Virus record (IMG/VR): IMGVR_UViG_3300042468_000790
Span: 1-64,000 of that record
DNA: 64,000 bases
Source: a virus
Direction: 5' to 3' (one strand)
This document shows, piece by piece, positions 1 to 64,000 of the stretch (position 1 is the stretch's first letter; every line of letters begins with the position of its first letter). Made by a program: the position numbers and the translations under genes. Under the pieces are notes generated by a model. It saw only the letters and a program-made list of their open reading frames with translations, was not told the DNA's origin and searched no databases.

Positions 1-227
1 GTACCTTGTGAACCTACCGTACCTTGAGTCCCCTGAAGACCCTGACGACCTTGAAGACCTTGAAGACCTTGAAGACCTTGAGTTCCTTGTGAACCTACCG
101 TACCTTGTGAACCTACTGTACCTTGTGAACCTACCGTACCTTGAGTCCCCTGAAGACCCTGACGACCTTGAAGACCTTGAAGACCTTGAAGACCTTGAAG
201 ACCTTGAAGACCTTGAACACCTTGAAG
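1..227 (-). repeat. Collagen-like block 6 (cut by window edge)
   Basis: At least 75 Gly-X-Y residues, continuing past the left edge. It includes a run of consecutive GLQ triplets. Confidence 0.8.
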
Positions 228-3200
228 TGCTGCAGTTGCAATTGCCTCCCACCTAACACCAGAACCTGTAGAAAGTAATACAGAAGTTGCAGCACCTACT
301 TGGTTGTTTACGTCATAAAGACCAGAACGAAGTCTTATGTTTCCAGTAACGTCTAATTTTTGTGTTGGGTTTGTGGTTCCGACTCCAATATTACCACCAT
401 AAGGAGCAAGTTGTATCGTTCCATTCGCATCTACATCAATACTTGGGATACCGGAAACATCATTAACGGAGAAAATAGAACCTGATGTAAGGTTATTTGT
501 AATACTAAACAACTGACCAGCAGAACCTTCCCAAGATAAGGTGCCCGAGTTTAGAGTATCATAATGAACAATATCAATAATTGTTCCTATTCCAACAGTA
601 CCAACTCCAGATACTGGTGTTGTATATGTTAGTGATGAAGAACCTGTTGGATTATTAGAACTGTCTTTATATACAATTTGATTTGCAGATCCTGCTACTG
701 GACCTGTTTGACCTTGAAGACCTTGAGTTCCTTGAGAACCAACTGTACCTTGAGTTCCTTGCGCCCCTTGAGTACCTGTACCTCCTGTTCCTCCAGCAGT
801 ACCCTGAAGACCTTGAGTTCCTTGTGAACCAACTGTACCTTGTGAACCTACCGTACCTTGTGTCCCCTGAAGACCTTGAAGACCTTGAAGACCTTGAAGA
901 CCTTGAGTTCCTTGTGAACCAACTGTACCTTGTGAACCTACCGTACCTTGTGAACCTACTGTACCTTGAGTCCCCTGAAGACCTTGAGTTCCTTGCGAAC
1001 CTACTGTACCTTGAGTTCCTTGTGAACCTACCGTACCTTGTGAACCTACCGTACCTTGTGAACCTACCGTACCTTGAGTCCCCTGAAGACCCTGACGACC
1101 TTGAAGACCTTGAGTTCCTTGTGAACCTACTGTACCTTGTGAACCTACCGTACCTTGTGAACCTACTGTACCTTGTGTCCCCTGAAGACCTTGAGTTCCT
1201 TGTGAACCTACCGTACCTTGTGAACCAACTGTACCTTGTGAACCTACCGTACCTTGTGTCCCCTGAAGACCTTGACGACCTTGAAGACCTTGAAGACCTT
1301 GAGTTCCTTGTGAACCTACCGTACCTTGTGAACCTACTGTACCTTGTGTCCCCTGAAGACCTTGAAGACCTTGAAGACCTTGAGTTCCTTGTGAACCTAC
1401 CGTACCTTGTGAACCTACCGTACCTTGTGAACCTACTGTACCTTGGGAACCAACTGTACCCTGAAGTCCCTGAGTTCCTTGTGAACCAACTGTACCTTGT
1501 AGACCCTGAAGTCCCTGAGTTCCTTGTGAACCAACTGTACCTTGAGTTCCTTGTGCTCCTTGAGTACCCTGAAGACCTTGCAATCCAGCAGCAAATGAAG
1601 TTGTCCAACTAACTCCCGCACCAGTAGAAATTAATACAGAACCACCAGCACCTACATTTCCATAAAAATCTCTTAATCCAGAATCAAGTTCTACGGTCTG
1701 TACAAATGTTGATAAACCAGTAATTCTAAGTTGTGGAGAAGTAATTGTACTATCAGTAACCTGCATACCACCAGCAGCAAGTCTTACGCCATTAGGGACT
1801 TGATTAGTACCAATACCTACACCATAATTAAATAACCAGGCATCAGTATTCAGTCCGGTAAAAGTACCAGACTTAATCCACATAATTTGTTTATATGTGG
1901 ATGGAATATCATCAGTACCAACACCGGCATTAATATCAAATAATGGACTTCCTACCGTAGATGCAACTGCAATACCACCGTGATTTGCTGTCGTATCATT
2001 AGAAATAACTACACCACCAGCAGTAGTCGCTAAACCAACAATAATATCTTTGTCTCTAACAGTTAAAGTTGATGCAGCAATAAGAACTGATGTTCCTCCA
2101 ATTGTTACATTACCACCAACATAAAGATTAGCACCATCAAAAGTTAAATTACCAGAACCAGTAGGATTGTTAGAACCATCTTTATATACAATTTGATTTG
2201 CAGATCCTGCTACTGGACCTGTTTGACCTTGAAGACCTTGTAGTCCCTGAGTTCCTTGTGAACCTACTGTACCTTGAGTACCTTGAGTTCCCTGCTGACC
2301 CTGAGTTCCTTGAGTACCCTGCTGTCCCTGAGTACCCTGACGACCTTGAAGACCTTGAGTTCCTTGTGAACCTACTGTACCCTGAAGTCCCTGAGTACCT
2401 TGTGAACCTACTGTACCTTGAGTGCCTTGAGTGCCTTGAGTTCCTTGAGTACCCTGCTGACCCTGAGTTCCTTGTGAACCTACTGTACCCTGAGTTCCTT
2501 GAGTGCCCTGTGTTCCTTGGGTGCCCTGAAGACCTTGAGTTCCTTGAGTTCCTTGAGTGCCCTGAAGACCTTGAGTTCCCTGAGTACCCTGAAGACCTTG
2601 AGTTCCTTGACGACCTTGAGTACCCTGAAGACCTTGAGTACCCTGAAGACCTTGAGTACCTTGAGTACCTTGGAGACCTTGTGTTCCCTGGAGACCTTGA
2701 ATACCCTGAGTTCCCTGAGTTCCTTGAGTACCCTGAAGACCTTGAGTACCTTGTGTTCCTTGAGTGCCTTGAAGACCTTGTGTTCCAGCAGCAGAAGGTG
2801 CAGTCCAAGAAACACCAGCACCAGTTGAGACTAAGATAGAACCAGCAGCACCTACATTATTATAGATGTCCCTTAATGTAGAATTTAATTCAATAGGACT
2901 CTCAAAAACAAAGTTTCCAGAACCATCAATTTGTGCTCTTACTGCTGAATTACTAACATCAACAAAACGAAGATTTGGTGTTGAAGTATTTCCATAAACA
3001 TCAATATACCAAGCAGTTGCATTATCAGTTGCTCTACCAAAACTTAACTGACCACCTTCATTAGATGTATCAACTCTACCTGCCTTGATTTCTCCACCAA
3101 CAACATCAAGTTTAATTCCAGATGCAGGATTTATGGTTCCAATACCAACACTTTGAGTTACTGCATCATATACAAAATTAGTCGCGCCAGCAGATACATT

Positions 3201-6200
3201 ATTATTATTGAATATAATCTGCTTATTAATACCAGCAACAGGACCAATTAATCCTTGAAGACCTTGTGTTCCTTGAATACCTTGAAGACCCTGAAGTCCT
3301 TGTGTTCCTTGTGTTCCCTGAGTGCCCTGAAGACCTTGTGTTCCTTGGGTTCCTTGTGAACCTACTGTACCTTGTGAACCTACTGTACCTTGTGAACCTA
3401 CTGTACCCTGAGTTCCTTGTGAACCTACTGTACCCTGAGTTCCTTGAGTACCCTGCTGACCCTGAGTACCCTGAAGTCCCTGAGTACCTTGAGTCCCCTG
3501 AAGACCCTGACGACCTTGAAGACCTTGAGTTCCTTGTGAACCAACTGTACCCTGAAGTCCCTGAGTACCTTGAGTTCCTTGTGAACCTACTGTACCCTGA
3601 AGTCCCTGAAGACCTTGAGTTCCTTGTGAACCTACTGTACCCTGAGTGCCTTGAGTTCCTTGTGAACCTACTGTACCCTGAGTGCCTTGAGTGCCTTGAG
3701 TACCCTGGAGTCCTTGAATACCTTGCAAAGCAGCATTTTGGATAGTTGCTTTCCCTACAACTGTTCCACTTACATCATAAAGTGCAATAAAGTCACCACT
3801 TTGAGGGTCTGCAACAGTAGGCAATCCATTAATATCAAGACTTGTGGCAGTTCCAATAAATCTTGCCGCAGTTACTGTAGTATCAGTAACCTGCATACCA
3901 CCAGCAGCAAGTCTTACGCCATTAGGGACTTGATCAGTACCAACACCAACCGCATAATTAAATAACCAGGCATCAGTTCCAAGTCCGGTAAAGGAACCAG
4001 CCTTCAACCACATAATTTGCTTATATGTGGATGGAATATCATCAGTACCAACACCGGCATTAATATCAAATAATGGATAACCTTCTGTGGATGCAACTGC
4101 AATACCGCCGTGATTTGCTGTTGTATCAGTAGAAACATCCTGATTTAAACCATTAGTTGTAATACCAAGAATAATATCTTTATCATTAACTTTAAGCTCA
4201 TTTACAGCAATAAATGCAGTAGTTCCACCAACAGTTATATTTCCACTAACATTTAAATTAGAATTGATAATGGTGGAACCATTAACAGTAAGACCAGTAA
4301 ATGTAGGATTATCAGTTAAGGTAATAGTTGAACCGGCACCAGATGCTGTTACCGTTATATTTTGCCCTATGAAATTAAGAGCAGCAACACTATTTGCAGT
4401 ACCTACAATAGTACCTTCTTCACGAATAGTAAGACCAGTAATTGCAGATGCAGATGCCGCATCAACCCAATCTAATCCAGAACCAGTTGATATAAGAACT
4501 TGCCCAGATACTCCAGATTGATTATTATTATCAAAGAGAGAACCACGAAGTCTTATATTTCCATTTACATCTAAGTTTGTTGTTGGGGTTGTGGTTCCAA
4601 TACCAACTCTTTGATTTACGGCATCATATACAAAATTAGTCGCGCCAGCAGATACATTATTATTATTGAATATAATCTGCTTATTAATACCAGCAACAGG
4701 ACCAATTAATCCTTGAAGACCTTGTGTTCCTTGAATACCTTGAAGACCCTGAAGTCCTTGTGTTCCTTGAGTACCTGTACCTCCTGTTCCTCCAGCAGTA
4801 CCTTGAAGACCCTGAAGTCCTTGTGTTCCTTGAGTACCTGTACCTCCTGTTCCTCCAGCAGTACCTTGAAGACCCTGAAGTCCTTGTGAACCAACTGTAC
4901 CTTGTGAACCTACTGTACCCTGAAGTCCCTGAAGACCTTGAGTTCCTTGTGAACCTACTATACCCTGAAGTCCCTGAAGACCTTGAGTTCCTTGTGAACC
5001 TACTATACCCTGAAGTCCCTGAAGACCTTGTGAACCAACTGTACCTTGTGAACCTACCGTACCTTGAGTCCCCTGAAGACCTTGAAGACCTTGAGTTCCT
5101 TGTGAACCAACTGTACCTTGAGTCCCCTGAAGACCCTGACGACCTTGAAGACCTTGAGTTCCTTGTGCTCCTTGAGTACCCTGAAGTCCTTGAGTACCCT
5201 GAAGTCCTTGAGTACCTTGAGTACCTTGAGTACCCTGGAGTCCTTGAATACCTTGAGTACCTTGAGTTCCCTGGAGTCCTTGAGTACCTTGGAGTCCTTG
5301 AGTACCTTGAGTACCTTGAGTACCTTGAGTACCCTGGAGTCCTTGTGTACCTTGAGTACCTTGAGTACCTTGAGTACCCTGGAGTCCTTGTGTACCTTGA
5401 GTACCTTGAGTACCTTGAGTACCCTGGAGTCCTTGAGTACCTTGAGTACCTTGAGTACCTTGTTGACCTTGAGTTCCTTGAGTACCCTGGAGACCTTGAG
5501 TACCTTGAGTACCTTGAGTACCTTGTTCTCCCTGAAGACCTTGAGTACCTTGTGTTCCCTGCTGACCTTGAAGACCTTGAGTACCCTGGAGACCCTGAGT
5601 ACCTTGTATTCCCTGTAGGGCTGCATCCTGAATTGTTGATTTATAAATTTGGTCAGTTGCATTATCATAAATTAAAATCAAATCATCAGAAGTTACACTA
5701 CTTGTAGATATTTGACCTTTAATCGCTTGTTTTGTAACAATACCATCAAGGTATGGAGAAGTTACAGTAGTATCAGTAACTTGCATTCCACCAGCAGCAA
5801 GTCTTACTCCATAAGGAACTTGAGTTGAACCAATACCTACACCATAATTAAATAACCAAGCATCAGTTCCAAGTCCAGAATAAGTTCCAGACCTAACCCA
5901 CATTATTTGCTTGTAACTTTCTGGAAGTGTATTAGCAGTACCAACTTGGAATGGAACTAATGGGATTCCTTCGGTAGATGCAATAGCAATACCACCGTGA
6001 TTTGCGGTCGTATCAGTCGGTAAAGATATTGTTGTTAAACCCAGGACAATTTCTTTGTCCTGAACTCTTAGTTCTGTTGCACTAATATAAACTGATGTAC
6101 CACCAATTGTTAGATTATTTTGAACATTTAAATCATAGACATTTAATTGAGTCCCATCAAAAGTTAAATTATTAGAACCAGTTGGATTATTAGAACCATC

Positions 6201-9200
6201 TTTATAAACAACTTGGTTTGCAGAACCTGCTACTGGACCGGTTTGACCTTGAAGACCCTGGAGTCCTTGTGTACCTTGAGTACCTTGAGTACCTTGAAGA
6301 CCCTGGAGACCCTGAGCACCCTGAGCACCCTGAGTACCTTGAGTACCTTGAGTACCTTGAAGACCCTGAAGTCCTTGAAGTCCTTGAAGACCCTGAGTAC
6401 CTTGAGTTCCTTGTGAACCTACTGTACCTTGTAGACCCTGAGTGCCTTGAGTCCCCTGAAGACCCTGAGTACCTTGAGTACCTTGAGTACCTTGAGTACC
6501 TTGAGTACCCTGCTCACCCTGTAGTCCCTGAGTACCCTGGAGTCCTTGTGTACCTTGAGTACCTTGAAGACCCTGGAGACCCTGAGCACCCTGAGCACCC
6601 TGAGTACCTTGAGTTCCTTGTGAACCTACTGTACCTTGTAGACCCTGAGTGCCTTGAGTCCCCTGAAGACCCTGAAGACCTTGAGTACCTTGAGTACCTT
6701 GAGTACCCTGCTCACCCTGTAGTCCCTGAGTACCCTGGAGTCCTTGTGTACCTTGAGTACCTTGAGTACCTTGAAGACCCTGAGCACCTTGAGTACCCTG
6801 CTCACCCTGTAGTCCCTGAGTACCCTGGAGACCTTGTGTACCTTGAGTACCTTGAGTACCCTGAGTACCCTGAGTACCTTGAGTACCTTGAAGACCCTGA
6901 GTACCCTGAGTACCTTGAGTACCTTGAAGACCCTGAAGTCCTTGAAGACCTTGAGTACCTTGAAGACCTTGAGTACCTTGGAGACCTTGAGTACCTTGAA
7001 GTCCTTGAAGACCCTGAGTACCTTGAGTACCCTGAGTACCTTGAAGACCTTGTATTCCCTGAGTACCCTGAGTACCTTGAAGACCTTGTATTCCCTGAGT
7101 ACCCTGAGTACCTTGAAGACCTTGAGTTCCCTGGAGTCCTTGCTCACCCTGGAGTCCTTGAGTTCCTTGCGTACCTTGAGTACCTTGCGTACCTTGAGTA
7201 CCTTGCTCACCCTGGAGTCCTTGAGTACCTTGCTCACCCTGGAGTCCTTGAGTACCTTGAGTGCCTTGATGACCTTGAAGACCCTGAGTACCTTGAGTGC
7301 CTTGATGACCTTGAGTACCTTGTTCTCCTTGAAGACCCTGAAGTCCTTGAGTACCTTGTTCTCCTTGAAGACCTTGAGTACCTTGAAGACCTTGAGTACC
7401 TTGTTCCCCTTGAAGACCCTGAGTACCTTGAGTACCCTGAGTACCTTGAAGACCTTGTATTCCCTGAGTACCCTGAGTACCTTGAAGACCCTGAAGTCCT
7501 TGAAGACCTTGAGTACCTTGAAGACCTTGAGTACCTTGTTCTCCTTGAAGACCCTGAAGTCCTTGAGTACCTTGTTCTCCTTGAAGACCTTGAGTACCTT
7601 GAAGACCTTGAGTACCTTGAAGACCTTGAGTACCTTGTTCTCCTTGAAGACCCTGAAGACCTTGTATTCCCTGAGTACCCTGAGTACCTTGAAGACCTTG
7701 AGTACCTTGTTCTCCTTGAAGACCCTGAAGTCCTTGAAGACCCTGAAGTCCTTGAAGACCTTGAAGACCTTGAGTACCTTGTTCCCCTTGAAGACCCTGA
7801 AGTCCTTGAAGACCTTGAGTACCTTGAAGACCTTGAGTACCTTGAAGACCTTGAGTACCTTGTTCCCCTTGAAGACCCTGAAGTCCTTGAAGACCCTGAA
7901 GACCCTGAAGTCCTTGAGTACCTTGAAGACCTTGCAACGCAGCATTTTGAATTGTTGCCTTTCCTACAACTGTCCCACTTACATCATAAAGAGCAATAAA
8001 GTCTCCACTCTGCGGATCGGCAATTAAAGGAAGACCATTAATATCAAGATTTGATGCAGTTCCATTAAAACGAGTCGCAGTTACTTCAGTATCAGTAATC
8101 TGAACATTACCAACTGCCAAACGAACTCCATAAGGAACTTGAGTTGAACCAATACCAACACCATAATTAAATAACCAGGCATCAGTATTCAATCCGGCAA
8201 AAGCACCGGACTTGAACCACATTATTTTCTTATATGTGGCAGGTAATGTTTCAATACCAACAATATTGAGACTTACAAGAGGAGTTCCTTCGGTAGATGC
8301 AATTGCAATACCACCGTGATTTGCCGTTGTATCTGTGGAAACATCATTACCCTGAGAATCGGTTGTAAATCCAAGAATAATGTCCGCATCACTAACTCTA
8401 AAGTTTTCAACAAGAATATAACCTGCTGTACCACCAACAGTAATATTTCCAGTTACATTAAGATTATTATTAACCTGTAAATCATTTCCAATCGTTACAT
8501 TTCCAGGTAAAGTTGGATTTGTTGAAATTGAAACAACAGGAGTTGAACTTTCTCCCGTTCCTCCTGATACATAAATCTGATTTGCCGCCCCAGAAATTGT
8601 CTGAATATAATCTCCAAATGTATCAGTTCCTAACCCAACACTATTTGGTTGAATAGTTGCTGCTAATGATACATTACCAGTTCCATCAAAACTAATTGGA
8701 GAAGCAACAACATCTCCAGTAATTTCAAAAGTTCTTGGAGTGACTAATTGAATTGCAGATGCGGCAATGCCTGTCAAGCTGCCTACAAATCCACCAAGAG
8801 ATGTAGTTATACCTGTAATATAAGCGTCTCCAGAAATAGTAATCCCAGATTCGGTTGTTTCAAGTTTTACATTATTATTATAATAAAGTTGAGCACCACC
8901 ATTAGGATTAAAAATTGCGCTTGTAACTGTGGCAAAAGGATCCGCAATTTGAATGTTGTTGCCTAAAATATAAAGAGTAGATCCAGAAATATCACGAATT
9001 ATTGAACTATTACCATTAGAATAAATCTCTAAATCTGGATTATCACCAAAATATAATCTATCATTAGATCTAAAATATGCATTATTTTCAAATGTTGTAA
9101 TTCCAGAAATAATTAAATCCGAATTAATACCAACTCTACCACCAAAAGTAGAAACTCCCGTTACATTTAAATTATCTGCAGTAAGATCATCAAAAAATAC

Positions 9201-9383
9201 ATCATCGGTTACATATAAATCACCAACAATATTTGTATCACCAATAACTTTAAGAGAATATTGTTCGGCATTTGTCGTTCCAATACCTACCTTTCCCGTT
9301 ACCTGAATAACAGTCTTATCTTCACTATAGGATGATAAACCTACTTTGAGTTCTCTTTGCCTACCGCTGACGTACTTATCCAT
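1..9383 (-). CDS. Giant collagen-like virion fibre protein (3' end outside window)
   Basis: An uninterrupted minus-strand frame starts at ATG 9383 and is still open at base 1, giving at least 3,127 codons. Residues 1 to about 482 are non-repetitive and rich in Gly, Thr and Asn, as in cyanophage tail-fibre proteins. Then six Gly-X-Y blocks dominated by GLQ, GTQ and GPQ/GSQ triplets alternate with five globular inserts of about 150-325 residues. The inserts belong to two recurring types: one carries an NHGGIA motif followed by a WLFNYGVGIG motif, the other ends in LVSTGAGVSW. The other long frames here are repeat shadows. Gly-X-Y repeats in phage tails are known to form collagen-like triple helices, so a trimeric extended fibre or whisker is inferred. 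The adsorption target is unknown. It shares a late operon with the two genes to its right. Confidence 0.9.
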   Translation of the reverse strand, partial: MDKYVSGRQRELKVGLSSYSEDKTVIQVTGKVGIGTTNAEQYSLKVIGDTNIVGDLYVTDDVFFDDLTADNLNVTGVSTFGGRVGINSDLIISGITTFENNAYFRSNDRLYFGDNPDLEIYSNGNSSIIRDISGSTLYILGNNIQIADPFATVTSAIFNPNGGAQLYYNNNVKLETTESGITISGDAYITGITTSLGGFVGSLTGIAASAIQLVTPRTFEITGDVVASPISFDGTGNVSLAATIQPNSVGLGTDTFGDYIQTISGAANQIYVSGGTGESSTPVVSISTNPTLPGNVTIGNDLQVNNNLNVTGNITVGGTAGYILVENFRVSDADIILGFTTDSQGNDVSTDTTANHGGIAIASTEGTPLVSLNIVGIETLPATYKKIMWFKSGAFAGLNTDAWLFNYGVGIGSTQVPYGVRLAVGNVQITDTEVTATRFNGTASNLDINGLPLIADPQSGDFIALYDVSGTVVGKATIQNAALQGLQGTQGLQGLQGLQGLQGLQGEQGTQGLQGTQGLQGTQGLQGLQGLQGEQGTQGLQGLQGLQGLQGLQGLQGEQGTQGLQGTQGTQGIQGLQGLQGEQGTQGLQGTQGLQGTQGLQGEQGTQGLQGLQGEQGTQGLQGTQGLQGLQGLQGTQGTQGIQGLQGTQGTQGTQGLQGEQGTQGLQGTQGLQGEQGTQGLQGLQGEQGTQGHQGTQGTQGLQGHQGTQGTQGLQGEQGTQGLQGEQGTQGTQGTQGTQGTQGLQGEQGLQGTQGLQGTQGTQGIQGLQGTQGTQGIQGLQGTQGTQGTQGLQGLQGTQGLQGTQGLQGTQGLQGLQGLQGTQGTQGTQGLQGTQGTQGTQGTQGTQGTQGLQGTQGLQGEQGTQGAQGLQGTQGTQGTQGLQGTQGLQGEQGTQGTQGTQGLQGLQGTQGTQGLQGTVGSQGTQGTQGAQGAQGLQGLQGTQGTQGLQGTQGLQGEQGTQGTQGTQGTQGTQGLQGTQGTQGLQGTVGSQGTQGTQGLQGLQGLQGLQGTQGTQGTQGAQGAQGLQGLQGTQGTQGTQGLQGLQGQTGPVAGSANQVVYKDGSNNPTGSNNLTFDGTQLNVYDLNVQNNLTIGGTSVYISATELRVQDKEIVLGLTTISLPTDTTANHGGIAIASTEGIPLVPFQVGTANTLPESYKQIMWVRSGTYSGLGTDAWLFNYGVGIGSTQVPYGVRLAAGGMQVTDTTVTSPYLDGIVTKQAIKGQISTSSVTSDDLILIYDNATDQIYKSTIQDAALQGIQGTQGLQGTQGLQGQQGTQGTQGLQGEQGTQGTQGTQGLQGTQGTQGQQGTQGTQGTQGLQGTQGTQGTQGTQGLQGTQGTQGTQGTQGLQGTQGTQGTQGTQGLQGTQGLQGTQGTQGIQGLQGTQGTQGTQGLQGTQGLQGTQGAQGTQGLQGRQGLQGTQGTVGSQGTQGLQGLQGTQGTVGSQGTVGSQGLQGLQGIVGSQGTQGLQGLQGIVGSQGTQGLQGLQGTVGSQGTVGSQGLQGLQGTAGGTGGTGTQGTQGLQGLQGTAGGTGGTGTQGTQGLQGLQGIQGTQGLQGLIGPVAGINKQIIFNNNNVSAGATNFVYDAVNQRVGIGTTTPTTNLDVNGNIRLRGSLFDNNNQSGVSGQVLISTGSGLDWVDAASASAITGLTIREEGTIVGTANSVAALNFIGQNITVTASGAGSTITLTDNPTFTGLTVNGSTIINSNLNVSGNITVGGTTAFIAVNELKVNDKDIILGITTNGLNQDVSTDTTANHGGIAVASTEGYPLFDINAGVGTDDIPSTYKQIMWLKAGSFTGLGTDAWLFNYAVGVGTDQVPNGVRLAAGGMQVTDTTVTAARFIGTATSLDINGLPTVADPQSGDFIALYDVSGTVVGKATIQNAALQGIQGLQGTQGTQGTQGTVGSQGTQGTQGTVGSQGTQGLQGLQGTVGSQGTQGTQGLQGTVGSQGTQGLQGRQGLQGTQGTQGLQGTQGQQGTQGTQGTVGSQGTQGTVGSQGTVGSQGTVGSQGTQGTQGLQGTQGTQGTQGLQGLQGIQGTQGLQGLIGPVAGINKQIIFNNNNVSAGATNFVYDAVTQSVGIGTINPASGIKLDVVGGEIKAGRVDTSNEGGQLSFGRATDNATAWYIDVYGNTSTPNLRFVDVSNSAVRAQIDGSGNFVFESPIELNSTLRDIYNNVGAAGSILVSTGAGVSWTAPSAAGTQGLQGTQGTQGTQGLQGTQGTQGTQGIQGLQGTQGLQGTQGTQGLQGTQGLQGTQGRQGTQGLQGTQGTQGLQGTQGTQGTQGLQGTQGTQGTQGTQGTVGSQGTQGQQGTQGTQGTQGTQGTVGSQGTQGLQGTVGSQGTQGLQGRQGTQGQQGTQGTQGQQGTQGTQGTVGSQGTQGLQGLQGQTGPVAGSANQIVYKDGSNNPTGSGNLTFDGANLYVGGNVTIGGTSVLIAASTLTVRDKDIIVGLATTAGGVVISNDTTANHGGIAVASTVGSPLFDINAGVGTDDIPSTYKQIMWIKSGTFTGLNTDAWLFNYGVGIGTNQVPNGVRLAAGGMQVTDSTITSPQLRITGLSTFVQTVELDSGLRDFYGNVGAGGSVLISTGAGVSWTTSFAAGLQGLQGTQGAQGTQGTVGSQGTQGLQGLQGTVGSQGTQGLQGTVGSQGTVGSQGTVGSQGTVGSQGTQGLQGLQGLQGTQGTVGSQGTVGSQGTQGLQGLQGRQGLQGTQGTVGSQGTVGSQGTVGSQGTQGLQGTQGTVGSQGTVGSQGTVGSQGTQGLQGRQGLQGTQGTVGSQGTVGSQGTVGSQGTQGTVGSQGTQGLQGTQGTVGSQGTVGSQGTVGSQGTQGLQGLQGLQGLQGTQGTVGSQGTVGSQGTQGLQGTAGGTGGTGTQGAQGTQGTVGSQGTQGLQGQTGPVAGSANQIVYKDSSNNPTGSSSLTYTTPVSGVGTVGIGTIIDIVHYDTLNSGTLSWEGSAGQLFSITNNLTSGSIFSVNDVSGIPSIDVDANGTIQLAPYGGNIGVGTTNPTQKLDVTGNIRLRSGLYDVNNQVGAATSVLLSTGSGVRWEAIATAALQGVQGLQGLQGLQGLQGLQGRQGLQGTQGTVGSQGTVGSQGTVGSQGTQGLQGLQGLQGRQGLQGTQGTVGSQG
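701..1580 (-). repeat. Collagen-like block 5
   Basis: About 293 Gly-X-Y residues (roughly 2602-2895), rich in GTVGSQ. Confidence 0.85.
2225..2789 (-). repeat. Collagen-like block 4
   Basis: About 188 Gly-X-Y residues (roughly 2199-2387). Confidence 0.85.
3251..3725 (-). repeat. Collagen-like block 3
   Basis: About 158 Gly-X-Y residues (roughly 1887-2045), including GTVGSQ variants. Confidence 0.85.
4706..5614 (-). repeat. Collagen-like block 2
   Basis: About 300 Gly-X-Y residues (roughly 1257-1560). It contains several tandem copies of a 45-60 bp higher-order unit with GLQGTQ triplets. Confidence 0.85.
6240..7937 (-). repeat. Collagen-like block 1
   Basis: About 566 residues (roughly 483-1048) of Gly-X-Y triplets encoded by near-identical 9-bp units. 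It is the longest of the six blocks and consists mostly of GLQGTQ and GLQGLQ. Confidence 0.85.
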
Positions 9384-9386
9384 TTT

Positions 9387-9734
9387 TTAGTTAAGAGTTT
9401 CGAGAATACTGGATACAAACTTAATATCAGTATTATTACTTGCAGATAATTTTAAAACATCACTAGATTCAAGAACCAACTTTCCGGATAATAAATTTGC
9501 ACTATCACTTGAGGAGATTGGATATGATTTAAGAAGTTCGGTAGTCACCGCAATTCCTGTTCTCTTATTAGTTCTTTGATGAGATAAAGAAACTATTTGA
9601 GTATCTGACCCTACATTTGTTGCCTGTGCCAAAAGAACAACACCAGTATATCCAACGGGTGCAGTATAAATTCCAACCGTGTTTGTTGACCCAACAGAAG
9701 TAATTGTTTTAAATATATTAAGTGCTAGTGCCAT
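9387..9734 (-). CDS. Small conserved tail-associated protein
   Basis: 115 residues. It ends three bases before the giant fibre start and begins four bases after the end of the 721-residue structural gene, so it belongs to the same late operon. There is no signal peptide or membrane segment. The sequence is Ser/Thr/Val rich with alternating polarity (VGYTGVVLLAQATNVG), suggesting a beta-sandwich. Small proteins of this kind sit beside fibre genes in many cyanomyoviruses. A virion (fibre adaptor) role is inferred from position only. Confidence 0.75.
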   Translation of the reverse strand: MALALNIFKTITSVGSTNTVGIYTAPVGYTGVVLLAQATNVGSDTQIVSLSHQRTNKRTGIAVTTELLKSYPISSSDSANLLSGKLVLESSDVLKLSASNNTDIKFVSSILETLN

Positions 9735-9737
9735 TCT

Positions 9738-11903
9738 TTAATCTCCTCCTAGTGCTAAAATAAATGGTGTAAGGGTCGAAAACAAACTCTTAGAATAAAA
9801 TGTACCAGAGATAGTACCAGTCTGTTGATTAATTACAACACCATCACCAATTCTAAAGTTCCCAGATTGGTCCGTACTTGTAAATACAACTAATCCTCCA
9901 TTACGAGCATCAGTTTCATTTTCCTGAATTGGAACACCACCAGTTGTAGGAAGAGCAGTTGCAATTTCAGTACCAGAACCAATATATTCTAATGAATGCC
10001 CAGATGCCAAAATACGACTCTGTTTAAAAAATGGCACCTGAGTTCCGATTCCAACTTCATAAGGAACATTATCATTTACCGTAACAGTACAAATACCGGC
10101 AGAAATTGGAGTAGAACTTAAGATTGAATAATAAGTTGGAACCATTACGGGAACCGCTATTGCTGTATTTATCCCAACTTCAGGACCGGTTAATGTAACT
10201 GTCGGAGTAGAAACATATCCCCTACCACTAGAAACCATATCAATTGCAACCACCGACCCATCTTTAACTTCCGCAACTGCTTGTGCAGTAACTCCAAAAT
10301 TAGTTTCTGGATCAGATATAGTAATTTCGGGAGAAACAGAATATCCAGACCCACCAATACTTACCAATATTTTTTCTACTGTATAGAAAAGTTCACCAAA
10401 ATAAATCACCTGACCGTCAAAGGGTCTTATGACATTAATCTTTGCAGTTCCACCAGAGGCATAAGTATGGGAAAATGTAGAAACTCCAGTATAAACTGAG
10501 AATGATGTAGATGAAGCAATACTCACGACTTCAAAAATGTATCCATAATTTCCAGAAGGAAAATTGGAAATAGTGCTAATTGATACAATACCATTATTCA
10601 CATAATTATGAGTAATTGTAGAAGTCCCTACATTTACCACAAACTGATTAGATGCCGGTATTGATATTACATTAAAAATATGATTAGAAGCTCCATTATT
10701 ATCTCCCGGTGCTGGTGGAAAATATGCCGTAGATATACCACCACCAGAATTACAAGAAAATACCAAATTAGACATCGTAACACTGATACCAACAGTAAAA
10801 TTATGATTAGTAGATGTCGTTACGGTCAAAATACCAGTCGTATTAGTATAATTTGCAGTACTAATATTATAATTAGTAACTGCATTTACCGAAGAACAGG
10901 TAAATTTCAATCCGGAAATTGAAACTCCCATTCCAACATTAAAATTATGTGGAGCATTTAAAGTAATTGTAGAGAGTCCTGTAGTATTATTATAAAGTGC
11001 GTTTGTAACATTTAAAGTTGGAGTATTTAAATTCAATACAAAAGTATCTGAATTTTCTGCCGCAGCACTTGTGACTATTCCCGTATATTTCAAGGGTCCA
11101 ATACCATCCGCAACTAGTCCAAAATTACCAAAAGAGGAGTTTGAGTTTGTAAGGTCACATGCAGCACCAGACCCACAAAAAACTGCAACATCATCGCAAA
11201 TAGTAAAGAGAGAAACTAACTGAGCATATCCCTCATTGGTCATCGATGCTCCAATACCACCCTGATTATATTGAGTATAGGAGTCAAGAACCATACTCTT
11301 AGTTGGTCCTATGGCATCATTTCCATCAATCTTTAATCCAATACTGTTTGGAATAAAGTTTGTACAGTTCTGAATATAAGGTGATTGATTGAAGTATCCA
11401 ATCTCTACTGGATTAAAGGCAAAAATTGCACCAGTATTTGCAGGTCCAACAAAGGACATTTCGGCAATATAATTTCCATTACTTACATAAAAAAGGTCTG
11501 CTTGATTTTGTGGAGTGACGGAGACCTCTCTTAAACTATCCCCAACAATACTAACTTGTTCGGGAATCTTAATTGGATTATTTTCTATATAACTTCCAGC
11601 ACTAACCTTAATAACAGTTCCTGTTGTTGCTGCCTCAACTGCTCCTCGGATGGTTCGTTTTGCGTCTCCGAGTTTTTTTCCTGTATTTGTATCGCTTCCG
11701 TCTGTTGTGACATATAAAATATTTGTTACTGTTGCTCCGGCGCCGATGCGGATAATATCAGTTCCTATTCCAGTACGGTCCCTCCTTGCGGTTAATTCAC
11801 CATCATAAGTGTTGTAGGCTAATTCTCCACTTAAGAGATTCTCTATTGTAGGTCTTTTACCTGGAACAGCAGACCTTCTAATCCTAATGGGGGTTCCGTC
11901 CAT
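9738..11903 (-). CDS. Virion structural protein with beta-helix-like N-terminal region
   Basis: 721 residues starting at ATG 11903, about 50 bp downstream of a TATAAATA late promoter. Residues 60-230 (VTTDGSDTNTGKKLGDAKRTI, then GTVIKVSAGSYIENNPI) match the start of pectin-lyase-like parallel beta-helices that recur in cyanophage structural proteins. The middle (about 280-480) is built of Ser/Thr/Asn-rich repeats with NHNFTVG and VSIS motifs. The C-terminus has GYSVSPEITISDP and GRGYVSTPTVTLTGP repeats typical of tail proteins. It is probably a tail or baseplate-periphery protein cotranscribed with the fibre. Exact location in the virion is unknown. Confidence 0.8.
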   Translation of the reverse strand: MDGTPIRIRRSAVPGKRPTIENLLSGELAYNTYDGELTARRDRTGIGTDIIRIGAGATVTNILYVTTDGSDTNTGKKLGDAKRTIRGAVEAATTGTVIKVSAGSYIENNPIKIPEQVSIVGDSLREVSVTPQNQADLFYVSNGNYIAEMSFVGPANTGAIFAFNPVEIGYFNQSPYIQNCTNFIPNSIGLKIDGNDAIGPTKSMVLDSYTQYNQGGIGASMTNEGYAQLVSLFTICDDVAVFCGSGAACDLTNSNSSFGNFGLVADGIGPLKYTGIVTSAAAENSDTFVLNLNTPTLNVTNALYNNTTGLSTITLNAPHNFNVGMGVSISGLKFTCSSVNAVTNYNISTANYTNTTGILTVTTSTNHNFTVGISVTMSNLVFSCNSGGGISTAYFPPAPGDNNGASNHIFNVISIPASNQFVVNVGTSTITHNYVNNGIVSISTISNFPSGNYGYIFEVVSIASSTSFSVYTGVSTFSHTYASGGTAKINVIRPFDGQVIYFGELFYTVEKILVSIGGSGYSVSPEITISDPETNFGVTAQAVAEVKDGSVVAIDMVSSGRGYVSTPTVTLTGPEVGINTAIAVPVMVPTYYSILSSTPISAGICTVTVNDNVPYEVGIGTQVPFFKQSRILASGHSLEYIGSGTEIATALPTTGGVPIQENETDARNGGLVVFTSTDQSGNFRIGDGVVINQQTGTISGTFYSKSLFSTLTPFILALGGD

Positions 11904-11955
11904 TTATAACATTCGGTATTTACCAAAATTAGACAGTATATACTGCCATTTGATT

Positions 11956-11963
11956 TATTTATA
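11956..11963 (-). promoter_or_regulatory. T4-type late promoter for the fibre operon
   Basis: An exact TATAAATA on the minus strand, about 50 bp upstream of ATG 11903. T4-type late genes are read from this single -10 element by the phage sigma (gp55) and gp33. Confidence 0.75.
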
Positions 11964-11968
11964 AAACC

Positions 11969-12340
11969 TCAAGAAGCATTATTTTTTCTTGGACGATAGG
12001 CATAAAGATTTGTGGGTAATGGAGGTTTCATCCATTCTTGTATTTTATCAAATCGTTCTTCACTATAAAAATCTTGCTGAACATACCACAGTTTCCAGTG
12101 CTCGTGCCCCTTAGATTGATTACAGGAATGGCAAGAGCATACTACATTCGTAGTAGTATCTAATCCACCTTTTGATTGAGGAACTATGTGGTCTATTGTA
12201 AGATTATCTTCGGACTCACAATAGGCACACTTATGATTCCAACTCTCTTTGATATCTTTTCTCCATATTCGTTTAGCATCCCCAGAACTTGCTGTACAAA
12301 GATTAAACAGATACTCTTTAGGCGAATGGAGAGGTCCCAT
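11969..12340 (-). CDS. HNH endonuclease
   Basis: 123 residues. The HNH core is complete: CAYC (residues 38-41), DHIVPQSKGG with the catalytic His, Asn in TTTNVV, and CHSCN closing a structural zinc site. The domain has the usual size for a free-standing phage HNH nuclease. It starts two bases after the stop of a 32-codon ORF and lies downstream of the fibre late promoter. It is probably a selfish homing endonuclease, or else a DNA-processing nuclease. No intron is visible beside it. Confidence 0.85.
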   Translation of the reverse strand: MGPLHSPKEYLFNLCTASSGDAKRIWRKDIKESWNHKCAYCESEDNLTIDHIVPQSKGGLDTTTNVVCSCHSCNQSKGHEHWKLWYVQQDFYSEERFDKIQEWMKPPLPTNLYAYRPRKNNAS

Positions 12341-12343
12341 AAG

Positions 12344-12442
12344 TTACTGCGACTTATGATTATTTAGAGTTATTGAGATGGTTTCTTTTAGACAAATCCA
12401 AATATAACTAAACTGTTCGGATAATGTTGTCTTATGATTCAT
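12344..12442 (-). CDS. Possible 32-residue peptide
   Basis: This ORF starts at an ATG overlapping the stop of the preceding 29-codon ORF (ATGA) and stops two bases before the HNH start. The position in an unbroken chain of overlapping genes is the main evidence. The sequence starts MNHKTTLSEQF and has no recognisable domain. Confidence 0.4.
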   Translation of the reverse strand: MNHKTTLSEQFSYIWICLKETISITLNNHKSQ

Positions 12443-12528
12443 TCTTCTTTATTTCTTCCAAAATTATAACCCCAATAAATGATATACAAATCAAAGAAAA
12501 CATTAAACCAATTGATATTTTGCATCAT
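12439..12528 (-). CDS. Possible 29-residue aromatic peptide
   Basis: It starts at an ATG overlapping the stop of the 106-residue gene (ATGA) and is hydrophobic and aromatic, with a central stretch FFDLYIIYWGYNFG that could lie in a membrane. It ends in charged RNKEE. Function is unknown. Coupled start and stop positions support translation. Confidence 0.45.
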   Translation of the reverse strand: MMQNINWFNVFFDLYIIYWGYNFGRNKEE

Positions 12529-12845
12529 ACCACAAAAGGTTTTTGTTGACCCTCGGGAAGTTTAATTTGTGGTAGTGATCTGTTAGGTCCATTTCCACCA
12601 GTTGAGATTGGACTTTCCCAAGAACTACCAACAGCACCTTGCACTACCTCATTCGTAGGAAGTGCTTTCGGCATTTCAATATCAATCACCTGACCCATCA
12701 GGAACTTATTTCTTAAGATTGACCGATTAGCAGGGTCAAAAGCAACCATTGCCAGTGCATCTTGTTCTTCACCACAGTCTAGGATTTTTCTACCAGTCTT
12801 AGTCTCAATGACGGAAAAATAATCTTCTGTATTATACTTTTTCAT
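12525..12845 (-). CDS. Conserved hypothetical protein, 106 residues
   Basis: The start at ATG 12845 overlaps the upstream gene by 14 bp. The N-terminal half (MKKYNTEDYFSVIETKTG then DALAMVAFDP) looks like a small alpha/beta fold. The C-terminal third is Gly/Pro/Asn-rich and probably disordered. I do not recognise a family. It is in an operon with its neighbours under the promoter at 13088-13116. Confidence 0.7.
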   Translation of the reverse strand: MKKYNTEDYFSVIETKTGRKILDCGEEQDALAMVAFDPANRSILRNKFLMGQVIDIEMPKALPTNEVVQGAVGSSWESPISTGGNGPNRSLPQIKLPEGQQKPFVV

Positions 12846-13065
12846 TATTTGGTTGCGAAGGAATTACTGGATTACGATTGACATTCTTAATGACGATAAA
12901 AGCATCTTTTTGATAAGTAACAGTACCAAAAGGTTTAGACCACTTTGGATTTGCATCTGGATGAGTTGCAGTACCAGTTATGGCACAACCACCGACTTGT
13001 ACTACAATCTCATCCGTTGGTTCCCATCCAAGTTCTGCGATGAGTTCGTTAATCCTTTCTATCAT
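12832..13065 (-). CDS. Conserved hypothetical protein, 77 residues
   Basis: Begins MIERINELIAELGWEPTDEI and is the first gene after a near-consensus promoter (TATAAT at 13088-13093). It has no cysteine pairs, signal peptide or membrane segment. Function is unknown. Confidence 0.7.
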   Translation of the reverse strand: MIERINELIAELGWEPTDEIVVQVGGCAITGTATHPDANPKWSKPFGTVTYQKDAFIVIKNVNRNPVIPSQPNNEKV

Positions 13066-13087
13066 TTTGCTTTTGAGTTCTTTCAGT

Positions 13088-13116
13088 ATTATAGACCATT
13101 TTTATCGGTCTGTAAA
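13088..13116 (-). promoter_or_regulatory. Sigma70 promoter for 13065 leftward
   Basis: TTTACA (13111-13116) and TATAAT (13088-13093) are 17 bp apart on the minus strand. A frame passing through this stretch looks protein-like but is better explained as promoter. Confidence 0.75.
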
Positions 13117-13157
13117 GATTAGGCCAAGTATCTTGGATAATCTCTGCGAGGATATCA

Positions 13158-13862
13158 TCAATACTTTTCCAAACAATATATGCCGTTCTTTTCAGTAATC
13201 GCAGAGCAAGTATCCACAAAATCACCACAACACATATAAGTGATTTTACCAAAGTTACGAATATTTCCAGAATGTATATGCCCGCAAATTACACCAGAAT
13301 ATTTCTTATCTCTTTGGGCACAATAAGAAGCAATATCGGTCTCATATTGATTGATATAATTCTTTCCTCTTACAGTATTCTTGAGGAAATATACTAAAGA
13401 AAATCTAAAGAATCTTTCCAACCAAATACTTAAGGGTGTAATTAATTCATAACCTTTATTGAACATTAATTGCTTCCAAGACCCAGAAGAGTACTCAGAA
13501 TACTTATCTCCGTGAATACAAAGAAACTTATTTCCCTTTGAGTCCTTATGAATATACTCTTCTACCATCTTAAAGTTCTTGTGTTCAAAGTCAGTATAAC
13601 GACGAATCATTCCCTCGTGATTACCAAGAATATAAACAATCTCGGTTCCTTTCTTTGCGAGATTGAGTATTTGATGAACGCATTCAGTATGTTCCTTTTT
13701 CCAAAGAGTATTATATTTTTCCATACAGTAGATGTCTATAATGTCACCTACCAGAACTAACTTTTTGGTTTTGAGTTCTTTCAGAAACTTAAGAAACTTT
13801 TCGGTATTACATCTTGGAGTTCCTAAATGCACATCTGAAACAAATACCGTATCGTAAGTCAT
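13158..13862 (-). CDS. Calcineurin-like metallophosphoesterase (LpxH-like)
   Basis: 234 residues with all five metal-site motifs in order: DVHLG (10-14), GDIID (39-43), GNHE (81-84), a late HGDKY (about 117) and GHIH (195-198). The layout resembles UDP-2,3-diacylglucosamine hydrolase-like enzymes. The substrate in a phage is unknown: it could be a nucleotide, a phospholipid sugar or a signalling nucleotide. The gene follows an extended -10 box and has ATG 13862 as start. Confidence 0.85.
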   Translation of the reverse strand: MTYDTVFVSDVHLGTPRCNTEKFLKFLKELKTKKLVLVGDIIDIYCMEKYNTLWKKEHTECVHQILNLAKKGTEIVYILGNHEGMIRRYTDFEHKNFKMVEEYIHKDSKGNKFLCIHGDKYSEYSSGSWKQLMFNKGYELITPLSIWLERFFRFSLVYFLKNTVRGKNYINQYETDIASYCAQRDKKYSGVICGHIHSGNIRNFGKITYMCCGDFVDTCSAITEKNGIYCLEKY

Positions 13863-13887
13863 AAAGAGTTATGGTTTTATCTTATGT

Positions 13888-13893
13888 ATTATA
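13888..13893 (-). promoter_or_regulatory. Extended -10 box for the metallophosphoesterase
   Basis: TGCTATAAT on the minus strand, about 25 bp upstream of ATG 13862. No good -35 box is seen, which fits an extended -10 promoter. It overlaps the stop of the 21-codon ORF. Confidence 0.5.
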
Positions 13894-13954
13894 GCAGAGA
13901 CATTATGAAAAGGAACACTCCGAATGCTATGAATGCTGCGAGGATTGTTAGCAT
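13889..13954 (-). CDS. Possible 21-residue membrane peptide
   Basis: Starts at an ATG overlapping the last codons of the homing endonuclease. It encodes MLTILAAFIAFGVFLFIMSLL, one complete hydrophobic helix. Size and composition resemble the tiny membrane peptides of the nearby hli operon. Evidence is composition and coupling only. Confidence 0.4.
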   Translation of the reverse strand: MLTILAAFIAFGVFLFIMSLL

Positions 13955-14568
13955 CTTTCTATAAATGAAATTACTTCTTGAACTGGTAAAGTATCTATAA
14001 AGTGTTCGGTCATTCCACGACCCATACTCATTTCATTTAGTGGTGCCTTATATGAAGAAAAATGATTAAGAACTTTCCTTTCCAAGTTCCAAATATCTAT
14101 GGACTTCCCAGACCATTCTCCAATCAGTTCTGCGGTTTCTTTTTTACGATATAACCAACCCTTATAAGACCTACCGACTTTATACTTACCATTATGGAGT
14201 TTTATGAAATAGAGTTTGTCTGGATGCTCTGGGTCTTTACATACCCACCCGATTGATTGTGGATATGGTTTTCCTTTTCTAGGACTAACTTTTCCAGTAT
14301 TTGCTTTTTTGGTTGCTTCTATTGCTTTTTGAGAACAAGATTTTCCATAGTTTGGATTATTTTCTCCAGCATAACTTCTTCTTTTACTTATAACTCTTTC
14401 AGCAAAATCTGGTGCTTGTGCCGGATTTCCATAGTCATTACGAATACGAATTTTTACACCACATTCCTTAAGAACTTTACTGACCTTATGATGAGAGATG
14501 TTAAGTTGTTTAGCAACATCTCTCATTTTCATACCAGAATTATATAAATCTATTATTTCATTTACCAC
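13948..14568 (-). CDS. Homing endonuclease beside psbA (HTH, NUMOD3-like, GIY-YIG-like)
   Basis: 206 residues from a GTG start at 14568. Residues 1-40 form a helix-turn-helix (MRDVAKQLNISHHKVSKVL). Residues about 65-100 hold two NUMOD3-like DNA-binding motifs (GENNPNYGK, KANTGKVSPRKGK). The C-terminal half has the GIY-YIG/T5orf172 pattern: YFIKLHNGKYKVGRS, a following Arg and a Glu in LERKVLNHF. It sits immediately downstream of psbA, as the free-standing F-CphI endonuclease does in phage S-PM2, where it cleaves at the intron insertion site. By analogy it may spread one of the psbA introns. It has its own late promoter. Confidence 0.8.
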   Translation of the reverse strand: MVNEIIDLYNSGMKMRDVAKQLNISHHKVSKVLKECGVKIRIRNDYGNPAQAPDFAERVISKRRSYAGENNPNYGKSCSQKAIEATKKANTGKVSPRKGKPYPQSIGWVCKDPEHPDKLYFIKLHNGKYKVGRSYKGWLYRKKETAELIGEWSGKSIDIWNLERKVLNHFSSYKAPLNEMSMGRGMTEHFIDTLPVQEVISFIERC

Positions 14569-14591
14569 AACTTCTATACCAAAGTTATAAC

Positions 14592-14599
14592 TATTTATA
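14592..14599 (-). promoter_or_regulatory. Late promoter for the psbA-linked endonuclease
   Basis: TATAAATA on the minus strand, directly continuing the U-run of the psbA terminator and 24 bp upstream of the GTG start at 14568. Confidence 0.75.
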
Positions 14600-14623
14600 A
14601 AAAAAGGAACTTCGAAGAGTTCC
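14597..14623 (-). terminator. psbA terminator
   Basis: Inverted repeat GGAACT/AGTTCC around a 6-nt loop, followed on the minus strand by a run of T. It lies about 30 bp after the psbA stop. Confidence 0.8.
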
Positions 14624-14651
14624 CTTATTATACCATTATTTGGTTTTTATA

Positions 14652-16437
14652 TCAACCGATTGACGGTGCCGTTAAAGCAACTTCTTGAGTAGAAGCGGCA
14701 GCAAGGTCAAGTGGAAAATTGTGAGCATTCCGTTCATGCCGTTTTTGTTATCGTAAGAACTCTTTATTTCTTACTTCTTACTGTCGCCAGTAAGACCAGA
14801 CTATCTCTTCATCCGTTCTGGATGCTGGGCATTCGTGGGTAGATTATTGTTGGAACTCACTACCTAGTCGTTAGACCTGCCGAAGAACCTATGTCCTCTT
14901 CGGATTGGTACGGGATTGTCTACTTGAGAGTTTCCCCGTTTAACCCAGTTTCGTCAAGGAATATTCCTATTCCAGGGTGACTACATTTAGGAAATCACTT
15001 CCATACCAAGACCAGCACGATTAAGAATGTCAGCCCAAGTAGGAATTACTCGGTTTTGACTATCAACGATGGACTGGTTAAAATTAAAACCGTTGCACTA
15101 GACCCATAAGTTTTCCATCCTTATGGAGTGGACTATATCTTCATCCCAGTAGGATGTCGGACGCTTAAACCTGTTATTAAGGAAACTATATTCCTCAGGT
15201 AGTCTCTGAACCTTTCTTGAGTGTACTCAAGACTTGGCTGCTGATTGCCCTTTTATTTGGAGGGTTTCCAGCAATTCATCCGATGTTTGCCGTTAAATTG
15301 CTTTAACGGAACCCCAATTGAGGTTAAAAGCCATCGTAGAAACCCCGAGAGCAGTGAACCAAATTCCAACAACAGGCCATGTAGCAAGAAAGAAATGAAG
15401 CGACCTAGAGTTATTAAACGAAGCATATTGAAAAATAAGGCGTCCAAAATAACCATGAGCGGCAACGATATTGTATGTCTCTTCTTCTTGTCCGAACTTG
15501 TAACCATAATTCTGTGATTCAGTTTCTGTAGTTTCACGAACGAGTGACGAAGTAACCAAAGAACCGTGCATCGCAGAGAACAGTGAACCACCGAACACAC
15601 CAGCAACTCCAAGCATGTGGAATGGGTGCATAAGGATGTTATGTTCTGCCTGGAATACAAGCATATAGTTAAAAGTACCAGAGATGCCTAGTGGCATAGC
15701 GTCAGAGAAAGAACCTTGACCGAAGGGATAGACCAAGAATACGGCACTCGCAGCAGCAACAGGTGCTGAGTAAGCGACGCAAATCCAAGGACGCATACCT
15801 AGACGGTAAGAAAGTTCCCATTCACGACCCATATAAGCATAGATGCCGATGAGGAAGTGAAATACAACGAGTTGGAATGGACCCCCATTATAGCAATCGG
15901 GGGACTATATGTTTCCATATAGATTGGACTATATCTTCACCTTATTTCTATTTAAGGTGTTGGGCGCTAATCTGGTATTACTCAACACGCTTGTTGACCC
16001 CAGTAGTCTCTGAACCTTCCACAGAAGTATCGTCTGTGGCTTGGCTGCTGATTGCCTTGTCGTATAAACGATTTAGGGTTCCAGCAATTCACCCAATTTA
16101 TAGTGACCCTATTTTACTTAAGCCACTCATCAAGACTTGCAGCTTCCCAGATTGGGTAGAAATGCAGTCCGATAGCATTAGAAGAAGGAACAACGGCACC
16201 AGAGATGATGTTGTTACCATACATTAGAGAACCCGCTACTGGTTCACGAATGCCGTCAATGTCCACTGGGGGAGCACCAACGAAAGCGATAATGAAGCAA
16301 ACCGTTGCCGCAAGAAGGCAAGGCACCATCAATACACCAAACCACCCGACATAAAGACGATTATTGGTAGATGTAATCCAGTCACAGAAATCGTTCCAAG
16401 TATTTGTGGAACGTTGTTGAGCAATTGTAGCAGTCAT
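14652..16437 (-). CDS. psbA: Photosystem II D1 protein, four exons split by three group I introns
   Basis: Exons 16437-16121, 15893-15321, 15095-14994 and 14739-14652 join to 1,080 nt, giving 359 residues, the normal D1 length. Each junction restores the expected D1 sequence. All three introns are in phase 2 (CT|C, CT|C, AT|G). Exon 1 holds the first transmembrane helix. Exon 2 holds the herbicide/QB and redox-Tyr regions. Exon 4 starts inside codon Met331 and carries the C-terminal manganese-cluster ligands (His332, Glu333, His337, Asp342, Ala344) and a processed tail. Phage D1 replaces the fast-turnover host protein so photosynthesis continues during infection. Without splicing, exon 1 would stop two codons past the junction. 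It has a consensus promoter, a structured leader and its own terminator. Confidence 0.95.
14740..14993 (-). ncRNA. Group I intron 3 of psbA (254 nt)
   Basis: Exon GUGAU pairs with GUCAC in the intron (U-G at the splice site) and the intron ends in G before GCATGAACGG. The core is of a different subtype from introns 1 and 2: R-like TCTAACGACTAGG and S-like GAAGAGATAGTCTGG. It interrupts codon 331, just before the manganese ligands. Subgroup is not assigned. Confidence 0.85.
15096..15320 (-). ncRNA. Group I intron 2 of psbA (225 nt)
   Basis: The P, Q, R and S core elements match intron 1 almost base for base, including GCAATCAGCAGCCAAG and GGTTCAGAGACTAC, while the peripheral arms differ. Exon AACCU pairs with guide GGGUU, giving the required U-G pair. 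The intron ends in G before CAACGG. Insertion is in codon 297. Confidence 0.9.
15894..16120 (-). ncRNA. Group I intron 1 of psbA (227 nt)
   Basis: The conserved core elements are all present: P (AATTGCTGGAA), Q (AATCAGCAGC), R (GTTCAGAGACTA) and S (AAGATATAGTCC). The 5' site follows a U that pairs with G in an internal guide (exon AGUGGCU with GGUCACU) and the intron ends in G. No ORF is present. Size and position (codon 106) resemble the short psbA intron reported in phage S-PM2. Confidence 0.9.
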
Positions 16438-16578
16438 TTAAATAAAAAGGGTAAGTATGAGTTCGGGGGAACGAACTGGTTACATTATGTTCCACGACAC
16501 CCTCCATCGTGGATATGAGGGATTCTTTACTTCTCGTGATCCCGGTTGGAGAAGACACGGTTCTTAATCCGTGTATGT
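16438..16578 (-). promoter_or_regulatory. Structured psbA mRNA leader
   Basis: A leader of about 140 nt between the promoter and ATG 16437. A 5'-terminal hairpin (CACGG...CCGTG) is followed by stems CCACGA/TCGTGG and GTTCG/CGAAC. A role in mRNA stability or light-dependent translation is possible but inferred. Confidence 0.5.
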
Positions 16579-16582
16579 ATAT

Positions 16583-16611
16583 ATAATAACACTGTTAGGA
16601 AATCCTGTCAA
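16583..16611 (-). promoter_or_regulatory. psbA promoter
   Basis: TTGACA (16606-16611) and TATTAT (16583-16588) with a 17-bp spacer on the minus strand. It is a near-perfect host sigma70-type promoter. Confidence 0.85.
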
Positions 16612-16656
16612 TAGGTCCAATTACCTAAGTGGCACAGCATAAATAAGAACCCTTTG

Positions 16657-16818
16657 TCAGCAGGAATATTCGTTGATTTTATCCAAAACCATATTCAAGT
16701 ATTGGTCCGCAAGTGCTTTTGGGTCCGAAGTATATCCAATATGTTCAGTCTGAAGTTTCTGCTTCAACTTCAGAACCTGATACTTCATTTCTTCTTTAGT
16801 CAATTGTCCTCTGGGCAT
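16657..16818 (-). CDS. Conserved small protein, 53 residues
   Basis: Starts MPRGQLTKEEMKYQVLKLKQ and is a charged, mostly helical protein ending NEYSC. Its codon use and sequence look real and small proteins with this start recur in cyanomyoviruses. The ATG directly follows the U-run of the hli-operon terminator. The only Shine-Dalgarno-like sequence (AAGGA) lies in the 3' arm of that hairpin. Function is unknown. Confidence 0.75.
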   Translation of the reverse strand: MPRGQLTKEEMKYQVLKLKQKLQTEHIGYTSDPKALADQYLNMVLDKINEYSC

Positions 16819-16854
16819 AAAAAATCCTTCTCTCCGTATTTAGAGAGAAGGATT
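16819..16854 (-). terminator. hli-operon terminator, overlapping the next gene's ribosome-binding site
   Basis: A perfect 12-bp stem (16823-16834 with 16843-16854), 8-nt loop and U-run. The 3' arm contains AAGGA just before ATG 16818, so folding would hide that site. Confidence 0.85.
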
Positions 16855-16861
16855 GATATAA

Positions 16862-16951
16862 TTATTTTTTTAATGTGAGTTTCAATATATTAAGTGCTAT
16901 TGCTGATATGAATACTCCGCAGAATATTGAGAGAATATCAGAAGTCACCAT
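16862..16951 (-). CDS. Tiny membrane peptide, 29 residues
   Basis: The ATG at 16951 overlaps the last codons of hli (ATGGTGA), so translation is probably coupled. It consists of one hydrophobic helix (ILSIFCGVFISAIALNIL) and a Lys-rich end. It is the last gene before the terminator. A photosystem accessory role is suggested only by the operon and the size. Confidence 0.6.
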   Translation of the reverse strand: MVTSDILSIFCGVFISAIALNILKLTLKK

Positions 16952-17064
16952 ACTCCCGGAAGAATTTGACCGGTGGTAAGATAAGTGCCTACGGCAATTA
17001 CAAAACCAAGCATGGCAAGTCTTCCGTTTAAAATTTCTGCCTCGGGGGTAAATCCAAATTTCAT
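16945..17064 (-). CDS. hli: High-light-inducible protein (39 residues)
   Basis: The single helix carries the chlorophyll a/b-binding signature EAEILNGRLAMLGF and ends LPGVW. A strong ribosome-binding site (AAGGAG) precedes ATG 17064. HLIPs dissipate excess excitation and help photosystem II repair. Phage copies are short like this one. It is second of two hli genes in a four-gene operon leading to psbA. Confidence 0.92.
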   Translation of the reverse strand: MKFGFTPEAEILNGRLAMLGFVIAVGTYLTTGQILPGVW

Positions 17065-17075
17065 TTTGTTTCTCC

Positions 17076-17162
17076 TTAGTAAGTGTCGGAAAGTTGATTG
17101 ATAGAGTGTGCAAGAAGCACAAGAAAAGAAATGCTCGTTACGGTAAAAATGAGTTCGTTCAT
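17076..17162 (-). CDS. Tiny membrane peptide, 28 residues
   Basis: ATG 17162 overlaps the stop of the upstream hli (TGATG). The sequence MNELIFTVTSISFLVLLAHSIN is a single membrane helix. It is flanked by two hli genes, so it is probably translated and possibly a photosystem-associated peptide. Family is not recognised. Confidence 0.6.
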   Translation of the reverse strand: MNELIFTVTSISFLVLLAHSINQLSDTY

Positions 17163-17371
17163 CAGATTACACCAAAGAAGAGGTTCCCTGTGAGTGCATA
17201 AGAAACAACTGCGGCAACAAATCCTAGCATTGCCCATCTTGAATTTGCCTTTTCTGCTCTTTCCGCATAAGTCTCAAGTGCATAACGCTCTGCATCAGTT
17301 GGAGACACATACATTTCAGGTTCCTTTGCGAACAGGTTTTGTTGCCCGTGCTCATTAGTCGTAACGGTCAT
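17162..17371 (-). CDS. hli: High-light-inducible protein (69 residues)
   Basis: A soluble N-terminal half (residues 1-35) is followed by the chlorophyll-binding helix AEKANSRWAMLGFVAAVVSY and a short tail. It is longer than the second hli and begins the operon under a consensus promoter. The expected role is photoprotection of the infected cell's photosystem II. Confidence 0.92.
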   Translation of the reverse strand: MTVTTNEHGQQNLFAKEPEMYVSPTDAERYALETYAERAEKANSRWAMLGFVAAVVSYALTGNLFFGVI

Positions 17372-17395
17372 CGTAGTTTCATTAAGAACTATGTC

Positions 17396-17424
17396 ATTAT
17401 ATATGCAGAGGAGGGCGTTGTCAA
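17396..17424 (-). promoter_or_regulatory. hli-operon promoter
   Basis: TTGACA (17419-17424) and TATAAT (17396-17401) with a 17-bp spacer, 25 bp upstream of the hli start. It is a perfect consensus. Confidence 0.85.
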
Positions 17425-17444
17425 GTACCCAAAGTCAGAAGACC

Positions 17445-18236
17445 CTAACTTTGTGGCGGGGATGGGTTTGTAATCCTACCAAGATATGGATCATAATTCA
17501 TCAAGTCATCAATTTTCATATCATAACCCTGGCGTTCCCAAAAATGAAGAAGACCATCGTGACTTTGACGATGAAAAACATCAATATGTTCTGGATGAAT
17601 GGAAGAACCTAAAGCAATCTTATAAAGGAACAAAGGAATTGAAAAAGTATTACCAGAATTGTAAATCAAGTCATCAGCAACTGCTCTGGGCTTTACACCA
17701 TTATCAAGTTTGTACTTATCTCCACGAACATGATGTCTTAGAATCTTTTCTGCATGATGTCGAGTAATCATATAAGCGGCAGTTGAAAAATCATTCACAA
17801 ATCTCTTATGAAGTTTAACATGTAAATCACCGGTACAAATAATGGCAAGTTGAATTACATCATAATCATAAGGAACTTTAGCAACAAAATCACTCCAAGT
17901 AAAGTTCCAGAATCTGACAAGTTGTAAATCTACATCATCTTCCATAATCACCGCATAGGGACTGTCAGAGGTCTCTATCCAGTGCTTGAGTGCCTTGAGA
18001 TGAGAAGTTGTACATCCAATCTCACCAGAGGTCATATTGTCAGGATAGCGACCCTTAATGATGTCGCTCAGGTCATCTTCTCTTCCATCATAGGCAGAGA
18101 TACGAGTATAGTTTTCTATCTCCCAGTACTTAAACTGCTCCTCCATATATTCCTTTCTTTCTGGTTGCCCATCAAGATTAAGATAATAAATAGGTCCAAT
18201 ATTCTTAAGTTTATATGCCGCTTTATTTTTGTCCAT
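17445..18236 (-). CDS. Glycosyltransferase family 25 (LPS type)
   Basis: 263 residues with the GT25 pattern: an N-terminal YYLNLDGQPERKEYM, then GEIGCTTSHLKALKHW and the metal-binding VIMEDDVDL (about residue 98). It ends with a tail of about 90 residues. GT25 enzymes add galactose or glucose to lipooligosaccharide. It is the last gene of the long glycan operon. Confidence 0.85.
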   Translation of the reverse strand: MDKNKAAYKLKNIGPIYYLNLDGQPERKEYMEEQFKYWEIENYTRISAYDGREDDLSDIIKGRYPDNMTSGEIGCTTSHLKALKHWIETSDSPYAVIMEDDVDLQLVRFWNFTWSDFVAKVPYDYDVIQLAIICTGDLHVKLHKRFVNDFSTAAYMITRHHAEKILRHHVRGDKYKLDNGVKPRAVADDLIYNSGNTFSIPLFLYKIALGSSIHPEHIDVFHRQSHDGLLHFWERQGYDMKIDDLMNYDPYLGRITNPSPPQS

Positions 18237-18242
18237 CGTAAA

Positions 18243-19088
18243 TTAAATTTTATTTAAATTGTAAGATTGATATTTTTTCAAGTATTTTTGAGACTGATAA
18301 TATCTCTCTAGTTGTTTTTGATTTAGACTTTGTAAGTAATCCCACAACTCATTATTTCTCCTAATGTGTGGATTACCAAAGCCAGAATTATGACCTCTAA
18401 AATGTTCTAGATGATATACATATGAATAATCAATTCTCCCAACATTATAACCTAAAATTTTAAAACGTAAATATCTTTCTTTGTCTTCCGGAGACCAAGA
18501 AATAAAGTTCTCATTTTCCATTCCGGCATTAATATAGGATTTTCTCTTAAAGAATTGAACATGTCCAAACTCAGACCTATAAATATTTGATTTTTTTTCT
18601 AAAATTGAAAAATCAAAATCATTATTAATAAAATCACTTACAAGTTCATCAGTTGTAAAAATTTGATACTGATAGTCTCCAAACCCATACGGATAGACTA
18701 AATCATAATTTTTTTCTACGATTAATTTTACTGCTTCTATACATGCCTCTGGTTTCAATAAAGCATCACAATCATAATTAACCACAACATCAGTTTTTAC
18801 TTGATCTAGCATTTCGTTTAGAATTTTCATTCTATGAAATTCTAAACTATCAGATTCTTCAAACAAATATATAAGATTATTAATTTCATCTTCATCCAAA
18901 AATTCTTTAATTTGTTCTATAACATACTCTTGAACAAGAGGTTTAGAATCAACTTCTTTTAAGATTACTTTGGTGTTAAAAGTTTTAAGAAGATAGCAAA
19001 GAACTGTAGTAATATTTCTAGTTCTATCACCAGAATCAATCCTAATAGGAATTATGAAAGTACAATCTGATAAGTCTATTTTTTTCAT
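18243..19088 (-). CDS. GT-A glycosyltransferase, galactosyltransferase-like
   Basis: 281 residues. The N-terminal region CTFIIPIRIDSGDRTRN and the acidic nucleotide-sugar site VVNYDCDALLKPE (DCD near residue 107) fit a GT-A fold. EDKERYLRFKILGYNVGRI resembles the acceptor half of galactosyltransferase-type enzymes. It overlaps the upstream fucosyltransferase by 4 bp. Donor and acceptor are not predictable. Confidence 0.75.
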   Translation of the reverse strand: MKKIDLSDCTFIIPIRIDSGDRTRNITTVLCYLLKTFNTKVILKEVDSKPLVQEYVIEQIKEFLDEDEINNLIYLFEESDSLEFHRMKILNEMLDQVKTDVVVNYDCDALLKPEACIEAVKLIVEKNYDLVYPYGFGDYQYQIFTTDELVSDFINNDFDFSILEKKSNIYRSEFGHVQFFKRKSYINAGMENENFISWSPEDKERYLRFKILGYNVGRIDYSYVYHLEHFRGHNSGFGNPHIRRNNELWDYLQSLNQKQLERYYQSQKYLKKYQSYNLNKI

Positions 19089-19867
19089 ATTTTAATCCAC
19101 TCATCCAAATATAAATCTTGTGTTTGATTTTTAGAAGTATTACTATCTTCCCCAAACCACCGCAAAGGAGCAATCACTTTTTTAGATTTTGCTAACCATG
19201 CACCCCACCAAGAGAATGAAGAATTAGCAATAATATGATAATCGCACATACTCATCAAACACAAATCAATAAATCCATTATGAGATTCTGAAATAATAAA
19301 TCGTTCCGATTCAAATAATTTTTGCGACTGACACCAACCAACATCATCGGAAAAAATTATTACAGGAATATCAGAATCAAAGTGTTCTAGTGCTCGTTCA
19401 TAATACGAAAGACTGCAAGGAGGGTGATTCGTAGAATTAGATACATAATCAGTTCGTCTTACATGCAGAGCAATAATTTCATCAAACTTAAAATTAGATA
19501 CACAGGGTTCTAAAATATAATTTTTAAATGTAAAATCTTCTCTGATACTATCTTCAATATGTTTGAAATATTTTTCACTCTGATAATATCCATGTAAATT
19601 TACATTATCTGGACAGTTATCAACATACTCTGGGTCATAGTGAAATTGTTTTTCGGGATAAAAATCTGCAGGAATGAATCCAATATTCTTTACACTCTTC
19701 ATCTCAAAAACATCAAAGAGTTTATTATCTTTCCATTTATCACCATAATCAGTTTTAGGAATACAAAAATCATATCCTTTAGTTGCAGAAATACCTCTCA
19801 GTGAGGCATATTGAAACATTTGATTTGCCAGTCTACCATACTGACCAAGATAATTAAATCCAATCAT
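19085..19867 (-). CDS. Alpha-1,2-fucosyltransferase, GT11
   Basis: 260 residues with the GT11 signatures: GRLANQMFQYASLRG near the start, HVRRTDYV (about 134-141, the alpha-1,2/1,6-fucosyltransferase GDP-fucose motif) and SFSWWGAWLA near the C-terminus. The donor GDP-L-fucose would come from gmd and fcl in the same operon. It is directly followed by a GT6 gene, the pairing used in H- and A/B-antigen synthesis. Confidence 0.9.
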   Translation of the reverse strand: MIGFNYLGQYGRLANQMFQYASLRGISATKGYDFCIPKTDYGDKWKDNKLFDVFEMKSVKNIGFIPADFYPEKQFHYDPEYVDNCPDNVNLHGYYQSEKYFKHIEDSIREDFTFKNYILEPCVSNFKFDEIIALHVRRTDYVSNSTNHPPCSLSYYERALEHFDSDIPVIIFSDDVGWCQSQKLFESERFIISESHNGFIDLCLMSMCDYHIIANSSFSWWGAWLAKSKKVIAPLRWFGEDSNTSKNQTQDLYLDEWIKI

Positions 19868-19871
19868 GCTA

Positions 19872-20660
19872 CTAAGAATAAAGAATAGTTTTTTTGTCAG
19901 CAGGAGAATGAATCATCCTTGCAGAAAAATCAAACTCATTATCAGGATAATTTCCAGGTTTTGCAAAGGAAGGATGCAGTATGTGGAAATCATCATAATT
20001 TTCAATCCTATATCTATTTAAATGACTTTCATCATGTGCCGCTGCCATTACATTATTTTCCAAATCTTTTTTGATTCTTTCATCAAGTTCATCAATTAAT
20101 TTAAAAATTTCTGGAATTTTACCACCCCAAATACATCCTTGAAGATATACATCGTCCTTTTCCTCTTCTTCAGTTACACATGATAAGGATCTTGTATTTC
20201 TTTCAAAAGGTAAATATTGAAGAAATTTACTCCAGTTAGCACTAAAAGTCGGATGTTGTACTCCGAAAAATGGTTTTTCATCATTGAAAAAATCTTGATA
20301 TGTAATTAACTGATCGCAACAATACATATCAGCATCAAAGTATACATACCAATCATAATCCTTTAATTGGCTTTCAATTTTTTTAATCTCTCCAAATCTT
20401 CTCAATCCACCGATACTATTATACATCAAATTATACCAATTATCTGAAGAATAATCTGATGTGGTAATTTCAATATTTTCAGATGATGGTATAATTTTAA
20501 TATTGTCTGGAATGTCATCTCCAAGATCTCCATCTGTAAAAACAAAAAAATCTTTCTGACATTCTGGAACAAAATATTCCATCAGTGTCTCATAATACTT
20601 TGGAAAGAATTTAAGATAATTTCCCGTTCCAATAAAGTTTATTGCTATTTTTTTATTCAT
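19872..20660 (-). CDS. Glycosyltransferase family 6 (ABO blood-group type)
   Basis: 262 residues if started at MNKKIAINFIG (ATG 20660), one base after the upstream stop. A longer frame would overlap the GT4 gene. Motifs: WYVYFDADMYC (DXD-type metal site), LQGCIWGG, and HDESHLNRY, the GT6 hallmark. GT6 enzymes transfer Gal or GalNAc in alpha-1,3 linkage. Many bacterial members have lost the DXD, but it is kept here, as has been described for a cyanophage GT6. The neighbouring GT11 suggests a fucosylated acceptor. Confidence 0.85.
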   Translation of the reverse strand: MNKKIAINFIGTGNYLKFFPKYYETLMEYFVPECQKDFFVFTDGDLGDDIPDNIKIIPSSENIEITTSDYSSDNWYNLMYNSIGGLRRFGEIKKIESQLKDYDWYVYFDADMYCCDQLITYQDFFNDEKPFFGVQHPTFSANWSKFLQYLPFERNTRSLSCVTEEEEKDDVYLQGCIWGGKIPEIFKLIDELDERIKKDLENNVMAAAHDESHLNRYRIENYDDFHILHPSFAKPGNYPDNEFDFSARMIHSPADKKTILYS

Positions 20661-20661
20661 A

Positions 20662-21609
20662 TTAACTATTGGTAATGATTTTTTCAACTGAAGAAATATA
20701 ATATTTTTGAAGTATCTCTTTCCAATCAAACTGCTTTGAATATTCTACAATTTCTTTTCTATTATTTACAGCATATTTCCTATTCTCAATAATTTTATTC
20801 TCAACATACTCCAAATCGGAGATTTTGTTTTCGGGAATGATTGTAATAAATTCTTTATTAATATCTAAATTTGCTCTCCCCCATTCACAAACAACCACAC
20901 CAAGTCCAGCGGAAAGTGCCTCCATACAAACAAGTGGATGTGCTTCGCCATCGGAAAGTAAAACAAGGTTTCCGTATTGAGTTAATTCATTATATAATGT
21001 ATCTTTTCCCCACTCACCCAAATAATTTTTAGAAGTATCAAATCTAGAATCAGCAATATTTCCAGCATACCAAAGACTAGGAATTGTCTGAAACATAAAC
21101 TGACGCTTCCTATAATCTACCTTTGCAAGATAGATTGAACGATCTGGATACTCTGGATTATCTACATAATTAAATTTTCCTCTGTTTACTCCATTTGGTG
21201 TTAAGAACAACTTGTCTTCAGGCAGATTCAATAATACTTTATACATATTTTGAATTCCCTCAGACAGACAGAATGTATTCGGTCTGAGTCGAGCAAAGTC
21301 ATTAGCAATATTCACATATCCACCAAAGAGTTCAGGTCTTTCTAAGTAACCATAATGACTTGTAATTGCCTTTGGTTGTTGAATATGAGGATATAAAGTA
21401 ATAAATTCATCATAATGAATGTGAACAAAATCAGATCCAAAAGAATTAACATCTTTTATAATCTGATTATAATCTTTAGTATTCACAATTTGAACTTGAT
21501 GTCCTAGAGATTCTAAAGCAATTTTAGTGTCCCATATAAGAATTTCTACCGCACCCCAACCAAGAGGTGGAATAGGCATAATTCCAGGACCGATTAAAGA
21601 TATTTTCAT
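20662..21609 (-). CDS. Glycosyltransferase family 4 (GT-B fold)
   Basis: 315 residues. The N-terminal Rossmann half begins MKISLIGPGIMPIPPLGWGAVE. The C-terminal half has the donor-site motif DGEAHPLVCMEALSAGLGVVV with the E-x7-E pattern of GT4 enzymes. It overlaps the upstream epimerase by 4 bp. Confidence 0.85.
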   Translation of the reverse strand: MKISLIGPGIMPIPPLGWGAVEILIWDTKIALESLGHQVQIVNTKDYNQIIKDVNSFGSDFVHIHYDEFITLYPHIQQPKAITSHYGYLERPELFGGYVNIANDFARLRPNTFCLSEGIQNMYKVLLNLPEDKLFLTPNGVNRGKFNYVDNPEYPDRSIYLAKVDYRKRQFMFQTIPSLWYAGNIADSRFDTSKNYLGEWGKDTLYNELTQYGNLVLLSDGEAHPLVCMEALSAGLGVVVCEWGRANLDINKEFITIIPENKISDLEYVENKIIENRKYAVNNRKEIVEYSKQFDWKEILQKYYISSVEKIITNS

Positions 21610-22502
21610 AGATTCTTTTCAACCCATTCCTCTAATTTTACACTTGGATTCCAACCAAAAATTTTATTAATTTTTTTATTATTTGCAAGAGTAATTCTTG
21701 ACTCTCCAGGTCTAGGTGCTAGATTAATAACATTATTCGAAATCATTCTTGCAATTTGATTAATAGAATGATTTGTTCCGGTGCCGACATTATATACTTG
21801 CCCAAATGCTTCCCAATCTGGATTGGAAATAGCAGCCATCACATTTGCCTTCACAACATCACTAACATGAGTAAAGTCTCTCCGCTGATTACCATCACCA
21901 ACGATAGTCAGAGGTTCTCCTGCTGCCCTCTGACGAAGAAAAATACCAATCACAGGAGCATATTGTCCACGTAAAGGTTGACGCTCACCATAAACATTAA
22001 AGTATCTAAAGCAAACAGTGGGAAGACCATAAAGACTAGTATACATTTTGCATAGTTTTTCGCCATTTACTTTTGAAACTGAATAAGGATTTAAACAGTC
22101 ATCAGGTTGTGTTTCAATATTTGGTGATTGATTCATTCCATATGCAGAAGAGGTTGAGGAGTACATCAATCGCTTTACCCCTGCTTCTCTTGAGCACTGA
22201 AGAACTGTACATGTACCAACAGAGTTAATACTTACTGCTTGAATAGGATTTTCAATTGCAGGTTGAATACGTGCCTCTGCAGCAATATGGAAGACATAAT
22301 CTACTCCATCGTATAGGGGGCGAGTGTTTTCATAATCACGAATGTCATACTTATAATTTTGCGCTTTATCATTCCAGTAAAACTGTTCATGAACATCCGA
22401 ATATTCATTATCAATTACAACAACCTCGTGCCCCATTTCAAGAAGACAATCTACTAGATTTGATCCGATAAATCCTGCGCCGCCAGTAACTAAACTTTTC
22501 AT
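21606..22502 (-). CDS. NAD-dependent sugar epimerase (UDP-hexose 4-epimerase type)
   Basis: 298 residues from ATG 22502, which overlaps the preceding stop (ATGA). It is an extended short-chain dehydrogenase: GGAGFIGSNLV (NAD site), SSTSSAYG, the catalytic YSVSK (Y-x3-K) and RYFNVYGERQ. It is closest in pattern to WbpP/GalE-like UDP-GlcNAc 4-epimerases. It probably supplies UDP-Gal or UDP-GalNAc, a suitable donor for the GT6 enzyme. Confidence 0.85.
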   Translation of the reverse strand: MKSLVTGGAGFIGSNLVDCLLEMGHEVVVIDNEYSDVHEQFYWNDKAQNYKYDIRDYENTRPLYDGVDYVFHIAAEARIQPAIENPIQAVSINSVGTCTVLQCSREAGVKRLMYSSTSSAYGMNQSPNIETQPDDCLNPYSVSKVNGEKLCKMYTSLYGLPTVCFRYFNVYGERQPLRGQYAPVIGIFLRQRAAGEPLTIVGDGNQRRDFTHVSDVVKANVMAAISNPDWEAFGQVYNVGTGTNHSINQIARMISNNVINLAPRPGESRITLANNKKINKIFGWNPSVKLEEWVEKNL

Positions 22503-23305
22503 ACCATTTCTTGAAATAAACAAAGATGATTTTTACCATTAACTCTATGAAACTTAGTAAAAAGATTCTCTTTTGTTTTACAGAGATATCCAATTGCTAT
22601 TTGTTCATTATTTACATTTTTATTCTTAATCATATAATCCAAAACATGATCGATTTCATTGCTGATATTTTTAATAGCAATTTTATTTCCACCAAACATG
22701 CTTCCACAGATAAAAGACCGATTATCCCAAAAATAACTTTCGGATAATGTTTGAGAATTTACAAGATCAGGATAACATTCAGTATTATACTGGATTAAGA
22801 AGGTATTGTCAATTTGTTCTAATGCTTGAAGAGTATCTTCACTGGGGTAATCATTTTCAAGATTGCAGTCATATAAAAATCGACTGGCACCTGCGTCTAA
22901 CCAAAAGAAAAATTTAGAGTCAAAAGAATTAATCTCAGATGCTTTTTTCAACCACTTAAATTTAGAATATTGAATGACAGGATACATTGAGTAGTTGCAC
23001 TCAACTCTATTTGTGTCTGCCATATTTTCTTTATAAAATTCAGAATCGATAACTTCTTGAATTGAATCTTTCAGATGAAAATATGGTATTTGTTCCAAAG
23101 GTTCAACAATAATTTCGGTCGGTAAATCTTGCCTGACTTCTTTAATAGTTTCAACCAAAGACTCTTCTGTAAAAATAATAAATGGACATTTTACACTTAA
23201 TGTCTTTGAAAACCATTCTAGATAATCTTCCCAACTTCTATTATCATCTCTTTGTAGTTCTTGAACATTATATAAAGAAGTAACAATTACAAAATCAGTT
23301 TTCAT
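22499..23305 (-). CDS. HtrL/YibB-WlaTC family putative glycosyltransferase
   Basis: 268 residues from MKTDFVIVTSLYN (ATG 23305), overlapping the upstream gene by 11 bp. FFWLDAGASRF (about residue 138) and the preceding YPVIQYSKFKWL match the HtrL/WlaTC family of LPS-associated proteins, which look like GT-A enzymes. The biochemical activity of the family is little known. Confidence 0.7.
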   Translation of the reverse strand: MKTDFVIVTSLYNVQELQRDDNRSWEDYLEWFSKTLSVKCPFIIFTEESLVETIKEVRQDLPTEIIVEPLEQIPYFHLKDSIQEVIDSEFYKENMADTNRVECNYSMYPVIQYSKFKWLKKASEINSFDSKFFFWLDAGASRFLYDCNLENDYPSEDTLQALEQIDNTFLIQYNTECYPDLVNSQTLSESYFWDNRSFICGSMFGGNKIAIKNISNEIDHVLDYMIKNKNVNNEQIAIGYLCKTKENLFTKFHRVNGKNHLCLFQEMV

Positions 23306-23867
23306 TTTTATAGAGGTAGATAATATCGTCATACTTATTTTTATTTGCTCTCAAATCAACAATTTCAAAAGTATCAAGATATTCAGAAACTTTCCATCCT
23401 GGATTATCATCAACATCTTCAATAATATAATAACCACCTGGTTTAAGTTTTGATTTAAGAATATTCCAAGTTTTTAATGTAAGATCCGGATTATGGGAAG
23501 CATCATCAATAATTAAATCAAATTGTGGGCAGTTTTCAAATGAACTTGGATCATCTTGAGACCCTTCTGGTAGAAAAATAAATCTTTCTTTCTCTTCTTC
23601 TGTAAGTTGGAGATTAGAATATTCTTTATCAAATCCATAGATTTTAGTTTTATCTGAAAAAATATCTCTCCACATTCTCAAACTATAACCAGAAGATACT
23701 CCTACCTCTAAAACACAAAGATCTTTATTGTCTTTAACTTTTTCGAAAACTTCCGGATAAAAAAGTTCATAAGAATGATCTGATCCCTTATCACTACAAC
23801 CAGTCCAGGGGGTAGAACTATAATGTTGAATGATTTCTTTTGCTTTTTGTTTGAATGATTTTGCCAT
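23295..23867 (-). CDS. SAM-dependent methyltransferase (sugar O-methyltransferase-like)
   Basis: 190 residues. The SAM site LEVGVSSGYSLRMWRDIF and acidic loop KIYGFDKE are followed by FDLIIDDASHNPDLTLKTW and LKPGGYYIIED. This matches the demethylmacrocin/cephalosporin-hydroxylase-like class I methyltransferases found in surface polysaccharide loci. The methyl acceptor is presumably a sugar. Confidence 0.8.
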   Translation of the reverse strand: MAKSFKQKAKEIIQHYSSTPWTGCSDKGSDHSYELFYPEVFEKVKDNKDLCVLEVGVSSGYSLRMWRDIFSDKTKIYGFDKEYSNLQLTEEEKERFIFLPEGSQDDPSSFENCPQFDLIIDDASHNPDLTLKTWNILKSKLKPGGYYIIEDVDDNPGWKVSEYLDTFEIVDLRANKNKYDDIIYLYKNEN

Positions 23868-23868
23868 T

Positions 23869-24747
23869 TTATTTCATATTTTTAAAATGTTCAAAGTTAA
23901 CATGCTCAACCCAATTTGGCCACATATTAACTTGTAAAGGTTTGCAAGATTCGTAGTCAAAATTATGAATATAAAATTTGGAATCAATTTTATATTTCTC
24001 ATACCAATCTGTTGCTTGTTTATATATGATCGCTCCAAAGTCGCCCAATCCGATTTTTAAATTTTTCCTAGAGCAAACTTCTATGCAATAGTCTCTTACA
24101 TGAATTACACCATTTTCATAAACACTTGGAATAAATTCATACCATCCAGATAAAAACTTTTCCATAGATTCTGGGTTTCCCAAGAAAAACCAATCGCAAG
24201 GATTATTAGGAAACTCTCCGGCATACAAATGACCACCATTCATTGAACTTTGAAAATATATTGTATCTGACTCTAGAGTAACCTGGGATAATATATCTTT
24301 AATTGGTTTAGTTAAAATAACATCTGGTCTAGATTTAATAACGACATCGATATTATTATATTTTTTAGTTTGCAAAAATGCTTGATAGTTGGAATAAGTT
24401 TGACTTAGAAGACCATATAAAACTATTGGAGTAATGATTTTATAATGCTCTATACTTTCACCCTTCCAAACATCAAAATTAAATTTTTTAAAGAATGTAA
24501 TATCAAAATCTTTATGCTTTTCAACACTACAATCAGTTACCTTATATCTTTCTATAAATTGTTTATCTAAATTTTCATCACCAAACCGATCAGTAAACCA
24601 TAACTTATAAACTTTTTTATGATAAGATTTATCCCACCAAAGATGAGAGCAAACCTTATCATTTTCATCTATCTGATAATTGGAAAAATAACTAATATTT
24701 TCATCATAAAAAATAGGTTGTCCAGAAAATAAAAAAGCGCAATTCAT
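23869..24747 (-). CDS. Putative glycosyltransferase of the SGQP type
   Basis: 292 residues. It opens MNCAFLFSGQPIF and shares the opening SGQP motif, a following D-x-C/F-x-H-W segment and a DVVIKSRPDV/DFVITLRYDV core with the 247-residue gene at 29306. These fit a GT-A-like nucleotide-sugar enzyme found in capsule loci. Family is otherwise unknown. Confidence 0.6.
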   Translation of the reverse strand: MNCAFLFSGQPIFYDENISYFSNYQIDENDKVCSHLWWDKSYHKKVYKLWFTDRFGDENLDKQFIERYKVTDCSVEKHKDFDITFFKKFNFDVWKGESIEHYKIITPIVLYGLLSQTYSNYQAFLQTKKYNNIDVVIKSRPDVILTKPIKDILSQVTLESDTIYFQSSMNGGHLYAGEFPNNPCDWFFLGNPESMEKFLSGWYEFIPSVYENGVIHVRDYCIEVCSRKNLKIGLGDFGAIIYKQATDWYEKYKIDSKFYIHNFDYESCKPLQVNMWPNWVEHVNFEHFKNMK

Positions 24748-25406
24748 TTTTCAAAAATAAAATTTGCAACTTGTAGAGTATATTTCCCACAATGAATTGT
24801 AAAAGGATCTGGTTCAGAATAATCACAAGAACCTATCAGAGTTAAACCCGTCGATTCAATCAGTTTAACAACTAATTCCGGTTTAATAAACTCACCAAAT
24901 TTATTTTCAACATCAACATCAGAAACAATAATAAATTTACCGCCAGGTTTGAGGACTCTATAAACTTGTTCTGCAATATCTTTCCATCCCTGATTATTAA
25001 TTTTATTAGTATGAGATCCATTAAAATGTGTTACAGCGCAAGAATCTACAAAATAATCTACTGAATTATTTTCCATATCCTTAACTTCGGCAAGAGCATC
25101 ATTCAAAACCATCCGAACTAAACTTCCGGAAAATGAATGACTAACATCGCTAATATCAATTCCGGTTACATCATGACCCAATGAAGAGATGATGTGAGGT
25201 AGGGGAGAACTAGAACATCCAAGATCTACGACAGTTTTTTCAGTTTGATCTAGTTTTTCAAAATAATCTGCGATTAAACACCACTTCATCAAAGCATCAT
25301 CATTTTCCCAAGTAACATGGGGAAATTTTTGAAGATACCCATACTCTTTAACTTTACTTCTACAAAACTCTAAATCAATTGCATTCAATAATTTACTATT
25401 AAAATT
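24744..25406 (-). CDS. SAM-dependent methyltransferase
   Basis: 220 residues from MNFNSKLLNAI (ATG 25406, just after the upstream stop). Class I motifs: VVDLGCSSSPLPHI (SAM site), VTGIDISD, VDYFVDSCAVTHF and RVLKPGGKFIIVSD. It probably methylates a sugar or small metabolite of the glycan pathway. The 4-bp overlap with the next gene indicates coupling. Confidence 0.8.
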   Translation of the reverse strand, partial: NFNSKLLNAIDLEFCRSKVKEYGYLQKFPHVTWENDDALMKWCLIADYFEKLDQTEKTVVDLGCSSSPLPHIISSLGHDVTGIDISDVSHSFSGSLVRMVLNDALAEVKDMENNSVDYFVDSCAVTHFNGSHTNKINNQGWKDIAEQVYRVLKPGGKFIIVSDVDVENKFGEFIKPELVVKLIESTGLTLIGSCDYSEPDPFTIHCGKYTLQVANFIFEK

Positions 25407-25410
25407 CATT

Positions 25411-26094
25411 TCAAACAACCTCTTTCCACTGTGCTGAGTTTTCAATAACCTCCATATCAGTAATCAATCCAACTCCAACAATATCTTCGTGATACTCTGA
25501 GGTAACATCAGTATATGTTGGAACATATAATTTAACCCCATTTAATGCTCCCATAACTTCTCCAGGTCCACAAATTTTTCCACCACAAACATCATACTTA
25601 GCATGTGAAACATATGGGTTTTGGAAGTCGTCAATAAAAATTGTATAATTTTTAAAATTAGTAGTTACAAAATTGACTTCATCAAACAAGGGCCAGGAAT
25701 ACATATGCTGTCCGTTTTCCATCCACTCCCCATGTGCATCGAACCAAAAAACGGTTTTCTTATCTTTTAGATCTGGTTCTTTAGCAAAGACATAATGAAG
25801 AATTTCTGGTGATGGCATTTTTTGCATATCAACATTCTTAAAATCCTTTAAGATATCATAAGACACCGAATATCTGTAGTCATCAATCTCACAGGTATAT
25901 ACCTTTTTGTCCGAAAAATTATCAGCAATAAAATAGGAACTTTCAGCATAAGCAGTTCCGGTTTCAATAAAAATATCCGAATCTTTCATACACTCATAAA
26001 CAGTATCAATAATGTAAGTGTCTCCATGAAAGGGATTACCATGCTCCCAACCTGCGGGATCTTTACTAAAGTTGGCTATTTTGTATTTTGCCAT
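25411..26094 (-). CDS. Methyltransferase-like protein
   Basis: 227 residues. FIETGTAYAESSYFIADNF resembles a SAM-binding loop and VYTCEIDD the following acidic strand. FWFDAHGEW near residue 124 fits the post-motif region of sugar methyltransferases. It overlaps the upstream transferase by 19 bp. Activity is inferred from motif layout only. Confidence 0.6.
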   Translation of the reverse strand: MAKYKIANFSKDPAGWEHGNPFHGDTYIIDTVYECMKDSDIFIETGTAYAESSYFIADNFSDKKVYTCEIDDYRYSVSYDILKDFKNVDMQKMPSPEILHYVFAKEPDLKDKKTVFWFDAHGEWMENGQHMYSWPLFDEVNFVTTNFKNYTIFIDDFQNPYVSHAKYDVCGGKICGPGEVMGALNGVKLYVPTYTDVTSEYHEDIVGVGLITDMEVIENSAQWKEVV

Positions 26095-26822
26095 TTTCCT
26101 CCGTAATTAGTTGAATAAAGTTCTCTATGTTGATGCAATAATGGATGACCAGAGTTTTTCCAATTTGGATTTCTGATACACTCGGTTTGGTCTGGATTAT
26201 CTGTATAAGTATACCCAAATAAAGAAAAAAGAAAAGCGAGTAAGTAATCGTAACAAATCATTCTTGGATCTAATTCCAAACCACCAGAAAGTTTATCAAG
26301 ATCATTCATCAACTTATCATACATCCCATAAAATGAAGATGTTTTCATGATACCGCCAGCGGGTCCCCAAGTTCCATTATTTTTACCTCCATTCATTATA
26401 ACATATTTCTGAATGATTTTGGGCATTACATTCGCCGTTGGTCCAACAAGATCAGCATCAAATGGATGCAACTCTCCTCTTACCAAAACATCTGGTTCCA
26501 TCAAAACCATATATTCGGTTTTACAAAAGTCACATCCATTTTTTAGTCTTCTCAAAAACTCAAGTGAGATTCCCATAAAAAGGTCAATATCTCCAGAGTT
26601 TTCTCTAATATATTGATCTACATCTCTAGCAATACCAACTACCTCCATAGTTTCTTTTATAGTCTCAATATTTCCAAAATTTTCTTTTAGATAAGAAAAA
26701 TCTAAACCATTATCAGAAACAAGGTAAATTGGATTTTCTGGGTAAAATTGTCTAAATTTTTCCAAAGAATACTCAATCGCCGCTTGTTCTTTGTAGCAGA
26801 TATAAAATACACCTAAGTCCAT
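26076..26822 (-). CDS. GT-A glycosyltransferase
   Basis: 248 residues. The N-terminal strand GVFYICYKEQAAIEYSLEKF, VSDNG and the metal-site-like VLMEPDVLVRGEL (about 106-118) fit family-2-like GT-A enzymes, as does WGPAGGIMKTSSF. The acceptor is unknown. Confidence 0.7.
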   Translation of the reverse strand: MDLGVFYICYKEQAAIEYSLEKFRQFYPENPIYLVSDNGLDFSYLKENFGNIETIKETMEVVGIARDVDQYIRENSGDIDLFMGISLEFLRRLKNGCDFCKTEYMVLMEPDVLVRGELHPFDADLVGPTANVMPKIIQKYVIMNGGKNNGTWGPAGGIMKTSSFYGMYDKLMNDLDKLSGGLELDPRMICYDYLLAFLFSLFGYTYTDNPDQTECIRNPNWKNSGHPLLHQHRELYSTNYGGKWQNTK

Positions 26823-26823
26823 A

Positions 26824-28305
26824 CTATTTAATTACTAAAAGAATGTTATTATCAATATGATTATTTGAATTTGGAAGATTCATCAATTTAATATAATCTA
26901 AAGAATACTCATTTTTCAAGTTTAAAAGTATTGCTTTAAATGAATCATAAGTTGAAATGGTTAAATCTTCTACAATAAAAATGCCACCTGGTTTAAGTTT
27001 ATAAATGGACTCTTTAAAAAAGTTTAGATTGGAAATAAATTCGTGCTTTCCATCATCAATAATCACATCAAACTCAATATCATTAAGAGAATCATTTTTC
27101 CACATATTTTGAATTGACTGTGGATTATCTTGGTTACAATAAAAATATTCAACATCAAGATCTGAAATGGTTAAAAACGTTTCTTCATCAACATCTGCGG
27201 CATAAATTTTTGCCTTTGAGAAATATTCTCTCCAGCTCTTTATTGAAGACCCGTGATAAATTCCCACTTCAAAAAAGTTAATTTTTTCGTCTCTAAAATT
27301 CTTAAAAAAGTAATTATAAAGAGCAGAGTAATTATGCCAATTCGAGCACTTGTCTGATCCATGCTTCTCAAGGATACTGCAAAGGTCAGTTCTGTTTGCT
27401 AACTTATCTAAATCTAAAAATGAAAGAATTTCATTCTCAGCAATTTCAAGTGAAGTATTTTCCATGTAGTTTAATAATTCAGTATTTTTTAATTCGCTAA
27501 TACCAGTAAAATGGTAGTTATCATTATTTACACCACTCCAAAGGAATGGTCTATTTTCGTATCTTAACACCCGATATAAGAAAGAAAATCTTGGAAAAGT
27601 TCTAGGTAATTTTCCATCTAGTATATATCGGTACACCAAACAGTTCAAAACATCTTGATCGCCACAAGACCATTGAAATTCTGGGTCTGGATTATGATTA
27701 GGACTCTTTGCGATTAAATCTTTATTCTTACATAAGTCAAGATACTCAGAAATAAATTGTCTTCCAAAATTATTATTTCTTACCAAGACTCTTGCAGCAT
27801 TGATGAGATGTGAATTTTTCACTACTCGTTTTTCATCTTCACTGAAGAAATAATCTAATGTATATTCTTTGACAGATGACTTTACATAACAACCTTCCCT
27901 TTCCATCTGAAACCAAACATCACTTGAGTTCTCACTCAACATAGTTTCAGAAATGGATGTAATGTTCTCCCAATCAGTTTGCCAATACTGTTCGTTCTTA
28001 ATAAAATTACCATCGTGATATAAAAGTAAAGAACCCTCTGGAATGTTCTTTAATGTATAGTCAATCAGAAATGGTTTAAAGTCAAAATAACCAAAATTAT
28101 GAACGTGAGTGTTTTGGTCTAAAGGTTCATCATAACAATTACAAATGTCTTCACTATTAGGAAGAAGTTTTAAAGTTCGTTTTGTATGAACAAAAATATC
28201 TTCAAAAAATGGTGCTAAACGTTCTTTAATTTGGTTAGATGTTTCTAATAAAGAAAATCCCTCATCATATGGTGGACCTTCGGAGCAAAAAGATAATAGA
28301 TACAT
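26824..28305 (-). CDS. Bifunctional protein: glycan-modifying domain fused to methyltransferase
   Basis: 493 residues from MYLLSFCSEG (ATG 28305). A longer frame starts at TTG 28314. Residues 1-300 resemble GT-A-like proteins of capsule loci (LLLYHDGNF, QWSCGDQDVLN). Residues about 310-493 are a class I methyltransferase: FFEVGIYHGSSIKSWREYF, IYAADVDEE, FDVIIDDGKHEF and LKPGGIFIVEDL. The second half resembles the separate methyltransferase at 23295, suggesting duplication and fusion. Confidence 0.75.
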   Translation of the reverse strand: MYLLSFCSEGPPYDEGFSLLETSNQIKERLAPFFEDIFVHTKRTLKLLPNSEDICNCYDEPLDQNTHVHNFGYFDFKPFLIDYTLKNIPEGSLLLYHDGNFIKNEQYWQTDWENITSISETMLSENSSDVWFQMEREGCYVKSSVKEYTLDYFFSEDEKRVVKNSHLINAARVLVRNNNFGRQFISEYLDLCKNKDLIAKSPNHNPDPEFQWSCGDQDVLNCLVYRYILDGKLPRTFPRFSFLYRVLRYENRPFLWSGVNNDNYHFTGISELKNTELLNYMENTSLEIAENEILSFLDLDKLANRTDLCSILEKHGSDKCSNWHNYSALYNYFFKNFRDEKINFFEVGIYHGSSIKSWREYFSKAKIYAADVDEETFLTISDLDVEYFYCNQDNPQSIQNMWKNDSLNDIEFDVIIDDGKHEFISNLNFFKESIYKLKPGGIFIVEDLTISTYDSFKAILLNLKNEYSLDYIKLMNLPNSNNHIDNNILLVIK

Positions 28306-28310
28306 AATAA

Positions 28311-29309
28311 TCAATAATTAACTACTTCAATAAGTTCTTTAACTCTGCTTATATAAGTATGATTTTCTTTAACAAAAAGCATTTGAGATTTAATTAAGTC
28401 ATAGTTCTCTTTTTCTTTTTGAGCATCAAAGAATAATTGATATGTATCCTCATTATAAATGATATTACCATCAAAAAATTCATATACTGGTTTTGAATTA
28501 GTAACTCCCAGTTGACCATAACTAATGTTTTTGAAATTCCTACAAGGAATATAACCCCACTCTTTAAATGCTTTGTGTCTTACATCGGGCGCAAGATAAG
28601 ATTTTTGAATTATTTTCCTCTGTTCTTCAAAAGATTGAGGACTAATCCAAGGGCAGTTATACTTAAATTCAATACCACCCTCTTCACAAGCCCGAATAAA
28701 AGGATTTAAATAAACTAAGTTATCATACTCGGGTGGTGCAGTTTTACAATCTTTTGGACCACCCTGCCCGCCGCCAATTGTTCCAGCAAAGAAGACATAA
28801 TTTTCTTTGGGAATATACATATCTTCTAAATTTATTTCATCGGGCAATAAGTCAGTTGCCCAAGTTGTATAAAAATAATCATATTCCGAACCTTTCTCAA
28901 AATAACAACCAGAACCAATCTTTGCTGCTTTACTGCGGTCTAAAGAATAGTTGTAATTTTTATCAACCCATTTATCAGCATTATATCTAACATCAATCAA
29001 TCGTCCAACCTTACCAAGATAAGCGCCTGCTCCAGGATTACCTTCTACACGATTATCTTTGTTTCCAATATAATGAACTGCATAAGTAGAGTTGCTAAAC
29101 AGTGGAATATTTGGATTTCCAATAACTGCCCACTGTTCAGTAAAAATCAAAGCATCATTGAATATTTGAGGATCAAAATTATCTGAACCATCAATCCAAT
29201 AAGTTTCATATCCTAGTGCCTTAAAAGCATTATAATATCCGGAATGAATATATGAATGTGTATGAGAATATAATTTATATCCCCACACAATAACTCTTTT
29301 ATGTTTCAA
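28311..29309 (-). CDS. Putative GT-B-like glycosyltransferase
   Basis: 332 residues from a TTG start overlapping the upstream stop (TTGA). No ATG is nearby. RVIVWGYKLYSHTHSYIHSGY resembles an N-terminal GT-B strand. GCYFEKG, FFAGTIGGGQGG and a late SYGQLGVTNSKPVYEF give a GT-B-like plan without a recognised family. The operon context supports a glycan role. Confidence 0.55.
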   Translation of the reverse strand: MKHKRVIVWGYKLYSHTHSYIHSGYYNAFKALGYETYWIDGSDNFDPQIFNDALIFTEQWAVIGNPNIPLFSNSTYAVHYIGNKDNRVEGNPGAGAYLGKVGRLIDVRYNADKWVDKNYNYSLDRSKAAKIGSGCYFEKGSEYDYFYTTWATDLLPDEINLEDMYIPKENYVFFAGTIGGGQGGPKDCKTAPPEYDNLVYLNPFIRACEEGGIEFKYNCPWISPQSFEEQRKIIQKSYLAPDVRHKAFKEWGYIPCRNFKNISYGQLGVTNSKPVYEFFDGNIIYNEDTYQLFFDAQKEKENYDLIKSQMLFVKENHTYISRVKELIEVVNY

Positions 29310-30049
29310 AATGATACCCCCAAATCTAATGACTTTGTTTTAATTTGATTATTTTTTAAATGATTTCTAAGTAATAGTTCAACACACCAAATATTTTCTT
29401 CAGACATTACTTGATGATAAACTGGTTCAAAATGATAATATAGACTACTCCAAACATTCATAATTTTAGGAGATCCCATTCCAAACCAATCACTAATCAT
29501 ACCTGAAGGTTGATTTAAATCTTGATAATATAAGATATCTGATTCAAATTTTGAATTTAAAAAATCTATCTTAACAGAAGGGCTTACATCATATCTTAAA
29601 GTAATTACAAAATCATACTTTACATTATTTTCAATAGAATAATTTTCCCTAAGAAAATTGACCACCATTTTACTATAGCATTGACTATGGCATCTATCAA
29701 TAGTATACTTTTCAAAAAATTCTATTCCATTTGGATCATCCAACCCATAATCAAAACATTTTTTAATGTTTTCTTCTGTTACTTTAATATTTGAATTTTC
29801 CCAAAGTTTTGGTTTTTCAAAGTAAAAAGATTTTGGAGCATAGATATCTAAAAGTTTTTTATCCATATCAATGTCACAAGATCTACCCCAATGCCCTGGA
29901 GTTCTTTTGCCATAATCTAGATTATTAGGATCATACCAACAATGTAGAAAAACGTCTACATCATTACCATCTATGAGAGTTTGTTTAATTCTTTGAGAAG
30001 TTTGTATGGCATTACGTGGTTGACCAGACAAACATAATGCAATTTTCAT
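29306..30049 (-). CDS. Putative glycosyltransferase of the SGQP type (second copy)
   Basis: 247 residues opening MKIALCLSGQPRNAIQTSQ, with VDVFLHCWYDP and DFVITLRYDV. It shares these with the 292-residue gene at 23869, so the two are probably distant paralogues. It overlaps the upstream epimerase by 4 bp. Confidence 0.6.
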   Translation of the reverse strand: MKIALCLSGQPRNAIQTSQRIKQTLIDGNDVDVFLHCWYDPNNLDYGKRTPGHWGRSCDIDMDKKLLDIYAPKSFYFEKPKLWENSNIKVTEENIKKCFDYGLDDPNGIEFFEKYTIDRCHSQCYSKMVVNFLRENYSIENNVKYDFVITLRYDVSPSVKIDFLNSKFESDILYYQDLNQPSGMISDWFGMGSPKIMNVWSSLYYHFEPVYHQVMSEENIWCVELLLRNHLKNNQIKTKSLDLGVSF

Positions 30050-31035
30050 AAGGAAATTTCTTTTACCACTTTTTTAATTAAAAATTCAATATTTGTATTA
30101 GGTTCCCATCCCAAAATTTGTTTTGCTTTTTGATAAGTTCCCTTAGAATATTTATTGGTTTCTTTTGCAACAATTTGCTTATCGAGTGAATAAAACCCAT
30201 CGAATAGTTCTGGATAATTATCCCAAAGTTTTGATGCTTCTCTATAAATTGGTTTAATATTTGTGTTAAACACTTCACAGATATAACTTGCGATTTGATT
30301 TACAGAAACAAGTGTCCCCGTACAAACATTAAAGGTATCATCTGGTTTTTTCTCTAAACATAAATCAATCAATTTGACAACATCATCAACATGAATATAA
30401 TCTCTACTCTGTTCACCATTAGAATGTAGTATTGGAGAATTATTATTCATAATTTCCCTAACAATATAGTTAATCAAAGGTGGGTGTTTTCTATGAATAT
30501 CTTGTCTTGGACCAAATACATTAAAAAATCTGAGTGTAGTAACTGGCATACCATAATTTAATCGGTATGATTCGCAAACTTCCTCAGACATTTTTTTAGA
30601 TAAAGAATACCAAAGTCTTGGATTTACTTTTAAATCTTCAGTAAAAACTTTTTCTTTATTATTCTCGTAAACTGCACTTGTACTTGCAAAAATTACATGG
30701 GGAACATTCCATTTCCTAGCACATTCAAGAATATTCATTGTGCCAGAAACATTTACATTAATAGTTTCAACTGCATTAGTTTCACAATCAGGAAGTGCGG
30801 TAATAGCGGCAAGATGAATAATACAATCATAATCATCTTTGATTAATTCATTTAGATTAGAATTACAAATACTAAGATTATAAAATTTTCCAAAAGTTTC
30901 ACCGTTAATGGTTAAATTTTCCAAATATCCATTTCTTAAATTATCAATAAATGTAAGTATGTGTCCTTTTTTATATAAGTAATATCCTAAAGTAGATCCT
31001 ATTCCACCTGCCGCTCCTGTTAAAAGTATTTTCAT
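30046..31035 (-). CDS. NAD-dependent nucleotide-sugar epimerase/dehydratase
   Basis: 329 residues. NAD site LLTGAAGGIGSTLGYYLYKK, ASTSAVYE, catalytic YSLSK and RFFNVFGPRQDIHRKHPP mark a GalE-like extended SDR. It is the second epimerase of the operon and differs clearly from the first, so it probably makes a different sugar. Confidence 0.85.
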   Translation of the reverse strand: MKILLTGAAGGIGSTLGYYLYKKGHILTFIDNLRNGYLENLTINGETFGKFYNLSICNSNLNELIKDDYDCIIHLAAITALPDCETNAVETINVNVSGTMNILECARKWNVPHVIFASTSAVYENNKEKVFTEDLKVNPRLWYSLSKKMSEEVCESYRLNYGMPVTTLRFFNVFGPRQDIHRKHPPLINYIVREIMNNNSPILHSNGEQSRDYIHVDDVVKLIDLCLEKKPDDTFNVCTGTLVSVNQIASYICEVFNTNIKPIYREASKLWDNYPELFDGFYSLDKQIVAKETNKYSKGTYQKAKQILGWEPNTNIEFLIKKVVKEISL

Positions 31036-32090
31036 TTTAAGAACTCCTTTAAATTATCACTATTTCTTGGTATATTAATTGCCTCGCAAGAAGGATATGG
31101 ATTACTTTTTGCAAAATCATTAATGATCACTCTCTTACAATGAGGTAATCCCATAACTAGTTCATCATATAAAATATTTTTTTCTTCTAATTCAGAGACC
31201 GTTATATCTTTCATATGTTTTGGTCTACTTGTTGTCAAAATTATTTTTACTTTACCTGATGCATATAAAGAATTTAAATAATTAATATTGTCTTGAAGAG
31301 GATCGGCATTACCAATATAAGGTGGAAAATGTATAGAAGAGTTTGTTACCAAAGTTCCATCGATATCAACAAATAAACACTTATATTGAGATTTATACTT
31401 GTTCCAAGATTCAAGCGTTCCCCAATCTTTAAAATTAAAAGTTTTAAGACCATAAAAAGTAGAACCAGATAACATCATCTCAAATATAATATGGCTAATA
31501 TAGCACTCACCTTCCATGTCTTTTAGTTTCTCATAGGTAACACAAAATTCTTTTGCATCAGAGAAAGCATATCCACCACTGGAAAAAGTAGAACTAATAA
31601 CTTGTTTTTCTACAATATTAGTTACTATTTCATTAATATCAAGTTCAATATAACTTTTAGTTCTAGCATTAATATTATCCATATCATTTAAGTCAAAATA
31701 TGCAATTTGGTTTTTTTCTTCTACCAATTCACATTCATAATATCCATCAGAATCTTTAATAAAAATGAATCCATCTAATGAATTTTTATTTAAAAAATTA
31801 TAAACAGTCTCTGACTGAGATTTAGTTTGATTGGATAGTAGAATAATATTTGATTTTTTATTTAATTGAAGTTCTTCAAGTTCTTCAGTAAAACCTTTTA
31901 TAAAATTATATTTGTCTTCATGTTCTTGAAGGCAAATAAAATATATACTTTCAAAAAAATCTAAATTTAATCCTAATATAGATTCCGTAACCATAAATCT
32001 ATTAGTCATTGGATGTGTTAGCATCCATTTTGGTCTCATATTTGGGAAACGACTAGACCTTCCCGCCATAGGAATTATTAAAGTCCGCAT
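31032..32090 (-). CDS. Sugar/choline nucleotidyltransferase fused to HAD phosphatase
   Basis: 352 residues. Residues 1-235 have the nucleotidyltransferase start IIPMAGRSSRFPNMRPK and the product-site segment LKTFNFKDWGTLESW. Residues about 238-352 are a HAD-like domain with FVDIDGTLV (two catalytic Asp) and ILTTSRP. It overlaps the upstream kinase gene by 38 bp. The pair looks like an activation pathway: kinase, then NDP transfer, with the HAD domain removing a phosphate or acting as editor. The substrate could be choline-like or a sugar. Confidence 0.75.
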   Translation of the reverse strand: MRTLIIPMAGRSSRFPNMRPKWMLTHPMTNRFMVTESILGLNLDFFESIYFICLQEHEDKYNFIKGFTEELEELQLNKKSNIILLSNQTKSQSETVYNFLNKNSLDGFIFIKDSDGYYECELVEEKNQIAYFDLNDMDNINARTKSYIELDINEIVTNIVEKQVISSTFSSGGYAFSDAKEFCVTYEKLKDMEGECYISHIIFEMMLSGSTFYGLKTFNFKDWGTLESWNKYKSQYKCLFVDIDGTLVTNSSIHFPPYIGNADPLQDNINYLNSLYASGKVKIILTTSRPKHMKDITVSELEEKNILYDELVMGLPHCKRVIINDFAKSNPYPSCEAINIPRNSDNLKEFLK

Positions 32091-32880
32091 ATAACTTTGA
32101 CGATTTTACCATTGTATCAAGTATACTTCTTTGATCAGAAAAAGTCAAGTAAGGTTCAATTCTCAAACTATTCATTGCTTCTAAAATATCAAATTCATCA
32201 GTATCAATAAATTTAGAGTATCTATAATAAAGTTGATTCCAGATATGTTTATAAATTTGCTCCAATCTATTTGACTGTATGTTTTGAGTTTTGATACCCC
32301 AGAGATGGTAAAGATCTTGTTTCAATTTGACAAGATCAGAAATAAAACTATCAACATAACAGTCAAGAAAATCAATAAAAAATAATCTATTTTTATGAAA
32401 AATAATATTATTAAAAGTTAAATCTCCATGACAAAAAGTTTTAGGAACATAAACATCTTGCTTACCAATTAAAAGTTCAATGTATTCCAAATAATTCTTA
32501 TAACAAGTTTTATTTTTTAAAAATTTAATTTTTTCATCAATATTTGGTTGAACATTAATCAATCGATAGTTTGAAATAAGAGAATCAAAATATTCAAATA
32601 AAGTATCAATGACAAATTCTATGTCCTTAATAGAAGATGTAGAAAAAAATTTCACAAAAGATTTTCCAGGAATGTATTCCATATCAAAATACCCGTCCTG
32701 AATATTATGAACTTTGGGGGTATCTATATTCTTTAAAATTCGATGAGAAAATAAAACTTGTTTATTAACTTGTAAAGAAAGTCTTGAGTTATAATTGATT
32801 GATGAAGAATATTTTCTAAGTACTCTGCTATCAATTAATTCAAGTTTACATCCAGATAATCCTACAGAAAAATCTAACAT
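32053..32880 (-). CDS. APH/choline-kinase-like kinase
   Basis: 275 residues. The Brenner-like catalytic motif TFCHGDLTFNNIIF (about 160-173) and FIDFLDCYVDS (metal-binding Asp) identify an aminoglycoside-phosphotransferase/choline-kinase fold. The N-terminal nucleotide loop is divergent. Coupled to the downstream nucleotidyltransferase, it recalls the LicA-LicC choline pair, but sugar kinases share this fold. Confidence 0.75.
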   Translation of the reverse strand: MLDFSVGLSGCKLELIDSRVLRKYSSSINYNSRLSLQVNKQVLFSHRILKNIDTPKVHNIQDGYFDMEYIPGKSFVKFFSTSSIKDIEFVIDTLFEYFDSLISNYRLINVQPNIDEKIKFLKNKTCYKNYLEYIELLIGKQDVYVPKTFCHGDLTFNNIIFHKNRLFFIDFLDCYVDSFISDLVKLKQDLYHLWGIKTQNIQSNRLEQIYKHIWNQLYYRYSKFIDTDEFDILEAMNSLRIEPYLTFSDQRSILDTMVKSSKLYADFNNSYGGKV

Positions 32881-32923
32881 TGAGGATATTGATAAATTTT
32901 ATGCTACTTTCATTAGAAATAAT

Positions 32924-33856
32924 TTAAATAATATTTTCCAAATACCACTTATAAGTTGATTGAATACCTTCACGAAGACCAATTTTGGGATTCCAACCAA
33001 GTGCTTTAATTTTATCCACATTCAAAAGTTTTCTTGGTGTTCCATTTGGTTTTGTTGCATCCCAATTGATATGACGGTCATAACCAACAACATCAGAAAT
33101 TGTTTCTGCCAGTTGTTTAATTGTCACATCCTCACCAGTCCCAACATTAATATGTTCTGGATTATTATAATTTTTCATAGAAATATAACATGCTTCAGCC
33201 AAATCGTCAACATGAAGAAATTCTCTCATAGCAGAACCATCTCCCCATAGTTTCACTTCCCAATGTTCGCTATGGTTAAGGGAATTATGAAACTTAGCAA
33301 TCATCGCAGGAAGAACGTGCCCAGTCTCCCAATCAAAGTTATCATAAGGACCATAAAGATTTGTAGGCATTAAAGAAATTGCCTTAAACCCATATTGCTT
33401 ATAATATGCTTGACACATTTTAACGCCAGCAATTTTTGCTATTGCATAAGCATCATTTGTAGGTTCTAGAGGGCTTGATAATAGTTGATCTTCAGTAATC
33501 GGTTGTTTAGCAAGTTTTGGATAAATGCAAGATGAACCAAGAAATAAAAGTTTCTTAACACCAAAATTATAAGATGAATTAATGATATTATTTTGTATCA
33601 TTAAGTTATCATATATGAATTCTCCAGGATAATTGTAATTTGCCATAATACCACCAACTTTTGCAGCGGCAAGAAAAACATATTCAGGTTCTTCTGAGCA
33701 AAAATATCTTTCAGTTTCATCTTGATTTGTAAAATCTACATCGTCACGAGTTCCTTTGATGATGTTAGTATATCCTTTACTTGCAAGATTTCTGACAATT
33801 GCAGATCCAACCATTCCGTTGGCACCTGCAACTAAAATTTTAGAATCACTGTCCAT
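32924..33856 (-). CDS. fcl: GDP-L-fucose synthase
   Basis: 310 residues from [14 protein letters not shown] (ATG 33856), overlapping gmd by 11 bp. It is an extended SDR with [18 protein letters not shown], the catalytic YAIAK, and an epimerase/reductase active-site region [21 protein letters not shown] typical of WcaG/Fcl. It converts GDP-4-keto-6-deoxymannose to GDP-L-fucose with NADPH. Confidence 0.93.
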
Positions 33857-34847
33857 AAATGCACATATCCTCAACTAATTGATTAAAAGAAATCTTAGGT
33901 TCCCAACCTAATTTTTTCTTTGCCTTAGAGGCATCCCCCAATAAAGTCTCTACTTCAGCAGGTCTAAAATATTTAGGATTGACTTTAATGACTGCTTTCT
34001 TAGTATTCCAATCATATCCCACCTCATCAAGACCTTCACCCATCCATTCAATCTTCATACCAAAGTAAGGTGCTGCTGCCTCAACGAACTCACGCACCGA
34101 GTACTGCTCTCCTGTGGCAATTACATAATCATCTGCCTCATCTTGCTTAAGCATTAACCACATCGCCTCTACGAAGTCCTTAGCGTGTCCCCAGTCCCTC
34201 TTTGAGTTTAGATTCCCGAGATATAATATATCTTGTTCCCCAGTTGAAATGCGTGATAATCCTCTAGTGATTTTTCTTGTAACAAAAGTTTCTCCTCTTC
34301 TAGGGGATTCGTGATTGAAAAGAATTCCAGAAGATGCATGTAATCCGTAAGATTCTCTGTAGTTTTTGACGATCCAGTATCCATATAATTTTGCAACTCC
34401 ATAAGGTGAACGAGGATAAAATGGTGTGGTTTCTTTCTGAGGTATCTCTTGAACTTTACCGAACATCTCAGAAGTAGATGCCTGATAAATTCGGGTTTTA
34501 TTCTCCATACCAAGAAGACGAACTGCCTCAAGAATACGAAGAGTGCCGAGACCATCAACCATACCAGTATACTCAGGTATCTCAAAAGACACTTTTACAT
34601 GACTCTGAGCACCCAGATTATATATTTCATCTGGTTGAACTTGCTGAATAACTCTTACAAGATTTGTGGAGTCAGTCAAATCACCATAGTGCAATTTGAT
34701 TTGATTGTAAATATGATCAATTCTTTGAGTATTGATTTGAGAAGCACGACGAATAATACCATGAACTTCATATCCTTTCTCTAGGAGAAGTTCGGCAAGA
34801 TATGATCCGTCTTGACCTGAAATTCCCGAAATTAAAGCAACTTTCAT
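33846..34847 (-). CDS. gmd: GDP-mannose 4,6-dehydratase
   Basis: 333 residues, close to the standard length. [19 protein letters not shown] (cofactor site), STSEMFG, YGVAK and [13 protein letters not shown] are Gmd hallmarks. It is the first gene of the glycan operon, directly after a fused terminator-promoter. It makes GDP-4-keto-6-deoxymannose for fcl. Confidence 0.95.
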
Positions 34848-34867
34848 ATAAGAACTACTTTTTTATT

Positions 34868-34896
34868 ATTATAGCAAAAAAGGAGAGTTTATGCAA
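34868..34896 (-). promoter_or_regulatory. Promoter of the glycan operon, built into a terminator
   Basis: TTGCAT (34891-34896) and TATAAT (34868-34873), spacer 17 bp. The -35 spans the loop of the upstream terminator hairpin, and the spacer is its 3' arm plus U-run. Confidence 0.7.
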
Positions 34897-34904
34897 CTCT
34901 CCTT
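34875..34904 (-). terminator. Terminator before the glycan operon
   Basis: Perfect 10-bp stem AAGGAGAGTT/AACTCTCCTT (34895-34904 with 34880-34889) and a run of T on the minus strand. Confidence 0.8.
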
Positions 34905-34928
34905 GTATAGCATGTAATAACCCTTTAA

Positions 34929-35027
34929 TCAAGGGGGAGTTGCGCTTCTCCAGGTTGCTCGCCACCAATTCTTTGACTGGAAATTGGAAACCAGACGGGA
35001 GTAACCTCCATCCGCACCAGTCGTCAT
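34929..35027 (-). CDS. Doubtful 32-residue ORF
   Basis: ATG 35027 follows a TATAAA-like sequence. The product is Trp/Arg rich (NWWRATWRSATPP). A second overlapping frame from 35040 is equally open. The base composition is more GC-rich than the surroundings, so this may be a remnant of acquired DNA. Otherwise 34905-35131 holds only the 25-bp repeat. Confidence 0.25.
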   Translation of the reverse strand: MTTGADGGYSRLVSNFQSKNWWRATWRSATPP

Positions 35028-35075
35028 TTATATCGCCCATACGACAAGGGCATTAAGGGGTCATATTTGACTCCA

Positions 35076-35147
35076 CCAGTACTTTTAGAGTCTCTCCGTG
35101 ACTAAAGGGGGTTCATCACCGACCAGTACTTTTAGAGACTCTCCGTG
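35076..35147 (-). repeat. 25-bp direct repeat at a gene's 3' end
   Basis: Copies at 35076-35100 and 35123-35147 differ at one base. The second includes the last codons of the gene ending at 35132. Confidence 0.7.
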
Positions 35148-35389
35148 TCTTCATCATCGTCTCTTATATAACAAGGTACTCTATCAGGGTCCAACCATTT
35201 AGCATAATTAAAGTCTTCCATAGCAGTCAAGCACTGCATCTGATTATCAAACAGATAGATATCATTCCATCGTTTGGTATAATAATCTTTTTTCTGAAGG
35301 CGATAATCGGGTTTGTTGTTAAGTTCAATAATACCCTTTTCTACAAACCGATATTCTTCTCGTTCCAAGAGAACTTTAGATTGAATCAT
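35132..35389 (-). CDS. Hypothetical protein, 85 residues
   Basis: A charged protein starting MIQSKVLLEREEY and ending in an acidic DDDEDTESL. It overlaps the upstream gene by 4 bp (two-gene operon under the promoter at 35625). No family is recognised. Confidence 0.7.
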   Translation of the reverse strand: MIQSKVLLEREEYRFVEKGIIELNNKPDYRLQKKDYYTKRWNDIYLFDNQMQCLTAMEDFNYAKWLDPDRVPCYIRDDDEDTESL

Positions 35390-35601
35390 TTTACTTCAAC
35401 AGTTTCAAGGTCCTGAATAAGATAATCAATTAGAATGTCATAGTTATCCAAAGCATCCTCAGAGAACATTACACCTTCATTTTGATAATATCGACGAATT
35501 TTTTTGTAAAGTTTTGGACTCTTTACATCAAGATAAAAATCACCATTCGCGGCGGCACGAAGAGTACTAAGTTCTTTCTTGAATTTGATAGTCAGAGACA
35601 T
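35386..35601 (-). CDS. Hypothetical protein, 71 residues
   Basis: Starts MSLTIKFKKELSTLRAAANG. It is small, basic at the N-terminus and acidic at the C-terminus. It is the first gene after a perfect consensus promoter, so probably expressed early. Function is unknown. Confidence 0.7.
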   Translation of the reverse strand: MSLTIKFKKELSTLRAAANGDFYLDVKSPKLYKKIRRYYQNEGVMFSEDALDNYDILIDYLIQDLETVEVK

Positions 35602-35624
35602 CGCTTTGATTTGTTTACCTTGTT

Positions 35625-35653
35625 ATTATAGAGTGATTTGAGTTTTATGTCAA
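35625..35653 (-). promoter_or_regulatory. Consensus promoter for 35601 leftward
   Basis: TTGACA (35648-35653), 17-bp spacer, TATAAT (35625-35630). Confidence 0.85.
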
Positions 35654-35677
35654 GTGTACCAGTCTCGGAACTGGCAA

Positions 35678-35751
35678 TCGGGCATAGAGGATTTGAACCT
35701 CTGACCTTTCCGGCCCAAGCGGAACGCGCTACCAAACTGCGCTAATGCCCG
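35678..35751 (-). tRNA. tRNA-Pro (UGG), copy 1
   Basis: Full cloverleaf, 74 nt. Anticodon stem TTCCG/CGGAA with loop CTTGGGC. C1-G72 and A73 fit proline identity. No CCA is enco­ded. Confidence 0.93.
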
Positions 35752-35764
35752 TATTTCTTTATGT

Positions 35765-35793
35765 ATAATACCATGACTACCCCATCATGTCAA
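35765..35793 (-). promoter_or_regulatory. Promoter for tRNA-Pro copy 1
   Basis: TTGACA (35788-35793), 17 bp, TATTAT (35765-35770), lying between tRNA-Ser and tRNA-Pro. Confidence 0.8.
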
Positions 35794-35795
35794 TA

Positions 35796-35878
35796 CGGAA
35801 AGAACAGGAATCGAACCTGCGAAGTTTTTACACCCAGCCGCTTTCAAGGCGGTGTCCTCGACCAACCGGACTCTTTCC
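35796..35878 (-). tRNA. tRNA-Ser (UGA)
   Basis: 83 nt, class II with a long variable arm and G73. Anticodon loop CTTGAAA reads UCA. Confidence 0.92.
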
Positions 35879-35889
35879 AAAATAAGTCC

Positions 35890-36150
35890 TTAACGGACTT
35901 CAAAATCAAGTCGTCTTACTTTACGCTGACGCCTTGCTTCTTGAAAGGCAAGGTCTTCATTCGTAAGAACAGTAGACTTTTCTTTGATACTCATATAGTT
36001 TACCATAACGACCTTTGATAAGTCAAGTGCCGCAATATTTTCATTATTACGAATGGTTGCCATATTAGGACATCCACAAGTAATTGTTTTACCAGACTTC
36101 CCTTCAATCTCGCTTCCGCAAGGCTTACATCTAACTTTTAAGTTTTCCAT
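35890..36150 (-). CDS. Small zinc-ribbon-like protein
   Basis: 86 residues. Two Cys pairs, CKPCG (8-12) and CGCPN (25-29), form a likely zinc ribbon. The rest is charged and ends QEARRQRKVRRLDFEVR. It may bind nucleic acid. It sits between dps and tRNA-Ser and is probably cotranscribed with dps. Confidence 0.7.
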   Translation of the reverse strand: MENLKVRCKPCGSEIEGKSGKTITCGCPNMATIRNNENIAALDLSKVVMVNYMSIKEKSTVLTNEDLAFQEARRQRKVRRLDFEVR

Positions 36151-36162
36151 CGCTATAATTAA

Positions 36163-36606
36163 TTATTCAGTAAATGATCTTAACATCCAAACTGCTTTTC
36201 CGTGAGATTCATTCAAATCGTCAACAAGATTAATAGTTCCTTTTGAGTTTTGTTTCTCTGCTTCATCGGACACCTCGGTAAGCATCTCAATAATTTTCTT
36301 ATGGTCTCCCATCAATTGCTCAACCATAGTCTTGGCATCAATAGACTGTGTGCTATTTGACGCCTGCTCCACTCCAGAGACCTCTGTAATGCGTGTGAGG
36401 GTGCTTACAGGTTTCATACCCAGGAATCGCATATGCTCGGTGATACGGTCGATTTCCTCAAACATTTCCTCATATTGCCCACCAAACAAATCGTGATACT
36501 CCTTAAAATTGGGTCCAACAACATTCCAGTGATATATCCAAGTTTTATGAAATAAGACGAAAAGTGATGCCTGTGTATCACTCAATAGTTTGAATAGTTT
36601 TTCCAT
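36163..36606 (-). CDS. dps: Dps-like ferritin
   Basis: 147 residues, a usual Dps length. HKTWIYHWNVVGPNFKEYHDLFGGQYEEMFEEIDRI-type helices (quoted in part) place the ferroxidase ligands His-x-n-His...Asp...Glu, as in starvation-induced DNA-binding ferritins. Dps oxidises Fe(II) with hydrogen peroxide and shields DNA. A T4-type late promoter precedes it, so it may act late or be packaged. It lacks an obvious basic N-terminal tail. Confidence 0.85.
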   Translation of the reverse strand: MEKLFKLLSDTQASLFVLFHKTWIYHWNVVGPNFKEYHDLFGGQYEEMFEEIDRITEHMRFLGMKPVSTLTRITEVSGVEQASNSTQSIDAKTMVEQLMGDHKKIIEMLTEVSDEAEKQNSKGTINLVDDLNESHGKAVWMLRSFTE

Positions 36607-36625
36607 TACTCAAAGTAGTTTTGAG

Positions 36626-36633
36626 TATTTATA
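36626..36633 (-). promoter_or_regulatory. Late promoter of dps
   Basis: TATAAATA, 19 bp upstream of ATG 36606 and abutting the 3' end of tRNA-Val. A short ACTCAAA/TTTGAGT hairpin fills the leader. Confidence 0.7.
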
Positions 36634-36634
36634 A

Positions 36635-36707
36635 TGAGCAATCGCAGATTCGAACTGCGGACTTTCTGAATGTAAATCAGACACTCTAACCGCTGAGTTA
36701 ATCGCCC
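36635..36707 (-). tRNA. tRNA-Val (UAC)
   Basis: 73 nt. Anticodon stem TCTGA/TCAGA, loop TTTACAT. Acceptor stem GGGCGAT/ATTGCTC has two G-U pairs. Confidence 0.92.
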
Positions 36708-36713
36708 CTAAAG

Positions 36714-36848
36714 TCAAGACTGATTCATCATATATTCTACCGTAGTTGCTATATCATTCATAGCATCACGGAGATTTTCTCTTTGACCAGATTCTTGTTT
36801 ACGAATTGGACGAGAACTATCACACAGAGTCCACCTCCACTGATTCAT
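36714..36848 (-). CDS. Small hypothetical protein, 44 residues
   Basis: Begins MNQWRWTLCDSSRPIRKQES and ends TTVEYMMNQS. It overlaps the C-terminus of the upstream gene by 29 bp in another frame and continues as an open, protein-like frame to the tRNA-Val edge. Function is unknown. Confidence 0.6.
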   Translation of the reverse strand: MNQWRWTLCDSSRPIRKQESGQRENLRDAMNDIATTVEYMMNQS

Positions 36849-37062
36849 TTCTGAGCAGAACCATAGATTTATCTTCATTCTTATAGTGTTCTAACTTAAT
36901 CCAATTTATAAGAGCATTTACTTCCATCATTTTTTGTTCATCTTGTTTAATGACGATATCAGAAGGAAGTTCTCCAAAGTTAATGATTAATGGAATTGCA
37001 GTTTTATAGTATTCTAATGCTTCTATAGCAAGTTTTCTATCACGTTGAGAAATAAGCGACAT
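36820..37062 (-). CDS. Hypothetical protein, 80 residues
   Basis: The start at ATG 37062 is set by a perfect ribosome-binding site (AGGAGG) 5 bp upstream. A longer TTG-started frame runs into the promoter. MSLISQRDRKLAIEALEYYK suggests a helical protein. Family is unknown. Confidence 0.7.
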   Translation of the reverse strand: MSLISQRDRKLAIEALEYYKTAIPLIINFGELPSDIVIKQDEQKMMEVNALINWIKLEHYKNEDKSMVLLRNESVEVDSV

Positions 37063-37083
37063 AGACCTCCTAACTCGTTTCTT

Positions 37084-37112
37084 ATTATACGACAAAAGGG
37101 AGGTTTCGTCAA
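37084..37112 (-). promoter_or_regulatory. Promoter fused to the pstS terminator
   Basis: TTGACG (37107-37112), 17 bp, TATAAT (37084-37089). The -35 lies in the loop and 5' arm of the pstS terminator hairpin. Confidence 0.7.
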
Positions 37113-37118
37113 CCCCCC
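37094..37118 (-). terminator. pstS terminator
   Basis: GGGGGGTT/AACCTCCC-type hairpin with one mismatch and TTTT, a few bases after the pstS stop. Confidence 0.6.
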
Positions 37119-37127
37119 ATATCTATA

Positions 37128-38090
37128 TCAGTTACCGATACGCTTTACGGCAATTCTTGATTTGTTGAGAATGCTACCGGCAAGAGGAACATAACCCAGA
37201 TCATCAGCAAGCATTTGTGCCTTAGAACTCAAAGCATAATTGAGTGCCTGTTGAATATCACCAGTCTTTGCACCATTTCCAGTCTTATAGGCAAGAATCC
37301 AAGTCAGAGTGGAGATAGGATATGCACCAGAGGCAGAAGGATTAGGATTTTCGCCAGCAAGATTTGCATCCAGTTTGATAGAGTTTAGAGCAATAGCACC
37401 AGACTTAGCAGTAGGAAGAACAAACTGCCCTGCCTTATTTTGAACTGCTGCTGTCTGAAGTTTATTTGCTTTCACAAATCCGGTATTCACATAACCAATA
37501 GAACCAGGAGTGGTCTTAACAGTACCAGAAACACCTTCATTTCCTTTACCACCAATACCAACAGGCCATTTTACTGACTTACCAACTCCAGGTTTCCAAC
37601 CACCAAAAGCATCCAGAGAATTAGTAAATGCAAAAGTAGTTCCAGAACCATCAGAACGATGAACCACAAGAATAGGTCCAGCAGCACATCCAAGTGCCTT
37701 CCAGTTCTTGATGGTTCCAGAAAACACATCTACAGTTTGCTTCTGAGTGAGTTTCAGAGTGCATCCAGGTTTGTTATAAGCAACGGCAATAGTTCCACCC
37801 ACCATAGGAATTTGAACCACGCCACGCTTAACTTTACTTGCCTCTTTTGACGAAATAGGTTCATCAGTTGCACCAAAATCGACAGTTCCTGCGACATACT
37901 GACGGACACCAGAACCAGAACCAACTGACTGATAATTCACACGATTGCCAGTTTCAGAAGCATAACCTTGGAACCAGCGTTGATAGATGGGTGCTGGAAA
38001 GGTGGCACCAGCACCATTCAAAGGAGGTCCAGCAAGAGCGGCAACAGGAGCAGCAACCAGACCAGCAACAATAAGATTTTTGAGTTTCAT
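37128..38090 (-). CDS. pstS: Periplasmic phosphate-binding protein
   Basis: 320 residues. Signal peptide 1-20 (cleavage after ALA). Phosphate-site segments: GAGATFPAP, SVGSGSGVRQ, DFGATDEP and HRSDGSGTTFAF. PstS delivers phosphate to the host PstCAB transporter. Cyanophage copies raise uptake in P-limited hosts. A Pho box precedes it, so host PhoB probably controls it. It ends in a terminator that carries the next promoter. Confidence 0.95.
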   Translation of the reverse strand: MKLKNLIVAGLVAAPVAALAGPPLNGAGATFPAPIYQRWFQGYASETGNRVNYQSVGSGSGVRQYVAGTVDFGATDEPISSKEASKVKRGVVQIPMVGGTIAVAYNKPGCTLKLTQKQTVDVFSGTIKNWKALGCAAGPILVVHRSDGSGTTFAFTNSLDAFGGWKPGVGKSVKWPVGIGGKGNEGVSGTVKTTPGSIGYVNTGFVKANKLQTAAVQNKAGQFVLPTAKSGAIALNSIKLDANLAGENPNPSASGAYPISTLTWILAYKTGNGAKTGDIQQALNYALSSKAQMLADDLGYVPLAGSILNKSRIAVKRIGN

Positions 38091-38113
38091 AAAAAGTGAA
38101 TAACTACAGAGTA

Positions 38114-38158
38114 ATTATAAGGTAAAGGAAAGATAAAATCAACTAAGATTTGGTTAAG
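38114..38158 (-). promoter_or_regulatory. Pho box and -10 box of pstS
   Basis: Three 8-bp units at 11-bp period, CTTAACCA (38151-38158), CTTAGTTG (38140-38147) and TTATCTTT (38129-38136), resemble the cyanobacterial CTTAACCT PhoB site. TATAAT follows at 38114-38119. No sigma70 -35 is present, as expected for an activated promoter. Confidence 0.75.
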
Positions 38159-38160
38159 AC

Positions 38161-38189
38161 AAAAAAAAGCACCCAAAGAATGGGTGCTT
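38161..38189 (-). terminator. Porin-gene terminator
   Basis: 9-bp stem AAGCACCCA/TGGGTGCTT with a 5-nt loop and T8 on the minus strand, directly upstream of the Pho box. Confidence 0.9.
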
Positions 38190-38212
38190 CTACTCATATT
38201 ATGAGTTGTTTA

Positions 38213-39697
38213 TCAGAATGTGAACTTAGTCTGGACTACACCACCCCACTTGCTGGAATCTTGATAACGCTGATTGTTATCAACATAGAACAGAGCAGGA
38301 GTAATGCTGATGTTATCGGTGACTTGGAACTTGTAGAAGATTTCAAGCAGAGTTGCATCATCTACACCAGCGGTTTCGGCAGAAGGTGCTTGACCCAAAG
38401 CAATACCAGCAGAGTTACCCTTAGCAAAGACATCGCTCCACTGAAGACCAACCATCCAAGAATTGGAATCAGTAGCATCACCCGAACCAGGAGTACCACT
38501 TACACCATTATATCCATAAGCAGCAGAAACGGAAGGAACCCAACCAGATTGTTGTGGTTGCCAATAAGCATTAAGAGCAACACTATTGGATTCTTGACCA
38601 GCAGCAAGAGTACCATTAGCACTCAAGAGACCGTTGTAGGTGCGCGAACGAGTGCCTTCAGTACCATAACGGTAACCTACGGCAACACCCCACTGAGGAG
38701 CACGATAACCAACTTGAGCAAGCAGGTTCAGAGCACCATCAGCATTGAATACACCAGTTTCGGAATCATCACCGTTCTGAGCAACATAGTTCAGACCAGC
38801 AACAAATCCACCTTGACCTTTCTTGGTAGGTTGTTTCCACTGAGCACCAAAACCAGCACCAGTTGCCTTGTTATAGACACCGGGAACACCAGAAACAGCA
38901 AAGAAGTCAAGAATTTCTGACTTATAAGCAGAAGGAATCCATGCCATCTCGGTATTACGAACCAGAGGACCAGCAGTTAGAGTTAGACTCTTACTTACAG
39001 GGAACTGGTAGTAAAGACGATCGATCTCTACAGTTCTATCGGTAGATTCTGCCTTATCAAGTTTGAACAAAGAAGAACTAGAACCAAAAGGATCGCTACT
39101 GAAGTTACCGGAACGAAGACGAGTACGGAGCAAGTCCTTACCAGTAAACGAGGTATCAAAGTTCAGACGCAGATCATAGTTGAATGCGGTGTTACCCACA
39201 TCAGCACCTTTATTGGTTTCAAGACTAGGAACTCCACCAAGCATGAAATTGACTTCACCCTTGAGTTTAGTAGTGGTAGAGAATTGTGTTGCTTCCAAGT
39301 TTCCAACACGGTTCTCCAGACCATCTACACGACCCTTGAGTACTGCAAGTTCACTCTTGAATTCGTTCAGCAGTCGTTGAAGTTCATCTGTAGTTTCAGT
39401 CACACGATCCAAACAGGCATTCAGCAGTGCTGCTGCTTCAAAGCGAGTCATTGCCTGACCACCTTTGTATGTGCCGTTAGGATAACCAGCAACGCAACCA
39501 TAACGGTCTACGAGGTTGGTAAGTGCCTGATATGCCCAATCAGTAGGTTGGACATCAGAGAATTGAGTAACACTTGTAACCTGTGCTGCCGAAGCATACT
39601 TATTGACATCCTCAGTATTGAGTTCTGCAGCGATAGCAGCAGGAGCAACAAGACCCAGAGCAACAGGGACGAGCATTAGTTTTTTAAGAAAATTCAT
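38213..39697 (-). CDS. Cyanobacterial-type SLH-porin (OprB/SomA family)
   Basis: 494 residues. Signal peptide 1-23 (AIAA end), then an SLH domain (about 45-100: FSDVQPTDWAYQALTNLVDR, GYPNGTYKGGQAMTRFEAA). A short coiled coil (about 100-138) and a beta-barrel with the typical C-terminal aromatic (VQTKFTF) follow. This is the architecture of the major cyanobacterial outer-membrane porins, where the SLH domain binds peptidoglycan-linked polymer. Placed just before pstS, it may open the outer membrane to phosphate or other nutrients. It was probably acquired from a host. Confidence 0.9.
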   Translation of the reverse strand: MNFLKKLMLVPVALGLVAPAAIAAELNTEDVNKYASAAQVTSVTQFSDVQPTDWAYQALTNLVDRYGCVAGYPNGTYKGGQAMTRFEAAALLNACLDRVTETTDELQRLLNEFKSELAVLKGRVDGLENRVGNLEATQFSTTTKLKGEVNFMLGGVPSLETNKGADVGNTAFNYDLRLNFDTSFTGKDLLRTRLRSGNFSSDPFGSSSSLFKLDKAESTDRTVEIDRLYYQFPVSKSLTLTAGPLVRNTEMAWIPSAYKSEILDFFAVSGVPGVYNKATGAGFGAQWKQPTKKGQGGFVAGLNYVAQNGDDSETGVFNADGALNLLAQVGYRAPQWGVAVGYRYGTEGTRSRTYNGLLSANGTLAAGQESNSVALNAYWQPQQSGWVPSVSAAYGYNGVSGTPGSGDATDSNSWMVGLQWSDVFAKGNSAGIALGQAPSAETAGVDDATLLEIFYKFQVTDNISITPALFYVDNNQRYQDSSKWGGVVQTKFTF

Positions 39698-39756
39698 ATA
39701 GTTCGTTAAGAATTACAACTACGAAGTTTATTTAGACCCCCTGATATTTTAGGGGA

Positions 39757-39827
39757 AGCGGATACACGGATTTGAACCGAGGATAAAAGTTTGGAAAACT
39801 CTTGTGTTACCACTACACCATATCCGC
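39757..39827 (-). tRNA. tRNA-Gly (UCC)
   Basis: 71 nt cloverleaf. Anticodon loop TTTCCAA reads GGA. Acceptor GCGGATA/TATCCGC with U73. Confidence 0.93.
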
Positions 39828-39832
39828 AATGT

Positions 39833-39903
39833 TGAGAGTGGAAGGTTTCGCATCCTTCTACTGTATCCCTTGTCGGGGTGCCTTACTTTTGGCATCACTC
39901 TCA
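39833..39903 (-). ncRNA. Cloverleaf-like structured element, not a normal tRNA
   Basis: An 8-bp closing stem (TGAGAGTG/CACTCTCA) encloses three hairpins in tRNA order: TGCC/GGCA with 8-nt loop, a short CCC/GGG arm, and GAAGG/CCTTC with 8-nt loop. There is no anticodon arm of normal size and no TTCRA T-loop. It follows a consensus promoter. It could be a decayed tRNA or a tRNA-mimicking RNA. Confidence 0.45.
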
Positions 39904-39926
39904 GCGTACTTCCTTCACACCATGGA

Positions 39927-39955
39927 ATTATAAGACATAATGAGTATTATGTCAA
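39927..39955 (-). promoter_or_regulatory. Consensus promoter for tRNA-Gly and the porin
   Basis: TTGACA (39950-39955), 17 bp, TATAAT (39927-39932). It starts at the last base of tRNA-Thr. Confidence 0.85.
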
Positions 39956-40025
39956 GCCCCATAACAGAATTGAACTGTTCTCTGCAGTTTACAAAACTGC
40001 TGCATCACCACAATGCTTATAGGGC
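39955..40025 (-). tRNA. tRNA-Thr (UGU)
   Basis: 71 nt. Anticodon stem GCAGT/ACTGC, loop TTTGTAA. Acceptor GCCCTAT/ATGGGGC. Its 5' half lies inside the HNH reading frame. Confidence 0.92.
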
Positions 40026-40333
40026 GGATTGTGTAATTCTCTATGGCAGTTAGCACAAACAAGAATACACTTTTTTGCTTCTTCTCTTTGTTTTTCAAGA
40101 GAAAGAGTAGACCCAATTATACCACCTTCCTTTACGGTTGGGTCAAGATGGTGGAAATCTAATGCGGCAATGCACTTATTATACCCACATATAGAGCAAC
40201 AGTTTCCTGCTTCCTCTTTTAGAATAGCAACATTTTTCCTTCTGGTAGCGGATACACGCTCTGCGCTTTTCTTTGCCCAATCAGGATTTTTTGCTTTTCT
40301 TTCAGCATAAGTTCGTGTTTCTATTTTTGCCAT
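39989..40333 (-). CDS. HNH endonuclease reading into tRNA-Thr
   Basis: 114 residues. CSICGYNKC (about 46-54), DFHHLDPTVKEGG (catalytic His pair) and LVCANCHRELH form an HNH domain with zinc-binding cysteines. The last 12 codons and stop are encoded by the 5' half of tRNA-Thr (37-bp overlap). It lies between tRNA genes and is probably a selfish nuclease targeting a tRNA locus. Confidence 0.85.
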   Translation of the reverse strand: MAKIETRTYAERKAKNPDWAKKSAERVSATRRKNVAILKEEAGNCCSICGYNKCIAALDFHHLDPTVKEGGIIGSTLSLEKQREEAKKCILVCANCHRELHNPPYKHCGDAAVL

Positions 40334-40369
40334 TATTATTGGTATAACTTTTATTATTTATACCGATAA

Positions 40370-40442
40370 CTCCCCCACCTGGACTCGAACCAGGAACACT
40401 TTGATTAACAGTCAAATACTCTGCCAATTGAGCTATAGGGGA
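40370..40442 (-). tRNA. tRNA-Asn (GUU)
   Basis: 73 nt. Anticodon stem TTTGA/TCAAA, loop CTGTTAA. T arm CCTGG/CCAGG. G73. Confidence 0.93.
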
Positions 40443-40448
40443 ATATTG

Positions 40449-40539
40449 GTAGGAGGGGGAGAACAAAGTGACTACCTCATCCCTCTTGCACATCATCTAG
40501 ACTTTTGGACAGACCAGAGAGAGGTGTTGCACTTCCTAC
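40449..40539 (-). ncRNA. Structured spacer between tRNA-Asn and tRNA-Arg
   Basis: Closed by GTAGGA/TCCTAC with an inner CACCTC/GAGGT pairing, about 91 nt. It lies just downstream of a promoter. It does not match a tRNA. Role is unknown. Confidence 0.3.
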
Positions 40540-40567
40540 ATTTTGATAGAGGCGCCTATCAGTTTAT

Positions 40568-40596
40568 ATAGTAACAAACTTTTGAAGGTTTGTCAA
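40568..40596 (-). promoter_or_regulatory. Promoter within the tRNA cluster
   Basis: TTGACA (40591-40596), 17 bp, TACTAT (40568-40573), directly after tRNA-Arg. Confidence 0.7.
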
Positions 40597-40597
40597 G

Positions 40598-40671
40598 CGT
40601 CCTTTGAGAGATTCGAACTCCCGACACATAGGTTCGTAGCCTACTGCTCTAATCCACTGAGCTAAAAGAAC
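40598..40671 (-). tRNA. tRNA-Arg (ACG)
   Basis: 74 nt. Anticodon loop CTACGAA reads CGU, and CGC/CGA if A34 is converted to inosine. Acceptor GTTCTTT/AAAGGAC. Confidence 0.92.
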
Positions 40672-40675
40672 AAGG

Positions 40676-40747
40676 CGAAGGGTGAGGGATTTGAACCCCC
40701 ATCGCAAGGTTTTGGAGACCTGCATCTTACCGTTAGACTAACCCAAC
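40676..40747 (-). tRNA. tRNA-Trp (CCA), weakened acceptor stem
   Basis: 72 nt. Anticodon loop CTCCAAA reads UGG, with G73 as expected for Trp. Acceptor GTTGGGT/ACCCTTC leaves two U-U mismatches at 2-71 and 3-70, and 27-43 is also unpaired. Confidence 0.8.
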
Positions 40748-40769
40748 AAAATTTGGATATAAAATCCAA

Positions 40770-40843
40770 TGCCCGATACAGGACTCGAACCTGTAAAACC
40801 TTGTTTCTAAGACAAGTATGTATTCCAATTCCATCAATCGGGC
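40770..40843 (-). tRNA. tRNA-Leu (UAG) with short variable loop
   Basis: 74 nt. Anticodon loop CTTAGAA, Leu-like D arm, acceptor GCCCGAT/ATCGGGC, A73. The variable region is only about 5 nt, whereas bacterial tRNA-Leu is normally class II. Confidence 0.88.
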
Positions 40844-40846
40844 TGG

Positions 40847-40917
40847 CTGAGAAACTAGGACTCGAACCTAGATAAACGCCTTCAAAGGGCGGTGTCCTAC
40901 CATTAGACGATTTCTCA
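40847..40917 (-). tRNA. tRNA-Gln (UUG)
   Basis: 71 nt. Anticodon loop CTTTGAA, stem CCGCC/GGCG-type. Acceptor TGAGAAA/TTTCTCA, G73. Confidence 0.92.
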
Positions 40918-40921
40918 TTGG

Positions 40922-40993
40922 GGTGTCGTGAGGGAATCGAACCCTCGTAGGGAGAATCACAATCTCCAGTCTTAACCACTAGACTAACGACAC
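40922..40993 (-). tRNA. tRNA-His (GUG)
   Basis: 72 nt. Anticodon stem GGAGA/TCTCC, loop TTGTGAT. C73 and a preceding base that can provide position -1. Confidence 0.92.
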
Positions 40994-40995
40994 AG

Positions 40996-41068
40996 TGGCT
41001 GTAGATGGATTCGAACCACCGACGACTTCCGTATGAAAGAAGCGTTCTACCAACTGAACTATACAACC
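40996..41068 (-). tRNA. tRNA with CAU anticodon (Met, or Ile if modified)
   Basis: 73 nt. Anticodon stem CTTCT/GGAAG, loop TTCATAC. Sequence alone does not separate elongator Met from lysidine-modified Ile. Confidence 0.88.
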
Positions 41069-41071
41069 TGG

Positions 41072-41154
41072 TGGAAGATGTTGGATTCGAACCAACGGAG
41101 GTTTTATCCTCACGGTTTAGCAAACCGATGCATTAACCGCTCTGCCAATCTTCC
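41072..41154 (-). tRNA. tRNA-Ser (GCU)
   Basis: 83 nt, class II with long variable arm. Anticodon loop TTGCTAA reads AGC/AGU. Acceptor GGAAGAT/ATCTTCC. Confidence 0.92.
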
Positions 41155-41158
41155 AAGT

Positions 41159-41248
41159 GGGGAGAAGGTGGAATCGAACCACCATTGCCAAAGGACGGAA
41201 TCGAACCGTCTCTAACACCGTCGTGCTCACCATCCAAGGTGCTCTCCC
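41159..41248 (-). tRNA. Irregular tRNA-like gene with two T-arm motifs
   Basis: 90 nt. The acceptor GGGAGAG/TTCTCCC pairs. A normal T arm GGTGG-TTCGATT-CCACC precedes the 3' strand, but a second complete T-arm motif GACGG-TTCGATT-CCGTC lies where a class II variable arm would be. A possible anticodon loop GTTAGAG (UAG, Leu) has a mismatched stem. D arm CACC/GGTG. Identity is uncertain. It may be a class II tRNA or a recombinant of two tRNAs. Confidence 0.5.
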
Positions 41249-41251
41249 AAG

Positions 41252-41358
41252 TTGATAAGGGCGCCTGATTTAAAGTGCGCTTGGGTCGTTTAACTAGGGG
41301 ACTATTTCACCCTCCTCCCCCGTCACACTAATGTTTGGTGGGGGTGGACCCTTATCAA
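41252..41358 (-). ncRNA. Structured spacer with 10-bp closing stem
   Basis: TTGATAAGGG/CCCTTATCAA exactly closes the 107-nt gap between tRNA-Ile and the irregular tRNA. Inside, CACCC/GGGTG, CCCCC/GGGGG and GCGC pairings are possible. Function is unknown. Confidence 0.4.
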
Positions 41359-41430
41359 TAGGAATACCCAGATTTGAACTGGAATCTATCGGTTATCAAC
41401 CGATTGCTCTAACCATTGAGCTATATTCCT
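41359..41430 (-). tRNA. tRNA-Ile (GAU)
   Basis: 72 nt. Anticodon stem ATCGG/CCGAT, loop TTGATAA. Acceptor AGGAATA/TATTCCT, A73. Confidence 0.92.
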
Positions 41431-41434
41431 GAGG

Positions 41435-41508
41435 CGGGAACAATTGGATTTGAACCAATAACACCTTGTTCTTCAAACAAGTGCTCTACCAATTGGAGCT
41501 ATGTTCCC
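41435..41508 (-). tRNA. tRNA-Phe (GAA)
   Basis: 74 nt. Anticodon stem CTTGT/ACAAG, loop TTGAAGA. Acceptor GGGAACA/TGTTCCC. Confidence 0.92.
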
Positions 41509-41512
41509 AAGG

Positions 41513-41586
41513 TCTGAGAGGCAGGATTTGAACCTGCGACTTGAGCGTTCCAAACACCCAGCTCTACCAAACTGAGCTACTCCCAG
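41513..41586 (-). tRNA. tRNA-Pro (UGG), copy 2
   Basis: 74 nt. Anticodon loop TTTGGAA, C1-G72 and A73. The body differs throughout from copy 1, so it is not a recent duplicate. Confidence 0.88.
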
Positions 41587-41589
41587 ATA

Positions 41590-41661
41590 CATTCCTAACG
41601 GGATTCGAACCCGTGTTACCTCCTTGAAAGGGAGGTGACCTAACCGCTAGTCGATAGGAAC
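41590..41661 (-). tRNA. tRNA-Glu (UUC)
   Basis: 72 nt. Anticodon stem CCTCC/GGAGG, loop CTTTCAA. Position 1-72 is G-U. Confidence 0.92.
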
Positions 41662-41668
41662 TTGATTT

Positions 41669-41729
41669 GAAGGCAGGTGCGGTATCATCCCGAAGGCGTT
41701 CCCATGCTCCTTTTACTTTCCTTGCCTCC
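41669..41729 (-). ncRNA. Structured spacer with 7-bp closing stem
   Basis: GGAGGCA/TGCCTTC (one G-U) closes about 61 nt between tRNA-Glu and tRNA-Asp, with an inner CGG/CCG arm. It is too short for a full cloverleaf. Possibly a decayed tRNA. Confidence 0.3.
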
Positions 41730-41731
41730 AA

Positions 41732-41803
41732 CGACCCTAACGAGATTCGAACTCGTGATTCTTCTTAGACAGAGAAGTATGATAACCACTTCATCATAGG
41801 GTC
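41732..41803 (-). tRNA. tRNA-Asp (GUC)
   Basis: 72 nt. Anticodon stem CTTCT/AGAAG, loop CTGTCTA. Acceptor GACCCTA/TAGGGTC, G73. Confidence 0.92.
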
Positions 41804-41807
41804 AAGG

Positions 41808-41896
41808 TGGGAGAAGAGGGAATTGCACCCCCAACGGTTCTTATGTAACAGTTTTACAGACTGCCGCCACACATATCTAATAGTAGCCTTTCTCCC
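41808..41896 (-). tRNA. tRNA-Tyr (GUA)
   Basis: 89 nt, class II. Anticodon loop CTGTAAA. Acceptor GGGAGAA/TTCTCCC. The T loop TGCAATT departs from TTCRANY at its second base. Confidence 0.85.
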
Positions 41897-41899
41897 AAA

Positions 41900-41972
41900 T
41901 GGGTCGTAGAGGAGTTGAACCTCTCTCTACCGGTTAAAAGCCGGGTGCATAAAACCGATCTGCCAACGACCC
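41900..41972 (-). tRNA. tRNA-Lys (UUU)
   Basis: 73 nt. Anticodon stem CCCGG/CCGG-type, loop CTTTTAA. Acceptor GGGTCGT/ACGACCC. The stretch 41973-42103 to its right holds no gene I can support. Confidence 0.92.
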
Positions 41973-42103
41973 AAATAATATGGATAAATATTCGGTTGTC
42001 TAGGTTCTGGTGGAGAGGCAATCCCTCAACCACTTGATTAGAATACCACCGTTTGGTCTCTGGGGGGAGATTGGTGGGCACTTAGGAAACTGGTACAGGC
42101 AAC

Positions 42104-42137
42104 AAAAAAGGGGAGGAAACTTTTGGTTTCTCTCCCC
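42104..42137 (-). terminator. Terminator inside the tRNA region
   Basis: GGGGAGAGAAAC / GTTTCCTCCCC hairpin with a one-base bulge, loop CAAAA, and T6 on the minus strand. Confidence 0.8.
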
Positions 42138-42166
42138 CTTCTTATTTGCTTTTTATGGATTACATC

Positions 42167-42268
42167 TTACATATGTCTTTCCATATCCGCAAACAGGGGA
42201 GAACCCTCAATATGCCAATAGCGGCAATCGAGATTACTAATCTGTTTTGTGGGCATCGGATAAGACAT
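42167..42268 (-). CDS. Possible 33-residue peptide
   Basis: ATG 42268 lies about 25 bp after a promoter -10 and the frame stops before a terminator. The peptide (MSYPMPTKQISNLDCRYWHI at its start) has no recognised domain. This would be the only gene in the 348-base gap between tRNA-Lys and tRNA-Ala. Confidence 0.35.
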   Translation of the reverse strand: MSYPMPTKQISNLDCRYWHIEGSPLFADMERHM

Positions 42269-42291
42269 TGTTTTCGACCTAAGTGTTTTTA

Positions 42292-42320
42292 TTTATAAGA
42301 CTTTTTTGTTAAAAAGTCAA
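42292..42320 (-). promoter_or_regulatory. Promoter downstream of tRNA-Ala
   Basis: TTGACT (42315-42320), 17 bp, TATAAA (42292-42297). The -10 is also part of a TATAAATA late-promoter match. Confidence 0.7.
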
Positions 42321-42321
42321 G

Positions 42322-42395
42322 TGGAGAATATCGGACTCGAACCGATGACATCTTGCTTGCAAAGCAAGTGCTACTACCAACTGAGCTAATTCCCC
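42322..42395 (-). tRNA. tRNA-Ala (UGC)
   Basis: 74 nt. Anticodon stem CTTGC/GCAAG, loop TTTGCAA. Acceptor GGGGAAT/ATTCTCC with one G-U. Confidence 0.92.
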
Positions 42396-42398
42396 AAG

Positions 42399-42472
42399 CG
42401 TCCCGAGCTGGATTCGAACCAGCGACCCACATCTTAGAAGGATGTTGCACTAATCCGCTGTGCTATCGGGAC
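42399..42472 (-). tRNA. tRNA-Arg (UCU)
   Basis: 74 nt. Anticodon stem ACATC/GATGT, loop CTTCTAA. Acceptor GTCCCGA/TCGGGAC, G73. It is the first tRNA of the array in transcription order. Confidence 0.93.
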
Positions 42473-42585
42473 ATAAGGAACCTCCCTGTTTGTGCTTCTA
42501 TGAGAGGCATGGGAGGTGTGGGATTTATAAGAAGTTTGGACCTCCTCCACCCGTGAACCTACTATAAGGCATCAGGGTACTAAAG

Positions 42586-42774
42586 TCAACCCTTTGCTTC
42601 CTTACGGGCGTTCTTCTCTTCGGTAATCTCGCCTCTACGGGTCTTGACGAGTTTGGCAACTTCCTGAAGTGCCTTACGGGCACGAGTACCGGCGGCACTA
42701 TTACCAGCAGTGAACTTTTCGTCTTCTACTTTCCACGCTTCAATAGCAGTCAGTAGTTCTTGTGATACAGACAT
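42586..42774 (-). CDS. Histone H1-like (Hc1-type) small protein
   Basis: 62 residues from MSVSQELLTAIEAW (ATG 42774, ribosome-binding site GGAG). A longer frame upstream is not needed. The central NSAAGTRARKALQEVAKLVK matches the AGTRARKAL core of Hc1-like histone H1 family proteins. Basic residues follow. A DNA-binding or compaction role is likely but unproven in phages. Confidence 0.75.
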   Translation of the reverse strand: MSVSQELLTAIEAWKVEDEKFTAGNSAAGTRARKALQEVAKLVKTRRGEITEEKNARKEAKG

Positions 42775-42811
42775 AATAATCTCCAAAATAAAATAGGATA
42801 TGTTTATATAG

Positions 42812-43219
42812 CTAGTTTTTGGGGCAATCAGGCATCCAGGGAGCACATAAACGCATTTCTCCGCCGAGTGACTTACATTCTTCGGTATAACACACGGATT
42901 CATCAACAGGTTTTTCTGAAAATATTGGAGCAGGAACTTCTACTGGTTTCTCTCCAGATTGTTTCCAATAATCATCAATTGCTCTATCCACATCCCGTCC
43001 AATTCTTCTTTTGAGTTTTTCATCATCTTTGATAATAAACTCATTTAGTATAGTTTGTGGAAAATATTTTCTTTGTATCTCATCCAGTAAATCCCAAAGT
43101 TGATTGCTGGGAATACTAGAGCACTGTGAAAGTATTGCAATCACAGAAGATAGTACGACTCCTATAATTGCATATTGTTTAATATCAGGTTTCTTCTTAC
43201 CAAAATTGAAATTAAACAT
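42812..43219 (-). CDS. Membrane-anchored hypothetical protein
   Basis: 135 residues. A short basic N-terminus (FNFGKKKPDIKQ) is followed by one transmembrane segment (YAIIGVVLSSVIAILSQC) and a charged domain. The end is Cys-rich (CYTEECKSLGG, CAPWMPDCPKN), perhaps disulfide-bonded outside the membrane. It could be a spanin- or holin-like lysis accessory, given the lysozyme gene upstream. That is inference. Confidence 0.65.
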   Translation of the reverse strand: MFNFNFGKKKPDIKQYAIIGVVLSSVIAILSQCSSIPSNQLWDLLDEIQRKYFPQTILNEFIIKDDEKLKRRIGRDVDRAIDDYWKQSGEKPVEVPAPIFSEKPVDESVCYTEECKSLGGEMRLCAPWMPDCPKN

Positions 43220-43245
43220 AAAAAAAGAGGAGTATAGAACTCCTC
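43219..43245 (-). terminator. Terminator after the tail-lysozyme gene
   Basis: GAGGAGT/ACTCCTC hairpin and T7. The T-run runs straight into ATG 43219 of the next gene. Confidence 0.75.
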
Positions 43246-43273
43246 AGTATTTATTGTGGACTTATGATTTTTA

Positions 43274-43918
43274 TCATACTTCAGTAAGAACCATCTTATT
43301 AGCATAACCATAAGCAAAGTCAGTTCGGGCACCGTGATGACCCCAACGAATCCACTTTCTAGCAAGTCTCATATAATCAGTAATGGACTTACCAGGGGTT
43401 TTCATTTGGTTCTCAATCATCTTCCAATCACCTTCGTGTAACATATACTGCAATTGAGTATCAAGAGTGGAAGGGTCTCCACCAATACGGGCAGCAAACT
43501 TACCAAGTCCATAGTATCTTGGAGCATTTGTCCATTGGAGTATTCCTACCCCACCGCTCCTACACTGGTGATAAGGCACTCTAGCACCACCCTCACATAT
43601 GTTAGGAGTGAAGGTAGATTCTTGTTTAATATTGCCCATAATGGTTGCTAGGGCGTTTTTGTCAGTGATTCCTCGTTTCTGTAAGAATTCCAGAGTACGG
43701 GACTCATTAGTATTACATCCTTTACAAACTAATCGTTTTACCTTAGGTTTTTCGGGAACAACCTCTTTGGTCTCTGTCTCTTGAGTTGGCGCTTCAGGAA
43801 CAATTGAAAATGGTTGTACTACTGAAGATGTTGCCATACTCGGTGTTGGCAGTGTTGCCGCTGATGTTGCAACCGCACCCAAAATCGCTACGGTTACATT
43901 TGTTAGGTTTTTAAGCAT
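43274..43918 (-). CDS. Secreted tail-lysozyme-like protein
   Basis: 214 residues. The N-terminus (1-30) is a signal-peptide-like hydrophobic stretch, then a Pro/Glu/Val linker to about 60. The domain from about 72 has NALATIMGNIKQESTFTPN and GGVGILQWTNAPRYYGL, the pattern of phage tail lysozymes (goose-type-like fold with catalytic Glu in QEST). It probably cleaves peptidoglycan during entry or lysis. Confidence 0.8.
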   Translation of the reverse strand: MLKNLTNVTVAILGAVATSAATLPTPSMATSSVVQPFSIVPEAPTQETETKEVVPEKPKVKRLVCKGCNTNESRTLEFLQKRGITDKNALATIMGNIKQESTFTPNICEGGARVPYHQCRSGGVGILQWTNAPRYYGLGKFAARIGGDPSTLDTQLQYMLHEGDWKMIENQMKTPGKSITDYMRLARKWIRWGHHGARTDFAYGYANKMVLTEV

Positions 43919-44020
43919 TTAGTTTAATAGAATTCGGCATCCGTATAGAAGAGGGGTACACCCAACTCTCGGAGGGCATCTTCCACGGCTCTAAGTGTCA
44001 CGTCACAGACTCATTATGAC

Positions 44021-44043
44021 AAAACCCACCTTTTGAGTGGGTT
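44021..44043 (-). terminator. Leader hairpin with U-run (possible attenuator)
   Basis: AACCCAC/GTGGGTT stem and TTTT begin just downstream of the promoter at 44051, inside the leader of the lysozyme gene. It could be a 5' stabiliser or an attenuator. Confidence 0.45.
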
Positions 44044-44050
44044 CCTTTGC

Positions 44051-44079
44051 ATTATATGAGATTATTTAGGTTTTGTCAA
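44051..44079 (-). promoter_or_regulatory. Consensus promoter of the tail-lysozyme gene
   Basis: TTGACA (44074-44079), 17 bp, TATAAT (44051-44056). The leader to ATG 43918 is about 125 nt. Confidence 0.85.
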
Positions 44080-44127
44080 GTGTGCCAGTTTGAGAAGTGG
44101 TTAGGGGTGAATAAGTCTCCCAAGAAT

Positions 44128-44135
44128 CTAAATAC
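44128..44135 (+). promoter_or_regulatory. Possible late promoter of the plus-strand island
   Basis: CTAAATAC, a variant of the late TATAAATA box, 23 bp upstream of ATG 44158. Confidence 0.4.
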
Positions 44136-44157
44136 TTCAAACTACTTTTCACATTTT

Positions 44158-44352
44158 ATGCCACGGGAGTGGAATACACCTCATAGAGAAGACTGGAACG
44201 CACCGATACATAATATGCTTAAAGCAATAGATAATCACACTCACGAGTACTTCAAGAGTGGTGATGAATGGCATCTAAATAAGGCACAAGAACTCAGAAA
44301 ATATGTTGCTGAGTTGAAGGAATGGATACACCAAACCGAAGGACGATTATGA
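44158..44352 (+). CDS. Hypothetical protein, 64 residues
   Basis: Start set at MPREWNTPHREDW (ATG 44158). A longer frame exists but its N-terminus overlaps the promoter of the opposite strand. It is helical and rich in His, Trp and Lys. It overlaps the next gene by 4 bp (ATGA). Unknown family. Confidence 0.65.
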   Translation: MPREWNTPHREDWNAPIHNMLKAIDNHTHEYFKSGDEWHLNKAQELRKYVAELKEWIHQTEGRL

Positions 44353-44642
44353 AATTCAAATATCCAACACTTGATAATATAGTTCCTGTGATGGTTGCAT
44401 TTGTAGCAGCAGCAATTGTTGGAATGACTTTCACAAATTATGTAATATGTAATTTCAAGGTAATGACTAGTTTACATTATCTGTATCTTGTAAAGGCATT
44501 TGATAAAAGTGGAGCAAAACCTCCAAGTAAATGTGACGATAATACATCAGAATCAATTCAAGTTTTGATGTCTCTTCTAGCAACTATTATTGCTTTGAAG
44601 GCAAACTTAAATAAAAAACCCGAAGAAAAAGAAAATGACTGA
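44349..44642 (+). CDS. Small membrane protein, 97 residues
   Basis: Starts MKFKYPTLDNI. Transmembrane segments at about 12-33 (VPVMVAFVAAAIVGMTF) and 70-84 (VLMSLLATIIALK), with a soluble loop carrying two Cys between them. It is the second of four overlapping plus-strand genes. A holin-like role is possible. Confidence 0.65.
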   Translation: MKFKYPTLDNIVPVMVAFVAAAIVGMTFTNYVICNFKVMTSLHYLYLVKAFDKSGAKPPSKCDDNTSESIQVLMSLLATIIALKANLNKKPEEKEND

Positions 44643-44745
44643 CCCAGTATGGAGTGTAAATATACTATTAGGTATTGGACTTGCCGGTGCTGCTTATATC
44701 ATATACTATATACTTAAATTAGCATACGAAGAAGATAATGTATAA
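44635..44745 (+). CDS. Tiny membrane protein, 36 residues
   Basis: MTDPVWSVNILLGIGLAGAA and an acidic tail YEEDNV. One transmembrane helix. It overlaps both neighbours by 8 bp, which supports translation. Confidence 0.65.
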   Translation: MTDPVWSVNILLGIGLAGAAYIIYYILKLAYEEDNV

Positions 44746-45079
44746 CTATAGAATCAAGAAGATAGAAAGAATTGTTGATGGAGACACATTAGATGTTTCA
44801 ATAGATTTGGGATTCAATCTTACAACTGTTCAAAGAGTTCGTCTCAAAGGTATTAATGCAGCAGAAACAAGAACCAAAGACCTTAAAGAAAAGGCAGAAG
44901 GTCTTGCGACAAAAGCGTGGTTAGAAAAAGAACTGTCCCGAGAAGGTGAATGGGTAATTGAAACTTTCAAAGAAGATAAGTATGGAAGAATACTCGGCAC
45001 TCTTTATTTTGTTGGAGACCCAGTTACGGTGAATGAGAGAATGATAAATGAAGGAATAGCAAAACCTTTTATGGTGTAG
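44738..45079 (+). CDS. Staphylococcal-nuclease-like (thermonuclease) protein
   Basis: 113 residues. RIVDGDTLDVSIDLGF (calcium Asp), RVRLKGINAAETR (catalytic Arg and Glu) and EDKYGRILGTLYF (second catalytic Arg) are all present. It has no signal peptide. SNase-like proteins cut DNA and RNA, so it may take part in host DNA breakdown. It ends 11 bp inside the convergent lysozyme gene. Confidence 0.88.
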   Translation: MYNYRIKKIERIVDGDTLDVSIDLGFNLTTVQRVRLKGINAAETRTKDLKEKAEGLATKAWLEKELSREGEWVIETFKEDKYGRILGTLYFVGDPVTVNERMINEGIAKPFMV

Positions 45080-45686
45080 ACCAAAGTTTTCCTTCTGCTT
45101 TTCTCCTTCTTAATAATCCTGCTTCAACATTAGTTCCAGGATTACGATAGAGTTTAAGTGCTTCCGGAACTTTATCCCATTCCTTATTCTTTAGGACTCT
45201 TGTAATAGTATTGAAGTCAGGATTACCATAAAAATCTGCACCGAGATTATAAGCAAAGCAAAGTAGAGCCCCTTTTTGACTGTCATTCATTTCACTCCAG
45301 TAAGGTATTTTTTGGAGAGCAGGAATAAACTCACGACGCAGTTGATAGTAGAACAAATCATCTGCTTCTTCTTGAGTGATTTTGTTTCCAATCATAAATC
45401 GGGTTCCATCCTTTCTACGAGTGCTTCCCCAACCTATCGTAATGGGCAAACCACCTGTAAGAGGATCGTAATATGCTTTAAGATGACATTTCTCAAATTC
45501 CTTAATAAGTTCTACACCTTCAATAGGCAATCCATCAAGTGTTGGTTCTATCTTTTGATTTCTATAAATCCTAGCAAACTCATCCAAGATTTCTTTGTGA
45601 ACTGATGCCTGAAGAAATGCCCAGGCACGATTTTGATGCTCCAGGTCTTTATGGTTCTCTACGGCATCTATGAATTTGATAGTCAT
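45069..45686 (-). CDS. Endolysin, GH24 lysozyme
   Basis: 205 residues. An N-terminal region of about 55 residues precedes a T4-lysozyme-type domain: LIKEFEKCHLKAYYDPLTG and ITIGWGST supply the E-D-T catalytic triad. Ends LLRRRKAEGKLW. It hydrolyses peptidoglycan for lysis. It is coupled by 4 bp to the C39-like gene. Confidence 0.9.
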   Translation of the reverse strand: MTIKFIDAVENHKDLEHQNRAWAFLQASVHKEILDEFARIYRNQKIEPTLDGLPIEGVELIKEFEKCHLKAYYDPLTGGLPITIGWGSTRRKDGTRFMIGNKITQEEADDLFYYQLRREFIPALQKIPYWSEMNDSQKGALLCFAYNLGADFYGNPDFNTITRVLKNKEWDKVPEALKLYRNPGTNVEAGLLRRRKAEGKLWSTP

Positions 45687-46381
45687 TTAAAGATTCTTCC
45701 CCAACCAGTTTTATCCTTACCGTTCTCTAACCATCTATACTTTAGAACTTCAACAGGATAAACGGCACCTTTACCTTTATTTACGGGTGTAGTATAACCC
45801 GACATCAAATCCCCATATGGGTCATTACAGATATAAGATTTTCCATCAGGACTTTTTCCTATTACACACAGCATGTGCCCACCAGTAGGAGAAGATAGAG
45901 TACCACGGTGGAGTATGCCAATAACAACGGGTCTCCCAGCAGATAACTCACGATCAAGATCAGCAAAAGAAAGATTGTAACTAAAGCGTGACTTAATTCC
46001 ATAAGAATCAAGAACTTTGGTCTGAACCGTGTGATCAGTTGAGTCACCGATTGCAAACACTTTCTGAACATAGGCATCATCGCCCTTTGCTCCCTTTAAA
46101 GTACCTGGCTTAAAATACTCAAGGCACATAGCACAGGAAGAACTATTGCAAGTACGATTAGCGTCTCTATAATTATCTGTCTGAGGATAATATGGAACAT
46201 TCAAAATTCCAGGAATGACTGCTTCTATTTTTGTTCTAAAGATTTTGACCCAGTTAGCAGTATCCTCTATCAGGTCCGGACACTTACTTGCAAGATTCAC
46301 TTCAAGTTGCTCTACTGCCGCAACATGTTTTGGGTTCTTTGGGTCATAATGTAGAAAAAAGTTGTGAAGGTCTATTCTCAT
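45683..46381 (-). CDS. C39-like cysteine peptidase
   Basis: 232 residues. YYPQTDNYRDANRTCNSSSC (catalytic Cys), GGHMLCVIGKS (His) and YICNDPYG (Asp) match peptidase_C39_2 enzymes. Placed directly before the endolysin, it may cut peptide cross-links in the wall or process a virion protein. The first 60 residues are an extra helical region. Confidence 0.8.
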   Translation of the reverse strand: MRIDLHNFFLHYDPKNPKHVAAVEQLEVNLASKCPDLIEDTANWVKIFRTKIEAVIPGILNVPYYPQTDNYRDANRTCNSSSCAMCLEYFKPGTLKGAKGDDAYVQKVFAIGDSTDHTVQTKVLDSYGIKSRFSYNLSFADLDRELSAGRPVVIGILHRGTLSSPTGGHMLCVIGKSPDGKSYICNDPYGDLMSGYTTPVNKGKGAVYPVEVLKYRWLENGKDKTGWGRIFK

Positions 46382-46566
46382 TATTCGTCTCCTAAGTATT
46401 CAAGTGAAAAAACATCGTGTTCAGAAATATCGGGGTCCATCCATTCTCTAAACTCTGCCTGAATTGCCTGAGCATCTTCAGTACCTTTATTCTCACATAA
46501 TGTATGTATGCGATCAACTGCCCAATCATGTGATGTTCTTAGAGTCTGCTCTAGTAGTGTCATCAT
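46381..46566 (-). CDS. Hypothetical protein, 61 residues
   Basis: Acidic, helical (TLLEQTLRTSHDWAVDRIH). The start overlaps the upstream gene by 41 bp in another frame and the stop overlaps the C39 start by one base. Confidence 0.65.
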   Translation of the reverse strand: MMTLLEQTLRTSHDWAVDRIHTLCENKGTEDAQAIQAEFREWMDPDISEHDVFSLEYLGDE

Positions 46567-46981
46567 AATAATCTTTCCGAAAATAACGATTTAGAATATT
46601 AGAATTATAGTACGCTGGAACCCCAGAGTCAAGTGATTCGGTCAGTACATTATTTAGAAAAAGTTGTCTTGTTTCCTCAAAGTTACACTTACCTTTGGTC
46701 TTATGAAGACTTATAATTTCTCTACTGAACAACTCTTTGCCATACTGAATTATATCTTCTTTCAGTTCGGGGCAAGAACCATAATAATTTTTCCAATCAG
46801 ATTCTGACTTTACTTTTCTCTTCTTTCCTTTTGGTGTTCTGAACTGCCAAAGGTACTTGCGTCCAATATAATTTCTACCGGTGGTCTTACAGGATATGAG
46901 ATATACGAATCCAAAATAATCTTCTATATGAGTTGACTCAAAAATCTCCCCATTATATCTCCAAGGATTCTCATAGCTCAT
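46526..46981 (-). CDS. GIY-YIG-like putative endonuclease
   Basis: 151 residues. FVYLISCKTTGRNYIGRKY is a GIY-YIG-type motif (VYL...YIG), followed by basic KGKKRKVKSES and a YGSCPELKEDI-YGKELFSREII segment. FEETRQLFLNNVL near 110 would provide the late catalytic Glu. Proteins of this type are common in cyanomyoviruses and related to Seg/homing nucleases. It is not next to a visible intron. Confidence 0.75.
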   Translation of the reverse strand: MSYENPWRYNGEIFESTHIEDYFGFVYLISCKTTGRNYIGRKYLWQFRTPKGKKRKVKSESDWKNYYGSCPELKEDIIQYGKELFSREIISLHKTKGKCNFEETRQLFLNNVLTESLDSGVPAYYNSNILNRYFRKDYYDDTTRADSKNIT

Positions 46982-47029
46982 TTAGTAGTCTTATAGAGCT
47001 ATTATTTATCCTTCAACGGAGACAAACCT

Positions 47030-47058
47030 AGTCTACATAAAAAAAGGAGACTTGTCAA
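47030..47058 (-). promoter_or_regulatory. Promoter fused to a terminator, upstream of 46981
   Basis: TTGACA (47053-47058) lies in the loop of the terminator. A 17-bp spacer containing the U-run leads to TAGACT (47030-47035, weak -10). Confidence 0.6.
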
Positions 47059-47067
47059 GCCTCCTTT
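47041..47067 (-). terminator. Terminator after the 132-residue gene
   Basis: AAAGGAG-CTT/AAG-CTCCTTT hairpin and T7, about 20 bp after the stop at 47089. Confidence 0.8.
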
Positions 47068-47088
47068 AAGTTATGTTAGGATTTTAGA

Positions 47089-47487
47089 TTATAAACCTAA
47101 CATTTTTTTCAGTTGTTCTCTTTTTGAATCTTCACGCTTATTGCGTTCTCCAAATAAATCGTCTCTACGACTTTTTAGACGACCTCCCATTCTTTTTGCC
47201 TTTTCTTCTCTTTCGCCTCTTGGAAGTTTATTCAATCCTTTACTTCTACCTTGATGTTGATTATCAAGAACATTTTGTGCCTTATAAGTCGTCTTTACAC
47301 CTTTATCAATTTGCTTATCAGATTGGTCTGCCGCTGCCTCAACAATAGTTCCAATAGCTTCGGCATCCATCTCCATCATTACATAATGTGCCTCTTCTAC
47401 GGTCTCTACGTGCCCCTGTGAGAGGAGATACTCAAGCACAAGGTCATAGGCATCACACTCGTAAGAGTCGGTAGTAAATGTTTTCAT
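47089..47487 (-). CDS. Conserved cyanophage protein with short helical N-domain
   Basis: 132 residues. Residues 8-50 (CDAYDLVLEYLLSQGHVETV) resemble a segment of the next gene to the right (YDTFDTVLEHLVAEGYADTN), so the two share a small helical domain. The C-terminal half is very basic. Behind a late promoter. Probably virion- or assembly-related. Confidence 0.65.
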   Translation of the reverse strand: MKTFTTDSYECDAYDLVLEYLLSQGHVETVEEAHYVMMEMDAEAIGTIVEAAADQSDKQIDKGVKTTYKAQNVLDNQHQGRSKGLNKLPRGEREEKAKRMGGRLKSRRDDLFGERNKREDSKREQLKKMLGL

Positions 47488-47505
47488 TTTTTTTACTTTT
47501 TTAGT

Positions 47506-47513
47506 TATTTATA
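47506..47513 (-). promoter_or_regulatory. Late promoter for 47487 leftward
   Basis: TATAAATA beginning inside the T-run of the preceding terminator. Confidence 0.75.
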
Positions 47514-47537
47514 AAAAAACCCCTCCGGGTGGAGAGG
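47511..47537 (-). terminator. Terminator after the Ala/Pro-rich gene
   Basis: CCTCTCC/GGAGGGG-type hairpin with a bulge and T7, fused to the late promoter. Confidence 0.7.
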
Positions 47538-47562
47538 TCTTGTGATTACTTGAAAAATAATA

Positions 47563-48675
47563 TCAACCTTCTTTTTTTGGCATTTTGGCGCCAGAAGTGT
47601 GCCTTTCAGTGCCTGCAGAATCTCTATAGGTTTCTCTTTCTCTTCTTGGTGTTACATAACCTACGCCGGGAACAGCACCAGTCTTTCCAGCATCTCTGGC
47701 AGCATTTCTTTCTGCTGCTCTTTTTGCTGCTCTTTGACGATTTTTATCGTAATTATCACCCTCATCTAAAATACTCTGTCTCCACTCTTCACTCATATTT
47801 GCCATAATGACCAGAGCCGCTTCATTTGTATCAGCATAACCTTCGGCAACTAGGTGCTCAAGCACAGTATCAAAAGTATCATACTCCATTTCCATATTCA
47901 GGCGCTGCTGTCTAGGAGTTGGTTTTGCAGCAGGAGTAGGCGATGTTTTTGCAACAGCAGGAGTTGGACTAAATGCAGCAGGTTTTGATGCTGCTGCTAC
48001 AGTATTACTTAGTGTATTACTTGGAGCAACTTTAGGGGCACCGGCAGACTTTGCTGCCTGAAGTGCTTTCTCTGGAGATGCTCCAGATGCTCTTGCTGCT
48101 TGTGCTGCCTTCAATTCGGAGGAAGTTGGAGTTCTTCTCTCAAATGAAGTTTTACCTAACATACCAGTTGCTGGTTTTGCCGGTGCTGTGGGTTTTGTGG
48201 GTGCTACTTTAGCGCCAGCGGGTGCTGGTGTAGCAGGTCTAGCGGCAGCGGGTGCTGCTGGTTTTGTGGCAGCGGGTGCTGGTGCTGCTGGTTTTGCGCC
48301 AGCGGGTGCTGGTGCTGCTGCTGGTTTTGCGGCAGGAGCAGGAGTAGTAGCGGGTCGTACTGAACCAGGAGAAGAACCACTACCTCTCCTACCACCACTA
48401 CCAGACCCACCAGCACTACCTGCGCCAGGAGTTGTTGGTAATGTAAAAACTGAAGAATTTTGTCCCGTGGTTCTTGCTCGACCTTGCTCTTCAAGATAAG
48501 ACTCATACATCTCTTCCCAAGTATAATCACTCAGGTCATAACCCTCTTCAATAAGGCCATTTACCCAAGTCTCAACTTCTTCCCAAACCTGCTCTTCGGT
48601 GAGTTCTTGAGGGGCATATACATTATTATATGCCTCCATCAAACCATATGCATCAGTACCAGTAAGTCTAGACAT
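47563..48675 (-). CDS. Ala/Pro-rich virion-associated protein
   Basis: 370 residues in three parts. 1-75 is a folded helical domain (YEEMYESYLEEQGR end). About 80-245 is low-complexity with PAGAKPAAPAP-like repeats. 255-370 contains the short helical domain shared with the 132-residue gene, then a charged tail. Behind a late promoter, probably structural or scaffolding. Not identified further. Confidence 0.7.
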   Translation of the reverse strand: MSRLTGTDAYGLMEAYNNVYAPQELTEEQVWEEVETWVNGLIEEGYDLSDYTWEEMYESYLEEQGRARTTGQNSSVFTLPTTPGAGSAGGSGSGGRRGSGSSPGSVRPATTPAPAAKPAAAPAPAGAKPAAPAPAATKPAAPAAARPATPAPAGAKVAPTKPTAPAKPATGMLGKTSFERRTPTSSELKAAQAARASGASPEKALQAAKSAGAPKVAPSNTLSNTVAAASKPAAFSPTPAVAKTSPTPAAKPTPRQQRLNMEMEYDTFDTVLEHLVAEGYADTNEAALVIMANMSEEWRQSILDEGDNYDKNRQRAAKRAAERNAARDAGKTGAVPGVGYVTPRRERETYRDSAGTERHTSGAKMPKKEG

Positions 48676-48701
48676 CTTTTCTTATAAGTTCTTTATAGTT
48701 T

Positions 48702-48709
48702 TATTTATA
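48702..48709 (-). promoter_or_regulatory. Late promoter for the Ala/Pro-rich gene
   Basis: TATAAATA continuing the T-run of the nrdB-operon terminator, 27 bp upstream of ATG 48675. Confidence 0.75.
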
Positions 48710-48735
48710 AAAAAAGAGAGCCTCAAGGACTCTCA
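48708..48735 (-). terminator. Terminator of the nrdA-nrdB operon
   Basis: GAGAGTC/GGCTCTC hairpin and T7. Its 5' arm includes the last codons and stop of the 53-residue gene. Confidence 0.8.
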
Positions 48736-48884
48736 TTAGTTTTATTATTCAACCAAATATAAGAATAGTCGTGGTCTCCAAAAAGCACATCATCATATTC
48801 GGCAGCATCCTTATAACATTTTATAATTTCTTCTTCACACCACTCATCGTAATTTCCATCACTATTGAGTATTTTTGGTGTCAC
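48723..48884 (-). CDS. Small acidic protein coupled to nrdB, 53 residues
   Basis: GTG start at 48884 overlaps the nrdB stop (GTGA). The frame is open to the operon terminator. The sequence (NYDEWCEEEIIKCYKDAAEY) is acidic with two Cys. It is not glutaredoxin-like. Function is unknown. Confidence 0.6.
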   Translation of the reverse strand: MTPKILNSDGNYDEWCEEEIIKCYKDAAEYDDVLFGDHDYSYIWLNNKTNESP

Positions 48885-50062
48885 AACTTGAATCCGGAGA
48901 AAGTGTCGGGTTTTACATCAGACTTAATACCTCCAACCAAATATGAAGTTATCTCTGATTCTTGTGGTGCTATTTGTACTTCTCTTGAATTCAACCAGTG
49001 TGAGGTCCAAGGAAGAGGATTATTCTTCGCAGGAATATCATAAAGTGGGCGAAGACCAATTGCCTTCATTCTGCGGTTGGCAGTCCATTCAACATACTGG
49101 CAAAGAAGTTTATCATTCAGTCCGATCATAGAACCATCCTTGAACAAATATTCTGCCCAGAGTTTTTCTTGATTGACTGCATTCTCAAAAGTCTTATAGA
49201 CCCACTGCTCTTCTTCCTGTGAGATTTTCTTCATATCTGGGTCATCACCTTCCTTCCACTTGTTGAGGATGTTCTGGGTAATGACTAGGTGCTGACTCTC
49301 ATCACGGGCAATTAGACCGATGATTTTTGCACTTCCTTCCATAAGTTTGAGTTCGCCAAATGCAAAACTGCAAGCGAAACTGACGTAAAAGCGAATACCT
49401 TCAAGAATATTAACGTTTGCAACTGCTCTGAAAAGTTTTCGTTTGAGTTCATATCTTTCTGCCTGTGCGTAGGGAACTGATTCTTGGGCATGTTTCCAAA
49501 GTTCAGAAGTTCCATAATGATGGGCACTATTGATGAAATCATTATATGCTTCGGTGACACTCACGGCACGTTCTAGGATTCTTTCATCACGAAGAATTGT
49601 ATCAAAGACATCCGCAGGGTCCGAATAAACATTCTTAATGATATAGGTATATGAGCGACTATGAATCATCTCCATAAACTCCCAGACCTTCATACACGCT
49701 TCCAGTTCAGGAAGAGAGCAGTAGGGAGCAAATGCCATACCAGGACCTCTTCCCTGAACCGAATCAAGCATAATCTGATATTTCAGATTACTCGTAAAAA
49801 TATGTTTTTGTTCCTGGCGTAATGTTTGATAATCACCACGATCTTTTTGTAAGGAGATTTCTTCGGGTCTCCAAAAGTATCCAAGTTGTTGTTGAGTTAA
49901 TTTATCAAAGATTGGATACTTGTAAGAATCATAACGCTGAATGCCCAGAGGTGCTCCAAAAAACATCGGTTGCTTTTTAGTATCTACCTCCTGAGAGTTA
50001 AAAACTGTCATTTGATTGACCACATTTTTCTCCTCTAGTTTTGTTTTAAAGTTAAAATCCAT
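48881..50062 (-). CDS. nrdB: Ribonucleotide reductase small subunit, class Ia
   Basis: 393 residues. FWRPEEISLQKDRGDY carries the first iron Asp, EFMEMIHSRSYTYII has the Glu and His ligands and the radical Tyr, and IARDESQHLVI has the later Glu and His. It houses the diiron-tyrosyl radical needed by NrdA to make dNTPs for phage DNA synthesis. Confidence 0.95.
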   Translation of the reverse strand: MDFNFKTKLEEKNVVNQMTVFNSQEVDTKKQPMFFGAPLGIQRYDSYKYPIFDKLTQQQLGYFWRPEEISLQKDRGDYQTLRQEQKHIFTSNLKYQIMLDSVQGRGPGMAFAPYCSLPELEACMKVWEFMEMIHSRSYTYIIKNVYSDPADVFDTILRDERILERAVSVTEAYNDFINSAHHYGTSELWKHAQESVPYAQAERYELKRKLFRAVANVNILEGIRFYVSFACSFAFGELKLMEGSAKIIGLIARDESQHLVITQNILNKWKEGDDPDMKKISQEEEQWVYKTFENAVNQEKLWAEYLFKDGSMIGLNDKLLCQYVEWTANRRMKAIGLRPLYDIPAKNNPLPWTSHWLNSREVQIAPQESEITSYLVGGIKSDVKPDTFSGFKL

Positions 50063-50107
50063 AATTTTTTTTCTCCAAATTAACTCACACTTTTATATTT
50101 ACTCAGG

Positions 50108-52408
50108 TCAGATTTTGCAACTTTCACAGTCGTCTTCATCAGAACTCATAATATCATACAGGAGGGATTGAAGTTCTTCTTTAGATTCTTCAACCACTTC
50201 ATCAGTCTTAATATCATAAGTATTCTGATAATAACTTGTTTTCCAACCTAGTTTATAAGTTGTAAGAAGGTCTTGTGCCATTACCGACACAGGTACTTCA
50301 TTATTGGGATAATTTTCTGGATTATACGACCAGTTTCCAGAAATTGCCTGATCAAAGAACTTTTGCATAACAGCAACAATATTGATATAACCAGTATTGC
50401 TAGGCATATCCCAAAGAAGCGTATAGTTGTTCTTAAGAGTTTGATACTGGGGGACAATCTGCTTGAGAGGTCCTTTCTTTGATTTCTTAATGGACAAGTA
50501 TCCCCGAGGTGGTTCAATTCCATTTGTTGCATTTGACACAACGGAACTGCTCTCCGAAGGCATTTGTGCCGACAGTGTTGAGTTCCGTACTCCATATTGC
50601 TTAACTTGTTCCCTAAGACTATCCCAATCATACTTTAAGTTATTCGGAACAATTTCATCAACATCCTTCTTGTATGTATCAATCGGTAGAATACCCTGAC
50701 CATACTTAGTACGATGAGAATACTCACAGGCACCTTTTTCTTTCGCAAGATTTACGGTTGCCTTAATCAGATAATATTGGAATGCCTCACTCAAGTCGTG
50801 TACTAGTTTCCAGGCACCAGGGTCTCCATAGTTTTCTCCATTCTTGGCAAGATAGTGTGCCAGACCAATATAACCTATCCCAAGTGATCGGCGCCTCTTG
50901 GTGAAGTTCTCTGCTGCCTTTACGGGGTAATTTTGATAGTCAATAATCTCATCCAAAGCACGAACAGAAAGATCGCAAAGTTCTTTCATATCATCAAAGT
51001 GCTTTAATTTTCCAACATTTATCGCAGATAGAATACAAGTTGCGACTTCTCCATTCTCATCATCAATATGCTGTATTGGAGTCGTGGGTTCGGTGATCTC
51101 CATACAAAGGTTACTCATATTAACCTTATCCAGATAAGAACTATGAGAGTTGCAGTGGTCAATATTCATAATGTAAATACGACCGGTCTCTGCTCTTTCC
51201 TTCAGAAGATCCAGAAAAAGTTCTTGTGCTCCAATAGTTTTTCTTGGAATAGACTCATCTTGCTCCGCATTTACATATATCTCATCGAATGAATCTGTAC
51301 CAAAAGCATCATACAATCCGGGAACTGAGTGTGGGGAGAAAAGTGTGATCTCCTGATTCTTGATGAATCTTTCATAGAACAGTTTGGATATTTGAATTCC
51401 ATAATCCAATTTACGAACACGATTATCTTCAGTTCCTTTGTTATTTTTGAGAACTAGAATGTCTTCTATTTCTTGGTGCCAGATAGGAAAGAAAACTGTA
51501 GCAGAACCACCTCTGATGCCGTTCTGAGTGCAGCATCGGACAGTTGCCTCAAACTTCTTAAGGAAGGGCACCACGCCTGTGTGTTGTACCTCTCCGCCTC
51601 TGATTTTGCTGTTGATGCCACGTATTCTACCAGCGTTAATGCCGATACCAGCCCTTTGTGAGACATATTTACCAATAGCCACATCGCTGCTAAAGATGCT
51701 ATCGAGGGTGTCATCAACATCAACGAGAACACAAGATGCAAATTGACGAAGTGGAGTTCTGACTCCTGCCATAATCGGCGTTGGGATGTTGATTTTGTGT
51801 TTGCTGATTGCGTCATAATATTTTTTAACGTAATCCAAACGAGTTTCCTTTGGATATTTAGAGAAGATGGTAGCAGCAATCATCAGGTACATAAACTGAG
51901 GAGTCTCATAAAGAGCACCGGAACTTCTGTCCTGAACCAGATACTTATCAACCACCTGACGGAGACCCGCATAGGTGAAGAGATAATCACGCTCATGTAC
52001 AATAAAGGACTGAAGTTTCTCAAACTCTTCATCACTATAAAGACTCAGAATCTCGGCATCATAGACACCCTTATCAACACAATTATGAACGTGTTCAATC
52101 AGAGTAGGGCACTCGTGCATACGACCGAATAACTGCTTGCGGAGAGCGAACAGAAGCAGGCGAGCGGCAACAAACTGATAGTTAGGGTGGTCTAGGTCAA
52201 TCAAGTCGCTTGCAGAGCGAATTAGAATCTCCTGAACCTCCGATGTGGTAATGCCATCATAAAACTGAATACCGGACTGCATTTCAACTTGAGATGCCGA
52301 TACTCCTGCTAAGTCCTTACACGCTTCTTCTACCATTAGGTGAAGTTTGTTTAAGTCAAGACCCTCAATCGATCCGTTTCTTTTAATAACCTTTGTTCCG
52401 TTGCTCAT
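50108..52408 (-). CDS. nrdA: Ribonucleotide reductase large subunit, class Ia
   Basis: 766 residues from MSNGTKVIKRNGS (ATG 52408, overlapping the primase stop as ATGA). An N-terminal ATP-cone-like region (1-95), FASCVLVDVDDTLDS, the active-site NLCMEITEP, the radical-path YYQNTYD near the end, and the C-terminal redox CESCKI. No intron or intein is seen. It forms the class Ia enzyme with nrdB. Confidence 0.95.
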   Translation of the reverse strand: MSNGTKVIKRNGSIEGLDLNKLHLMVEEACKDLAGVSASQVEMQSGIQFYDGITTSEVQEILIRSASDLIDLDHPNYQFVAARLLLFALRKQLFGRMHECPTLIEHVHNCVDKGVYDAEILSLYSDEEFEKLQSFIVHERDYLFTYAGLRQVVDKYLVQDRSSGALYETPQFMYLMIAATIFSKYPKETRLDYVKKYYDAISKHKINIPTPIMAGVRTPLRQFASCVLVDVDDTLDSIFSSDVAIGKYVSQRAGIGINAGRIRGINSKIRGGEVQHTGVVPFLKKFEATVRCCTQNGIRGGSATVFFPIWHQEIEDILVLKNNKGTEDNRVRKLDYGIQISKLFYERFIKNQEITLFSPHSVPGLYDAFGTDSFDEIYVNAEQDESIPRKTIGAQELFLDLLKERAETGRIYIMNIDHCNSHSSYLDKVNMSNLCMEITEPTTPIQHIDDENGEVATCILSAINVGKLKHFDDMKELCDLSVRALDEIIDYQNYPVKAAENFTKRRRSLGIGYIGLAHYLAKNGENYGDPGAWKLVHDLSEAFQYYLIKATVNLAKEKGACEYSHRTKYGQGILPIDTYKKDVDEIVPNNLKYDWDSLREQVKQYGVRNSTLSAQMPSESSSVVSNATNGIEPPRGYLSIKKSKKGPLKQIVPQYQTLKNNYTLLWDMPSNTGYINIVAVMQKFFDQAISGNWSYNPENYPNNEVPVSVMAQDLLTTYKLGWKTSYYQNTYDIKTDEVVEESKEELQSLLYDIMSSDEDDCESCKI

Positions 52409-53376
52409 ACTTTCTTCCATTCGTTAAACTTTACTTTTGCTTCTAAACCTGTTCGTGTATTCAATTTTAACACATCCATAACCGAAAGTCCAGCAAGCAC
52501 CATATCATTAATGTCCTTTTGCTGAATAGATTTTGACCAAATCACAACCTTACTTCCACTCTCAATAATCTTATTCATACGATTACAGATTTCTCGATTT
52601 CGTGGTTCATTATCAAAGACATAAACAACATCCTTAAAATTGCAGGATGATACATCAACATCGGCACCACACATAGCGATTCCATTCTCTACAAACTCAG
52701 AGTCAAATGGTCCTTCGACAATATAAACCGTCTCATTTGCATTTACCTTATTGAGTCCATAAAGTTTGGGAATCGAATCATCCAAGATGACGGTAATGTA
52801 TTTAACACTATTCGGTCCTAGTGCTCTTCCTTGAAATCCGAAGACTTCTCCTTCCCTAGTGTATAGTGGTATGACTATACGACTCTCATCCTTTACAATC
52901 CTACTAAATGTAGGTTTTTGAGTATTCACCCACTCCTGAAACTTGTCAGCAAAATAAAACTTTTCCGGATTGAGTTTTCTTTTTTCCAAGTATTCTTTAG
53001 CAATTTGATTGGACGATGCTTTAGGAAGATTTAGTTTCTTTTGGAAGACTGGTTTTGAGAACTCAAACTTTGGTTCTTCAACCACAAAGTTCTTACCAGT
53101 ATGACCTTCCTTAAATTTCTCAAGTGTATATTGTTTGTGAAGAGTTGGGTCCAGTTCTTTGAGGAAGTTATTAAATGATAAACTTGACCCACAGTTATGG
53201 CACTTAAAGTTTGTATTAGTCTTTACGGCATACAAATATCCCCTTGTCTTACTTTTATTCTTTTGAGAATCTCCACAAAGAGGGCAGCGAAAATTGTAGA
53301 GGTTTGATTTAACTCTTTTAAATTTCTGAAGGCGTGACGAAACTAATCCAATATACTTGGAATCAATCAAATCCAT
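52405..53376 (-). CDS. DNA primase subunit (T4 gp61-like)
   Basis: 323 residues. A zinc ribbon CPLCGDSQ...CHNC (31-63), and a TOPRIM domain with YIVEGPFDSEF (Glu), FDNEPRN (DxE-like) and the upstream RIVIPLYTREGEVFGFQGRA. It makes RNA primers together with the gp41 helicase, whose broken gene is at 60494-62983. Confidence 0.9.
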   Translation of the reverse strand: MDLIDSKYIGLVSSRLQKFKRVKSNLYNFRCPLCGDSQKNKSKTRGYLYAVKTNTNFKCHNCGSSLSFNNFLKELDPTLHKQYTLEKFKEGHTGKNFVVEEPKFEFSKPVFQKKLNLPKASSNQIAKEYLEKRKLNPEKFYFADKFQEWVNTQKPTFSRIVKDESRIVIPLYTREGEVFGFQGRALGPNSVKYITVILDDSIPKLYGLNKVNANETVYIVEGPFDSEFVENGIAMCGADVDVSSCNFKDVVYVFDNEPRNREICNRMNKIIESGSKVVIWSKSIQQKDINDMVLAGLSVMDVLKLNTRTGLEAKVKFNEWKKV

Positions 53377-53387
53377 TATAAAGGGTA

Positions 53388-53831
53388 CTATTTTGCTTTT
53401 TCTATTCTAATCTTTTCTGCGTCTGGTGTCAAGACATCCACAACCATACTTGACTGAGAAAACGCAAAAGAAACTATTACTAAAGCACCCGCAACTAACC
53501 AACGAAACTTTGTTACGTCATCAACCTTTTTATCTACAGATTCTATACGATTATCTATCTTTTTTTCTAATGATTCAAACCTTTCGATTACTCTACCGTG
53601 CTCTTCTGTATTTTTATCTTCCATCACCCGAATTCGACTAAAAATTACCTCATCAGTCTTATTAGTATTATCCAACTTTTCTTCATGGACTGCTAACATC
53701 TTCGATATGCTTTGACTAGTCTGTCCCATTATCTGAATGGCTTCATCTATCTTTTTCATCATAACCTCATAGGAAGTAAGACGTTCTTCGAGAACCGCTA
53801 TTTTTGTTTCGTTAGATGATTTGGTAAACAT
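53388..53831 (-). CDS. Coiled-coil membrane protein, 147 residues
   Basis: Start at MFTKSSNETKIAVLEERL (ATG 53831). Residues 10-110 are a long coiled coil. One transmembrane segment follows (FRWLVAGALVIVSFAFS) with a short tail. Looks like a phage membrane anchor protein of the haemolysin-XhlA type, possibly a lysis accessory. Not certain. Confidence 0.65.
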   Translation of the reverse strand: MFTKSSNETKIAVLEERLTSYEVMMKKIDEAIQIMGQTSQSISKMLAVHEEKLDNTNKTDEVIFSRIRVMEDKNTEEHGRVIERFESLEKKIDNRIESVDKKVDDVTKFRWLVAGALVIVSFAFSQSSMVVDVLTPDAEKIRIEKAK

Positions 53832-53895
53832 TTTTTTTGTTGGTGGGTATATGGTTCTACAAAACAAAAAAATCAAGTAGTGGTCTTGCTATTAT

Positions 53896-54108
53896 TTATT
53901 TGGGTTTTCTTCTTTGCATTCTGGCAAGATTTTTGAAGAATGGGTTCCAATTCCTTCTCTTTCCTTTTCTCAAATCTACTGGAGGATTATCACCTGCTTC
54001 TACTGTACCGGCAATCTTTCCACCAGCAAGACTATTAGTAGGGGCAGCACCACCCTCACCCTCCTCTTTGAGATTATGAATAATATCAATAATCTTGTTT
54101 ATATCCAT
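53896..54108 (-). CDS. Conserved small basic protein, 70 residues
   Basis: MDINKIIDIIHNLKEEGEGG start, Gly/Pro middle, and a basic end FFKNLARMQRRKPK. ATG 54108 overlaps the upstream stop by one base. Small proteins with this start sit among baseplate and structural genes of cyanomyoviruses. Confidence 0.65.
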   Translation of the reverse strand: MDINKIIDIIHNLKEEGEGGAAPTNSLAGGKIAGTVEAGDNPPVDLRKGKRRNWNPFFKNLARMQRRKPK

Positions 54109-54479
54109 TAGATTTTTTGTAGTTGAGATAGGCACTCAGAATCTTCAACAATTTCGTGTATCTGAGTTTTGGGATATTCCGGTAAACGATTTAAGAACAG
54201 TAAAAAACTTTTAATAGACGGCCACAGTTCCTTTTCTAAGTTATAGAATAATAAAGGAACTGCGGCATCATTAAAAACATTAAAGAGAATAATGAGATGA
54301 TTTAAGATGAGATGAGTTTTTAATTCTCCGGTATTTTTATATCTTTTTAATAATCTTTTTACATATCTTATTCTTTTCAAATCAGACTCAAAGTCCTCCA
54401 TCGTGACTGATTGAGGATTTTCATAATACTTAATGGCAAATAATATATAATTATTCTCATTCAACTCATCAAATCTCAT
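54108..54479 (-). CDS. Conserved hypothetical protein, 123 residues
   Basis: All-helical pattern (LKRIRYVKRLLKRYKNTGEL, LILNHLIILFNVFNDAAVPLL). No catalytic motif. Lies in an operon with a virion protein. A structural or assembly role is inferred. Confidence 0.7.
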   Translation of the reverse strand: MRFDELNENNYILFAIKYYENPQSVTMEDFESDLKRIRYVKRLLKRYKNTGELKTHLILNHLIILFNVFNDAAVPLLFYNLEKELWPSIKSFLLFLNRLPEYPKTQIHEIVEDSECLSQLQKI

Positions 54480-54485
54480 AGGTTA

Positions 54486-55358
54486 TTATGCGTAATCAAG
54501 AGTTGCTGCGTTAGAAGTTGCTGTTGCTCCACCAGTTGAAGTAACCACGGTACGATACTGGTATCCATCAGGAATATTAGCACCGACAGTTGTTGAACCA
54601 ATTCCGACTGTTGCCGTAGTTACATTACTGTAAATTCCACCGTTGGCAAGGTTAGTAAATCCTGCACCAACATAAGAAGCATACTGCCACTGGAATGTGA
54701 GAGGTGCTGTTGGGGTTGCACTTGCTACAACACTAAATGATTGTGCCGCAGTTGTAGAAACTCCACTCAGACTTACTGGTTGAGTAGTAATTGTAATGTA
54801 ACGGTCTGGGAATACGGCATCATCAAGAGCATCACCTGTTGCACCATAAGTTGCGGGTACATTAGAACTAATACCAGACATAGCTACGAGAACTTCTGAT
54901 TTGACTCTTAAGTATCCGTGCTGGTCAATGTAAGTGTGAATCCCAACCCAACCGGCGTGTGCTACTTTATACTTAGAACCAGTTGCGGCGTTGGCAGCAG
55001 CTTCGTATTCATCTACACCATAAACTGCATTGGTTAAACCAGTAGAAGTGGTTTGAATACCTGCGTAATTTGAATCTTCTAATGTATAAACTGGTTTTTG
55101 CGTTAAAGTATATCCAACTCCAGAAATTGCTGCTCCACTCAGATATTGAGTTGTTGCAATTGAAACAACTAGATCCGAAGTAATTCCGGAAATTACTGCC
55201 TGCCCGTATGTACCTCCTACACCAATAACAATTGTAGTTCCAGTTGAAATACCAGCAGCGGTAAATGAAGTACCAGCTCCAGTAATAGTTTCAGTAGAGT
55301 AGTTTACTGAAACTGTACCGGGAGAAAATAAATTGTCTGCCTTGCCCCAAAGAGCCAT
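54486..55358 (-). CDS. Virion structural protein with Ig-like C-terminal domain
   Basis: 290 residues. The first 90 have tail-protein Gly/Thr/Ser repeats (NYSTETITGAGTSFTAAGIS). The domain from about 195 (ITTQPVSLSGVSTTAAQSFSV, LTFQWQYA, GYQYRTVVTSTGG) is a bacterial Ig-like fold. A late promoter precedes it. Probably decorates head or tail. Confidence 0.8.
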   Translation of the reverse strand: MALWGKADNLFSPGTVSVNYSTETITGAGTSFTAAGISTGTTIVIGVGGTYGQAVISGITSDLVVSIATTQYLSGAAISGVGYTLTQKPVYTLEDSNYAGIQTTSTGLTNAVYGVDEYEAAANAATGSKYKVAHAGWVGIHTYIDQHGYLRVKSEVLVAMSGISSNVPATYGATGDALDDAVFPDRYITITTQPVSLSGVSTTAAQSFSVVASATPTAPLTFQWQYASYVGAGFTNLANGGIYSNVTTATVGIGSTTVGANIPDGYQYRTVVTSTGGATATSNAATLDYA

Positions 55359-55389
55359 GTTTCTTACCTATAAAATTCTTTTCTGATAA

Positions 55390-55397
55390 TATTTATA
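55390..55397 (-). promoter_or_regulatory. Late promoter of the Ig-like virion gene
   Basis: TATAAATA fused to the T-run of the preceding terminator, 32 bp upstream of ATG 55358. Confidence 0.8.
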
Positions 55398-55427
55398 AAA
55401 AAAGGAGACCTTGGTTTTGGTCTCCTT
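55397..55427 (-). terminator. Terminator after the 61-residue membrane gene
   Basis: Perfect 9-bp stem AAGGAGACC/GGTCTCCTT, 8-nt loop, T7. Confidence 0.9.
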
Positions 55428-55446
55428 ATTATTAACTTAGTTTAAT

Positions 55447-55632
55447 TCAGGGAGTAGGGTCTACTGCACCTTTTTTCTTAAGATGTGTTTGAATTTGAAG
55501 AATTACAAAAGAAACAATTCCATTTGCTTTTAGTTGTGGAATTGAACCAAGTAATTCGGAAACAACTAGAAGAATAGTTGCTACTGTCGCTTCATTTGCA
55601 ACAATCCATGCCCAGATAAGTCCAGTGGTCAT
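55447..55632 (-). CDS. Small membrane protein, 61 residues
   Basis: Hydrophobic 5-33 (WAWIVANEATVATILLVVSE) and 40-50, with a basic end. Holin-like size and topology but no specific match. A CATAAATA box lies about 25 bp upstream of ATG 55632. Confidence 0.65.
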   Translation of the reverse strand: MTTGLIWAWIVANEATVATILLVVSELLGSIPQLKANGIVSFVILQIQTHLKKKGAVDPTP

Positions 55633-55669
55633 AATTACCTCGTGTGAAGAGTTCTGTTTTATTTATGAA

Positions 55670-57148
55670 CTAGGTTCCTCTAGTATCCATTCTAAAGTCT
55701 GCTGCTGCTTTTCTAGCATTACGGCGTAGTGCTGCTTTACGTTCTAAAGGACTAAGAACACCCTTTTTTCTAGCCTCCTCACTAGGAGAGGGTGGTTTTT
55801 CTCCACTCTTTGGTTCTTGCCTTGAACCACCATACTTCAGGGGTGGTTTATTTCTTTCTTTAACTCTAGGGTCGCCACCTTTTTGAGTTGGTCTACCAGT
55901 CTTTGTATTAATACCGGTTTCTCTTTCGGAACGATTCAGCTCATCAATCTGCTCACCTTCTGGTTCATAAGACATCTTAAGACCCATCAATCCAAGTTTA
56001 GTTCTTAATCTATCCCTCACAGTTTTCATAGAACGGGGGTCTTCCTCTTCACCATTCTTTTTTTTCTTATCATCAGAACCACATTCCATTTCTTCCTTTA
56101 CTTTTTCTGGAAGACCTTTGTGCTTGGTTGATGCAAACTTCTTTGCTTCTTTTTTGGTAATTTCTTTTGCAGCTTGGGCAACTTCAGGACTTGCGGCAGG
56201 TTTTCCTTTTTTGGCAGCATAAACCATACCCATAAAACGCTGTTGTGCCTGACTAACTGCCTTTTCGGCAATCAGTTCACCCTCAAGTTCATTATGTGCC
56301 ATTAGTCCCTTACCTTGTTCGGGAGCAACAACTACTTTATTCTTAACTTTTCCTTTTTTATAATCAATTTTTGTGGTATTAGAATCTTCGGTTTCTGCTT
56401 CGTGAATGAACTCTTCTTTACGAGTTGCGATAGCATTTCCAATCGCACCACGCCTCTTCATTAGGTACTTATCGGACTTATCCTTATCTCCATCATTATC
56501 AACATCACCATCTTCTTGACCTACGGGGTCTAATCCTTTACCTGCCGCAACTCTTGCCGTTTGAGAACCCTTCTTTCTCTCACCCTCATAAGGTTCGCCA
56601 TACTGAGTCATCTCAACGGATTCAATATTTGGATTCGCACGAAGTTGATTAATTTTCTCACGGGTTGCCATTCTCACATAAGACCTTTTAGTATTCTTAT
56701 CGGTTACTCTTACCTTATACTTTCTGTGCTCTGCCGAATCCAATTCTTCAACATAGGTTAGAGAAATTGGTTCTTGTTCTTGCTCGGTTCCTTCAACAAA
56801 AACCTTAAAGAGTGCCTTCGCAAGAGAATCTGATGCGGCACTCTTAAATGCAGGATTAAAATCTTCTGCCTTCATACTACTACCTTCTTTGCCGAATAGT
56901 TTTGCCTTGACCATCTTTCTTTCCTCACCTCCCATACTGCTATTTTGCATATATTGAGAAAATGCCTGAGGAAGTGGAATATCTTCTCTTCTTGCTCTAT
57001 AACGAATATCATATACTGCCTGCTTTGCCTTTTTCTCAGGAGACTTTCCAGAATCTTCTTTTTTATCGTTCTTGTCAGTAGGACCAGAACCGGCAGCAGC
57101 AGGAGCAAATTTTCTTGCTGGCAATTCTTCGGCAATATGATTTTTCAT
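55670..57148 (-). CDS. Large charged protein with DUF3008-like domain
   Basis: 492 residues, very rich in Lys and Glu. DGDVDNDGDKDKSDKYL (about 208-224) looks like a calcium-binding loop. About 280-345 (AVSQAQQRFMGMVYAAKKGK, FASTKHKGLPEKV) matches the DUF3008 pattern. The tail is Arg/Pro-rich. Widespread in cyanomyoviruses. The function is not known to me. Proteolysis during head assembly is conceivable. Confidence 0.75.
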   Translation of the reverse strand: MKNHIAEELPARKFAPAAAGSGPTDKNDKKEDSGKSPEKKAKQAVYDIRYRARREDIPLPQAFSQYMQNSSMGGEERKMVKAKLFGKEGSSMKAEDFNPAFKSAASDSLAKALFKVFVEGTEQEQEPISLTYVEELDSAEHRKYKVRVTDKNTKRSYVRMATREKINQLRANPNIESVEMTQYGEPYEGERKKGSQTARVAAGKGLDPVGQEDGDVDNDGDKDKSDKYLMKRRGAIGNAIATRKEEFIHEAETEDSNTTKIDYKKGKVKNKVVVAPEQGKGLMAHNELEGELIAEKAVSQAQQRFMGMVYAAKKGKPAASPEVAQAAKEITKKEAKKFASTKHKGLPEKVKEEMECGSDDKKKKNGEEEDPRSMKTVRDRLRTKLGLMGLKMSYEPEGEQIDELNRSERETGINTKTGRPTQKGGDPRVKERNKPPLKYGGSRQEPKSGEKPPSPSEEARKKGVLSPLERKAALRRNARKAAADFRMDTRGT

Positions 57149-57168
57149 ATTAAGACTTTACTACTTTA

Positions 57169-58488
57169 CTATTTTCTATACTTATTTATAAACTCCCTGA
57201 TATTGGATACCTTATAACCACGATAGGGTTTTGCTCCGTATTGTAGATTTGTTTCGGGTGCCTCGGGAGTCATATCCGCAACATACTTATAGAATCCAGA
57301 TGTTCCAACTAAAGTATTTGGTTTTCCAGGTTCTCTCATCTTTCTATTCATCGTAACTTCGGTATATTTCTTTGTTTCCATTACATCCTTAATCCAGGAC
57401 TTAAACATCATACCAGATTCGGTTACACAAATCAGATAGTTAGTACCACGACGCAGGATTCTTCCAACAAGTCCGGTATTCAGATTCTCAACTAGTTGAC
57501 CGATTTGGAAGATTTTTTCTGAAATATAATTCTCACGAAGAGTCTGGTAATCAAACTTAGGAGCAATTTCCCAGAGGTTCCAACTTTCATTAATACCCAT
57601 AGATGCTCTTACGGAATCAAATAATTCCTGTGCCGATTTACGCTTCATCTCTGGCGGAAGACCTTCTCTAAACTTACGAAAATCTCCTTCGGCAGCGGCA
57701 AGTCTCATTCTGGAAGCCGACATTCCCTCAACACCTTTGGCATCGGGGTCTCTATCACCGGCAGAAACTACTTCAATATTATCAAAGGCATACAGTTGCC
57801 CGTTATAATTACCAGAAAGTTTCTCAAACTCCTTTACACGGTCAGAACCACCCACAATTCTAACATTCGTATATCCATCATTATGTGCCTTCTTAAGAAC
57901 ATCAAAGATAGTTTTATTTGCGGCATCATTCACAATTCTTTCACTATGAGCAGGAAACATCTGTCTCATATATGAAATCTTTGTATCAGGGTCCAGCGGA
58001 TTCTTTTTCTTATCCTGACTTCTGGATGGATAGATTAGATAGTCTCCACCATCTGCCTGTGATGAAGCAGCGGCAACATCCATCAATTGCTGGTGTCCGA
58101 CCGTAGGGGGATTAAAACGACCAAAAGCAATCGTAAGAGTTCCCTTGGTCTTAGGAACTGGTGGTGGCGTTGCCACCGGTTGTTGAGGTTCCTGTGCTAC
58201 TGGTTGCTGCTCTGGTGCTGGTTCTTGCTGCTGCTGTGGTGGTTGTTGAGCATTTGGGTCATTATAACTTGGAGAAGGAACATCCTTTTCGTGTGGAGTT
58301 TGATTTGGGTCCTTTCCTACTCTCTGTCTCTTATTATAGAACTTTAACTTTCCACCTTCTGTTTTGGCAACAAACTCATTAGTTCTTCTATCATACCAAC
58401 CACCGTGCCCGTCACCCTGCAATCCAACACGCTGAGCTTGGTCTGCTGCAGAAGTTGCTTCTGATATGAACTGAAAGAAACTTTTCAT
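57169..58488 (-). CDS. Nucleotidyltransferase-like protein
   Basis: 439 residues. After a Pro/Gln linker (about 75-110) comes a Rossmann-like nucleotidyltransferase domain: AFGRFNPPTVGHQQLMD (TVGH is the HxGH-type motif), VRIVGGSDRVKEF, and GMSASRMR resembling the ISSTxxR signature. C-terminal domain from about 300 is unassigned. A NadM/FAD-synthetase-like adenylyl transfer is suggested. The real substrate is unknown. Confidence 0.75.
   Translation of the reverse strand: MKSFFQFISEATSAADQAQRVGLQGDGHGGWYDRRTNEFVAKTEGGKLKFYNKRQRVGKDPNQTPHEKDVPSPSYNDPNAQQPPQQQQEPAPEQQPVAQEPQQPVATPPPVPKTKGTLTIAFGRFNPPTVGHQQLMDVAAASSQADGGDYLIYPSRSQDKKKNPLDPDTKISYMRQMFPAHSERIVNDAANKTIFDVLKKAHNDGYTNVRIVGGSDRVKEFEKLSGNYNGQLYAFDNIEVVSAGDRDPDAKGVEGMSASRMRLAAAEGDFRKFREGLPPEMKRKSAQELFDSVRASMGINESWNLWEIAPKFDYQTLRENYISEKIFQIGQLVENLNTGLVGRILRRGTNYLICVTESGMMFKSWIKDVMETKKYTEVTMNRKMREPGKPNTLVGTSGFYKYVADMTPEAPETNLQYGAKPYRGYKVSNIREFINKYRK
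57183..57190 (-). promoter_or_regulatory. Late promoter for 57148 leftward
   Basis: TATAAATA inside the last codons of the nucleotidyltransferase gene, 35 bp upstream of ATG 57148. Confidence 0.7.
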
Positions 58489-58736
58489 TACTTACTTAAT
58501 TTTTTCTTACGAATATTCGCCATTATTGCTTCTTTATTAGCAACAATATAGTTTAATCCATTTTTTCTAATCTTAATATATTTATTCTTTAACAATTCTG
58601 ATTTATTTAATTTAATTTCATTATCAAGAGTAAAGTAAAAATACTTTATAAAATCATTCATTACATCTTTTGGTAATGATTTTTTAGTGGTGAAGATATC
58701 AATAATATTATTAAGAAATGCTTGGAGGTCTTTCAT
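58488..58736 (-). CDS. Hypothetical protein, 82 residues
   Basis: MKDLQAFLNNIIDIFTTKKS, Lys/Asn-rich and helical. Overlaps both neighbours by 1-4 bp, so it is translated as part of the operon. Unknown family. Confidence 0.65.
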   Translation of the reverse strand: MKDLQAFLNNIIDIFTTKKSLPKDVMNDFIKYFYFTLDNEIKLNKSELLKNKYIKIRKNGLNYIVANKEAIMANIRKKKLSK

Positions 58737-59866
58737 ATTAGAAACATTCCTGGTTGTGCTTCAAGGTAATTTCTTGGATAAAATCTATATGATTTTCCCA
58801 TAGAAGCATTTGAACTTGCTACTTCCATTTTATATCTAATTTGAATAATTAAATTACTATTACCAGAAAGTCTAGTTCCATCCGGTTTTGAAAGATAAAT
58901 CTCTATTTTGGGGTCTCCAGATGCATTCATTCTAGCACTATATCTACTGTTTGCAAGTATATCTCTAAACTCTCTATTGGCAACTCTGGTCTTTACTTGA
59001 CCTGTGCTTGTAAATTTAACTAGTTCGGTATTTACATTTCTAGATAGTCCAAAAATAATATAATCAGCAAATTTAACTTTAGTATCCGTAGATTCTACAG
59101 TATCTAATCCTTCATTTAATTTTTCAGTTGCATATGCATAAACAAGTCTTGCCGCTTTTTTTAACTGTTCTCCACCACCAGTAGACTTTGCCGATTCCCT
59201 TGATGGATACTTTTTAGTGTATACTTCAATATCAAAAAAATTATCAATAAATTTCTGATATTTTTCTTGAATTGGAGATACATCTAAACCCATCTCACCA
59301 AAAATACTTAAAAACTTATCAAATCCTTGTCCCGATACTTGATGGAATTGTTCCCCACCAGAAACCTTTAAAGAATAGTCAATATTTCTAAACCTTTTAT
59401 CAGGATTGGTGGGGGAATTAACTTCTACGTTAACATCTGCTTTAGTTCCTTTTTGGTCTAATGTTCCTGCAGCAGATATTCTAATATTATCTTCTCTTTC
59501 ATTAATTGATAGTCCCCTTGCTTGAGCATTCAATCTACTATGAGAATTAACAAATGATACTGCACCGGATCTTAAATCTGAAACTTTATTCCAATTTGCT
59601 CTAACTGATAAAAAATCTTGAGCCTTTCTAGGAACAGATACTGTTACTGAAACCGTATCAATTACAGCACTCCCAACATCATTAACTTGTTTAGCATACC
59701 CACGCTTCATCATTTCAGTCAATATAATATCAACATCAGATGTATTTACAGTTGGTAATGTTTTTGAAGTCTTTAGTTTTGCTCTTTTTACAAACCGAGC
59801 AGCAACTGCGGCAGCAAAAAATACCTCAAATAAATCACCTCTATTTGCTGGAATAGATTCTGCCAT
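58733..59866 (-). CDS. Conserved cyanophage protein, 377 residues
   Basis: MAESIPANRGDLFEVFFAAA start. Contains NIDYSLKVSGGEQFHQVSGQG and a mixed alpha/beta pattern throughout. The start NRGDLFE and a D-x-n-KVSGG arrangement faintly recall restriction-like nucleases, but I cannot support that. Position among virion-associated genes is the only context. Confidence 0.7.
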   Translation of the reverse strand: MAESIPANRGDLFEVFFAAAVAARFVKRAKLKTSKTLPTVNTSDVDIILTEMMKRGYAKQVNDVGSAVIDTVSVTVSVPRKAQDFLSVRANWNKVSDLRSGAVSFVNSHSRLNAQARGLSINEREDNIRISAAGTLDQKGTKADVNVEVNSPTNPDKRFRNIDYSLKVSGGEQFHQVSGQGFDKFLSIFGEMGLDVSPIQEKYQKFIDNFFDIEVYTKKYPSRESAKSTGGGEQLKKAARLVYAYATEKLNEGLDTVESTDTKVKFADYIIFGLSRNVNTELVKFTSTGQVKTRVANREFRDILANSRYSARMNASGDPKIEIYLSKPDGTRLSGNSNLIIQIRYKMEVASSNASMGKSYRFYPRNYLEAQPGMFLI

Positions 59867-59907
59867 AAGTATTTTATTTTTATTTAGTGCTTAAGACTAC
59901 CGAAGGG

Positions 59908-60087
59908 TCATTCACCAACTACAGCACCAATCTTTTCATCAAGGTCTAAAATCACGGCACGAATGTCAGAAATACGAGGAGGAACAGAAAGTTCATCATA
60001 GGTATAACCTTTTTGATTCTCAAAAAGAATTTGACGAACGGCAGCGGCAGTCCGAACATCCATCTTAACAGATACTGTTTTAGTCAT
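59908..60087 (-). CDS. Hypothetical protein, 59 residues
   Basis: MTKTVSVKMDVRTAAAVRQI, small alpha/beta. ATG 60087 shares one base with the mazG stop. Function is unknown. Probably cotranscribed with mazG. Confidence 0.65.
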   Translation of the reverse strand: MTKTVSVKMDVRTAAAVRQILFENQKGYTYDELSVPPRISDIRAVILDLDEKIGAVVGE

Positions 60088-60497
60088 CAAATGTCTCCAT
60101 CTTCACGATTTTCACTATAGTATGCGTCAAAAAATCCGTCTGGATAACGCTTCATCAGTTTATCAATATTAGTCTGAATTACTTCATCAAAAGAGACATC
60201 AAGAGCAATACACGCTTGTGCCACATACCACATCGTATCACCCAGTTCCTTAATCAAGTGAGTACGGGTCTCATCATTCCAAGACTTACCTTGAAAGACC
60301 ATTTTCTTGACTATTTCTAAAAACTCACCACCCTCGGCATTAATTCCCACAGAGGCAGTCAGAAGACGCTCAATATTAGCACCTTTCTCATCCAACTGAA
60401 CCATACGGTCAGAAAGAGCAAGGAAATCTTTGGATGCATCAGAAGTTACGGCATCTACGAAGTTCTGATACTTATTAAAATCAACTCGTTGTGTCAT
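60087..60497 (-). CDS. mazG: MazG-like nucleotide pyrophosphohydrolase
   Basis: 136 residues. Helices AEGGEFLEIVKK and HLIKELGDTMWYVAQAC give the ExxE...ExxD metal site, followed by NIDKLMKRYPDGF typical of all-alpha MazG NTPases. It hydrolyses (d)NTPs. Cyanophage MazG was proposed to lower ppGpp but favours dGTP/dCTP. It is coupled to the gp41 C-fragment by 4 bp. Confidence 0.9.
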   Translation of the reverse strand: MTQRVDFNKYQNFVDAVTSDASKDFLALSDRMVQLDEKGANIERLLTASVGINAEGGEFLEIVKKMVFQGKSWNDETRTHLIKELGDTMWYVAQACIALDVSFDEVIQTNIDKLMKRYPDGFFDAYYSENREDGDI

Positions 60498-61666
60498 GAA
60501 AATTTAAATCCCTCAAATGATTTTTTTGGTTTATTTTCTTCATTATTATACTCCTCTTCTTTACCGCTGTCAAGTATGTCGTTTTGTGCGGACTGTTCTA
60601 CATCATAAAGTCTCATTTTGGCACGGTCAATTCCAACAACGAAACGCTTAAAGATTGTTGGGTCATTATATCTGTTTTTAAGTTGCTTCACCATAATCTG
60701 CCCTAGACCTTCTAATTCCTCGGTACTAATCAGAGCAAACATAAGGTCGGCAGTAGCAGGAAGACCGAACGATTCAGAAGTATCGGTCAATTCTACATCG
60801 GAAGAACCAAAACCGCTCCTAGTCGTCTGTGTCGCACTCATAATAGGAACATTAAACTCTACTGCCAAACCACGAAGTTCTTCGGCAATAGACTTAACCA
60901 AAGTATAAGAATTGATATTACTACCACTCTTAAATCGTGAGGAGGAGCAAATATTCAAATAGTCAATAAAGATAATATCAGGTCTAAATGATTTCTTCAG
61001 AGCAAGTTCATTCAGAAGTGCCTTGAAGTGCCCGGAGTGTGCCGAAGCAGTAGGATATTCTTTGATTACCAAAGAACCCCGAGTCTTCTTGGAAATACCA
61101 TTTACTTTATTCTCAAATGCTGAGCGTGGTAAATCAATCAGTTGTTGAATTGGAACATTAAGAAGATTCGCATCAATTCTTTCGGCAATTCTTTCTTCTG
61201 CCATTTCAAGAGTAATATAAAGAACATTTCTATTCTGTAGTAAGGCAGAACTGGCAACGTGACACATAAAGAGAGATTTTCCAACTCCAGTATTGTGAGA
61301 GGAAACTCCATTAGTGTAATATCTATGATTTGGATGATTTACATTAATATCTACAATAGGTATTTGTTTATTGTTTTTATAAACCCGACCAATTTTAATA
61401 CCCTCGTTAGTAATCAATTTGTATATTAAGTTAGATTGTTCCATTTCTTTAGCGGAAATCCAACCTTCAGTAGTTTCAAACAAATGGGACTCATTACAAC
61501 TAACTTTATTACCCCCCATCATAAGCAATTCATATTCTTCATACATCCCCTTATTAATAAAAAAATTAACAGGAACATATCCATCGGGAGAATCAACCTC
61601 CACTTCATATCCATTATCAAGTAATGTTTTGATTTCAGCAATCGATGTTTCTTTTTCAATCCACAT
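60494..61666 (-). CDS. Replicative helicase gp41, C-terminal part, with split-intein C-fragment
   Basis: 390 residues. Residues 1-125 are the C-fragment of a split intein: block-B-like CNESHLFETTEGW (56-69) and the C-terminal splice motif NHRYYTNGVSSHN. The C-extein (265 residues) starts at Thr126 inside the Walker A motif (TGVGKS) and continues with the DnaB/gp41 RecA core: IIFIDYLNI (Walker B), SATQTTRSG and a late Arg-rich KNRYNDP. With the 194-residue N-extein it gives about 459 residues, close to T4 gp41 (475). It is inactive as a helicase unless spliced. Confidence 0.9.
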   Translation of the reverse strand: MWIEKETSIAEIKTLLDNGYEVEVDSPDGYVPVNFFINKGMYEEYELLMMGGNKVSCNESHLFETTEGWISAKEMEQSNLIYKLITNEGIKIGRVYKNNKQIPIVDINVNHPNHRYYTNGVSSHNTGVGKSLFMCHVASSALLQNRNVLYITLEMAEERIAERIDANLLNVPIQQLIDLPRSAFENKVNGISKKTRGSLVIKEYPTASAHSGHFKALLNELALKKSFRPDIIFIDYLNICSSSRFKSGSNINSYTLVKSIAEELRGLAVEFNVPIMSATQTTRSGFGSSDVELTDTSESFGLPATADLMFALISTEELEGLGQIMVKQLKNRYNDPTIFKRFVVGIDRAKMRLYDVEQSAQNDILDSGKEEEYNNEENKPKKSFEGFKFS

Positions 61667-61670
61667 TTTG

Positions 61671-61678
61671 TATAAATA
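61671..61678 (+). promoter_or_regulatory. Late promoter for the antisense HNH gene
   Basis: TATAAATA on the plus strand, 20 bp upstream of ATG 61699. The extended sequence GTATAAATAC is nearly palindromic, so it may also act for the gp41 C-fragment on the minus strand. Confidence 0.7.
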
Positions 61679-61698
61679 CCATTAGCAGGGACAGGGAA

Positions 61699-62367
61699 AT
61701 GTTTAATCAAATCTATTCTAACTTATGTGAAGGCAATAAGTCAAGAAAAGAAAACTATAAAAAATATTCTGGGTTACACGAACATCATATTATTCCCAAA
61801 CATATGGGGGGAAGTGATGAAGATTTTAATCTAACATATTTAAATGTTAGAGAACATATATTGGCACATTATTTGTTGTGGAAGATATATAAAAATCCAA
61901 ATGATTTAAGGTCTATGAAAATGTTGGGAGCAAACTTATCTCCACAATATAGAAAAATAACAGGAGAATTTTGTCGTGACAATAATATTGGTATTTTTTC
62001 CATTCCATCAAATGAAAGAAAAAAATGGACAATAAAAGGAATAGAAAGTCAAAAACAAGATTACTTAACAAATCAAACAAAAAATTTTTACTATTGGAGC
62101 ACCGAAGAGGGAAGAAAAGAAAGGGCATCTCTTGGAGGAAAGAAGATGGGGTCAAAAGAATTTAGTTATTGGGCATCTAATGAAGGAAGAAAAACACGAT
62201 CATCATTAGGGGGAAAGGCGCATAAAGGAAAAAAGGTAATGCATTTGCCCGGAACAAAGGGATGGAAAAGAATATCACCAGAAGAAGTTGATATAAAACT
62301 AAATGAAGGTTGGAAGTTTGGAACTGGAGAACCAGCACCAAACTCCAAAATCAAGAAATCTTCCTAA
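61699..62367 (+). CDS. HNH homing endonuclease inside the broken helicase gene
   Basis: 222 residues from MFNQIYSNLCEGN (ATG 61699; a longer frame overlaps the promoter). HEHHIIPKHMGGSDEDFN and NVREHILAHYLL form the HNH core (His, Asn, His). The rest carries NUMOD3-like repeats (EEGRKERASLGGKKM, EGRKTRSSLGGKA) and a basic, Gly-rich end. It lies exactly between the two helicase halves on the opposite strand and overlaps the N-half by 17 bp. A free-standing homing enzyme that maintains the fractured locus is inferred. Confidence 0.88.
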   Translation: MFNQIYSNLCEGNKSRKENYKKYSGLHEHHIIPKHMGGSDEDFNLTYLNVREHILAHYLLWKIYKNPNDLRSMKMLGANLSPQYRKITGEFCRDNNIGIFSIPSNERKKWTIKGIESQKQDYLTNQTKNFYYWSTEEGRKERASLGGKKMGSKEFSYWASNEGRKTRSSLGGKAHKGKKVMHLPGTKGWKRISPEEVDIKLNEGWKFGTGEPAPNSKIKKSS

Positions 62368-62983
62368 ATCTAATTTTAACTATAGTTTCTGGATGAACGC
62401 AACCGGCAAGAGCAATATTCAGAGTCTTATTAGGTAATCCACCTTTTGTGATTTTGTTGAAATATTCTAGGTCAAATTCAATCTTATCTTCTTTACGATG
62501 ATAAAACTCATATCGTTCCTCATAATTCTGAAGATAATCGTGACCTATATTATTATCAAAAGATACTGCCAAGGCATCGGAAAGAATACTGGGAATGGCA
62601 TCTCTACCTTTTTTATCATCCTTACCATCGGCAATATGAATGGACTCCATGAGTGCCAAGTAAATAGCACGGTCACGGCACCACTTTTCGGTAGTATCCA
62701 GTATCCACTGCTTATCCACAGGACTATCATTAAGTTTAGAAAGTAATTCTACTATTTCCTTATTTTCAGATTCTGTCAAATCTCTACGATTATCAATCTC
62801 AATATTGAGTGCTTCTATTGTAATTGAAGAACCATACTTAACGATGAACTCAACAATTTCCTCAAAAACTATCTTTTCTACTCTTTGCTCATAGTACTCC
62901 GGTTGAATAAAAGGAATAACCTTTCTGGCATAGTCTTCATTAAATACTAAGTTTCTAAGGATTGTAAGTTCAAGTCGTTCCAT
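62351..62983 (-). CDS. Replicative helicase gp41, N-terminal part, with 16-residue split-intein N-fragment
   Basis: 210 residues. The first 194 are the N-terminal domain and the start of the RecA core of T4 gp41, ending LNIALAG just before the P-loop. The last 16 (CVHPETIVKIRFRKIS) begin with the obligatory Cys1 and end at a stop, the expected form of an atypical, ultra-short intein N-fragment. Joining LAG to TGVGKS restores the Walker A motif. A normal intein N-part is about 100 residues. Confidence 0.9.
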   Translation of the reverse strand: MERLELTILRNLVFNEDYARKVIPFIQPEYYEQRVEKIVFEEIVEFIVKYGSSITIEALNIEIDNRRDLTESENKEIVELLSKLNDSPVDKQWILDTTEKWCRDRAIYLALMESIHIADGKDDKKGRDAIPSILSDALAVSFDNNIGHDYLQNYEERYEFYHRKEDKIEFDLEYFNKITKGGLPNKTLNIALAGCVHPETIVKIRFRKIS

Positions 62984-62991
62984 TATTTTAA

Positions 62992-63537
62992 TTAAAGATT
63001 TCGTTTATGATGCGGAACATCGAATACAAAAGTAATTCTAATGTTGTCGCCAATATTAACTGCCTTATGGGGTAGTTTATTATTGAACCAAAATAGTGTT
63101 CCCGGTTCAATAGTTGTAGTTTCATCCCCAACAGTATACTCGTATTTTCCCTGAATGGAAAGGTGATATCTATCCTTCGTAAGATAATAAGTTCCTTCGT
63201 CAATATGAGAACCCACAATTTCACCGACTGGAAGTGCCAAGAATCCACAACGACGGAGTTTCTTAAAATACTTTCCCAAGTAATTAAGAATCTCCGTATG
63301 TTTTTCATATGCCGGGGTTTTAATACATATTTCAGTATTCCCGACATATTGGTTCTCTTTTTCAACTCCACCCATTATAAGTTGCAACACATCCACAGTA
63401 ACAGTATATTCTGTGGGGTCTAGTTGTTCGGAGTCTTCAATATTTTTTTGAGAACCCCAGTCTTCAGGATATTGCTTAAGTTGTTCTAATATTTTAGAAA
63501 CATTTACATTAGTTTTTATTATACGAATATTTTTCAT
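62992..63537 (-). CDS. 2OG-Fe(II) oxygenase, aspartyl/asparaginyl beta-hydroxylase-like
   Basis: 181 residues. GSHIDEGTYYL (His-x-Asp), LPHKAVN (second His) and RITFVFDV (2-oxoglutarate Arg) outline the double-stranded beta-helix, with GTLFWFNN before the second His. Its substrate may be a host or phage protein. It is coupled to uvsX by 4 bp. Such oxygenases are frequent in cyanomyoviruses. Confidence 0.82.
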   Translation of the reverse strand: MKNIRIIKTNVNVSKILEQLKQYPEDWGSQKNIEDSEQLDPTEYTVTVDVLQLIMGGVEKENQYVGNTEICIKTPAYEKHTEILNYLGKYFKKLRRCGFLALPVGEIVGSHIDEGTYYLTKDRYHLSIQGKYEYTVGDETTTIEPGTLFWFNNKLPHKAVNIGDNIRITFVFDVPHHKRNL

Positions 63538-64000
63538 ACACCATAACTAAACTCACCCTTGGCAATCACATCAAGTTTTTCCATTACTTCTGGTGTAAAA
63601 TATTTTTCGGTATTTTTTAAGATTTCTTTGGCATAAAGTTTCTTACCATCAATCTCATAACGACCTGCTACATTCTTCCAGAGTCCACCAATCTCACCAA
63701 GTTCAAGAAGACCGTAGTAACGATCAAGACCGCGCTCATCATAATACAGACGGATTTCAACATCTTGATTCTCCTTACTTAAACGTGATTTGTGAGTCTT
63801 TGCCCTGATAATGTTTCCAATTACTTCCGTTCCATCTTTTTCTTTTGACTTAGAAAGATAGATAATTGTAGACGCTGCATATTGCAATCCAGAACCACCA
63901 GACATTTGTTTACCACCATAAAGAGACATCGACTCATAGGTGTGATTTGTCACTAGCATAGGAATCTTTGCCTGTCCCAATTTGAGAGTCAGCATACGGA
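63534..64000 (-). CDS. uvsX: Recombinase UvsX, C-terminal part (5' end outside window)
   Basis: At least 155 residues, open to the right edge. IPMLVTNHTYESM and GGKQMSGGSGLQYAASTIIYLSK are the RecA/UvsX core after Walker B, including DNA-loop L2. IRAKTHKSRLSKEN follows. UvsX drives strand exchange in T4-type recombination-dependent replication, which would load the gp41 helicase. Confidence 0.92.
   Translation of the reverse strand, partial: RMLTLKLGQAKIPMLVTNHTYESMSLYGGKQMSGGSGLQYAASTIIYLSKSKEKDGTEVIGNIIRAKTHKSRLSKENQDVEIRLYYDERGLDRYYGLLELGEIGGLWKNVAGRYEIDGKKLYAKEILKNTEKYFTPEVMEKLDVIAKGEFSYGV

What the first reader, a model, noticed from the sequence alone, without database searches (positions are those of the whole stretch)
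60494..62983. Helicase gp41 gene fractured by an ultra-short split intein with an antisense HNH gene in the gap
Seen: the N-half ends in LAG plus a 16-residue Cys-started peptide and a stop. The C-half begins with a 125-residue segment ending in SSHN followed by Thr and GVGKS. A 222-codon HNH gene lies between them on the other strand under its own TATAAATA. Known: fractured genes with split inteins and free-standing endonucleases were found in phage-like metagenomic data, and atypically split inteins with very short N-fragments have been described for T4-like helicases. Inference: replication of this phage depends on protein trans-splicing through the ATP-binding loop, and the HNH gene is the mobility partner. 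The endonuclease family and its opposite orientation are notable.
Basis: partly seen in the sequence, partly recalled or inferred. Interest (0 to 1): 0.92.

Follow-up and report, generated by a model that had tools for sequence, protein, structure and literature searches.

The report
Trans-spliced phage helicase with HNH parasite
A virus of the T4-like cyanophage kind carries its DNA-copying helicase gene in two pieces that are probably joined again at the protein level, and the gap between the pieces holds a selfish DNA-cutting gene that appears to spread the whole broken arrangement from phage to phage.

Summary
The gp41 helicase is broken at its Walker A loop (LAG|TGVGKS): a 16-residue Cys-started peptide ends the N-half, a 125-residue piece ending SSHN begins the C-half, and a 222-codon HNH gene lies antisense between them behind TATAAATA. 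Together the pieces match the atypically split VidaL intein (PDB 6VGV: E 9e-15 over 137 residues; a modelled contiguous relative, TM 0.87). A close relative (exteins 95-98% identical in DNA) has the uninterrupted gene; a 234-kb record with the identical locus has no second gp41. Of 72 distinct loci, 52 have an antisense HNH in the gap, 1 a sense HNH, 7 a gap without HNH, 4 a contiguous intein; in 8 the N-half is not held. C-intein and HNH cross between gp41 backbones far more diverged than themselves, so the HNH is most likely the homing partner. Splicing and cutting are inferred. Added here: the HNH has a phage late promoter; HNH loss and probable re-fusion of the intein; and copies of the insertion site in HNH leaders (strong in a sister uvsX system, suggestive here), pointing to I-TevI-like autorepression. 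'Fractured genes' are a known kind: new variant.

The parts
62402..62983 (-). N-extein: N-terminal 194 residues of gp41 (DnaB-like replicative helicase), ending ...NIALAG
   Evidence: phrog_19 E 5.6e-42, profile 161-361
62354..62401 (-). N-intein, 16 residues CVHPETIVKIRFRKIS (stop TGA 62351-62353)
   Evidence: colinear with VidaL
61699..62367 (+). HNH endonuclease gene, 222 codons plus stop, antisense to gp41; last 17 nt overlap the end of the N-half ORF
   Evidence: phrog_655 homing endonuclease E 6.8e-15; H27, H29, H30, N44, H53, H57 invariant in the 14 aligned
61671..61678 (+). TATAAATA, T4-type late promoter element of the HNH gene
   Evidence: exact in 51 of 60 distinct HNH leaders and in 16 of 17 more; window expectation 6.2 per 64 kb, both strands
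61682..61696 (+). TTAGCAGGGACAGGG in the HNH leader: reads L-A-G-T-G, the codons of the uninterrupted gp41 insertion site, not in frame with HNH; candidate operator
   Evidence: results for and against; analogue in uvsX-gap HNHs; inference
61292..61666 (-). C-intein, 125 residues MWIEK...GVSSHN
   Evidence: N58xxH61, D106, H111, S123-H124-N125 invariant in 7; in 30; VidaL
60494..61291 (-). C-extein: C-terminal 265 residues of gp41 beginning T+1 (TGVGKS, Walker A) plus stop
   Evidence: DnaB_C E 3.7e-16; phrog_19 profile 362-598

Best explanation
The phage's only gp41 gene found is fractured by a composite mobile element of three parts: a 16-aa N-intein, a 125-aa C-intein and an HNH homing endonuclease gene antisense between them. 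The two halves are translated separately; the intein pieces associate, excise themselves and ligate LAG to TGVGKS, restoring a 459-aa helicase with a normal Walker A loop (inferred from sequence and fold, not shown). The HNH enzyme, made late from a TATAAATA promoter, most likely nicks or cuts gp41 genes that still have the uninterrupted LAG|TG site; repair from the carrier copies N-intein, HNH and C-intein together (inferred). Carriers are immune because the insertion splits the site. A likeness of the site in the HNH leader may let the enzyme repress its own late promoter, as I-TevI does (inferred, less sure). After invasion the HNH can decay or be deleted, leaving a split intein without endonuclease and, in one lineage, probably an intein fused again in frame.
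For: Split intein: phmmer of the joined 16+125 residues to VidaL 6VGV E 9e-15 over 137 residues; profile E 1.1e-16; AF2 model of the natural contiguous relative L143, pLDDT 95.4, ranks 6VGV first, TM 0.87, rmsd 1.5. The split falls between the strand at residues 7-13 and the next strand, fitting the position described for VidaL (PMC13014065, passages). Empty site: L006, exteins 95-98% identical in DNA, uninterrupted; 73 of the 80 loci of the first scan are uninterrupted. No second gp41 in 69 kb or in the 234-kb record. HNH tied to the site: each of the 73 loci (read) and of the 79 newly numbered loci (read; some are contigs seen before; 74 show both halves) adjoins a gp41 half on the opposite strand. 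Mobility: of 903 pairs of 43 loci, 168 have C-intein >=90% but C-extein <82% DNA identity; of 883 pairs with C-extein dS >0.8 or saturated, 100 have C-intein dS <0.3, 48 HNH dS <0.3, 31 both; the reverse (C-intein dS >0.8, C-extein dS <0.3) in 0 of 379. HNH median dN/dS 0.154 (IQR 0.115-0.431; 654 usable pairs). HNH loss: L139 keeps letters of the HNH 3' end; L130 and L135 hold decayed HNHs. Late promoter. uvsX-gap HNH leaders carry the uvsX insertion site.
Against: No splicing, cutting or expression data. The gp41 site likeness in the window's leader rests on codon positions 1 and 2 (9 of 14 nt); the best raw match of leader to own gp41 spans the junction in only 7 of 37 short and 0 of 11 long leaders; an opposite-strand window scored higher in the unbalanced test, and the clade-balanced 14-nt test did not rank the junction in its top six. 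18 of 29 HNH clades have a hairpin in the leader instead (16, L274 and L275 by the model; clades). In the uvsX case 3 of the 11 junction matches do not exceed their highest shuffle. Co-conversion flanks are weak (first 30 bp 0.84 vs 0.78 in empty pairs). HNH and C-intein are not strictly linked: L230 has 99% of the window's C-intein but 58% of its HNH. HNH-less and contiguous forms show that the intein can persist without the HNH. The HNH core is not unique to this site among phages at large: 558 of 50,697 isolate records hold partial relatives, many named homing endonucleases.
Confidence: 0.84

Rival explanations
1. The HNH is a passenger that homes into the gap itself: it targets the intein gene (the N-intein/C-intein border), not uninterrupted gp41, and the split intein spreads without it.
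For: The gap also hosts other cargo ORFs; HNH types are swapped while the C-intein stays (L161 vs L230: C-intein 0.99, HNH 0.58); contiguous L143 and HNH-bearing L126/L133 share a C-intein 98% identical and L143 and L179 differ at the junction by the HNH segment; one HNH lies in sense orientation (L152).
Against: C-intein and HNH both cross into diverged gp41 backbones (31 pairs with both dS <0.3 and C-extein dS >0.8 or saturated); the window and its close uninterrupted relative differ by the whole unit; leader copies resemble the extein site, not the intein border.
Confidence: 0.2
2. Gene in pieces without splicing: the two halves associate into a working helicase (as in genes split by a homing endonuclease insertion, such as mobE in Aeh1 nrdA) and the intein residues are a relic.
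For: Splicing is not shown; endonuclease-split genes in T4-like phages exist (PMC2988022, passages).
Against: The break is inside the Walker A loop; intein catalytic positions are invariant across diverged relatives and the C-intein is under purifying selection (median dN/dS 0.27, 643 usable pairs); contiguous versions of the same intein would have to splice to give a helicase.
Confidence: 0.05
3. Assembly artefact or dead pseudogene.
For: The close relatives are all metagenomic; C-intein relatives in isolate phages (251 of 50,697 records) are all under 60% identical, the listed best places about 28-33%.
Against: Identical locus in three contigs, 72 distinct loci, purifying selection.
Confidence: 0.01
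4. The LAGTG-like stretch in the HNH leader is only a ribosome-binding region (AGGGA/AGGAG), its likeness to the gp41 site chance.
For: In the window two AGGGA copies end 7 and 1 nt before the ATG; balanced ranking inconclusive; raw best matches mostly lie elsewhere.
Against: In L226 and L236 the stretch starts 38 and 31 nt before the ATG, in L236 with a separate AGGAGA nearer the ATG; among 8 clade representatives all five wobble positions vary but only three of nine other positions, each in one sequence; most uvsX-gap HNH leaders carry 17-18 nt likenesses of the uvsX site.
Confidence: 0.4

Closest known systems
VidaL intein (PDB 6VGV/6VGW; 16-aa N-intein per PMC13014065, passages)
   Same: 16-aa N-intein, same split position, colinear sequence over 137 residues, same fold (TM 0.87 for the modelled contiguous relative)
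   Different: About 30% identical; the host gene and gap content of VidaL could not be checked here (T4-like helicase, Lake Vida: recalled, no call)
Fractured genes with split inteins and free-standing endonucleases (Dassa et al. 2009; paper not held; content recalled from its abstract)
   Same: Phage DNA-synthesis gene broken by a split intein with a free-standing endonuclease gene in the gap; the abstract, as recalled, also mentions control elements brought in with the endonuclease
   Different: Here a site-dedicated HNH, nearly always antisense; the recalled abstract stresses a Vsr-like family; HNH-less, decayed and contiguous states of the same intein are added here
gp41-1 split intein (PDB 6QAZ, 6RIZ)
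   Same: Named after gp41; intein fold (TM 0.66 and 0.75)
   Different: Distant in sequence (profile E 6.9e-8 and 1.6e-5); extein position of gp41-1 not compared
I-TevI, I-TevII, I-TevIII of phage T4 (PMC2988022, passages)
   Same: Late or middle promoter for the endonuclease with a homing-site-like operator (proven for I-TevI) at the promoter
   Different: Those are intron-encoded; here a free-standing HNH antisense in a split-intein gap, operator role only inferred
T4-type free-standing HNH endonucleases (for example mobD of RB7, as annotated)
   Same: N-terminal HNH core: 42.9% identical over residues 2-70
   Different: Match covers about a third of the protein; promoter-less free-standing genes are common among T4's (PMC2988022), while this one has its own late promoter
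Collaborative / trans homing (PMC2988022, passage)
   Same: Splicing element without its own endonuclease mobilised by a free-standing endonuclease aimed at its insertion site
   Different: Element is a split intein instead of an intron, and the endonuclease already sits inside its gap

Membership tests
T4-like gp41 / DnaB-like replicative helicase | Both halves match one helicase family and together cover it without loss | tested here: met
   phrog_19 161-361 and 362-598; 459 aa as in uninterrupted L006
Split intein | Nucleophile Cys1, block B His, C-terminal His-Asn, +1 Cys/Ser/Thr (feature list recalled) | tested here: met
   C1, N58xxH61, H124-N125, T+1
Split intein | Intein (Hint) fold | tested here: met
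   Shown for the contiguous relative L143 (pLDDT 95.4; inteins fill the top of the PDB list); the window's own C-half alone modelled poorly (pLDDT 59)
Split intein | Trans-splicing activity | not testable with these tools
   needs co-expression
VidaL-type atypically split intein | N-intein of about 15-37 aa, split after beta strand 2; nearest homolog VidaL | tested here: met
   16 aa
Fractured gene (Dassa 2009) | Conserved enzyme gene broken by a split intein with a free-standing endonuclease gene between | tested here: met
   definition recalled, paper not held
HNH homing endonuclease | HNH active-site residues | tested here: met
   H29-H30, N44, H53 invariant in 14; phrog_655 E 6.8e-15; below Pfam's HNH cut-off (16.2 vs 21.4 bits)
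HNH homing endonuclease | Presence/absence polymorphism at one site with horizontal spread | tested here: met
HNH homing endonuclease | Cleaves or nicks the element-free allele | not testable with these tools
   needs purified protein
I-TevI-like autorepressed endonuclease | Homing-site-like operator at the endonuclease's promoter | tested here: inconclusive
   codon-pattern likeness in the window's clade, not the best raw match; strong likeness in the sister uvsX system

The most novel reading that the evidence does not exclude
Fractured-gene elements of T4-like phages carry a self-limiting circuit: in several HNH lineages the enzyme is dedicated to one intein insertion site and a copy of that uninterrupted site is kept in the leader of its own late-expressed gene, so that the enzyme that spreads the split intein also represses itself (other lineages use a conserved leader hairpin instead). 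The same intein cycles between contiguous, split without endonuclease and split with endonuclease by gain and deletion of the HNH segment, so 'split intein' is a reversible state.
Probability: 0.5. Interest if true: 0.83.

Novelty: new variant of a known kind. Interest (0 to 1): 0.72.

Why it matters
It gives a comparative picture of how a split intein lives: a close relative with the empty site, dozens of HNH-bearing relatives, decayed and HNH-less ones, and contiguous versions of nearly the same intein. That makes the question of how genes become split, and whether they heal, directly testable. The leader site copies predict a regulatory circuit like I-TevI's in a second kind of mobile element. 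Practically, the family offers many N-inteins of 14-23 residues related to VidaL for protein labelling.

Tried and rejected
Pfam Intein_splicing misses the C-half (13.8 bits, cut-off 35.8); PDB sequence and fold searches were needed. Ankyrin/DARPin hits to the C-intein were set aside as a chance likeness: VidaL, an intein, aligns across the same stretch. The AF2 model of the whole C-half was too weak (pLDDT 59) and was not searched. Co-conversion tracts as proof of homing: only a weak excess over empty pairs. Rfam gave nothing for the leader hairpin of sister clades. The direction contiguous <-> split for L143 is not proven: nesting among HNH-bearing relatives favours fusion by deletion, but few columns resolve that tree and its bootstrap had not settled. 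Isolates: two of 2652 isolate records cover at least 80% of the C-half; I did not identify them. Of three isolate or named records with intein-like matches that I opened, none showed gp41 exteins beside the match. The 558 isolate records with HNH relatives were seen as listings only; their contexts were not examined.

Rows left out: one search used 43 of 50 HNH-bearing distinct loci (N-extein >=400 and C-extein >=450 nt). Scans keep only the best 80 of 328 and of 247 relatives, so more distant arrangements may differ. One search read 113 of 153 held HNH loci; one search went back to the other 40: 10 unreadable, 30 giving 17 further leaders (TATAAATA in 16, GCNGGNACNGG in 5, hairpin-like in 8 by a simple pattern). 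The clade and ranking tests use the 113 only. The pattern used to find N-halves demanded a Cys, so Cys1 is not independently counted there. One search used 12 uvsX loci, of which L138 and L333 are the same contig. Literature listings were capped (8 to 25 titles shown per search).
Full report
What is there. On the minus strand, the gp41 helicase is encoded by two ORFs. The N-half (62351-62983, 210 aa) ends LAG + CVHPETIVKIRFRKIS; the C-half (60494-61666, 390 aa) begins with a 125-residue segment ending VSSHN and goes on TGVGKS. On phrog_19 the first ends at profile position 361 and the second starts at 362. Between them, on the plus strand, lies a 222-codon HNH gene (61699-62367) with TATAAATA at 61671-61678. 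Its stop codon lies within the N-intein.

It is a split intein. The joined 16+125 residues align with PDB 6VGV, 'VidaL', over 137 residues, through the split point (58.6 bits, E 9e-15). A profile of 30 relatives finds VidaL first (E 1.1e-16). A natural contiguous relative (L143) models at pLDDT 95.4 and its nearest solved structure is VidaL (TM 0.87, rmsd 1.5 A). VidaL is described as an atypically split intein with a 16-aa N-fragment and a split right after beta strand 2 (PMC13014065, passages). N58xxH61, D106, H111 and S123-H124-N125 are invariant in 7 C-inteins and in 30. Trans-splicing itself is inferred.

The helicase depends on it. L006, with exteins 95-98% identical in DNA and 99% and 100% in protein, has the uninterrupted LAGTGVGKS. 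Of the 80 loci of the first scan, 73 are uninterrupted. The 69-kb record of the window has one gp41 match; a 233,886-base record with the identical locus also has one. The best-listed gp41 among isolates is that of Synechococcus phage S-SRM01 (85.3%). Isolates hold no close relative of this intein: 251 of 50,697 records match, all under 60% identity, the listed best about 28-33%. Two isolate records cover at least 80% of the C-half; I did not identify them, and three records with intein-like matches that I opened showed no gp41 beside them.

The arrangement in relatives. Scans of IMG/VR with the C-intein (402 stretches, 328 relatives, 80 kept) and the HNH (77 relatives, 73 loci) gave, with the first scan, 153 loci with a C-intein and 72 distinct sequences, the window's included. 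In 8 the N-half is not held. Of the other 64: 33 have the HNH antisense with its end overlapping or abutting the N-intein (as in the window), 19 have extra sequence or cargo ORFs between N-intein and antisense HNH, 1 has the HNH in sense (L152), 7 are split without HNH (gap -11 to 169 nt) and 4 are contiguous. In two of the 19 (L130, L135) the HNH is decayed. Each of the 73 HNH loci and of the 79 newly numbered loci of a wider HNH scan (247 relatives, 80 kept; some are contigs seen before; 74 show both halves) adjoins a gp41 half and runs opposite to it. So among the loci held, the family sits at this one site. Its HNH core is not unique: 558 of 50,697 isolate records hold partial relatives, many annotated as homing endonucleases, for example mobD of RB7 (42.9% over residues 2-70), and sense HNHs in uvsX gaps are distant relatives (44-45% over about 50 residues).

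The element moves. Among 43 loci (903 pairs) the median dN/dS is 0.154 for HNH (654 usable pairs), 0.27 for C-intein (643), 0.116 for C-extein (228) and 0.169 for N-extein (163): purifying selection on all. In 168 pairs the C-intein is >=90% identical in DNA while the C-extein is <82%. Of 883 pairs with C-extein dS >0.8 or saturated, 100 have C-intein dS <0.3, 48 have HNH dS <0.3 and 31 both; the reverse occurs in 0 of 379. HNH and C-intein are not inseparable: L230 has 0.99 of the window's C-intein and 0.58 of its HNH. The window's C-intein is itself a mosaic against L003-L005: in 45-nt windows 80-95% identity over the first ~135 nt, 35-75% in the middle, 91-100% over the last ~75. Extra identity in the flanking exteins, expected from co-conversion, is slight (0.84 vs 0.78 in the first 30 bp).

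States interconvert. In a tree of 71 C-inteins, contiguous L141, L143 and L147 fall in one clade with HNH-bearing L168, L173, L179 and L200 (support 99/97), L009 (no HNH) pairs with L216 (HNH) and L139 (no HNH) with L199 (HNH) (midpoint root, few columns, bootstrap not settled; contiguous L154 is not placed firmly). At the junction L143 reads TTTCTTG|GTGGATTG where L179 has the HNH segment, and L139 still carries letters of the HNH's 3' end. Loss of the HNH by deletion is therefore direct for L139 and likely for L143.

How the HNH is controlled. TATAAATA is exact in 51 of 60 distinct HNH leaders (113 of 153 loci read) and in 16 of 17 more; the window's own rate predicts roughly 0.002 for a 40-nt leader. 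In 30 of the 60 and 5 of the 17, GCNGGNACNGG follows; with the codon before it, it reads L-A-G-T-G, the uninterrupted insertion site. By clade (29 at 72% identity) it is exact in 6 and, by eye, near-exact in 4 more; in L226 and L236 it lies far from the ATG, and among 8 representatives the wobble positions vary most. Against this: the match in the window is 9 of 14 nt; an unbalanced ranking put the junction first of 1361 windows on the HNH strand but an opposite-strand window scored higher; a clade-balanced ranking put it third at 11 nt and not in the top six at 14 nt, although 0 of 200 shuffles reached it; raw matching finds the junction best in only 7 of 37 short and 0 of 11 long leaders; and 18 of the 29 clades carry a hairpin instead.

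An independent case. In relatives, uvsX is also fractured, by a longer-N split intein with a sense HNH in the gap. In 12 such loci (11 contigs, mostly close kin) the leader of that HNH was compared with the whole uvsX gene: in 11 of 12 the best match of its reverse strand lies at -3 or -4 to +14 or +15 of the intein insertion point, up to 18 of 18 nt; 8 of these 11 exceed the highest of 60 shuffles, L125, L138 and L333 do not. In L328, L329, L331 and L332 the other arm of the dyad has decayed and in L330 it is missing, while this arm is kept, so pairing does not explain it. T4's I-TevI binds an operator like its homing site at its late promoter and represses itself, with similar sites at I-TevII and I-TevIII (PMC2988022, passages). 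I infer the same logic here, with confidence about 0.5 for the window.

Verdict. Observation confirmed; interpretation supported. The kind is known (fractured genes, recalled from the 2009 abstract; not held). The titles and abstract starts listed by searches (capped listings of open-licence papers), and the passages read of PMC13014065, PMC2988022, PMC10343443, PMC7090010 and PMC10448857, showed no antisense HNH in a gp41 split-intein gap and no homing-site copies in such leaders; that is no proof of absence.

Noticed in passing
L090:1-2132; L125, L138, L147, L148, L323-L335: uvsX, next to gp41, is also fractured in relatives: split intein (EMGGG|CLV... / VSHN|SGLKYA) with a sense HNH in the gap, whose leader holds a reverse-strand likeness of the uvsX insertion site.
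   Followed up: yes
L218, L219, L220, L223, L241, L246, L249, L258, L259, L261, L264, L266, L273, L276, L277, L285 (HNH leaders): In sister HNH clades a covarying RNA hairpin follows the late promoter: 97.5% of 159 cells paired, 9 of 10 pairs with double changes; no Rfam match at its place in the six loci searched. No match in the window.
   Followed up: yes
L220:1703-1744; L316 (G016:C1:3999-4043); L317 (G030:C1:3500-3542): Three further copies of that hairpin lie elsewhere, each with TATAAATA and each before another endonuclease-like gene (two HNH, one GIY-YIG, by eye): a leader element shared by homing endonuclease genes.
   Followed up: partly
gap of L104, L109, L130, L135, L178, L182, L186, L199, L212: Cargo ORFs between N-intein and HNH share the module YDIILSHLLDEGYAETPEAAEAIMVNMSEEWR or close variants; function unknown.
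   Followed up: no
window 61292-61666 versus L003-L005: The window's C-intein is a mosaic: ends nearly identical to L003-L005, middle 35-75% in DNA.
   Followed up: partly
L002:283-1071: Another HNH-like gene lies just upstream of intact uvsX in the same virus (34% to the gap HNH).
   Followed up: no
window 35678-42472: 20 tRNA genes on the minus strand.
   Followed up: no
UniProt A0A6J5NUF0, A0A6J5L144: Two uncultured-phage 'DnaB helicases' of 392 and 396 aa match the intein model at 52% and 56% identity and look like unrecognised C-halves of the same kind.
   Followed up: no
window 61292-61666: Part of the C-intein scores against designed ankyrin repeats; judged a chance likeness.
   Followed up: partly
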